28,959 nt of DNA from a virus. The translations under genes and the position numbers were made by a program. Positions within the stretch are counted from its first letter, which is position 1; each line of letters starts with the position of its first letter. The DNA lies in the IMG/VR virus record IMGVR_UViG_3300003691_000036, positions 1-28,959 of that record. One strand, given 5' to 3'. Below, piece after piece: positions 1-28,959 of the stretch. The notes below the pieces were generated by a model, which saw only the letters and a list, made by a program, of their open reading frames with translations, did no database searches and was not told where the DNA came from.

Positions 1-926
1 TCGTCAAAACCTTCTTGACCAGTCCACAAAGCAGTAGTAGGGTCAGCACCAGAGTACTGTCGTAAACCACAAATTTCAATTTCAGAAGCACTAAGCTCCC
101 ACCCAGATGTTGTTCCTTCAGTCTCTCCAAAGAAGTGACCTGCTTCAACAATCATCAAACGACCGATGTTACCAAAGATACCTTGGATATTACGATTGTT
201 CTGACCACGTACGTCAGCATCTTTCATGATGGTTTGATAGCCTGCAACATCTTTACGTAACAAACCAGCCATTGCAGAATCAATTAAGAAAATCCACACT
301 GGTAAATTACCATGAATACCATTTTGACCACGAGAGGCTTTGTAAGGGTCCAAAGGACGTCTCATTCCGCCAGTACTAAAACCTTGAGAAGTTCTTAAGA
401 TTTTCTCGATATCAACAAGAGTGTTAAAGTTGAAGGTAGTACCCAAGTCAATAACGTGTGAAGGTGCTTGAATACCATCATCGTTAGTTAACAAGTTACC
501 TTGAGCTGCATCAAAAAGAGCTTGGTCTTTAAATCGTGTAAACAAGTCACCAAGTTTAGCACGAGAATCAGAATGCTCGTTAATGCTTAAGTCGCCGATG
601 TCTACACCGTCGAATTTGTCTCCATTATCTACTACTAAGCGATAACGCTCAACAGTGATTTTGTCAGAGAATTTTTTCTTCTGCTCGCCTTTACCAAACG
701 CCGTGTCCTTACCTTTAACACCTTTTCCAGAAAGATTACCATCGTAATCAAAAACAACAGTATGCCCAGCACTTGAGTTCTCGTTGTTTTCTTGATACAC
801 GACTGCATCTTTGGTATTGCCAGTTATTGGCGTCCAGAAGGACTCAGAAGAAGCTTGAATTAAACCTTCACGCATCCAACTCTTACGTTTTAGGTCCGAA
901 CCGATTGAAACTACACCAGTAGCCAT
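1..926 (-). CDS. Major capsid protein, N4 gp56/DUF4043-like (3' end off window)
   Basis: This gene reads leftward from an ATG at 926-924 and has no stop before the left edge, so about 308 residues are visible and the C-terminus is missing. The start follows a good ribosome site (GAGGTGAT just upstream). The product begins MATGVVSIGSDLKRKSWMRE and later contains KFSDKITVERYR, GVDIGDLSINEHSD, TRFKDQALFDAA and VWIFLIDSAMAGLLRKD. This pattern (a basic start, a 'Gd' hairpin region, then a helix with FKDQALFDAA) is what I associate with the N4 gp56/DUF4043 capsid family rather than with the T7 capsid. The scaffold-like gene directly upstream fits the usual scaffold-capsid order. The role would be the structural shell of the head. 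The family call comes from motif recognition and was not aligned. Confidence 0.72.
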   Translation of the reverse strand, partial: MATGVVSIGSDLKRKSWMREGLIQASSESFWTPITGNTKDAVVYQENNENSSAGHTVVFDYDGNLSGKGVKGKDTAFGKGEQKKKFSDKITVERYRLVVDNGDKFDGVDIGDLSINEHSDSRAKLGDLFTRFKDQALFDAAQGNLLTNDDGIQAPSHVIDLGTTFNFNTLVDIEKILRTSQGFSTGGMRRPLDPYKASRGQNGIHGNLPVWIFLIDSAMAGLLRKDVAGYQTIMKDADVRGQNNRNIQGIFGNIGRLMIVEAGHFFGETEGTTSGWELSASEIEICGLRQYSGADPTTALWTGQEGFD

Positions 927-959
927 AATCATCACCTCAAATAGTTAGTTAAAATAAAC

Positions 960-997
960 GAGTGCTCGCTGCACTCTAAAATTGTCGAGTGCAGCGA
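960..997 (-). promoter_or_regulatory. Two mutually exclusive hairpins upstream of the capsid gene
   Basis: Read on the minus strand, TCGCTGCACTC (997-987) pairs perfectly over 11 bp with GAGTGCAGCGA (976-966) around a 10-nt loop. The second arm can instead use its first six bases, GAGTGC (976-971), to pair with GCACTC (965-960) around a 5-nt loop. That shorter hairpin is followed by GTTTATTTTA, like an intrinsic terminator. The element lies in the 179-nt gap between the scaffold-like and capsid genes. It could tune the capsid-to-scaffold ratio by attenuation or RNA processing, or protect an mRNA end. The pairing is seen directly; the role is inferred. Confidence 0.6.
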
Positions 998-1105
998 ATC
1001 CATTAGTAACAATGGTGACTGCGTTTGAATTCTAGCTACTATGCATACGAGATGGAATTAGTACTGAATTAAAATCATCATATCATAATACGTATATATA
1101 GTACA

Positions 1106-1816
1106 CTAAAATACAGTCTTTTTATACGTTTCACTATCACTAGCAACTATCGCTCTATCCTCAGGTTTACTCGAACCACCATTGTCAGAAAGGTTAGGTT
1201 CTTTCTCCTTAGTAGTACCAGGGTCTAACACTTTACCAGCTTTCAAGAACTTACTTGTTTTCTCGATGAACTCTTCAAACGTGATGTCCCCTTTCTCAAG
1301 TTGCTTAGTGAAACGTGGTGGTACGTCTTCAGCAATGACTTCATCATTTATAACAAACTCAGGATTATCGGCATTGTACTGTTCTATTTGAGCAGTACGT
1401 AACTCTAAAGCAGTCATTTTACTAGCACCCGCTATGACTTCCTCTTTCTTCTTAGTAAATGCAGTAGCATTTGTTCCACGATGTTCGTCTATCTTAGCTA
1501 ACCAGGCATCTGGGTCACTTGCTTTTAGTTCAGCCAATTCTGCATTCTGAGTAGCAGTTAACATTGAACCTGCATCTTTCTCCCACTGAGTAGCTAAAGC
1601 TGAATTCTGTGCTTCTAAGGCTTTATTTTCTGTTTTAACTTGACTGAAAGAAGCAAAAGTGTCTCTTCTTCGCATTTCAATTTTTGCTGCGTATATAGCG
1701 TTGCTTGACGCTTCTACACCATCTGGTAATTCTAATTTGCCTTCAGCATTCGGTTTAAGTTGACTTACTACCGATTCTACTTCAGCTGCAAACGTGTCTT
1801 CGTTCGGAGTGCTCAT
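1106..1816 (-). CDS. Probable capsid scaffolding protein
   Basis: The 236-residue product is highly charged, almost free of cysteine, and predicted mostly helical. A heptad-like stretch at about residues 50-100 (FASFSQVKTENKALEAQNSA) could form a coiled coil. The C-terminal third is polar and low in complexity (DPGTTKEKEPNLSDNGGSSK), and the protein ends in ETYKKTVF. Size, composition and its place immediately upstream of the capsid gene on the same strand match phage scaffold proteins, which assemble inside the procapsid and then leave. The ATG at 1816 follows AGGA in AGGATAACACAC. I see no protease motif. A virion or protease-scaffold function cannot be excluded, because scaffolds are poorly conserved. 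Confidence 0.6.
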   Translation of the reverse strand: MSTPNEDTFAAEVESVVSQLKPNAEGKLELPDGVEASSNAIYAAKIEMRRRDTFASFSQVKTENKALEAQNSALATQWEKDAGSMLTATQNAELAELKASDPDAWLAKIDEHRGTNATAFTKKKEEVIAGASKMTALELRTAQIEQYNADNPEFVINDEVIAEDVPPRFTKQLEKGDITFEEFIEKTSKFLKAGKVLDPGTTKEKEPNLSDNGGSSKPEDRAIVASDSETYKKTVF

Positions 1817-1867
1817 GTGTGTTATCCTATTAAATTATGCAAAAGTGCGAAAATATAATATCACTTT

Positions 1868-1899
1868 TTGTATCATTTGTACACGTTTTATTATATAAT
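1868..1899 (+). promoter_or_regulatory. Candidate rightward promoter for the terminase genes
   Basis: TTGTAT (1868-1873) resembles a sigma70 -35 box. TTATAT (1891-1896) follows at 17 bp and TATAAT (1894-1899) at 20 bp. It precedes the first plus-strand gene by about 30 bp in the divergent gap between the scaffold and terminase genes. This region is extremely AT-rich, so chance matches are likely. Confidence 0.3.
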
Positions 1900-1910
1900 A
1901 ATTTTAATAA
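1889..1910 (-). promoter_or_regulatory. Shared TTATTAAAAT-N5-TATAATA element (leftward copy)
   Basis: On the minus strand TTATTAAAAT (1910-1901), five bases and TATAATA (1895-1889) match the element at 14049-14070 exactly except for the spacer, and its first part also occurs at 4737-4746. All three copies lie in gene-free DNA ahead of a gene block. This copy points toward the scaffold and capsid genes. It may be a promoter for a phage RNA polymerase or for a host polymerase modified by a phage factor. TATAATA alone could be a host -10 box. Confidence 0.42.
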
Positions 1911-1927
1911 GAAAACAGGAGACGCTT

Positions 1928-2089
1928 ATGGCAGTTCACTCATTCTCTACAAAGACCAAGAAGCCTCAAGACGAGTTGCTTGTGGAACGAGTCAAAAAGT
2001 ATTGCACGCAACGACATATCAACTTTAGTGGTATAGTGCTAGAACAATTAAAAAAATTTGAAGAGGAAGTAATCAATGGCAAAGTATGA
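1928..2089 (+). CDS. Small ribbon-helix-helix-like protein
   Basis: This is a 53-residue product. I chose the ATG at 1928 because ACAGGAGAC lies just upstream; the frame is open further back but without a ribosome site. A short polar beginning (MAVHSFSTKTKKPQ) is followed by two probable helices, DELLVERVKKYCTQR and FSGIVLEQLKKFEEE, with a turn at HIN. That is the pattern of Arc/MetJ-type ribbon-helix-helix DNA-binding proteins, though the strand is not strongly marked. It overlaps the next gene by 14 bp and is the first gene of the terminase operon. A role as repressor of the divergent promoters or as a packaging accessory is inference. Confidence 0.6.
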   Translation: MAVHSFSTKTKKPQDELLVERVKKYCTQRHINFSGIVLEQLKKFEEEVINGKV

Positions 2090-2576
2090 TGAAGACACTA
2101 GGTACTCTGCACTGTCGCTGCTAAATTCTGGTGACAGTATAAAGGAAGTAGCAGAACGACTCGACGTACCCCTAACAACTATAATACGATGGAATAAAGA
2201 GTTAAAAGCATCAATAGAAGACGGTGGCATGAATAAGCTAGTTAACATGGACCGTGTAGTGTTAGGTAAGGTGCTAGAAGAAGTAGTTACTACCGATGTG
2301 CAACTAGCAGATAAGACTGCTGAACTAACTGTGGGCCTTAATTACGCTGCGAGACTTAACGGAGACTTACACTTAGCAGCACTATCACTAGTAGCTAAAG
2401 CGAAGCAATTTGCTGTATCAGCAGATACATCAACTGAATTAGTAATACTTGCAGAGGTGTTATGCTCTATGCAAACGGCCTTCTTCAATTCAAATTCTAC
2501 TAACGTTAACGTCCAGAACAACTTCGGAGGCTCTGAAGGCTACGATGAGTTCCTTTCAGACGAGCCAGCCGCATGA
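2076..2576 (+). CDS. Terminase small subunit (probable)
   Basis: The 166-residue product has an N-terminal helix-turn-helix at about residues 10-42 (SALSLLNSGDSIKEVAERLD, then VPLTTIIRWNKELK). A helical middle follows (VLGKVLEEVVTTDVQ, HLAALSLVAKAKQFAV) and then an acidic C-terminus ending DEFLSDEPAA. Small terminase subunits recognise the viral DNA with an N-terminal HTH and oligomerise through a helical core. The stop overlaps the large-terminase start (ATGA), which strongly supports the assignment. The subfamily was not recognised from sequence alone. Confidence 0.72.
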   Translation: MAKYDEDTRYSALSLLNSGDSIKEVAERLDVPLTTIIRWNKELKASIEDGGMNKLVNMDRVVLGKVLEEVVTTDVQLADKTAELTVGLNYAARLNGDLHLAALSLVAKAKQFAVSADTSTELVILAEVLCSMQTAFFNSNSTNVNVQNNFGGSEGYDEFLSDEPAA

Positions 2577-4171
2577 TTAACTTATCTAAAGAGCATTTCA
2601 CTGAGTTTTACCCTGACCTGGCTCATTTATACGAGAGATACTCTAAGCCGCCGGTATTTAAGAGCAAAAAAGAGTTCGAAGCTAAGTATCTAACATCTAA
2701 ACTGTGGCGTATTAACAACATCTACACTATTATCAATAAAGATGGCAATGCCGTTACCTTTGAGATGAACTTCGCTCAGCACCAGGTATACTCAGCTAGT
2801 AGAATACATCCTCGTCTAATCATCTTGAAGTCAAGACAGCAAGGTATCAGCACATTGTGGTTAGTATCTTACTTCGATGACGCTGCCTTCAAGAAAAACA
2901 TGAATCTTGGTCTGATGGCACAAGGGTCAGACGAAGCTGCTACGCTACTTGAAAGAACGAAATTCCTATGGGATAAACTAAGTGACAATGTGAAAGCTTT
3001 TACAGGTGTTAAGCTCAACAAAGATAACTCAAAAGAGTTTAGCTTCACAAATGACTCGAAGATATTCATCAGAGTGTCCTTCAGGTCAGCCACACTGCAG
3101 AGGCTTCACATCTCGGAGTTCGGTAAGATAGCTAACCAGTTCCCTAAGAGAGCCCGTGAGACCAAGACTGGTACACTGCAGGCTCTTGGTAAAGGTAACA
3201 CGGGCATCATTGAGTCAACTGCTGAAGGAGTGAATGACTTCAAGGACATGTGGGACAAAGCTGAGGTAGCTGCTCTTGGTGAGCTAACAGCCAAAGACTT
3301 CAAGCCTGTGTTCTTGCCCTGGTACAAAGACCCTGATTGCGTAGAACCTATACTACAGGTTGTGGATGAGGACGCAGCAGCTTATTTTAAGAAAACTGAG
3401 GAGACGACGGGAGCTAAGCTAACTGTGAGACAGCGCAACTTCTGGATATCTCAACGCAGGGAGCTTGAAGGTGACATCTTCCAGGAATACCCTGCAACTC
3501 CAGCTGAGGCGTTCAGCGCATCGAAGAACGGGTCCTACTGGAGCACCAAGTTCGCTGAGCTGGTGGTAGGTAGAGGCAGAGTAGTCAAAGGTTTGTATGA
3601 CCCTAACCTTGATGTAGATATCTTCTTCGACCTGGGAGTAGATGACTACATGGTCATGGGCTTCGCACAGTGGTGGCGTGGTGAGTACCATATTATAGAT
3701 GAATACTGGAACAACGGCTACGGCCTGGAGCACTATGTGGACGAAGCTAAAGAGAGAGGTTACCCTATCCGGTCTCTGAGACTACCACATGACATCGAGG
3801 TCCGTGAGCTAATGACAGGCAAAGGGGGTAGAGCGGAGACTCGAGCTGACTTACTACGTAAGATGCTGCGTAAAAAGAAGCTTCCTTGGAAGGTGTTGAC
3901 GATGAAGAAGGGTTCCATCGCTGATAGCATTGAGTCTGTACGAGGCATGCTAGGTGACTTATGGATAGATTCTCGATGCACTTATCTAATTGAGTGCTTC
4001 CATAAGTACTCAAAAGAGTGGGATGACAAATTGCAGGTGTGGAAAAAGACACCTCGGCACGATGAGTGGTCTCATGGGGCTGATGTCATACGCAGTATTG
4101 CTACCGATACGCGCAAAACTGACAATACTGACAAGCGAAGTAAGCGAAGTAACGCGGGATATGACTTGTAG
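2573..4171 (+). CDS. terL: Terminase large subunit
   Basis: This is the 532-residue ATPase-nuclease motor that packages DNA into the prohead. The N-terminal ATPase shows a terminase-type Walker A, LKSRQQGIST (85-94); a Walker B-like LHISEFG with Glu182 (178-184); and the coupling motif ESTA (214-217). The C-terminal RNase H-like nuclease has an acidic cluster FFDLGVDDY (351-359, Asp353 and Asp357/358) and a late Asp504 in HDEWSHGAD. Length is normal for the family. It overlaps the small subunit by 4 bp. The last residues are basic and polar and probably dispensable. A long gene-free region follows. Confidence 0.93.
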   Translation: MINLSKEHFTEFYPDLAHLYERYSKPPVFKSKKEFEAKYLTSKLWRINNIYTIINKDGNAVTFEMNFAQHQVYSASRIHPRLIILKSRQQGISTLWLVSYFDDAAFKKNMNLGLMAQGSDEAATLLERTKFLWDKLSDNVKAFTGVKLNKDNSKEFSFTNDSKIFIRVSFRSATLQRLHISEFGKIANQFPKRARETKTGTLQALGKGNTGIIESTAEGVNDFKDMWDKAEVAALGELTAKDFKPVFLPWYKDPDCVEPILQVVDEDAAAYFKKTEETTGAKLTVRQRNFWISQRRELEGDIFQEYPATPAEAFSASKNGSYWSTKFAELVVGRGRVVKGLYDPNLDVDIFFDLGVDDYMVMGFAQWWRGEYHIIDEYWNNGYGLEHYVDEAKERGYPIRSLRLPHDIEVRELMTGKGGRAETRADLLRKMLRKKKLPWKVLTMKKGSIADSIESVRGMLGDLWIDSRCTYLIECFHKYSKEWDDKLQVWKKTPRHDEWSHGADVIRSIATDTRKTDNTDKRSKRSNAGYDL

Positions 4172-4175
4172 ATTC

Positions 4176-4193
4176 CTTATTAAATTTAATAAG
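4176..4193. repeat. 18-bp perfect palindrome after the terminase stop
   Basis: CTTATTAAATTTAATAAG is identical to its reverse complement and begins 5 bp after the terminase stop codon. A spacer-free palindrome makes a weak RNA hairpin and no T run follows, so a protein-binding site is as likely as a terminator. Confidence 0.45.
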
Positions 4194-4289
4194 CTACTAT
4201 GTCTACAAGTATAAACCAAAAGTCCCGACGCCTTTTACCTTCCCTGATTGGCCCTAGCCCCCTTCGAGTGTAGCAAGAGTGCAACAACT

Positions 4290-4367
4290 GTAGCAGTAGT
4301 CACCTGGTTTAACGCTCTCACTACACAAGTAGCAGTAGTCACCTGGTTGAGCACCCTCACTACAGAT
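4290..4367 (+). repeat. Tandem 39-bp direct repeat, two copies
   Basis: Copy 1 (4290-4328) and copy 2 (4329-4367) both begin GTAGCAGTAGTCACCTGGTT and both contain CTCACTACA near the end; the middles differ at a few positions. A fragment, AACCAGGT, recurs in inverted orientation at 4439-4446. The period is not a multiple of ordinary helical binding units, and the repeat does not encode a conserved peptide. It may be an iteron-like or operator array. Confidence 0.8.
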
Positions 4368-4465
4368 GTAGCATCGACACTCAAATGCAGTAGTATTGCT
4401 CAGTCGAGTAACAACACTACAGTTGTATAGTATAGCAAAACCAGGTACAACCACTATAGTTGTAG
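4321..4465. repeat. Array of four CTACA-NN-TGTAG imperfect palindromes
   Basis: CTACACAAGTAG (4321-4332), CTACAGATGTAG (4360-4371), CTACAGTTGTAT (4418-4429) and CTATAGTTGTAG (4454-4465) share the consensus CTACAGTTGTAG. Additional half-sites TGTAG occur near 4289 and 4515. Dyads of this length are typical of dimeric HTH repressor operators or replication-initiator sites. Candidate ligands encoded nearby are the RHH-like protein at 1928 and the five-HTH protein at 7156. Confidence 0.6.
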
Positions 4466-4652
4466 CAAACTTATTACACTTAAGTAAGAGCTCTACAAAT
4501 TCAATGAAATCAGCACTATTGTAGTGACATCGTTATATTAAAATAGAATAACTAGTTTATGTCTCCTATTTCTCTCCGTATCAGACAATAATTTAGGCCT
4601 ATATAAATATCTAAATATATTAAAATAATCGAATCTGGGACAATTTGACCTT

Positions 4653-4693
4653 ATTTATATCAATATTTATAACCTTTTTATGTTGATATAAAT
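4653..4693. repeat. 11-bp perfect inverted repeat in AT-rich DNA
   Basis: ATTTATATCAA (4653-4663) and TTGATATAAAT (4683-4693) are perfect reverse complements separated by 19 bases. It lies in the most AT-rich part of the gene-free region, where strand opening would be easy. It may be part of an origin or simply an AT-rich hairpin. Confidence 0.5.
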
Positions 4694-4731
4694 TAATTAT
4701 ATTCCGAAGCATTTTGTTACAATTTAGGTGT

Positions 4732-4751
4732 GCATTTTATTAAAATATAAT
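4732..4751 (+). promoter_or_regulatory. Shared promoter-like element, early-region copy
   Basis: CATTTTATTAAAAT (4733-4746) is identical over 14 bases to 14045-14058 upstream of the SSB gene. TATAAT (4746-4751) overlaps its end and TATATGA follows at 4751-4757. A transcript starting here would carry the boxA-like site and both hairpins before reaching the first early gene. Confidence 0.4.
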
Positions 4752-4810
4752 ATATGATTATCCTAAGTTAATTAACAACTAACGAGTAACAAGTTGAAGC
4801 CCAATTTGTT

Positions 4811-4822
4811 TGTTCTTTAAAA
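4811..4822 (+). promoter_or_regulatory. rrn boxA-like site in the early leader
   Basis: TGTTCTTTAAAA closely resembles the boxA of gammaproteobacterial rRNA leaders (E. coli TGCTCTTTAACA), the RNA site bound by NusB-S10 in antitermination. It lies 14 nt before the 25-bp inverted repeat. The match is short and the region AT-rich, so this is a suggestion. Confidence 0.35.
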
Positions 4823-4835
4823 TTTTGATAATAGT

Positions 4836-4935
4836 TTAGTTAATTTCAATCTATATACTATTTGTATAAGTTTGGACCTTCATAGAACATTTGAAACCGT
4901 AAACTAATCGTAGTATATAGATTGAAATTAACTAA
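4836..4935 (+). repeat. 25-bp perfect inverted repeat with 50-nt spacer
   Basis: The arms at 4836-4860 and 4911-4935 are exact reverse complements over 25 bp (core AATTTCAATCTATATACT). As RNA this would be a very long stem capped by a 50-nt loop. As DNA it places two identical protein sites in opposite orientation around the early promoter. The right arm contains the -10 box of that promoter, so the repeat could be an operator as well as an RNA structure. Confidence 0.85.
4891..4919 (+). promoter_or_regulatory. Sigma70-like early promoter
   Basis: TTGAAA (4891-4896) is followed after exactly 17 bp by TATATA (4914-4919), about 57 bp before the first early gene. The -35 matches the host consensus at five of six positions and the -10 at four. 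The -10 lies inside the right arm of the 25-bp inverted repeat, so a protein bound to that repeat would block it. Confidence 0.5.
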
Positions 4936-4957
4936 TAGTGACTAATCCGGTCACTAT
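4935..4957 (+). promoter_or_regulatory. Dyad or hairpin just before the first early gene
   Basis: ATAGTGAC (4935-4942) and GTCACTAT (4950-4957) are perfect 8-bp arms around TAATCCG. The dyad abuts the 25-bp inverted repeat and ends about 10 bp before the ribosome site GGAGA. It could be an operator at the transcript start or a 5' stabilising hairpin. Confidence 0.55.
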
Positions 4958-4975
4958 AATATTTGGAGACATAAA

Positions 4976-5410
4976 ATGTCAACTATTACTATAAAGAAGC
5001 AATTCACTTCAATTCATAAGTTATTACTTGAGAATAAGGGCAAGAAGTTAACCGATAAGCTAATCAGTTCTTTTGATGAGCTAATGATGTCTAAGGTTAT
5101 GTCAAGCACTTTCAAGAAAGATGATGACGGAGTAGTAACTCATGTATTTTGTTACTACCACAAAGAGTGGGAAGACGTTACAGAAGTAGAGTACGGTAAG
5201 AAAGCAAGTACTTCTACAGGTCTTAACTCAATGTGTAAAGTCGGTGTATCTAACTGGACTAAGCAACAACGAATAATGAAGCAAGCGAAAGCAGAACTAT
5301 TAGAGCAAGTGTCTAGTGGCGAAGTTGATGCGAGCGACTTACTAACGTTGATTGAAGAGATTGAACTTAAAGCTAAAGAAATTGTTAGCTTAGAAGTAGA
5401 AACTAACTAA
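4976..5410 (+). CDS. Early protein, degenerate zinc-ribbon-like (paralogue A)
   Basis: This 144-residue protein of unknown function is a clear paralogue of the product at 6597. Both share an N-terminal helical part and then a conserved core: C-[YF]-YH, W, D, EVE[YF]GKKAS, TGLNSMCK, GVS, WTKQQR and a KQ helix. The core resembles small phage zinc-ribbon proteins of the type 'C-x2-C ... EF ... GLNS-x-CK-x-C', but each CxxC is reduced to CxxH or a single Cys, so metal binding is uncertain. The ATG follows TTGGAGACATAAA. It is the first gene after the complex control region, so it is probably expressed immediately after infection; host takeover or regulation is inferred. Confidence 0.75.
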   Translation: MSTITIKKQFTSIHKLLLENKGKKLTDKLISSFDELMMSKVMSSTFKKDDDGVVTHVFCYYHKEWEDVTEVEYGKKASTSTGLNSMCKVGVSNWTKQQRIMKQAKAELLEQVSSGEVDASDLLTLIEEIELKAKEIVSLEVETN

Positions 5411-5423
5411 ACTAAAGGTCTGA

Positions 5424-5454
5424 GGTGATTACTATAATGGTACTCACCCTTTTC
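5424..5454 (+). terminator. Probable intrinsic terminator after paralogue A
   Basis: GGTGATTACT (5424-5433) pairs with GGTACTCACC (5439-5448) with one internal mismatch and one G-U pair around a 5-nt loop. CTTTTCTTT follows. It sits 13 bp after the stop codon and would separate the first early gene from the next group unless transcription is antiterminated. Confidence 0.5.
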
Positions 5455-5638
5455 TTTACCTCTTAATATCTATATATTTATTTATAATATTATAATATAT
5501 AATATATATATATATGTTATATAAAAAGATACAAGGCAATAGTAACCAGCATAGCAAGGTAGCATACGGTATTTAGGGGAACAAAAATTTTTTTATTATA
5601 TATTGATATCTACTAAATAAATAAAAGGATATTGGAAG

Positions 5639-5809
5639 ATGACAACTAAAGACATACAAGATGTAATACTAGACAAACTACTAAGTAATGATGCAGTTAG
5701 CGACTTAATAATGGACACTGTAATTGAAGTGCTAGAGATTAATGACATCGACTTAGATGATAATAACTATTCTACTTACTACCCAACTATAGGATATAAC
5801 AAATTATGA
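5639..5809 (+). CDS. Small acidic early protein, unknown
   Basis: A 56-residue product, MTTKDIQDVILDKLLSND onward, ending PTIGYNKL. It is acidic and mostly helical, with a run of Asp/Asn near residues 35-43. I did not recognise it. The frame starts after AAAGGATATTGGAAG, which includes a ribosome-site-like AAGGA, and its stop overlaps the next start (ATGA). It is the first of five coupled small genes. Before it lie about 230 bases of very AT-rich DNA holding only the terminator described above. Confidence 0.6.
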   Translation: MTTKDIQDVILDKLLSNDAVSDLIMDTVIEVLEINDIDLDDNNYSTYYPTIGYNKL

Positions 5810-5958
5810 TAACAACTAAATGGTCAACCGGCTTAAGGATGTTTAAAGCCGAATACAAAGGCTTAAGTGCTATTGGTGTCACTGAATACGAAGCAATAAT
5901 GTCAGTAACTAAACTATACAACTCGTTACCCAACCATAAGAGAGAAGAACTAGTATGA
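5806..5958 (+). CDS. Small early protein, unknown
   Basis: A 50-residue product, MITTKWSTGLRMFKAEYKGL to KREELV. It overlaps its neighbours by 4 bp on both sides (ATGA), so it is probably translated by reinitiation. No signal peptide or membrane segment is visible and I do not recognise it. Reading-frame continuity and the overlap pattern are the support. Confidence 0.55.
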   Translation: MITTKWSTGLRMFKAEYKGLSAIGVTEYEAIMSVTKLYNSLPNHKREELV

Positions 5959-6113
5959 AAAATATACAAGAGTTACTAAACAAGAACGATAAGCAAGCTA
6001 TAATAGAATTAAAGAAAGCTTACCCTGAAGCATGGCCAGCATTAATGACGATATTTGGTGAACTGTTTGATAATAGACTATTTGACATGTTAGAAGAGGA
6101 GGCTAGAAAATGA
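5955..6113 (+). CDS. Small early protein, unknown
   Basis: A 52-residue product, MKNIQELLNKNDKQAII to LEEEARK, with two probable helices around a Pro-rich turn (AYPEAWPAL). It is coupled by ATGA overlaps to the genes on either side. Near its 3' end GAAGAGGAGG forms a strong ribosome site for the next gene. No family recognised. Confidence 0.6.
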   Translation: MKNIQELLNKNDKQAIIELKKAYPEAWPALMTIFGELFDNRLFDMLEEEARK

Positions 6114-6277
6114 AGACTATAAAACAGTCCTACCAGGAAGAATACAAGACACTTAAGAACAAGTTAGAAGCTCTGAACAAGTCTTGTCCACTCACCTGTA
6201 ATTGCCACAAACCAACGGACGGTCGGTCTTTAGATTGCGACCGTTGTGGTTTAGCTTTAACTATAGAGGACTTATAA
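6110..6277 (+). CDS. Small zinc-ribbon early protein
   Basis: A 55-residue product: an N-terminal basic helix (about 1-24) and then a cysteine cluster, CPLTCNCH (26-33) and CDRCG (43-47). Two Cys pairs separated by about ten residues suggest a zinc ribbon. The start is preceded by GAGGAGGCTAGAAA. It overlaps the previous gene by 4 bp and the next by 1 bp (TAATG). Specific function unknown; nucleic acid or protein binding is typical of such proteins. Confidence 0.65.
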   Translation: MKTIKQSYQEEYKTLKNKLEALNKSCPLTCNCHKPTDGRSLDCDRCGLALTIEDL

Positions 6278-6537
6278 TGTTACCCACTATTGAAGAACTA
6301 ATAACACTATTCAAGAGAGTTAACGACGATATTCGTAAAGACAAAACTTATCCAGTAGAGGTTGTAGTCCCACTAACAGACCAGGACTTCTATGCTAACC
6401 AGATATACTCACTGTATGAAGAAGACCTCACCTACAAGACCGCAACTCTTTTAGCTATGCAAATGGCTCGTAGGATAGCTTCTTCTATTAAGTACTGTAC
6501 TTGTCCACTACATAAAAATAAATTGTACATCCGTTAA
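6277..6537 (+). CDS. Early protein, unknown
   Basis: An 86-residue product, MLPTIEELITLFKRVNDD to KNKLYIR. I chose the ATG at 6277, which overlaps the previous stop as TAATG and is preceded by AGAGGA; the frame is open back to 6202 only across the zinc-ribbon gene. The C-terminus has YCTCPLH, a possible half metal site. The rest is mixed helical with VVVPLTDQDFYA as the only strong strand. It closes the five-gene coupled cassette. Confidence 0.65.
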   Translation: MLPTIEELITLFKRVNDDIRKDKTYPVEVVVPLTDQDFYANQIYSLYEEDLTYKTATLLAMQMARRIASSIKYCTCPLHKNKLYIR

Positions 6538-6596
6538 AAAATAGATTATAATAAAATCTCTTTTTACAACCACATATAAATAGGATATTAAAAATT

Positions 6597-7073
6597 ATGT
6601 CAACAATCAAAAAAGCATACGTCGCGATTATTTCTCTAATGGAAGCGAACCCAGGAGCATTAGTAGAAGAAATTCTACCTCAAGCTATCGAACTTGCTAG
6701 TGCTAAGACAGGCGGTGGCGGTGGTAAAGCTACAGCTCATCACAAAGATGAGAACGGCGAAGTTACTGCAGTTCATTGCTTCTACCATCAAGTTTGGATG
6801 GACCCGAGAGAAGTTGAGTTCGGTAAGAAAGCATCAAGTGCAACAGGCCTCAATAGCATGTGTAAAGAAGGTGTCTCTAAATGGACTAAGCAACAACGAG
6901 CGTTCAAGCAAGGTAAAGAAGACCTCTTGGAAGCCGTCTCAACAGGTGAGATTGAAGCTGGCGACGTTGCAGAAGCTATCGCTGACCTTGAAGAGACCCG
7001 TAAGATTATCGTCCCGTTAGAAGGCGACTACAAAGGCTTCGAGACTTTGGATGAATGTCTAGCCGCAAGCTAG
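6597..7073 (+). CDS. Early protein, degenerate zinc-ribbon-like (paralogue B)
   Basis: A 158-residue paralogue of the product at 4976. The shared core includes CFYHQVW, EVEFGKKASS, TGLNSMCKEGVSKWTKQQR and FKQGKEDLLEAVSTGE. It differs by a glycine-rich linker (residues 39-43, GGGGG) and a C-terminal extension GFETLDECLAAS. The N-terminal half is helical. Codon use looks closer to highly expressed genes (GGCGGTGGCGGTGGT) than in its neighbours, hinting at strong expression. A clear terminator follows. Unknown function; retention of two copies in one early region suggests division of labour or heteromer formation. Confidence 0.78.
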   Translation: MSTIKKAYVAIISLMEANPGALVEEILPQAIELASAKTGGGGGKATAHHKDENGEVTAVHCFYHQVWMDPREVEFGKKASSATGLNSMCKEGVSKWTKQQRAFKQGKEDLLEAVSTGEIEAGDVAEAIADLEETRKIIVPLEGDYKGFETLDECLAAS

Positions 7074-7095
7074 ACCATGGCAAGAACCATGTGAG

Positions 7096-7123
7096 AGGGA
7101 GCGAGAACTCCCTTTCTTTTTCT
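7096..7123 (+). terminator. Intrinsic terminator after paralogue B
   Basis: AGGGAG (7096-7101) and CTCCCT (7108-7113) form a GC-rich 6-bp stem with a CGAGAA loop, followed by TTCTTTTTCT. It lies 22 bp after the stop codon and separates the early cassette from the replication genes. Confidence 0.75.
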
Positions 7124-7155
7124 CTTCAACCAGTCAATCATAAGGAACTAAATAA

Positions 7156-7842
7156 ATGATAGACAAGATTAAAAGTGTACTGTCGATAGGAGCTATGGAA
7201 GACCGAGTATGTGAGCTATTCAACATCACCCACATAAAGCTCAGAACCTTAGCTAAGCGACACAACTTAGACATAGACTATAACTTCGTCAGTGAGGACA
7301 TGTTACAAGAGATAGACCACACCTGGACTACACGACAGATACAGAACAGGTATTGTCTCTCTTATGCCGTCTCGCAAAGTATTCATGATGGGACGTATAA
7401 GGTGCCGAATCCCACACCGACTATAGATACTATAGAGTTGGAGTCACTACTACAGCAAGGCAAGTCAGTACAAGATATCTCATCGCAGTTTGAGGTTAGT
7501 GTCTATCACATTAGATTAGCTATGAAGAAGTATGGTCTAGTCTCGTATGCTCAACGTAAGAAGCTAACTGCTCCGCAATATGAAGAGATAGCTGAGTTAC
7601 TGATAGCTGGCGACATGCCATCAAAGGATATTGCTATATTATATAACATAAGTCCTAGCATGGTGTCTCACATTAGGTCAGAGACACTATCTGACAAGCC
7701 ACAACGGAAGCCGTACAAGAGGATAGATAAAGAGCTTATCCTAGCACTGCATGAGAAAGGTCACACTCAAGAGTCAATCGCCCACCAGCTAGACGTATCA
7801 CAAAGTAGTGTATCAAGGATTGTAGCATGCAGAAGTTTATAG
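7156..7842 (+). CDS. Multi-helix-turn-helix DNA-binding protein
   Basis: This 228-residue protein appears to be built mainly from repeated HTH units: about residues 17-36, 58-78, 103-127, 155-177 and 203-224. The last three are clearest: SVQDISSQFEVSVYHIRLAM, PSKDIAILYNISPSMVSHIR and TQESIAHQLDVSQSSVSRIV. Each has the sigma4/transposase-like pattern of a helix, a 'V/I-S' turn and a recognition helix. No catalytic domain is visible. The ATG follows ATAAGGAACTAAATAA. The end overlaps the primase-helicase start by 16 bp. A repressor, an origin-binding initiator or a bridging protein are options; linkage to the primase favours replication or its control. Confidence 0.75.
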   Translation: MIDKIKSVLSIGAMEDRVCELFNITHIKLRTLAKRHNLDIDYNFVSEDMLQEIDHTWTTRQIQNRYCLSYAVSQSIHDGTYKVPNPTPTIDTIELESLLQQGKSVQDISSQFEVSVYHIRLAMKKYGLVSYAQRKKLTAPQYEEIAELLIAGDMPSKDIAILYNISPSMVSHIRSETLSDKPQRKPYKRIDKELILALHEKGHTQESIAHQLDVSQSSVSRIVACRSL

Positions 7843-10013
7843 ACCTAGGCTGGCACACAGTGCCACTTAAGGGCGAGCTACGTAGACTAGAGAATGGCGA
7901 CAAGACCATCCCTCAGTTCTCTAAGGGCTGGAGAGTAACGTACAGCGATAAGTTTAACAAGAAAGCTACAGCTATAGGCGGTGTCATAACTGGTGAGAAA
8001 AGTAACATCATAGCTATAGACTGTGACAACAAGAATACGTTCGCTATGTTCAAGGCTATGGACCCGGATTATGAAGCAGTCTTCGTCTCTAAAGGTAAGG
8101 ACGCTGGCACGTTTATTTATAACTATGAGCCAGGTATAGACACCCACAGTCCTACAGATGACCTCTTAGCTTTGGATGTCTACAGTAACAATGGCTTTGT
8201 GTATCTACCTACTGAAGCTAACAAGAGTAAAGTAACGTGGGATGTTATCCACAAGATTAAAGATATGCCTGCTACCACCAGGATTATACTGCATCAACTA
8301 CAGAAGAGGAATGCTGTGGCCGAGTCCAGGTATGAGAATGAGACTCAAACTAAGCCTTGTCTAAATCCACTACTCACTCAGTTCATTGGAAAGAGAGGTG
8401 AGTTTATACCGTCTCTCTTTAAGATTATAACACCTAGAGCGTTTAGAGAGTTAGCTCAGTACCAAGAGTACGGCTATCTACATCCAGACAGTATACCGGA
8501 AGGTAGAGGTAGTGAGTACTTATCACAAGTCTCAGCAATCCTGGGAGCTGATGAGAGTGTAGACCATGAGTTGTACATGGACTGTATGATGGCTATAAAT
8601 GAGTTGTTTGAGACTCCTATGGAAGACGACAGGCTTGATACTACTATATGTAACCCAATGATAGAAGGTAACAGTAGTATAGCTGGTGTGGCCATATGGA
8701 AGTACAATGAGTTCTGGTCTGAGAAGAGACTAACAGTGCTAACAAAGCACGGTCTTATTGTTGACCTTGGATTTGATGATACTCGCAACATGTATTACTT
8801 TATAGATATGACGAATGAAGTGTTGAGGCCTTTCAACAGAGATACAGACTTCATTAGCTATCTTGATGTTACTCTTACTACAGTACTGCCAAAGAAGGCT
8901 GGGCTTAAGAAAAGCATACCTCTTATTCATATTAGAAGTGACCCATCAGAAATGTTTGGATTCTGCCATAGTCCTCAGCCTCAAGTGTTAGCTTTCAATT
9001 CTTTTAAACGTACACGAGAACTAAGTATATTGCATGACCACAAGGACTACGAGAAGTTCTACAATCGTCCAGTGAATACTATTAGATATCTTGAGTGTCT
9101 TGTACCTGATAAGGACAGTAGAGATTTTCTACTAGGATTTATAAAGCGTAAACTAATGTACTTTGAGTATTCTCCTATCATATTATACTTTTTAGGTGTT
9201 CCAGGTTCTGGTAAAGATACCTTCGTGCAGATACTAGAGACTATCATGGCGTATATGGCGAGACCGTCAACTAATGAGTTTCTTGAGAAGTATAACAGCT
9301 GGCTACTTGATACTTACTTTGTACAACTAGATGAGTATGGTGACCAGCTAACCAGGCAGAATGACAAGGACATGGTGAAAGGTCTGCTAAAGGCGTATAC
9401 TGGTAAGCCATCAGTTATGATAAGAGATATGCGACAATCAGCGTACCCTGTCAAGCATGCCCTAACGTTTATAATGACGGCTAATAAGAATCCTTTGATG
9501 CCTGATGAGCAAGATAGACGTATACATCTTATGGAGACACCGAACATGCTTGAATTGCAATCCTGGTTCTCCTCTAGTGTCCATGACGCAATCTTAGCTG
9601 AGATAAAAGACTTTTGTTATTATCTTGCAACAGAGATTCCTATGATGTCTAAGGATGCTTATATGTCACCACCTAAATCTAAAGGTAAGCACAAACTTAT
9701 AGCTGATAGTATGTATGCGGCACAAAAGATAGCTTATGCTCTAGAACATAACATGGTACAATACCTGGTAGACTTAGCTGAGGATAACAACGTACCAGAG
9801 TTCGCTAAGGACATAGTGAATGGCTCATTTAGTAAGGGCTCGTTAGAAATGTTGTATGATGAGATGACAGACTATAAGGGAGATGCGAAGACTGTAGCTA
9901 AGATACTTCGTAAGAAAGGCTTCTCACCTATAGTTAAAACAATTAACAATGCAAGGGAGTATATCTATCACTTGAAAGATAACAACCCTTTCTCGGAGAC
10001 AGAAGATGAATAA
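7827..10013 (+). CDS. PrimPol-type primase / SF3 helicase
   Basis: A 728-residue replicative protein. The N-terminal 130 residues look like an archaeo-eukaryotic primase (bifunctional primase-polymerase): WHTVPLKG, GGVITG (51-56), IAIDCDN with the DxD pair (65-67) and LLALDVYSNNGFVYLP. The C-terminal part is a superfamily 3 (D5-like) helicase: Walker A LGVPGSGKD near 455-463, Walker B YFVQLDEYGD near 500, and sensor FIMTANKNPLMPDEQDRR near 550. It would unwind DNA and lay primers at the fork. The expected His of primase motif II is not obvious in SKGKDAGTFIYNY (88-100). The ATG lies inside the HTH gene, and the stop overlaps the next start. Confidence 0.88.
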   Translation: MQKFIDLGWHTVPLKGELRRLENGDKTIPQFSKGWRVTYSDKFNKKATAIGGVITGEKSNIIAIDCDNKNTFAMFKAMDPDYEAVFVSKGKDAGTFIYNYEPGIDTHSPTDDLLALDVYSNNGFVYLPTEANKSKVTWDVIHKIKDMPATTRIILHQLQKRNAVAESRYENETQTKPCLNPLLTQFIGKRGEFIPSLFKIITPRAFRELAQYQEYGYLHPDSIPEGRGSEYLSQVSAILGADESVDHELYMDCMMAINELFETPMEDDRLDTTICNPMIEGNSSIAGVAIWKYNEFWSEKRLTVLTKHGLIVDLGFDDTRNMYYFIDMTNEVLRPFNRDTDFISYLDVTLTTVLPKKAGLKKSIPLIHIRSDPSEMFGFCHSPQPQVLAFNSFKRTRELSILHDHKDYEKFYNRPVNTIRYLECLVPDKDSRDFLLGFIKRKLMYFEYSPIILYFLGVPGSGKDTFVQILETIMAYMARPSTNEFLEKYNSWLLDTYFVQLDEYGDQLTRQNDKDMVKGLLKAYTGKPSVMIRDMRQSAYPVKHALTFIMTANKNPLMPDEQDRRIHLMETPNMLELQSWFSSSVHDAILAEIKDFCYYLATEIPMMSKDAYMSPPKSKGKHKLIADSMYAAQKIAYALEHNMVQYLVDLAEDNNVPEFAKDIVNGSFSKGSLEMLYDEMTDYKGDAKTVAKILRKKGFSPIVKTINNAREYIYHLKDNNPFSETEDE

Positions 10014-10311
10014 CAAACTACTTAAGATAAAGCATACCAACACTTTAATCCGTTTGATTAGTGATATAGAAGAAGGTAGATTGCATGTAGAAGACTTCAT
10101 AGACCAACTAACAAAACTAGTGGAATTATTAGATAGAACCTCAGCTAAGTACATGAGAGGTCAACGAGTTATACTCACGCACCCTATGCATGTTGCAATA
10201 CTGATTGTTGAAGGCTATTACGCAGAGGATGAGAGCTATTCTTTTGTAGGACTAGGCAACGACTTATATCATGAGTCCTATGTGAGCCCTTTACCTGGAG
10301 GACAATTGTAA
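10006..10311 (+). CDS. Conserved-looking phage protein, unknown
   Basis: A 101-residue product with an N-terminal amphipathic helical part (LIRLISDIEEGRLHVEDFID, about 11-35) and a C-terminal part with strands and aromatic residues (VILTHPMHVAILIVEGYY). It overlaps the primase-helicase by 8 bp and the next gene by 1 bp (TAATG), so it belongs to the same operon. No family recognised. Confidence 0.65.
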   Translation: MNNKLLKIKHTNTLIRLISDIEEGRLHVEDFIDQLTKLVELLDRTSAKYMRGQRVILTHPMHVAILIVEGYYAEDESYSFVGLGNDLYHESYVSPLPGGQL

Positions 10312-10499
10312 TGATTACTTATGAGTTTTATTATAAGAATAAGCCTCGAATATTGCATAACTTGCACACTGGCGAGGAGCAAGCAAAAGAATTTTATCAT
10401 CAGCATTACAAAGCTGGTGACGAAGTAGAAGTGTACGCAGTAGATGATACTGCTAATGTAACGTCAAGTAACTTTAGAAGGAAAATGTTATGGGATTAA
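10311..10499 (+). CDS. Small phage protein, unknown
   Basis: A 62-residue product beginning MITYEFYYKNKPRILHNLHT, rich in aromatic residues and probably an alpha-beta fold (EFYYKN, EVEVYAVDD). The start overlaps the preceding stop by one base and a GGAGGACAATTGTA site lies upstream. Function not recognised. Confidence 0.6.
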   Translation: MITYEFYYKNKPRILHNLHTGEEQAKEFYHQHYKAGDEVEVYAVDDTANVTSSNFRRKMLWD

Positions 10500-10708
10500 C
10501 ACTAACAACACCAAGCGATGGCTCTTGTTTAAGAGAACTACACCGTAAAGAATTAGAGTACGATGTAGCTATATTCTTACTAACTAAGGAGGTTTCAATG
10601 GAGCCACCTGAGGCTACTGGCGATAGGGAGCTGTCTAGAAAACAACAAGCTCACCGATATCGTGCTAAGGCCGCTAAAATGAGAGGCAACAAGCATGCCA
10701 GCAAGTAA
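10490..10708 (+). CDS. Small basic protein with a possible second start
   Basis: A 72-residue frame starting with MGLTLTTPSDGS. The ATG overlaps the previous gene by 10 bp after GAAGGAAAATGTT. A stronger ribosome site, AAGGAGG (10586-10592), precedes an in-frame ATG at 10598 that would give a 36-residue basic peptide, MEPPEATGDRELSRKQQAHR onward. The C-terminus (HRYRAKAAKMRGNKHASK) is strongly basic and may bind nucleic acid. Either or both products may be made. Confidence 0.55.
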   Translation: MGLTLTTPSDGSCLRELHRKELEYDVAIFLLTKEVSMEPPEATGDRELSRKQQAHRYRAKAAKMRGNKHASK

Positions 10709-10922
10709 TTATCCAGACGACATAAGGTCGTACGACAATACACCAGGTAGTCCGTACTATAATCCACCTTGGGAAGAATGTACTCACCCTGAGTGTACTG
10801 AGGATGTGGACCCTGAAGAAGCTGACGAGGATGGTCGATGCTCAGAAGAGTGCGCAGTGAGACACTGTGGTAACTGCGATGCAGATATGGCTGAATGTGG
10901 AGGATGTCCTGATGAGACTTGA
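10695..10922 (+). CDS. Cysteine-rich acidic small protein
   Basis: A 75-residue product with nine cysteines in its C-terminal two-thirds: CTHPEC (29-34), then CSEEC, CGNC and CGGC. The spacing suggests one or two zinc sites. It is otherwise very acidic (DVDPEEADEDG), which argues against simple DNA binding and fits a protein-binding or DNA-mimic role. It overlaps the preceding gene by 14 bp. No family recognised. Confidence 0.62.
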   Translation: MPASNYPDDIRSYDNTPGSPYYNPPWEECTHPECTEDVDPEEADEDGRCSEECAVRHCGNCDADMAECGGCPDET

Positions 10923-10946
10923 TAAACTACAAGAAGGAGTTAGAAT

Positions 10947-11204
10947 ATGAAGTATCTTTGTAACGTAAAACAAGGTGTCTTAACAAAGCACATAATAGAA
11001 GTTAATGGCAGAAATGTTGAAGTAACAGAAGGAGTTCACAAATACAAATTTGAGAAGCCTTCATTTGAACATGGAGAAACTTGTATGGAAGTGAAGACTT
11101 TGCAATTGAAAGTTGCCGGTGGGTGTTTATCTCAAGTAGTTCTTTCTTGTGAGTTGTTTAACTTTATAATAGGGTATAACAATGAGTTAGAGGTGAAGAA
11201 ATGA
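10947..11204 (+). CDS. Small phage protein, unknown
   Basis: An 85-residue product, MKYLCNVKQGVLTKHIIEVN onward, with alternating hydrophobic residues suggesting a small beta-rich domain (HKYKFEKPSF, TLQLKVAGGCLSQVVLSCEL). AAGAAGGAG precedes the ATG. It overlaps the following membrane-protein gene (ATGA). Function unknown. Confidence 0.62.
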   Translation: MKYLCNVKQGVLTKHIIEVNGRNVEVTEGVHKYKFEKPSFEHGETCMEVKTLQLKVAGGCLSQVVLSCELFNFIIGYNNELEVKK

Positions 11205-11350
11205 ACGCTGAATTGGTATTAATAATGATAGCTATTATGTTTATAGTAATAGTTTGTGTAGTGATGTTCGTAGCAGCTCTGATGGACCAACCGCCACGCG
11301 AGTACGACGATGATGATTTACCACAACTACTAAGGAGACAAGCAGAATGA
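11201..11350 (+). CDS. Single-pass small membrane protein
   Basis: A 49-residue product with one long hydrophobic segment from about residue 5 to 28 (LVLIMIAIMFIVIVCVVMFV) and an acidic, polar tail (REYDDDDLPQLLRRQAE). It overlaps both neighbours by 4 bp. It opens a run of five genes of which four encode membrane proteins. Possible roles are superinfection exclusion or modulation of the host envelope; nothing in the sequence decides between them. Confidence 0.62.
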   Translation: MNAELVLIMIAIMFIVIVCVVMFVAALMDQPPREYDDDDLPQLLRRQAE

Positions 11351-11673
11351 AACTTAAACTAAGTTTATACTACTCAACACTACTTACAGATGAGTTTAAA
11401 GAACTTGAAGTAAAAGCTCAAACGGCTACAGCCTACAAAAGTGAGTATGAGTTGCACTTTAAAGAGGTAACCGTATACATACCTGATGACTGTGTGCTCA
11501 CTGAGAAGGAGTTCAATAACTTAGTGTACATTAGTAAGCTAACTGAAGCTGAAAGAGTTGTTGAACTAGCCCGTGAAGCTTTGACTAAAGCAGAAGAACA
11601 GTTAAAGAACATGCTGGCTATTGAACATGCGCCACCAGAACATGACGACATTGACGATGACAGACCTTTCTAG
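11347..11673 (+). CDS. Coiled-coil protein, unknown
   Basis: A 108-residue product: an N-terminal beta-like region (KLKLSLYYSTLLTDEFKELE, HFKEVTVYIPDD) and then a charged helix at about 65-92 (LTEAERVVELAREALTKAEE) that could form a coiled coil, with an acidic tail DDIDDDRPF. GGAGACAAGCAGA precedes the ATG. Not recognised. Confidence 0.6.
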   Translation: MKLKLSLYYSTLLTDEFKELEVKAQTATAYKSEYELHFKEVTVYIPDDCVLTEKEFNNLVYISKLTEAERVVELAREALTKAEEQLKNMLAIEHAPPEHDDIDDDRPF

Positions 11674-11675
11674 TC

Positions 11676-11834
11676 ATGTTATATAACGGTAAGAAGATAC
11701 GTAAGCCGTCTAGTGGAGTTGTTGCAGTCATTGCAATAGCTTCGTTAATACTAGGCAGTTCATTAATTTACATCGCAGTAGAGCTAGGAGTATTAGAAGT
11801 TCCTAAGCTTGAAGAACAGGAGAAAAGAAAATGA
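11676..11834 (+). CDS. Single-pass small membrane protein
   Basis: A 52-residue product with a basic N-terminus (NGKKIRKPSS) followed by one membrane segment at about 14-35 (GVVAVIAIASLILGSSLIYI) and a charged C-terminal tail. The positive-inside rule puts the N-terminus in the cytoplasm. No good ribosome site is visible; the ATG is 3 bp after the previous stop, so translation is probably by reinitiation. It overlaps the next gene by 4 bp. Confidence 0.55.
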   Translation: MLYNGKKIRKPSSGVVAVIAIASLILGSSLIYIAVELGVLEVPKLEEQEKRK

Positions 11835-12265
11835 TTATAGCAATACTAATTTACATCGCCACAGGCATCTTTATATATCACACGGCGTTTTGGCTGTTTA
11901 AACGGCTTATGCCACGCGTAGACAAGTTCAAGTCATATGGATGGGCTAAGAAAGGCATGTTTATTTTGGGCTTCATTATTGGCTATACTGAAGACCTGGT
12001 GTTCAATATTTTGTACGGTAGTCCAGTTCACTACATACTTAATAGGCTTGATGGCTTCTCTCATAACGATAGTGTGTTCTGGCCGGACTTCACAGACCTA
12101 AACTGGAAGCATACTAAGAAGCTGACGCTGACATACAGACTTCAGACTAGCATAAACTTTGCACCTATGGACAGTCGCACATATAGATTAGCTAGCGTAC
12201 TATCAAACAAGCTTAACAAGTATGACCCAGGTCATATTAAAGGCGTTTGGAGGTTGCATGAGTGA
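11831..12265 (+). CDS. Membrane-associated phage protein, unknown
   Basis: A 144-residue product with a membrane segment at residues 1-22 (MIIAILIYIATGIFIYHTAF) and a second hydrophobic stretch at about 43-56 (MFILGFIIGYTEDL). A soluble C-terminal region rich in aromatic and basic residues follows. CAGGAGAAAAG lies upstream of the ATG. It overlaps genes on both sides. No enzyme motif seen and no family recognised. Confidence 0.6.
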   Translation: MIIAILIYIATGIFIYHTAFWLFKRLMPRVDKFKSYGWAKKGMFILGFIIGYTEDLVFNILYGSPVHYILNRLDGFSHNDSVFWPDFTDLNWKHTKKLTLTYRLQTSINFAPMDSRTYRLASVLSNKLNKYDPGHIKGVWRLHE

Positions 12266-12458
12266 AATAGGCGCATGGCTAGTTATCATCACAGTAGCAC
12301 AGGTTATACTAATAGCCGTGTCTGAAGAACCTGACGCAAGCTACTTAGTATGTCTGTGGAGTGGCCTTAAGTTGATACTAGGCATTGCACTAGCTAGTTC
12401 TATGTTAGGGCTAGTTCTATATTTATTTGCACAGGCTATTATAGTAGTCATAAACTAG
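12258..12458 (+). CDS. Two-pass small membrane protein
   Basis: A 66-residue product starting at the ATG at 12258, which is preceded by TTGGAGGTTGC and overlaps the previous stop by 8 bp. The frame is open to 12222, but that start lacks a ribosome site. Two membrane segments are visible: IGAWLVIITVAQVILIAV (about 4-21) and LILGIALASSMLGLVLYLFA (about 39-58), with an acidic turn between. The topology is holin-like, but its position deep in the replication operon argues against that being its main role. Confidence 0.6.
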   Translation: MSEIGAWLVIITVAQVILIAVSEEPDASYLVCLWSGLKLILGIALASSMLGLVLYLFAQAIIVVIN

Positions 12459-12468
12459 GAGCAGGACG

Positions 12469-13776
12469 ATGAAGAAAACATTCGAAGCATTTATGGCAGA
12501 CGCTAATGCCTGGGATATGTATGTTACAGGAAGAGCCGGTACAGGCAAGACAACTAAGTTAGCTGAGGTAGTTGATGGTCTTGAGAATTGTACTGTCTGT
12601 GCGTATACTCACAAAGCTTGCGATATCTTACGGGAGAAACTTCCTAAGGGCACAAGAATACAGACTTTGCACAGCTTCCTTAAGAAGAGACCAACGGTGA
12701 ACAGCAACGCAACCAAGGTAACTCATGTCACTGGTAATGCCGTGATGGGAGAGTCAGATAGAGTACACGTCATGTTCATTGATGAGTACTCAATGATTGG
12801 CGAGCAAGACCTCATGGATATCAGAGCTCTTCAAGATGAGGACTATGATGGAACTCCAGGATGTAAGGTTGTCTGGATAGGCGACCCGCATCAGCTACCT
12901 CCAGTAGGCGACATGTATACTCTTAGAGCTAGTGGTGACTATCAGGTTATATTAACTAAGGTGTATCGCCAGGCTAGCGACAATCCACTGCTGAAAGTGC
13001 TTGATGAGATTATTAGCTTTATTGAAGGTAAGCCTGCTCATCCTCTAACTGAGTCTAGTCACTTCATTAGGGGTATTGACATATGCAATCCGGCACTAGC
13101 TAGACCATTCGACAGTGTGTATTTAGCTTATACAAACAGAAGAGTCCAAGAAGTAAACGCTATATTAGAAGGCATGGAAGAGCCTGTTGAAGACAGCATA
13201 ATGTTCAGCCCTACAACTAAGCGTAACTATGTATTTGAAAGTGCTAATGACCCTTGTGTAGCACTAGCTGGTATAACATTACCTTTTGGAGATAGGGAAT
13301 TACTTCCTAATTCTAAGTACAAGACATTAGAATACTTAATAACAATGCCTGGTATCAGCTTTGCTAATGTAACAGATGACAATGATGAAGTGGTAAGTAT
13401 AGCTTATGTCTTTGGCCATGAGTCGTTTAAACAAACTCTTAAAGAACTAAAGTATGAAGCTGCGGCTAGTAACAAAGCAATTGAGATGTGCAACCCTGGT
13501 TATAAGGCTGCCAACTGGGCTAAAGAGAATTACTCACATCCTTTAGCTAGAGGGAGAGCTAAAGCTTGGAGAGACTTCTTAACTTTCAATGACTGTGTTA
13601 TGTGCTTGGATTTTGACCACGCCATGACAGTCCACAAATCCCAAGGTCAGACTTATGACACAGTCTACCTGGATACTATAGATATAGGTCTTGCTGCGAA
13701 CAGAGACTACATGACCTATCTTAAACTAATGAACGTCGGAATAAGCCGAGCATCAAACAAGGTATATACAAACTAA
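12469..13776 (+). CDS. SF1B DNA helicase, RecD/Dda-like
   Basis: A 435-residue 5'-3' helicase candidate. Visible motifs are Walker A GRAGTGKT (21-28), motif Ia CAYTHKA (44-50), Walker B FIDEYSM (103-109), motif III GDPHQLPPV (138-146), a YTNRR motif in the second RecA domain, and motif V/VI AMTVHKSQGQTYD with ISRAS near the end. The length is similar to T4 Dda. The role is to restart forks or help origin melting and recombination in the cytoplasm. The ATG follows AGGAGCAGGACG. The stop overlaps the next gene (TAATG). Confidence 0.88.
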   Translation: MKKTFEAFMADANAWDMYVTGRAGTGKTTKLAEVVDGLENCTVCAYTHKACDILREKLPKGTRIQTLHSFLKKRPTVNSNATKVTHVTGNAVMGESDRVHVMFIDEYSMIGEQDLMDIRALQDEDYDGTPGCKVVWIGDPHQLPPVGDMYTLRASGDYQVILTKVYRQASDNPLLKVLDEIISFIEGKPAHPLTESSHFIRGIDICNPALARPFDSVYLAYTNRRVQEVNAILEGMEEPVEDSIMFSPTTKRNYVFESANDPCVALAGITLPFGDRELLPNSKYKTLEYLITMPGISFANVTDDNDEVVSIAYVFGHESFKQTLKELKYEAAASNKAIEMCNPGYKAANWAKENYSHPLARGRAKAWRDFLTFNDCVMCLDFDHAMTVHKSQGQTYDTVYLDTIDIGLAANRDYMTYLKLMNVGISRASNKVYTN

Positions 13777-13943
13777 TGAACGGTATGCAAAGAAAGATTA
13801 TAAACAAGGCTGTAGATAACATCGATAAGTTGTCTACTTGGGAAACCGAGTTCATAGACAGCATGAATGACAAAGATGATGACTATGAACTTAGTGATAA
13901 ACAGAATTCTGTACTTAACAGAATCCAGGATAAGGTGTACTAA
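13776..13943 (+). CDS. Small helicase-associated protein, LSxKQ motif
   Basis: A 55-residue product. TWETEFIDSM and YELSDKQNSVLNRIQDKVY match a short pattern seen in many phage and archaeal proteins near helicases and SSBs ('W-E-x2-F-I-x-S ... L-S-x-K-Q ... L-x-R-I-x2-K'). The domain is entirely helical. Its placement between the helicase and SSB genes, with one-base overlaps on both sides, fits a replication accessory role. The exact partner is not known. Confidence 0.6.
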   Translation: MNGMQRKIINKAVDNIDKLSTWETEFIDSMNDKDDDYELSDKQNSVLNRIQDKVY

Positions 13944-14038
13944 TGACTAACTTAGATAGACATAGTGGTTCTTTTAAATTCAAAAGATGTTACGTCGCTG
14001 TTAAGATAGCACTACAACATCAATTCAGACCGAATTAA
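13943..14038 (+). CDS. Very small basic peptide, unknown
   Basis: A 31-residue frame, MTNLDRHSGSFKFKRC onward, starting at an ATG that overlaps the previous stop (TAATG). It is basic and ends QFRPN. It may be real because it follows the coupling pattern, or a chance frame at the end of the operon. It precedes an apparent promoter region. Confidence 0.35.
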   Translation: MTNLDRHSGSFKFKRCYVAVKIALQHQFRPN

Positions 14039-14044
14039 ATCACA

Positions 14045-14070
14045 CATTTTATTAAAATCGTGATATAATA
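14045..14070 (+). promoter_or_regulatory. Shared promoter-like element upstream of SSB
   Basis: CATTTTATTAAAAT (14045-14058), a 5-bp spacer and TATAATA (14064-14070) form the most complete copy of the element also found at 1889-1910 (minus) and 4733-4757. A further ATTTTATTAA occurs at 14091. No good -35 box is found 17 bp upstream of TATAAT, so either a phage factor is used or the TTATTAAAAT block replaces the -35. Confidence 0.5.
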
Positions 14071-14122
14071 CAAGTTCTAGTTTAGGCTAGATTTTATTAA
14101 CTGCAACATTAAAGGTAACAAT

Positions 14123-14782
14123 ATGAGTAAAGCACTAAAGAAAATAGTAAGTCCTAAAGGCGAGTTCCGCTGGGTAACAATAACTGGCGAAGGCGTTGAA
14201 AACATGTCTGGCAAGTTACAGTACAAAGTAGACCTTGTTCTTGACCCTAAGAATGTCAAAGCTGATAAAGCATTCATTGATAGCATTGACGCATTCTGGG
14301 CTGAGAACAAACCTGCAGGCTTTAAGAAGAAACCTAAGTCACTTGGTTATTACTTCTGTGACAAAGTTCTTGACAAAGACGGTAATCCTATTAAAGATGA
14401 TGAAGACATGTTTGTATACGACAAAGAAGGTAAAGTGTCCGTGTCATTCAAGACTTCTACAATCTGGCCTGATGGTAAAGTCAAGGTTGTTAAGACTCGT
14501 AATGCTAAAGGTAAGGAAGTTAACCTTGGTGAGACGATGATAGGCAATGGTTCAATCGGCTATGCTGCTGGAGCTATGGATATCTACGTTCAAGATGTTA
14601 AGAATGTTATTCAGTCAGCAGGTGTGACGTTCTACTTAGATGAGCTTAAGATTGTCAAGCTTGAAGTCTTTGAAGGAACTAGTCAGTTAGCTAATGAAGA
14701 TGAAGAAGATGAAGGCGGTTGGACTGGTGAAGACGAAGATGCTTTCGTTGGAACTGAAGAGTCAGCAAAGCCTAGACTCTAG
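14123..14782 (+). CDS. Single-stranded DNA-binding protein, T7 gp2.5/DUF2815-like
   Basis: A 219-residue product. The N-terminal SPKGEFRWVTITGEGVEN and GKLQYKVDLVLDPKN are typical of phage OB-fold SSBs (DUF2815 / T7 gp2.5-like). They are followed by a basic, lysine-rich groove region (GFKKKPKSLGYYF, VKVVKTRNAKGKEV). The C-terminus is strongly acidic (NEDEEDEGGWTGEDEDAF), the tail SSBs use to contact polymerase and helicase, although here it ends in ESAKPRL instead of the usual final Phe. AAAGGTAACAAT is the ribosome site. It has its own upstream promoter-like element, consistent with the high amounts SSB needs. Confidence 0.82.
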   Translation: MSKALKKIVSPKGEFRWVTITGEGVENMSGKLQYKVDLVLDPKNVKADKAFIDSIDAFWAENKPAGFKKKPKSLGYYFCDKVLDKDGNPIKDDEDMFVYDKEGKVSVSFKTSTIWPDGKVKVVKTRNAKGKEVNLGETMIGNGSIGYAAGAMDIYVQDVKNVIQSAGVTFYLDELKIVKLEVFEGTSQLANEDEEDEGGWTGEDEDAFVGTEESAKPRL

Positions 14783-14788
14783 GAACGA

Positions 14789-14876
14789 CAGCTTCGGCCT
14801 GGCCGTTTGGGTTAGGAGTAAACTGAAGTAGCCACAGTGTGGACAGCTGGATGAGAGGCCAGCAACGCTAACCTAA
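14789..14876 (+). ncRNA. Structured untranslated spacer between SSB and the polymerase operon
   Basis: The 118-nt gap is noticeably GC-richer than its surroundings. A 9-bp outer helix joins 14807-14815 (TTGGGTTAG) to 14868-14876 (CTAACCTAA, one G-U pair). It encloses hairpins CCAC-AGT-GTGG (14832-14842) and GCTGG-N8-CCAGC (14846-14863), giving a three-way junction. CTGGCC (14799-14804) can instead pair with GGCCAG (14857-14862), which would open the second hairpin. It could be a leader regulating the polymerase genes, an mRNA-processing site or a small RNA. It does not fit a tRNA (no T-loop or anticodon arm). Confidence 0.45.
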
Positions 14877-14900
14877 TTAGTATAATCACTGGAGAATAAT

Positions 14901-15104
14901 ATGATAGGCGTAAAATTTCAAGGGTGGGCAGACAAAGTCTACCACTACAAGACAGCAGGACTACACTTTCATGTAGGTGACCACGCTGTAGTTAAAGCCC
15001 CAAGCGGCGAGCTTAAAGTAGTTACTGTTACTAATGTAGATGTTACTACTGAACAACCTGGTATTGAGTACAAAGAGGTGTTCGGTAAGGTACAACAAGC
15101 ATGA
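14901..15104 (+). CDS. Small beta-barrel-like protein, unknown
   Basis: A 67-residue product, MIGVKFQGWADKVYHYKTAG with FHVGDHAVVKAPSGELKVVT and a terminal YKEVFGKVQQA. The pattern 'VGD-x-VVV ... G-x2-KVV-V' suggests an SH3-like small barrel, frequent in phage proteins of unknown role beside DNA polymerase. ACTGGAGAATAAT provides the ribosome site, and the stop overlaps the polymerase start (ATGA). It may be a processivity or structural accessory, but that is a guess. Confidence 0.6.
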   Translation: MIGVKFQGWADKVYHYKTAGLHFHVGDHAVVKAPSGELKVVTVTNVDVTTEQPGIEYKEVFGKVQQA

Positions 15105-16753
15105 ACACCCCTTATGCGTTAGTACAGCTTGGTGACCTTGTACTGGACAAAGATAAAGACTTGCACTTCGACATTGAGACGTGTGGCCTTTACCAAAAGA
15201 TAAGACTAGCTCAATTTTACCAGGCAGGTGATGATACTGTTCAGATGGTAGAATGGCCGGAACCTCTTCTACTGTGCGTACTACTTAATGACTTTAATAT
15301 GATTGCCCATAATGCACACTATGAAGTAACAACGATTCAACAACAAACAGAGACTCGTTGGATTCCTCCTAAGTTTATGTGTACTCTGTTGTTAAATAGG
15401 TTACAAGATTACGCTGCTGAGAAGTTTGACTTAGCATCAGTAATGGCTAGAGCATGCGGATTCGACCCGTATGAGAAGCAAGGGTTAGATAAGAAGAAGT
15501 TGCAGAAGTCTAACTGGGATGTTGTTAGGTTAACTACTGACCAGTTATTGTATGCTGCGACTGATGTTTATTATCTACCTAATGTACTTGAAGCTTGCAT
15601 TAGTCAGAAAGACACTACTAGCTATAAGTTAGACATGTTGAATCTTAACTACTGTCTAGACTTTCAATGGAATGGAATGCCAATTGACCACGATAGAATT
15701 GCTATTCACTTAGCTGAGAACAACGCTAGAATCGCTGAGATTGCCTTACCTATCAATTGTAATAGCTGGCAACAAGTTAGACCTTACATAGATTCTGAGG
15801 AGTCAGATGCGTTAGGCTTAGGTAAGCTAACTCTGCAAGGTAATGACAGAGCTAAGGATGTTAATGAGACTAGAAAACTCATAAAGCAAAACAGCTTCTT
15901 AAAGAAGTATGATAGCATGGTGGAGCTTGTAGGTAAGTTCATACCAACTGCAAGGTCTGGTCGCTATGTGTCTAAAGATGATAACAAGCAACAAATACCT
16001 CGTAAGTTAAAAGACTGCTTCGGTGGTGAACTTTTAGTTTACGCTGATTATGCTCAACTTGAACTAAGAACTATAGCTTGCATAACTGATTGTAAGTTGA
16101 TGGTGAAAATGTTCAAAGAAGGTGTTGATATTCATAACTTTACTACTGAGATGATATTCGGTAAAGAGTGGACTAAGACTCAGCGTCAGCTAACTAAGAC
16201 AGCAAACTTCAACTTCTTATACGGTGGAGGTGTTAATGTCTTCATTAGTATTCTTATACTGCAAGCTCAGATGTGGCTAGAAGAACGTGAAGCATACTCA
16301 CTTCGTAAGAGATGGAGAAACCTGTGGGTAGAAATTTATGCTTGGCAACAACGTGGTATAAATGCTTGGAAGAAAGGAAAGCCTTGGACTACACCTCTTG
16401 GCCGCAGATATGTCGGCAAGATGATGACTGACCAGCTTAACATTCAAAACCAGGGAGCAGGTGCTGAGGTAGCAAAGCTTGCGTTGCATTATATGATACC
16501 TAAACTAAAAGAGTTAGGTGGCAACAGCTTAGTTAACTTTATTCATGATAGCTTTATAGTTAAAGTTGATGACCATGACGTAGAGAAAGCTAAGCAAGTA
16601 GCTCAAATCATTGCTGATTCAATGCAACAAGCTTGGACAGAGATGTCTAAGTTATTTTTAATCAAAGACCTTCCTATGCCTGTCAATGTAAGAATTGGTG
16701 AGAATTGGGGAGACATTGAAAACGACGACTTTATATGGGAGTTAAACCAATAA
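15101..16753 (+). CDS. Family A DNA polymerase with 3'-5' exonuclease
   Basis: A 550-residue replicative polymerase, shorter than T7 DNA polymerase (704). The exonuclease shows Exo I FDIETCGL (Asp24, Glu26), Exo II HNAHYE (70-75) and Exo III YAATD (151-155). The polymerase shows motif A DYAQLELR (316-323), motif B RQLTKTANFNFLYG (362-375, with Arg362, Lys366, Phe370 and Tyr374) and motif C IHDS (481-484). Two departures are visible: Exo II has Glu75 where Asp is usual, and motif C has Ser484 where Glu is usual. The thumb region between the domains is compact. The 4-bp overlap with the preceding gene and the 1-bp overlap with the next place it in a replication and nucleotide operon. Confidence 0.93.
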   Translation: MNTPYALVQLGDLVLDKDKDLHFDIETCGLYQKIRLAQFYQAGDDTVQMVEWPEPLLLCVLLNDFNMIAHNAHYEVTTIQQQTETRWIPPKFMCTLLLNRLQDYAAEKFDLASVMARACGFDPYEKQGLDKKKLQKSNWDVVRLTTDQLLYAATDVYYLPNVLEACISQKDTTSYKLDMLNLNYCLDFQWNGMPIDHDRIAIHLAENNARIAEIALPINCNSWQQVRPYIDSEESDALGLGKLTLQGNDRAKDVNETRKLIKQNSFLKKYDSMVELVGKFIPTARSGRYVSKDDNKQQIPRKLKDCFGGELLVYADYAQLELRTIACITDCKLMVKMFKEGVDIHNFTTEMIFGKEWTKTQRQLTKTANFNFLYGGGVNVFISILILQAQMWLEEREAYSLRKRWRNLWVEIYAWQQRGINAWKKGKPWTTPLGRRYVGKMMTDQLNIQNQGAGAEVAKLALHYMIPKLKELGGNSLVNFIHDSFIVKVDDHDVEKAKQVAQIIADSMQQAWTEMSKLFLIKDLPMPVNVRIGENWGDIENDDFIWELNQ

Positions 16754-17541
16754 TGCAACAGTATGAACAAGACTACGGGCGTCTAATAGACCGTATATTA
16801 AACAATGGCGTAGTAAAGAAGACCAGAAATGGCAACACTATCTCAGTGTTTGGTGAGTCTATTAAAGTTGACTTATCTCAAGGGTACTTTCCTTTGATAC
16901 AAGGTAGAGAGATGAAGCCTAAAGGTATACTAGGTGAATTCGCTGCTATGATAAGAGGCCCTAAGTGCTTAGAGGACTTTGAGAAGTGGGGTTGTAACTA
17001 CTGGAAGTTATGGGCAGACAAAGACGGTAAGCTTGAAGTAGACTACGGTAACGCTTGGTGGGCTGACGGTCAGATGGACAGGCTTATTGATAAGCTAAAG
17101 AATGACCCTAACGACCGACGAATGATAATCACTGGTTGGAAGCCTGAGAGATTAGACAAGCTAAGTCTACCGTGTTGTCACTATGCATATCAATTCCATG
17201 TTGCTAATGGTAAACTTAATATGGTATGGATTCAGCGGTCTGTTGACATGATGATAGGATTACCTTCTGACTTTGTACTTGCCGCAATCTGGGTGATAAC
17301 TTTAGCTAATCAAGTTGGTCTTGAACCTGGCGAGATAACAATGCAACTAGGTGACTGTCATGTTTATGAAGAACACTTAGTGTCAGCAAAAGAGTACGTA
17401 AGAAATGTAGGCTTTATCATGCAGCCAGTGTCTTATATGCTTAATGCCGATAAAGGCGTACCTATGAAGTCAATGACACCTAAGTGGTTTGACTTTGACT
17501 ACAATTCACTAGCACCAATGAAATTTTTACTTAAGGAGTAA
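16753..17541 (+). CDS. Thymidylate synthase homologue, possible dCMP (hydroxy)methylase
   Basis: This 262-residue product has the ThyA fold signature: LPCCHYAYQF with catalytic Cys142 and His143, QRSVDMMIGL (Arg162, Ser163, Asp165) and GDCHVYEEH (His203, Tyr205). In thymidylate synthases the segment after the RS-x-D motif reads G-x-P-x-N, whose Asn contacts the uracil base (Asn177 E. coli, Asn229 L. casei). Here it is GLPSD, with Asp173. T4 dCMP hydroxymethylase has Asp179 at this point (GFRND), and N229D in L. casei shifts substrate use to dCMP. I therefore infer methylation or hydroxymethylation of dCMP. I chose the ATG at 16753 (TAATG overlap, GGGAG upstream) over the one at 16735. Confidence 0.82.
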   Translation: MQQYEQDYGRLIDRILNNGVVKKTRNGNTISVFGESIKVDLSQGYFPLIQGREMKPKGILGEFAAMIRGPKCLEDFEKWGCNYWKLWADKDGKLEVDYGNAWWADGQMDRLIDKLKNDPNDRRMIITGWKPERLDKLSLPCCHYAYQFHVANGKLNMVWIQRSVDMMIGLPSDFVLAAIWVITLANQVGLEPGEITMQLGDCHVYEEHLVSAKEYVRNVGFIMQPVSYMLNADKGVPMKSMTPKWFDFDYNSLAPMKFLLKE

Positions 17542-17544
17542 AAT

Positions 17545-18123
17545 ATGCAACAACTATTTGAAAGAGTGTCCGGCTGGAATGCCGCACGGTATGAAAGAGA
17601 GTACAATCACAAGTTAGCGGTTAAATTGCTTAGAGAAGAATATACTGAGTGGCTAAACAAAACAGACTTAACTAATGAAGTTAAAGAGTTAAGTGATATT
17701 ACCTTTGTTGCGTTAGGCGTATTGTGGAAGCTGGGAGTGACAGATGAGGAGAACCAAGTCTGGGCAGACCACAGTGGCAAGTATGTTCAACATATAATCA
17801 ATATAGCTGACTTGGCACCAGGTTATTACATGGCAACTATATTAGACATGATGGAGTGTGACCACATCTCACCATTGAATGCTTGTCATGTCATAGCTTA
17901 CTTGTGTCAGGCTCAACTATTGCACCTTGGTATAGGTCCTGATTTAGGTATGGATTGCTTTAACGCTATTTGTGACTCTAATGACACTAAACCTGTTGTA
18001 AAGACTGCATCAGATGTGAAAGCTAACAAAGACAAAGGTGATGGTTATAGACCAGCTGAACCTGATTTGTTATTAATCTTAAACAAAGCGGGGTTAACAG
18101 AATGTCTGTCACTAGTACGCTAA
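17545..18123 (+). CDS. MazG-like all-alpha NTP pyrophosphohydrolase
   Basis: A 192-residue product. EEYTE (31-35) and E48-LSD51 give the EExxE...ExxD metal site of all-alpha NTP pyrophosphohydrolases (MazG/dUTPase superfamily). The C-terminal part AICDSNDTKPVV ... KDKGDGYRPAEPDL is the SN-x-[ST]K ... KG-x-x-Y-x-P segment common in phage members related to phosphoribosyl-ATP pyrophosphohydrolase. The reaction is NTP to NMP plus pyrophosphate; the substrate is unknown. Between a ThyA homologue that may use dCMP and a dCMP deaminase, dCTP or dUTP is the natural candidate. AAGGAGTAAAAT precedes the ATG. Confidence 0.75.
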   Translation: MQQLFERVSGWNAARYEREYNHKLAVKLLREEYTEWLNKTDLTNEVKELSDITFVALGVLWKLGVTDEENQVWADHSGKYVQHIINIADLAPGYYMATILDMMECDHISPLNACHVIAYLCQAQLLHLGIGPDLGMDCFNAICDSNDTKPVVKTASDVKANKDKGDGYRPAEPDLLLILNKAGLTECLSLVR

Positions 18124-18359
18124 AATCAAGAGGTAAACGCTACGGCAAATTTGAAGACCATGCCGTTATAAGCCAGGACTTGCAAGATGTGATGCGAAAT
18201 GCTGATAAGTTTAGCAAGCTGGCACCTATTCAAAAAGAAGCGCTGATTATGATTCAGCATAAAGTAGCTCGCATACTTAATGGTGACCCTGACTATGGCG
18301 ATAACTGGCATGACATCCAGGGCTATGCGAAGCTAGTTGAAGATTGGATAGAGTCGTGA
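18102..18359 (+). CDS. DUF6378-like phage protein
   Basis: An 85-residue product with the pattern LKSRGKRYGKFEDHAVISQD, then QKEALIMIQHKVARILNGDP and DNWHDIQGYAKLVEDW. I recognise this as the widespread phage family DUF6378 ('RG-x2-YG-x-F-x-DHA', 'K-x-AR-x-L-x-GDP-x-Y-x-D-x-W-x-DI-x-GYA'). The conserved Asp/Glu and helical layout recall the second half of MazG-like proteins, and the gene lies directly after one, so a nucleotide-pool role is plausible. It overlaps the previous gene by 22 bp. Confidence 0.75.
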   Translation: MSVTSTLKSRGKRYGKFEDHAVISQDLQDVMRNADKFSKLAPIQKEALIMIQHKVARILNGDPDYGDNWHDIQGYAKLVEDWIES

Positions 18360-18964
18360 ATAAGTGGCACAAGCGGTTCATTATCTTAGCTCATGAAGTT
18401 GCTAGTTATAGTAAAGACCCTAGAGTCCAGGTAGGCTGTATCATCGCCTATCCTGGCAGGCGTCAATTCTCTATGGGCTACAACGGCTTCCCTGCTGGCA
18501 TTGCAGACAGTGAACTTAGATTAACCATGACAGCTCATAAGAATGATTTGATGGTGCACGCTGAGCTAAATGCTGTTCTAAATGCTAGAGCAGACTTGAC
18601 TGGAAGTACTATGTACGTCACGAAGCCACCATGTGTTGACTGTTGCAAAGTTATGATACAAGCTGGAATTAGCGAGTTGCGCTGTCCTAAGATTGACGAG
18701 ACTAGTTCCTGGGCAACTTCACAAGAATTTGGTCTAGCTTTATTGTTTGAATCAGGCATCAAAACAGTCCATTTTGGAGATATTTTGACTCAGGAATGCG
18801 ATAAGCTAGGTCAAAATAATAAGGCGACCACAGACCATTCTGAAGGCCAAAAAAGATGGTGCGACTGTAACCCTATACGGCATCGTGGCATAGATTATGA
18901 CCATATAACACTAACTGAAGTTTGTTTAAACTGTAAGTTAGAAAGGAAAACTAATGACTATTAA
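18356..18964 (+). CDS. Deoxycytidylate (dCMP) deaminase with C-terminal Cys extension
   Basis: This is a zinc-dependent deaminase converting dCMP to dUMP. Visible motifs are KDPRVQVGCIIA, GYNGFPAGI, the HAE catalytic site in VHAELNAVLN and the PCxxC zinc site in PPCVDCCKVM. I prefer the GTG at 18356 (overlapping the previous stop, giving the usual 'NKWHKRF' beginning) over an in-frame ATG at 18344. After the deaminase fold ends near FGDIL there are about 60 extra residues with CDCN, a His and CLNC, which look like a zinc knuckle absent from typical family members. The final bases overlap the nuclease gene by 11 bp. Confidence 0.87.
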   Translation: MNKWHKRFIILAHEVASYSKDPRVQVGCIIAYPGRRQFSMGYNGFPAGIADSELRLTMTAHKNDLMVHAELNAVLNARADLTGSTMYVTKPPCVDCCKVMIQAGISELRCPKIDETSSWATSQEFGLALLFESGIKTVHFGDILTQECDKLGQNNKATTDHSEGQKRWCDCNPIRHRGIDYDHITLTEVCLNCKLERKTNDY

Positions 18965-19787
18965 AATTAATAACACTGACATCCGCTTACGGCCTTCTGC
19001 CATAGACAACTTCTTTGGTTGTTCTTATCAGTGGGGTCTTAAGTATCTTGAAGGTAGACACACTATGTCTAACAACCGTGCTGCTATTGGTACTGCTATT
19101 CACTCTGCAGCTGAGGTCTTCTGGACTGATGCTATAGGTAGTAACAAGAAAGACCCTAATCTAAGCATGATGACTGATGCTGCGATGGAAGCTTTCGAAG
19201 AGCAAGGTAAACTAGGTATGAAGTATACCAAAGATGAAGACGCTGGAACGTCTGCGGCTACTATCATCCAAGGCACCATGGCATTCATTGATGACATTAT
19301 ACCGTTTGCTAAGATACCTAACGCAGTTGAGCAGTTCTTTGAAGTACCTATTGAACATGAGTTAGTTAGTGCAATTGGTGGAACTGTTGATTATATCACT
19401 GATAACACTATAGCTGATTTAAAGACTTCTAAGCGTAAACCTACTGTGGCTAACTACTCTACTCAGCAGTCTATCTACAAGTTCTTAGCTGAGTCTCATG
19501 GCATAGATGTTAAGTACAACCAGATACAAAGTGTCGTGCTTAAGAAGGTACCTGAAGGGTCTATTATGTTGATGGAACCTAACGTACCTCATGCTAAGAA
19601 GCTTGTTAATCATATCCTTGATACTTTAGATTTAGTAATCAAAGATGTTGCCCCTATTGAGACTATCCTTAGAGGTAATCCAGGTTACATGTTTTGTAGC
19701 GACAAGTGGTGTGACTTCCATAGTACCTGTCCTTTCTCTAAAGGCGAGATAGTCGCACCTGCCCCAGTGGAGAAGATAAAACTGTGA
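18954..19787 (+). CDS. RecB/AddB-like PD-(D/E)XK exonuclease with Fe-S cysteines
   Basis: A 277-residue nuclease. The core shows GTAIHSAAE (His50), GGTVDYITD (Asp146), IADLKTSK (Asp155, Lys157) and QQSIY (Gln171-Tyr175), the order expected for the PDDEXK_1/RecB family. Cys23 in FFGCSY and Cys248, Cys253 and Cys259 near the C-terminus fit the four-cysteine iron-sulfur cluster of AddB and Cas4. No CRISPR array is nearby. It probably acts as a 5' exonuclease in phage recombination or host DNA breakdown. The 4-bp overlap with the HTH gene and the adjacent helicase suggest a recombination module. GAAAGGAAAACTA provides the ribosome site. Confidence 0.85.
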   Translation: MTIKINNTDIRLRPSAIDNFFGCSYQWGLKYLEGRHTMSNNRAAIGTAIHSAAEVFWTDAIGSNKKDPNLSMMTDAAMEAFEEQGKLGMKYTKDEDAGTSAATIIQGTMAFIDDIIPFAKIPNAVEQFFEVPIEHELVSAIGGTVDYITDNTIADLKTSKRKPTVANYSTQQSIYKFLAESHGIDVKYNQIQSVVLKKVPEGSIMLMEPNVPHAKKLVNHILDTLDLVIKDVAPIETILRGNPGYMFCSDKWCDFHSTCPFSKGEIVAPAPVEKIKL

Positions 19788-19993
19788 AAACTAAAGACGC
19801 CGTCAGCACTGTGCTGGCAGGCGGCAAGTTGACAAAGTACCGCATGTCCCAGGACCTTGGATGTGCGCCAGTACTTATAGACTACTGGCTGCTTAAAACA
19901 AAGATGGGCCCTGCTTATAGGAAGCTGTTTAACAAACTGTATGGAGTAGAGATAGATGATAGTTCCATGGAAGCACCAGCAAACAATAAGTAA
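19784..19993 (+). CDS. Small helix-turn-helix-like protein
   Basis: A 69-residue product using a GTG start that overlaps the nuclease stop (GTGA). KLTKYRMSQDLGCAPVLIDY (about 16-35) has the shape of a helix-turn-helix unit as in small phage repressors or Cro-like proteins, though the 'Y-x-M-S-Q-x-L-G' pattern is only moderately convincing. The C-terminus is acidic. It overlaps the helicase gene by 38 bp. Confidence 0.55.
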   Translation: MKTKDAVSTVLAGGKLTKYRMSQDLGCAPVLIDYWLLKTKMGPAYRKLFNKLYGVEIDDSSMEAPANNK

Positions 19994-21227
19994 ACAAGCT
20001 GCTGAGATTATCAAAGAGCACATGATAGTGTACTTAGCGATGGAAGAACGTACAGGGAAGTCTCTGACAGCTCTTCTAATCGCTGAGGAGCTTAGTGTAC
20101 AGTCTGTTCTTATTATAACTAAGAAGAAAGCTTTAGAAGGCTGGGTTGAACTATTAGCTCAGTATGATACAACTAAAGATATAACTCTTATTAACTATCA
20201 TATGGCTTGGAAGAAGTCAGCTAAGTACGACCTGGTTATCTTAGATGAGAGTCACAACTACATTAGTTCATACCCTAAGATAGGTTCAAGTAGTGAGCAA
20301 CTAAAAGAACAGCGCAAGAAAGACTTGCCTAATAAGAACATCTATGATGCTGTTGGTAGGCTGTGCATCAGTAAGCCTATTATATATTTATCGGCAACAC
20401 CTTACGCTCAAGGTCCTCAACTGCTATATCATCAACTAAGTATTAGTTCATGGTCGCCGTTCAAAGCGTATACTAATTTCTATAACTGGTTTAGGCAGTT
20501 CGGTAAACCTTATACAATTGAGGTAAGAGGTAGACAAGTGCAACAGTATGACCGTTGTAATAGCGATATGATTGTAGGTTGTTGTGAACATTTATTCATT
20601 ACTAAGACTAGGAAAGAGTTGGACTTTGTTCATGACCCTGTAGATGAGCTACACTACATTGACTTATCTGAAGACACTAAGAAGATGTACAACGAGCTAA
20701 TGAAAGAGAAGCTAGTATTCTTAGATGAGTTCCACGAGCCACTGATATGCGATACTATGATGAAGCTAAGGGTAAGTCTTCACATGCTAGAAGGTGGTGT
20801 AGCTAAGATAGACACAGTAGAGAACGGTAAGATTAAAGCAAACTACTTAGTGCTAGCTAATGATGAGAAGATTCAACATATACTTAGTACGTTCAACGAC
20901 AACCCTTCTTTAGTCATAATGTACAATTATAAAGCTGAACTAACTAAGTTGCAAGTGCACTTCAAGCATGCTCAGTTATTACAAGCTACTAGTTATGCTG
21001 AAGGTGTAGATTTGAGTGGTTACAAGGACTTAGTAATTTACAGCCAGGATTACAGCACAGCAAGACACACTCAACGTCGTGCCAGGCAGTGCAACAAGAA
21101 TAGGGACTTACCGATAGTGATTCATTATCTGTTAGTTAAGAAGGCAATCAGCCACCAGGTGTACCAGACGGTGTCTGTTAATAAAAGAAACTTTGTAGAC
21201 TCAGTATTTGAACAGGAGGCAATATAA
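19956..21227 (+). CDS. SNF2-like SF2 helicase/translocase
   Basis: A 423-residue product. PWKHQ (4-8) is a Q motif. Walker A is MEERTGKSLTA (29-39), Walker B is VILDESHN (94-101) and motif III is YLSATPY (144-150). The second RecA domain is short, with SYAEGVDLSGYKDLVIYSQD and an arginine-rich motif VI, RHTQRRARQC. This is the compact helicase/translocase found in many phages for fork remodelling or recombination. DNA translocation is the family activity; strand specificity is not predictable. The start lies inside the HTH gene after GGAGTAGAGATAG. Confidence 0.85.
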   Translation: MIVPWKHQQTISKQAAEIIKEHMIVYLAMEERTGKSLTALLIAEELSVQSVLIITKKKALEGWVELLAQYDTTKDITLINYHMAWKKSAKYDLVILDESHNYISSYPKIGSSSEQLKEQRKKDLPNKNIYDAVGRLCISKPIIYLSATPYAQGPQLLYHQLSISSWSPFKAYTNFYNWFRQFGKPYTIEVRGRQVQQYDRCNSDMIVGCCEHLFITKTRKELDFVHDPVDELHYIDLSEDTKKMYNELMKEKLVFLDEFHEPLICDTMMKLRVSLHMLEGGVAKIDTVENGKIKANYLVLANDEKIQHILSTFNDNPSLVIMYNYKAELTKLQVHFKHAQLLQATSYAEGVDLSGYKDLVIYSQDYSTARHTQRRARQCNKNRDLPIVIHYLLVKKAISHQVYQTVSVNKRNFVDSVFEQEAI

Positions 21228-21385
21228 TGGGATTCGTATTAGTTGCAGTTATGTCAGCAAAGCACAGAGCTAAATTAGAAAAGCAAAGCAGACTTGCAGA
21301 GAACAAAAAACGTGACCTTTGGTCTGCTAAGCAGGCTGATGAAAACAATAATCAGTTATATCCACATGAGAGGAGTACCAAATGA
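21227..21385 (+). CDS. Small basic protein, unknown
   Basis: A 52-residue product, MGFVLVAVMSAKHRAKLEKQ onward: a brief hydrophobic start followed by a long charged helix. ACAGGAGGCAATATA is a strong ribosome site, and the gene overlaps both neighbours (TAATG and ATGA). The start may be a short membrane anchor or simply the hydrophobic face of a helix. No family recognised. Confidence 0.58.
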   Translation: MGFVLVAVMSAKHRAKLEKQSRLAENKKRDLWSAKQADENNNQLYPHERSTK

Positions 21386-22215
21386 AAGCAATGTTAGCGT
21401 GTAGTACAATACCAAGTATAGGTGAGATTAAGTACCCTGTACTGGCATCACCAAAGCTTGACGGCATTAGATGTGTAGCTATAGATGGTGTAGCTTACAG
21501 TAGGACGATGAAGAAGATACCTAATGCGTATATACAAAGGATGTTCAAAGAGCTGAATTTAGACGGTCTAGACGGCGAACTAATGCTAGATGGTGGGTTT
21601 GAATCTGTGGCGTCTATGGTTATGAGTGTGACGCACGAAAGAAGTCATGCGTTCTACTATAACGTGTTTGATTGCCACAACGCTGTCATGGCGCCTTTTA
21701 CAGCCAGAGTAGCCGAGGCACGTGAACGTGTGACACGCTATTGCAACCCACATGTTAGGCTGTTACCCCAGCTAATAATGCAAGACTCTATACAGATGAC
21801 TATATATCTTGCCGCTTGTTTAGACCAAGGTTTTGAAGGAGCTATTGTTAGAGACCCAAAGGGACCGTACAAGCAAGGTCGTAGCACAATGAACCAAGGT
21901 TGGATGTTGAAGCTTAAGATATTTAAAGAGACTGAGGCCACCATTATGGGCTTTGAGGAGCTTTTACGGAATGAAGACACTTCTACTAATAAAAACGAGA
22001 ATATGGTCCCTGCGGACACTTTAGGAGCTCTAGTAATGGCTCAGGGTGACATGACATTCAAGATAGGCTCAGGATTCAACACTCAGCAACGTGACGAGAT
22101 ATGGCAGAATAAAGCTCACTACATTGGTAAAAGAGTTACTTACAAATATCAAGAGTTAACTAAGTACGGTAAGCCTCGGTTTCCAACTTTCAAAGGAGTA
22201 AGGTTAGATGAGTAG
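21382..22215 (+). CDS. ATP-dependent DNA ligase
   Basis: A 277-residue nucleotidyltransferase. Motif I, PKLDGIRC, has the adenylated Lys25. GLDGELML is motif III-like, FYYNVFDC is motif IIIa, FEGAIVRDP is motif IV, and WMLKLKIF is motif V. A short OB-fold region follows (GSGFNTQQRDEIW, GKRVTYKYQELTKYGKPRFP). It is smaller than T7 ligase (359) and about the size of minimal ligases. It seals nicks at Okazaki fragments and during recombination. AGAGGAGTACCAA precedes the ATG. Confidence 0.9.
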   Translation: MKAMLACSTIPSIGEIKYPVLASPKLDGIRCVAIDGVAYSRTMKKIPNAYIQRMFKELNLDGLDGELMLDGGFESVASMVMSVTHERSHAFYYNVFDCHNAVMAPFTARVAEARERVTRYCNPHVRLLPQLIMQDSIQMTIYLAACLDQGFEGAIVRDPKGPYKQGRSTMNQGWMLKLKIFKETEATIMGFEELLRNEDTSTNKNENMVPADTLGALVMAQGDMTFKIGSGFNTQQRDEIWQNKAHYIGKRVTYKYQELTKYGKPRFPTFKGVRLDE

Positions 22216-22369
22216 AAAAGAGTTTTATAGGGAGCTCAGATACATCCTTAATAACGATGAAGACTGGGCTGAAGTTAAAGTAGCGGCTATTCAAGCCTTA
22301 ATGATGGTGTATAAGTATGAGCGAGCAAAAAGTACAGGCAGCAATACTAAACTGGCTAAAGATAAATAA
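22208..22369 (+). CDS. Small helical protein, unknown
   Basis: A 53-residue frame, MSRKEFYRELRYILNNDEDW onward, starting 8 bp before the ligase stop with AAAGGAGTAAGG upstream. It overlaps the following nuclease gene by 53 bp, a larger overlap than elsewhere in the operon, so only the first 36 residues lie in unique DNA. The frame fills a gap that would otherwise be about 100 bp. Confidence 0.5.
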   Translation: MSRKEFYRELRYILNNDEDWAEVKVAAIQALMMVYKYERAKSTGSNTKLAKDK

Positions 22370-22592
22370 CTACTGGGCAATCAAGACTATAGAGTGTAAC
22401 AGAGCTGGTGTGATGGACATTATAGCTTGTGCACCAAGTGGTAGGTTTGTAGGTATTGAAGTAAAATACGGTTCTGGTAAAGCAAGTAAGTTGCAAAGCT
22501 GGAATATTTTAGAGGTAGCCAAGCGAGGAGGAATAGCCTTCGTAGCATGGTCCTTAGACGAAGTAAAGGAGAAACTAAAAGATGAAACTTGA
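22317..22592 (+). CDS. VRR-NUC nuclease (Holliday junction resolvase-like)
   Basis: A 91-residue standalone VRR-NUC domain: SEQKVQAAILNWL (Glu3 region), NRAGVMDIIACA (Asp34), GIEVKYGSG with the E-x-K pair (Glu48, Lys50), and Gln60 downstream. Standalone VRR-NUCs cut branched DNA such as Holliday junctions. This fits a phage that must resolve recombination intermediates before packaging. No strong ribosome site is seen, so coupling to the upstream frame is likely. It overlaps the following gene by 11 bp. Confidence 0.88.
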   Translation: MSEQKVQAAILNWLKINNYWAIKTIECNRAGVMDIIACAPSGRFVGIEVKYGSGKASKLQSWNILEVAKRGGIAFVAWSLDEVKEKLKDET

Positions 22593-23016
22593 ACTAAGAA
22601 GATATTTTGCAGACAGCAAGCATACTAAAGGCTTGCTAATCCACAACGGCAAAGTGCTGTGTCACACTATAGAAGACCCTTGGCACGCTACCAAGATTCC
22701 TGGTGAGACTAGAATACCTGAAGGCACGTATAAGTTAGGACTGAGAACAGTAGGCAGCTTTCATCAGCGTTACAGCGAGAAGTACCCTGTTAATCATAAA
22801 GGTATGATAGAGGTACTAGGCGTACCAAACTACATGTACATCCTAATCCACATAGGTAACTACCCTAGAGATACTGAAGGCTGTATTCTGGTAGGTGAGT
22901 CTGCTAATAGTGGAGCAAGCATAAGTATGTCTACAAGAGCTTATGAGCGTGTATACAATGACATTGCGTTCAACATAGAGAAAGGTAGTGTTACTCTTGA
23001 GGTTATCTATGTTTAG
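22582..23016 (+). CDS. DUF5675-like protein, possible lysis enzyme
   Basis: A 144-residue product. LHRKL-type start MKLELRRYFAD, then GLLIHNGKVLCHTIEDP, IPEGTYKL and IHIGNYPRDTEGCILVGESA (89-108) match the DUF5675 family. The arrangement of His90, Asn93 and Cys101 in the H-x-G-N ... D-T-x-G-C-I motif resembles L,D-transpeptidase-like (YkuD) active sites, so a peptidoglycan-acting role is plausible but unproven. No signal peptide is visible. It is followed by a small membrane protein, consistent with a lysis pair. AAAGGAGAAAC lies upstream of the start. Confidence 0.68.
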   Translation: MKLELRRYFADSKHTKGLLIHNGKVLCHTIEDPWHATKIPGETRIPEGTYKLGLRTVGSFHQRYSEKYPVNHKGMIEVLGVPNYMYILIHIGNYPRDTEGCILVGESANSGASISMSTRAYERVYNDIAFNIEKGSVTLEVIYV

Positions 23017-23233
23017 TGCAGCTGAAACAGCACTCTACCTTGTCGTTGCGTTCTTACTAGGTATGGTCTTCAACGAGTTGCATCACAAAGTTAAGGATAA
23101 CAGAGCGTTGAATAAAGAGTGTCAAAGGTATGGGTTTAGTTTGCACACTGGAGGACGTTGTTACAAAGAGGTACTGGGAGCACAACACTCCCAGAACTTA
23201 GACAGCTTACGAAGAAGGTTCAGCAGGCGCTGA
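23009..23233 (+). CDS. Small membrane protein, holin- or spanin-like
   Basis: A 74-residue product starting at the ATG at 23009 (TTGAGGTTATCT upstream, 8-bp overlap with the previous stop) rather than at an upstream start at 22988. One membrane segment lies at about 7-24 (TALYLVVAFLLGMVFNEL) and the rest is basic and polar with two Cys. An N-terminal anchor with a charged periplasmic or cytoplasmic tail fits an inner-membrane spanin or a small holin. It ends the plus-strand operon and overlaps the converging minus-strand gene by 27 bp. Confidence 0.55.
   Translation: MFSAAETALYLVVAFLLGMVFNELHHKVKDNRALNKECQRYGFSLHTGGRCYKEVLGAQHSQNLDSLRRRFSRR
23174..23201 (-). terminator. Possible leftward terminator for the late operon
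   Basis: CTGGGAG (23174-23180) and CTCCCAG (23188-23194) form a perfect 7-bp GC-rich stem with a 7-nt loop. On the minus strand it lies 13 bp after the stop of the last late gene, and TACCTCTTTGT follows, a weak T run. It is embedded in the coding region of the plus-strand membrane protein. Confidence 0.4.
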
Positions 23234-23293
23234 GCTCTTCTTTTTCTTAACCGCTTTCACTTTCTTGTTAGCCTGATGTCGATGACCACCCAT
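23207..23293 (-). CDS. Tiny lysine-rich peptide after the holin
   Basis: A 28-residue frame, MGGHRHQANKKVKAVKKKKS onward, whose ATG overlaps the holin stop (TAATG). Nearly half its residues are basic. Translational coupling is the main support. It may be a real basic peptide or a leftover of a longer C-terminus. Its 3' end overlaps the plus-strand gene. Confidence 0.4.
   Translation of the reverse strand: MGGHRHQANKKVKAVKKKKSSAPAEPSS
23212..23248 (+). terminator. Terminator at the end of the plus-strand operon
   Basis: AAGAAG-GT-TCAGC (23212-23224) pairs with GCTGA-GCT-CTTCTT (23229-23242) around loop AGGC, with one bulged T. TTTCTT follows directly and continues the T tract. The hairpin overlaps the stop codon of the membrane protein gene. 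It would stop rightward transcription before it runs into the late operon. Confidence 0.6.
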
Positions 23294-23817
23294 TATACAC
23301 CTCTCTTCTGTTTACCACGATGCCACGAAGCGACACCTAATATAGCACCTGGAATCGCAAACAATGTAGTCATAGACGTTATTAGTCCTGGTATCATTGC
23401 CATTGCTTCTGGTTTGCCTCCTAGTACTGCTAGATAAGCTAAATAGCAAACTAACACACACACTACAAAGAATGCAGTTGCACTTATGATACCCCAAAGA
23501 GGTCTCCAAGCCCACTGCATCCAGTGTTCTGATTTAGACTCTTCTCTCATAGTCTTATTAACTGTTTCAAGAGTGGCAGCTGTCTGAACAGCTTGTATCT
23601 CTTGTATCTTTACCCGCTCATCTGATTGAATCTTCTGAAGCTTTACTGCAGCTGCTGGGTCAGCTTTAATAGCTGCCAGGATAGCTCCAGGTTCTTCTTC
23701 TGTTCCAAACACATTAGCTATAATACCACCAAGCCCTCCACCAAGAGGACCTCCTAACACACTACCTAAAGCAGGCGCAAAGTCTGCTATTGATTTTCCT
23801 AGCTCTGACCATTTCAT
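23293..23817 (-). CDS. 3TM holin (GTA_holin_3TM-like)
   Basis: A 174-residue product. I chose the ATG at 23817 (GTGGAGCCTTAAT upstream) over 23844. MKWSELGKSIADFAPALGSV, then IKADPAAAVKLQKIQSDERV, WAWRPLWGIISATAFFVVC and GLITSMTTLFAIPGAI match the 3TM holin family (PF11351-type): a glycine-rich amphipathic start, a helix with the 'I-x-A-D-P-x-A' motif, and two clear membrane segments in the C-terminal half. Holins open the inner membrane at lysis. It follows the tailspike gene with almost no gap. Confidence 0.85.
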   Translation of the reverse strand: MKWSELGKSIADFAPALGSVLGGPLGGGLGGIIANVFGTEEEPGAILAAIKADPAAAVKLQKIQSDERVKIQEIQAVQTAATLETVNKTMREESKSEHWMQWAWRPLWGIISATAFFVVCVLVCYLAYLAVLGGKPEAMAMIPGLITSMTTLFAIPGAILGVASWHRGKQKRGV

Positions 23818-23818
23818 A

Positions 23819-25852
23819 TTAAGGCTCCACTGTCCAAGTTCCAATTTGTGCTACTACATATAATGCAGTAGCATTTAATCTTCTTAGTTTAAGATAAGAG
23901 CCTTCTACTGTAGACTCAATGTACTTACCAGCTACTGTAGACAACGGCAATAACGTTTCTGCTACTCCAGGAGTTATCCTGATAGACCCTGCAGCATCAT
24001 CAACAGTGAACTCTACATCTAAGTTACCATTGAAATGGTTAGCACCAGATGTGCTTATAGCTAATGCTGACGCTCCACTGCTAACAAATGACACTATGGA
24101 CTCTCCACTAAACAAATTAGCAAAGCCAGAGCCGTCTAGTAGTTTGTAGGGGTCTCTAATAGTTATACCTTCCACATTAGAATCTATCTCAACAGGTAGT
24201 GTGTCTGTAAGAGAGAAGTAGTCTAGTGTAATGTCTACTTGTTTAAAACCAACATTAGGGAAGGTAACATCATCTGCATATAAGACAGTACGACATCGCT
24301 GAGTGCCTCTGTTATCAACTACTCTAAGATGGTCTACTCTAAGGTTACCTACTGCAGTACTAAGAACACTACAATTCATACCTATAGCTGTCTGTTCTAA
24401 TTCATTAGTAGAGTCTAGTCTGTTAGCGTTGATAATATTGAGAGAACCAAAGTGTATCTCAGGTGAGTTAACTGCCGAGTAATTATCTATGTACAAGCCT
24501 TGGTAGCCTGATTGTTCGTACACTGCAGAACCTACGTATACTGTACCTAACATGTTCTCTGTAGCACTTAAAAGCAAAGGAGCCACATTAAAGCTTGTCT
24601 TAGAGCCGTAATCTTTGTGCTGACCTATGTAGATGGCAGTCGTGTAAGATGAACCAGCTCCTTGCCAAGCACTAAAGTCTAGTCTGACACCTGATTCACC
24701 GCAATCCTTGGTTACTAAGCTTTCTATAGCTAAATTATTAAGCCCTTCAATATTATTTCTGGGTTCAATTGACAGTCCATGTTTATCAGATAGCTCAAGG
24801 TAAGTAGTGCCAGATAAGCTAAGTACATCTTCGACGTCTTGAACAACTAGTGCGTCTCCTCCACAAAAGTAAGACTTAAGGTTACTTATCTTAACTTCTC
24901 CAGCGTAAGGTATGACGACATTGTCACCCCAACAAGACGTTACATCTGGGTTAATCAGTATGCAACTACCGCTTATCCTTAAGCCTTCACATGTGTCAGA
25001 TGCTGCTCCAGAGTGTCCAACCTTATCTCCTATTAGACTTAGATTCTCAACTATGTTATTACTACCAGTTATGTTTACCATACGATACACAGAGACAGCG
25101 TTGTCTATCATTCTTATAGAAGAGCCTGCTAAGAATATGATATGCAAATTGCCAGATATTTCAAATGTGTAAGAGTCGTCTATCATAGCAAAACCAGTCG
25201 ACATATACAATATAAATTTATTAGCTTGAGCACTGGCTTTAGCTCGCTCTAAGAAATCTGAGTCATTAACAAGACCGTCATGGGTGGCACCAAACTGCTT
25301 TGTGTTCATAGCGTCTTCTAGAACTAGCTGTAATGAGAATGTAGTTGTAACACCTATAACATCAGTACCATTTACAGTTGCATCAGCTATAGCTATAGCT
25401 AGCCAGGTGGCACCGCCTTGATTACCTGCTGTTCTCTCTTTGAGGGTTATTAAGTTTCCAATAGCTAATGTTACTGTATCACCACTTGGAAGCAGTCCAA
25501 TTTGCGCATCAGCCAGTGAGTTAAAGCATAACGCTGATTGACTAGACTGAGCAGACACTGTTGTAACCCAGTGACCTACGCCTTCAACAGTGCCTGTATC
25601 AGATGCTACGCCAGAAACAGCTGTAGAGTCAAATATGTAGTCTTTAAATAGCGTAGTAGTAGTATACACTCTAGCTCTAGTATAAGCCGCAGTGTCTAAT
25701 GCTATCATCTCTGCTTCACTATTCACTGCATAAGGTATATCAACTCTAGCTATTGGATATGCTTGGTTGTTTCTATCTTGGCTAGTGATACCTACACCTT
25801 GCAATATGTCTTGCATGCCAAGTAATTGCTTCTTTACGTTTCTTACTGTCAT
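23819..25852 (-). CDS. Tailspike / tail fibre, beta-helix type
   Basis: A 677-residue product. The N-terminal part (about 1-60, MTVRNVKKQLLGMQDILQGV, then RVDIPYAVNSEAEMIALD) is probably the virion-attachment domain. FGATHDGLVNDSDFLERA (187-204) is the typical opening of a right-handed parallel beta-helix ('FGA-x-x-DG-x-x-D'), followed by about 350 residues rich in short strands and Asn/Ser (NITGSNNIVENLSLIGDKVG). The C-terminal 80 residues may fold as a trimerisation region. Such spikes bind and often cut surface polysaccharide; no catalytic residues can be assigned here. The start overlaps the upstream gene (ATGA). Confidence 0.82.
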   Translation of the reverse strand: MTVRNVKKQLLGMQDILQGVGITSQDRNNQAYPIARVDIPYAVNSEAEMIALDTAAYTRARVYTTTTLFKDYIFDSTAVSGVASDTGTVEGVGHWVTTVSAQSSQSALCFNSLADAQIGLLPSGDTVTLAIGNLITLKERTAGNQGGATWLAIAIADATVNGTDVIGVTTTFSLQLVLEDAMNTKQFGATHDGLVNDSDFLERAKASAQANKFILYMSTGFAMIDDSYTFEISGNLHIIFLAGSSIRMIDNAVSVYRMVNITGSNNIVENLSLIGDKVGHSGAASDTCEGLRISGSCILINPDVTSCWGDNVVIPYAGEVKISNLKSYFCGGDALVVQDVEDVLSLSGTTYLELSDKHGLSIEPRNNIEGLNNLAIESLVTKDCGESGVRLDFSAWQGAGSSYTTAIYIGQHKDYGSKTSFNVAPLLLSATENMLGTVYVGSAVYEQSGYQGLYIDNYSAVNSPEIHFGSLNIINANRLDSTNELEQTAIGMNCSVLSTAVGNLRVDHLRVVDNRGTQRCRTVLYADDVTFPNVGFKQVDITLDYFSLTDTLPVEIDSNVEGITIRDPYKLLDGSGFANLFSGESIVSFVSSGASALAISTSGANHFNGNLDVEFTVDDAAGSIRITPGVAETLLPLSTVAGKYIESTVEGSYLKLRRLNATALYVVAQIGTWTVEP

Positions 25853-28800
25853 AATGCTTTCACCTTATCAGTTCCTGAAGCCATGTAAGTATAGCCTCTT
25901 CGTTTTAATGCTAGGGCAATTGCTTTAGCATCACCCTTATGTATTGCTTCTATTCCAATTATGTCTGCTATAATATCATGTGTTGCTATTCTACTAAGCT
26001 GAACTTTAATAGGGTTGCCTTCACCTTTACCAGATAACAACTTACCGCTACCATACAACTTAACTAAAGGTGAATTAGTATTCTGAGAGGCTTCAAGCGC
26101 AGCTGCTCGCTGTAGCTTCAATACATCTTCAGTTAGAGTTGATGCCGAGCCAACTTCAGCCATCAAGTCGTTAAGGGCTTTCACGTTAAGTGGTTGTTCA
26201 AGTAACTTGGCTGCTTTAGTCAACATAGCTGCATGCCTGCCGTCTTTACCTGGGAAGAACTGTTGAGACTGCGACCAGAGTTTAGACATTAACGAGTATC
26301 TTGCTTTAGTCGCTAGGTTATCCGACAAGCCTTGATTTATAGAAGGTGAGTTTATGAAGCCAGAGTTCTTACCAAGAGGTACGTCATTCTTAAATACTTT
26401 AGCTACTTCACCTAAAGCAACTTTTAGCTGTCTTGCTCCAGGTGTAGTGAATGATATTTTGTCTAGTTGCTCAGATAGCGCACCAAAATGCGTAGCCTGC
26501 ATATTCTCACCTACAGTATGCTTAGTAACTAACGCTTGTATAGTAGCACCTTCAGCCTTGACCCTAGCAGCTTCAGGTAGCATCTTCATAACATCAGACC
26601 AAGTGCTATCATTAGCGCTCATGTACTTAACAAAGCTCTTAGTTAATATAGTCTGGTCACCTGTCTTGTTTAGCATCTTGAAAAGTAAATTCTTCTCTAG
26701 ACCTTTCATTGTAGCATAAGAACCTCTAGCTTCAGCAAACATGTCTAGCCACTCTTTTGGATTCTCAAATACAGTCTGAGCACCCAATTCTATTTCAGCA
26801 TCAATTGCTGTCATTAGCTTCTTAAAGCCTTTATGGTCTACCGCCTTCTTCATCCCAGAGCCAAATCTAAAGCCGTTCACCATTTGTCTTAAATCAAGTA
26901 AGTCAGTAAATGTGCGGCTATCAACTCTACCTTTAATTATATCTGCTCTTCTAGCAAATCGCTCTAGTACTACAGGGTCTGCTATAGTAGCCTTCATTAC
27001 ATTAAGTACAGGTTCTATAGCAAGTTTGTCCATATCAAAGTCATACTGGGCAGAGCCAGGCGCATCTTGTGCTAGTCTTTTAACATTGCTAAACTGGTTC
27101 TTGACACTAGCAACGTAATTGTCAAGGTCTTGCTTAACTAAGATAGATGGGTCTTTACCAGCTAGGTCTATAGCAGCTTGTTTAACTTGTTTAGCTCTAA
27201 GATTAACGCTGTCTGCTACACGTCTACTTGCTGTAGAGCTAATCCTGCTTATAGACTTAACAAGTTCTTCGCCACCTGGCTCTGTCATAGCAAATGCAGC
27301 GACTGCCTTGTCACTTTGATTTTCAGGTAGTTCTATTAGTCTTAGCCCTTGCTCAACAATCTCATCAAGTTCATCGTCAGTTTTTAAGAACGTCTCTCTT
27401 ATAGCTTCTCTAGCGCCTAAGGTATCTCTATTCTTTAGTTTAGCTATAAAATCAGATGCAGCATTCCACATAGGCTTTGTCATCTTCATAACACCAAGAC
27501 CAACTAACTCACCTAGTATAGAAGCTTCAGCAGCTGTATGAGCTCTATTGAAAGCAACTGCAGCATCTAAGTCTGTACCTAACTCAAAGGACGCGTCCAT
27601 ATAGTCTAACTGAGAACCTAGGGTAGCGCCTACTGCCATACCTGCTCCAACTGCTAGTACCTTAACTAGCATGTTACCAGGCGCTTTCTTACCTGCTAAC
27701 CAACCACCAGTAAGAGCGCCACCTATATCACCTACTAACTCAAACTTCTCTGAGTCTATAGATGCCCAGAAACCTGGACCTACATCAACTAAAGTTCCAT
27801 CTTTAGCTCTAGCTTGCCATTTACCTGGACCAGCTAAGTAGTCAAATCTTGATGGGTCGGTGTCTGTTCTAACTAATTCTATTCCCATATCTTTAGCTAA
27901 CTTTATTCTCATCTCATCAGCTTTGCCTTGGAACTCTGTGACCGTTGCTTGAGCATCAGAATTACCTGCAGTGGCCGACATTCTAGTAATCAAGGAAGTC
28001 ATTACTGGAGTAACTAGTTCTATGTTAGCTGCGAATTCTCTTGTTGTCATTTCGGGGTCAAGACCAACTATAGCTTTATAAGCATCTTTACGTTTCTGTT
28101 GAGCAGTGCGCACAGTTGTAGCTTGTTCTAAGTTTATACCTGCAGCAGTAAGTATTGCTGCTTGAGTTATATCAGTAATGAGCTGCATATTCTCTTCAGC
28201 TCGTTCGTAGTGCTTACCAACCTCACTAATAACATCTACAGTCTTTAACCACCAAGACTTCTCTTTATTCATAGGTACTGGAGTAATTTCTGTCTTCTTG
28301 TGAGCTAACTGTTGAGACATCAATTCCGTTCTTATATCTTCTTCAGAGTGTCCTGCATCTGTAGCTTCTTTTATTCTAGAAGATAAAGCGATGACTTCAT
28401 CAATCTCTTCCTGGTCTTGACCGCTCTCAGCATACTTAGCTCTAATGTCTTCTTCAGAGTAACCCGCTTTAAAAGCGGCATATGTAGCAAAGCCACCTGC
28501 AACTGGAGAGGAGTATAAGTTAAAAGTCTTATGGTCAGGCTTGAATGTTTGTTTTGGGCTAGACGCAAGAATGTCATCTATCTCATTAGCTCTAGCTGCA
28601 TCCTCTGTCGATAGAAAGCCATCAGCCATTTCACCTCTAGTTTCTATTTCTACTAACTCATCACGTAATGACTCATCACCTTCTGTTTTACCAGTAAATT
28701 CAATAACAGCGTAATCTGTCTTGTTTGCTATCCTCTGGCTTAGTAGTAATTCTCTAAGTTGTTCTTTTGGCAACCTACCTGCTTCAAAGGCATGTATGTA

Positions 28801-28959
28801 CTCTTGAGGGAGACCATACTCTTTAGATATCTTAAGTAGTGCTTTAACATCTACTTTGTCACCATTTAAAGCGTTCTTTATTATGTTGCTAACGAACGGT
28901 ATACCTTCTACAGACACTAGGCCATTCTTGAATCGTGACTCTAAGCTAAACTTAGCGCC
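25849..28959 (-). CDS. Large internal virion / tail-associated protein (5' end off window)
   Basis: The frame is open through the right edge. The first possible start in the window is a GTG at 28917, but codons from 28959 continue in frame (GAKFSLESRFKNGL), so I treat the gene as partial with 1036 residues visible. It is highly charged and helical. Two adjacent repeats, GYSEEDIRAKYAESG and GHSEEDIRTELMSQ, occur in the first 220 visible residues. A glycine-zipper stretch encoded at about 27600-27730 (GDIGGALTGGWLAGKKAPG, then VGAGMAVGATLGSQ) could insert into a membrane. This fits podovirus ejection or internal virion proteins next to the tailspike. No lysozyme motif is visible. Confidence 0.7.
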   Translation of the reverse strand, partial: GAKFSLESRFKNGLVSVEGIPFVSNIIKNALNGDKVDVKALLKISKEYGLPQEYIHAFEAGRLPKEQLRELLLSQRIANKTDYAVIEFTGKTEGDESLRDELVEIETRGEMADGFLSTEDAARANEIDDILASSPKQTFKPDHKTFNLYSSPVAGGFATYAAFKAGYSEEDIRAKYAESGQDQEEIDEVIALSSRIKEATDAGHSEEDIRTELMSQQLAHKKTEITPVPMNKEKSWWLKTVDVISEVGKHYERAEENMQLITDITQAAILTAAGINLEQATTVRTAQQKRKDAYKAIVGLDPEMTTREFAANIELVTPVMTSLITRMSATAGNSDAQATVTEFQGKADEMRIKLAKDMGIELVRTDTDPSRFDYLAGPGKWQARAKDGTLVDVGPGFWASIDSEKFELVGDIGGALTGGWLAGKKAPGNMLVKVLAVGAGMAVGATLGSQLDYMDASFELGTDLDAAVAFNRAHTAAEASILGELVGLGVMKMTKPMWNAASDFIAKLKNRDTLGAREAIRETFLKTDDELDEIVEQGLRLIELPENQSDKAVAAFAMTEPGGEELVKSISRISSTASRRVADSVNLRAKQVKQAAIDLAGKDPSILVKQDLDNYVASVKNQFSNVKRLAQDAPGSAQYDFDMDKLAIEPVLNVMKATIADPVVLERFARRADIIKGRVDSRTFTDLLDLRQMVNGFRFGSGMKKAVDHKGFKKLMTAIDAEIELGAQTVFENPKEWLDMFAEARGSYATMKGLEKNLLFKMLNKTGDQTILTKSFVKYMSANDSTWSDVMKMLPEAARVKAEGATIQALVTKHTVGENMQATHFGALSEQLDKISFTTPGARQLKVALGEVAKVFKNDVPLGKNSGFINSPSINQGLSDNLATKARYSLMSKLWSQSQQFFPGKDGRHAAMLTKAAKLLEQPLNVKALNDLMAEVGSASTLTEDVLKLQRAAALEASQNTNSPLVKLYGSGKLLSGKGEGNPIKVQLSRIATHDIIADIIGIEAIHKGDAKAIALALKRRGYTYMASGTDKVKAL

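Follow-up and report, generated by a model that had tools for sequence, protein, structure and literature searches.

A thymidylate synthase homologue with a dCMP-type active site in a podovirus replication module: a predicted route to methylated cytosine

What does a thymidylate synthase (TS) homologue make when its base-reading residue is that of a dCMP enzyme, and does the product end up in the DNA of the phage that encodes it? The question arises from a viral sequence of 28,959 nucleotides (IMG/VR record IMGVR_UViG_3300003691_000036; the whole stretch is hereafter the window), in which a sequence-only reading had placed next to one another a ThyA homologue with the motif GLPSD, a MazG-like protein, a DUF6378-like protein and a dCMP deaminase. 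Open reading frames and profiles bear out all four genes, in that order. The chances are, in our estimate, somewhat better than even that the phage replaces C by 5-methylcytosine at the precursor level; its DNA probably carries methylated, less likely hydroxymethylated, cytosine, and would in this way hide from bacterial restriction enzymes.

The locus and the active site of the TS homologue

The four genes form a run of tightly coupled reading frames, all on the + strand. The TS-family enzyme, a predicted dCMP 5-methylase (16753..17541, +; PF00303, E 3.7e-55), has 262 amino acids when read from ATG 16753, a codon that overlaps the stop (TAATG) of the family A DNA polymerase gene lying immediately 5' and translationally coupled to it (15101..16753, +; PF00476, E 1.6e-33); a further in-frame ATG is found at 16735, and the polymerase-then-TS order is common to most relatives. 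It is followed by the MazG-like all-alpha pyrophosphohydrolase, a predicted dCTPase converting dCTP to dCMP (17545..18123, +), for which the Pfam match (PF01503, E 0.0024) lies under the cut-off and the PHROG match (phrog_671, E 1.1e-11) is clear; its EExxE...D motif is intact and, together with the profile, places it among the MazG/all-alpha NTP pyrophosphohydrolases, and an alignment search retrieved no relative of it among solved structures. After the DUF6378 protein, to which no function is assigned (18102..18359, +; PF19905, E 1.3e-7), comes the dCMP deaminase (dCMP to dUMP; 18356..18964, +; PF00383, E 1e-18; phrog_174, E 7.4e-41), with intact HAE and PCxxC zinc motifs and a start that is likely GTG 18356, in a GTGA overlap with the DUF6378 stop, rather than TTG 18344. 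The same replication module holds an ATP-dependent DNA ligase (21382..22215, +) with profile matches to PF14743 and PF01068.

In an alignment with E. coli TS (EcTS) and T4 gp42, the Asp of GLPSD falls on EcTS Asn177 and T4 Asp179, i.e., on the base-reading position to which the sequence-only reading had assigned it, and not off that position. The residue of dCMP-specific enzymes thus stands in the window enzyme where dUMP-specific TS has Asn177. The other features are those of the TS/pyrimidine hydroxymethylase superfamily, namely the PF00303 match, the catalytic Cys (in a CCH motif), Arg166, Asp169, His207/Tyr209 and the TS fold; Asp occupies EcTS position 93 (VDYG). Among the 50 matches listed for the predicted structure (pLDDT 93), E. 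coli TS is the closest (Z 33.4, rmsd 1.4, 254 residues), and T4 dCMP hydroxymethylase, which could rank beyond them, is absent from these 50. Its alignment with EcTS runs on to residue 264, and the C-terminal tail is therefore present.

Asp177, its revertants and the accompanying genes

The window enzyme belongs to a phage-restricted clade with at least 79 Asp-bearing members, apart from T4 gp42 and the Xp12-type enzymes. The phages concerned are a large group of small podoviruses, with 192 related contigs in IMG/VR; its isolates, which exist in culture, grow on Vibrio, Edwardsiella, Dickeya and Pseudoalteromonas, and a Pelagibacter phage belongs to it as well. Since all but two of the 81 distinct clade members (79) carry Asp177, as opposed to Asn in 77/77 readable Asn-type phage TS controls, the residue is neither a chance substitution nor an error. 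In the tree the clade and the Xp12 relatives are separate TS lineages (support 100/99 for each group), and the window enzyme, compared with T4 gp42, is an independent lineage far closer to ordinary TS.

The two remaining clade members, the nested sisters L184 and L188, have reverted to Asn177, probably in a single event, while keeping the Asp93/Cys145 scaffold of the clade. The record of L184 has neither MazG nor deaminase; that of L188 has no deaminase and a MazG whose EExxE has become DTxxK, a motif that is intact in all 67 MazG homologues found beside an Asp-type TS. It seems that dCMP-specific TS arose a third time in this clade, which also offers natural revertants to dUMP specificity. 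The neighbours follow the same residue more broadly: MazG accompanies 22/25 Asp-type vs 5/44 Asn-type TS records (Fisher p 2e-10) and the deaminase 21/25 vs 1/44 (PF00383 counts; Fisher p 9e-13), the tests treating as separate records that are not phylogenetically independent. A BLAST-linked count of deaminase neighbours (60/81) was dropped in favour of the PF00383 counts because it is inflated by a fusion of deaminase and dGTP_diPhyd_N.

Because MazG and deaminase track Asp177 and the revertants lose MazG or its catalytic residues, we infer with good support that the TS homologue acts on dCMP rather than dUMP and that MazG, already suggested as a possible dCTPase in the sequence-only reading, has this role; the enzyme beside the TS homologue would thus probably destroy dCTP.

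The predicted pathway and its known counterparts

In the pathway that we favour, MazG would hydrolyse dCTP to dCMP and, by removing dCTP, would keep unmodified C out of the DNA. The Asp-type TS homologue, with cytosine held by Asp177 at N3 and the 4-amino group, would use methylene-tetrahydrofolate to convert dCMP into 5-methyl-dCMP, which a host or phage kinase would raise to 5-methyl-dCTP, for incorporation by the phage family A polymerase; the deaminase would divert some dCMP to dUMP for dTTP. The sequence-only reading had noted the lack of a dNMP kinase in the window, and profile searches of the window found indeed neither a kinase nor a carbamoyltransferase (phrog_139 gave only a 13-bit match within the primase gene), the missing kinase counting against the pathway; PF02223 and PF16861 searches of 25 clade records were equally negative for kinase and carbamoyltransferase, respectively. 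On the other hand, dNMP-kinase-like genes occur in L126, L129, L150, L166, L177 and L017, and in the close relatives L126, L129 and L177 a T4-gp1-like dNMP kinase fills the exact slot of DUF6378.

The closest counterpart is the dCMP methyltransferase pathway of Xp12 (all C converted to 5mC; relatives AXL1, DLP4 and PaMx28), a type represented in our comparison by AXL1 and PaMx28 in place of Xp12 itself. Asp177 TS, MazG-type pyrophosphohydrolase and deaminase are shared, as are the lack of a recognised dNMP kinase and the predicted 5-methyl-dCMP. In favour of the pathway, AXL1 DNA is resistant at most C/G-containing restriction sites. The Xp12 relatives differ in having Pro147, Ala93, Phe83, a loop one residue shorter and a linked DHFR, which AXL1 and PaMx28 both encode and the window lacks. 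This lack speaks against the favoured reading, and so does His147, which the window enzyme retains: the alignment shows T4, the Xp12 relatives and SPO1 with another residue there, and in the MetaGPA study position 147 also separates modified from unmodified contigs (PMC8670742). The same study linked Asp-type TS, PRA-PH and dCMP deaminase domains to cytosine-modified contigs; its cluster (PF00303 with Asp177, PF01503, PF00383, PF14437) has the Pfam set and the Asn-to-Asp change found here, and both ligase domains, PF14743 and PF01068, were associated with modified contigs, the window differing in having no carbamoyltransferase (PMC8670742).

As to the resemblance to T4 genes 42, 56 and cd pointed out earlier, it holds for function and not for descent. 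The Asp at the base-reading position and the logic of the gene 42/56/1/cd system (dCTP is broken down, dCMP is modified and some of the dCMP is deaminated) are shared, whereas T4 gp56 is phrog_173 and the window MazG phrog_671, the gp1 kinase has no counterpart in the window, and no glucosyltransferase came to notice there. The Shewanella phage Thanatos, of T4 size, has a trio of dCTP pyrophosphatase, dCMP deaminase and dCMP hydroxymethylase that matches by gene function, the level at which the two were compared. Cytosine modification was predicted from the trio and later seen by mass spectrometry; unlike what is proposed here, Thanatos adds a sugar (PMC12838424). As a gauge of restriction-site avoidance, palindrome observed/expected ratios carried no information on modification: they were 0.85–1.03 in all the phages tested, a set with modified phages and no unmodified control.

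Alternative products and routes

The sequence-only reading had left the product as 5-methyl- or 5-hydroxymethyl-dCMP. With the same pathway the enzyme could be a dCMP hydroxymethylase, in which water attacks the methylene intermediate to yield 5-hydroxymethyl-dCMP and T4-like 5hmC DNA without glucosylation. This is possible but rather unlikely. Asp177 is shared with T4 gp42, ctXG1253 is annotated (by similarity only) as "pyrimidine hmase", and the clade-wide Asp93 lies beside position 143, in the region of the water-activating Ser94/Asp145 pair of T4; since it takes about the place of Ser94, which is paired with Asp145 in T4, Asp93 may by analogy activate water. Nevertheless, the marks of T4-type hydroxymethylases, i.e., an Asp/Glu before the Cys, a Ser/Thr at Ser94 and absence of the tail, were not found. 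In T4 gp42, SPO1 gp29 and their relatives this Asp/Glu is the third residue ahead of the catalytic Cys, and the D145N form of the T4 enzyme has lost 5hm-dCMP formation (PMC6400193), whereas the window enzyme and every one of the 81 clade members have Leu (EcTS 143) at that position; T4 Asp145, Ser94 and Val85 are all missing from the window enzyme, which has Val at the Ser94 position, two residues before the catalytic Tyr, and Asp one before it, and Trp83 is retained in the clade, as in TS. DHFR, needed for methylation and not for hydroxymethylation, is the gene directly 3' of the L017 Asp-type TS, and in L015, L019, L023, L030 and L178 the Asp-type TS is followed by DHFR-like genes, a family called on weak scores (E 0.003–0.012); a DHFR or DHFR-like gene is present also in the revertants, whose retention of Asp93 along with Asn177 likewise argues against hydroxymethylation. 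The 25 clade records have no carbamoyltransferase, and no obvious transferase was seen among the most frequent neighbours of the clade, part of which are annotated. Given Leu143, Trp83, the C-terminal tail, the missing T4 Asp145 and the DHFR or DHFR-like neighbours, 5-methyl-dCMP is the product that we favour, at something like twice the likelihood of 5-hydroxymethyl-dCMP.

Two further readings do away with the modified base. That the enzyme is a plain TS, its Asn-to-Asp change neutral or compensated, in a cluster that only supplies dTMP, would suit the TS-like fold and remaining catalytic residues and the dUMP that the deaminase provides; it is very improbable, in that Asp persists in the clade despite large divergence, the MazG catalytic residues track it, and the same change in L. 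casei TS leads to dCMP use, according to the account of Liu & Santi 1992 given in PMC8670742. Hardly more credible is a dUMP-free route to dTMP, in which MazG would convert dCTP to dCMP, the Asp-type TS would yield 5-methyl-dCMP and the deaminase dTMP. The link between deaminase and Asp-type TS and the lack of a recognised kinase in the window agree with it, and dCMP deaminases can take 5-methyl-dCMP as substrate. However, the complete genomes of VPMS1 and Kolga have Asp-type TS and MazG without deaminase, and no deaminase match was found either in clade records including L143, L150 and L159; AXL1 combines the same gene set with its restriction-resistant DNA; and the dNMP kinases of clade members imply that the modified dNMP gets phosphorylated. 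There is a slim chance that Asp-type TS and deaminase, where both are present, constitute a new dUMP-free thymidylate pathway, perhaps beside DNA modification.

If the favoured reading, 5-methylcytosine made at the precursor level, is true, a widespread podovirus group has fully modified cytosine, for which our literature search found no report; these phages would escape restriction at C-containing sites and be exposed instead to 5mC-dependent (type IV) restriction, and the clade would be a good system for the active-site choice between cytosine and uracil and between methyl and hydroxymethyl. For KF-1-like phages the search likewise retrieved no report of modified DNA and no restriction or nucleoside data. 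The Kafunavirus KF-1, an Edwardsiella phage, and the podoviruses PH1, VPMS1 and Amaethon have the same replication module with Asp-type TS, annotated in KF-1-like phages as thymidylate synthase, and MazG; in KF-1, PH1 and Amaethon, VPMS1 being devoid of it, the deaminase is fused to the dGTP_diPhyd_N domain.

A gene run shared with KF-1-type podoviruses

The gene order of the 28,959-base window is that of the complete KF-1-type podoviruses (Edwardsiella KF-1, Pseudoalteromonas PH1, Vibrio VPMS1 and Dickeya Amaethon) and includes an overlapping run of polymerase, thymidylate synthase (TS) homologue (16753–17541, + strand), MazG-like pyrophosphohydrolase (MazG), DUF6378 protein and dCMP deaminase. 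As the sequence-only reading had claimed, the last four lie side by side: the polymerase stop and the TS homologue start share a TAATG at 16751, MazG starts 3 bases past the TS stop, DUF6378 (18102–18359) starts before MazG ends, and the probable start of the deaminase, GTG 18356, falls within the DUF6378 stop. The same reading placed the Asp of the GLPSD motif at the base-reading site, and indeed this residue is aligned with Asn177 of E. coli TS (whose numbering is used here) and Asp179 of T4 gp42, the dCMP hydroxymethylase.

The 81 distinct clade members compared derive from a first set of 22 IMG/VR loci and 8 phages, window included, and from a wider scan of 192 related stretches, 80 of which were fetched. 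Asp177 is a property of the clade (79/81 members); wherever the motifs are readable, its members also share Asp93, Cys145 and, three positions ahead of the catalytic Cys, a Leu. The 77 readable TS of the Asn-type control phage contigs all have Asn177, with Val, Ile or Met at position 93 and almost always Pro at 145. In the tree the window clade stands apart from the T4 gp42-type and Xp12-type enzymes, each group being supported at 100/98 or better, and ordinary TS is nearer to it than either, on long branches whose deep order is unsure; by this topology dCMP use probably arose separately in the clade. Outside phages the clade is almost absent: a search of 84,980 genomes of bacteria and archaea gave five matches, all on 26–44 kb contigs of metagenome-assembled genomes. 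One member, L015, has its Asp-type TS within a 567-aa open frame (7104–8807): the TS makes up the C-terminal half, and the preceding half looks, by eye, like a 5′-3′ exonuclease.

Linked genes and the Asn177 members

In the first set the deaminase accompanies 21/25 Asp-type vs 1/44 Asn-type control records, and MazG (phrog_671) 22/25 vs 5/44; the p values of this linkage are overstated, the records being related to one another, and one of the 44 controls (L118) gave no readable TS motif. The complete VPMS1 and Kolga genomes have MazG and lack the deaminase. In KF-1 (L004, 17611–18219), PH1 (L002, 21351–22100) and Amaethon (L006, 19048–19647) the deaminase forms a fusion with a dATP/dGTP diphosphohydrolase N-terminal domain (PF18909), and members of this domain family occur in 2-aminoadenine phages as well.

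The two clade members with Asn177, L184 and L188, group as sisters inside the Asp clade in a quick tree (SH-aLRT 84), a placement that fits a single reversion. The L184 record (46.8 kb) gave no deaminase match and no phrog_671 MazG match, its TS being followed directly by a DHFR-like gene. In the L188 record (21 kb) no deaminase was found, and 3.4 kb downstream there is a true DHFR (E 3.4e-39). The MazG homologue of L188 (7548–8009) reads DTxxK at the EExxE site, all three glutamates being changed, but is otherwise well preserved, with 48% identity to one of the intact copies. Since MazG is thus unmatched or broken in its motif where the TS has Asn177, while EExxE and the Asp are kept in 67/67 MazG homologues adjoining an Asp-type TS, the simplest reading is that MazG would be a dCTPase feeding the Asp-type enzyme, dispensable once the enzyme uses dUMP.

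Taken with the Asp177 of the other clade members and the deaminase/MazG linkage, these revertants leave the candidate cytosine-modification nucleotide pathway of the window well supported by inference. Earlier work (PMC8670742) had already described the Asn-to-Asp switch, linked it to cytosine-modified contigs and recorded it alongside PRA-PH and dCMP deaminase, and in phage Thanatos the gene trio predicted a modification that was later seen (PMC12838424); no literature report was found of this pathway in KF-1-type podoviruses, nor of the Asp93/Cys145/Asp177 signature, the Asn177 revertants or the exchange of kinase and DUF6378.

Methyl or hydroxymethyl product

Directly 3′ of the Asp-type TS there is a true DHFR in L017 and a DHFR-like gene in five more members (L015, 8809–9222; L019, 1868–2212; L023, 8803–9216; L030, 8819–9232; L178, 4849–5205); the latter, like that of L184 (6819–7232), encode short divergent proteins of a family matching DHFR weakly (Pfam E 0.0033 and 0.0086; best PDB E 0.012). 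The cofactor is converted to dihydrofolate in methylation and not in hydroxymethylation. Because the Asn177 members retain Asp93 and Cys145, as in the Asp-type members, and possess a DHFR or DHFR-like gene, the scaffold carrying these two residues most likely methylates.

According to the T4 ternary structure paper (PMC6400193), hydroxymethylation is marked by T4 Asp145, which lies three residues ahead of the Cys, by T4 Ser94 and by a missing C-terminal tail, and TS by Leu143, Trp83 and the presence of that tail. In our alignment panel the residue three before the Cys is Asp in T4, CC31, Aes012, SPO1 gp29 and Nebulous and Glu in PEi20, whereas the window clade has Leu; furthermore, the AlphaFold model of the window TS homologue fits E. 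coli TS to the last residue (Z 33.4, rmsd 1.4 over 254 residues). Both features, like the DHFR neighbours of the six members, argue against a clade enzyme making a 5-hydroxymethyl product. On the other hand, Asp93 adjoins position 143 and could stand in for T4 Asp145, and His147, a residue replaced in T4, in SPO1 and in the relatives of Xp12, is retained here, position 147 being one that differs between modified and unmodified contigs in the MetaGPA study (PMC8670742). On balance these sequence and model comparisons favour 5-methyl-dCMP over 5-hydroxymethyl-dCMP, the two products that had been proposed as alternatives.

The kinase and the DUF6378 slot

No dNMP kinase is recognised in the window, as had been noted from its sequence, nor in AXL1 and PaMx28, sequenced relatives of the 5mC phage Xp12. 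The clade members that encode a T4-gp1-like kinase (phrog_139) are L017 (E 1.6e-31), L126, L129, L150, L166 and L177. In L126 (7368–7853; TS 69% identical), L129 (7373–7903) and L177 (7365–7862) the kinase occupies, between MazG and deaminase, the slot held in the window by DUF6378. This mutual replacement hints at a related role for the two proteins. The family phrog_38514 appears to be a MazG–kinase fusion, since it pairs with the AXL1 pyrophosphohydrolase over its first part and with the clade kinases over its last.

Elsewhere in the window, two paralogues of phrog_10459 (unknown function) lie close together in the early region (4976–5410 and 6597–7073), and a DUF5675 protein (22582–23016; PF18925, E 1.4e-29), for which an endolysin-type function is possible, is encoded near the lysis region.
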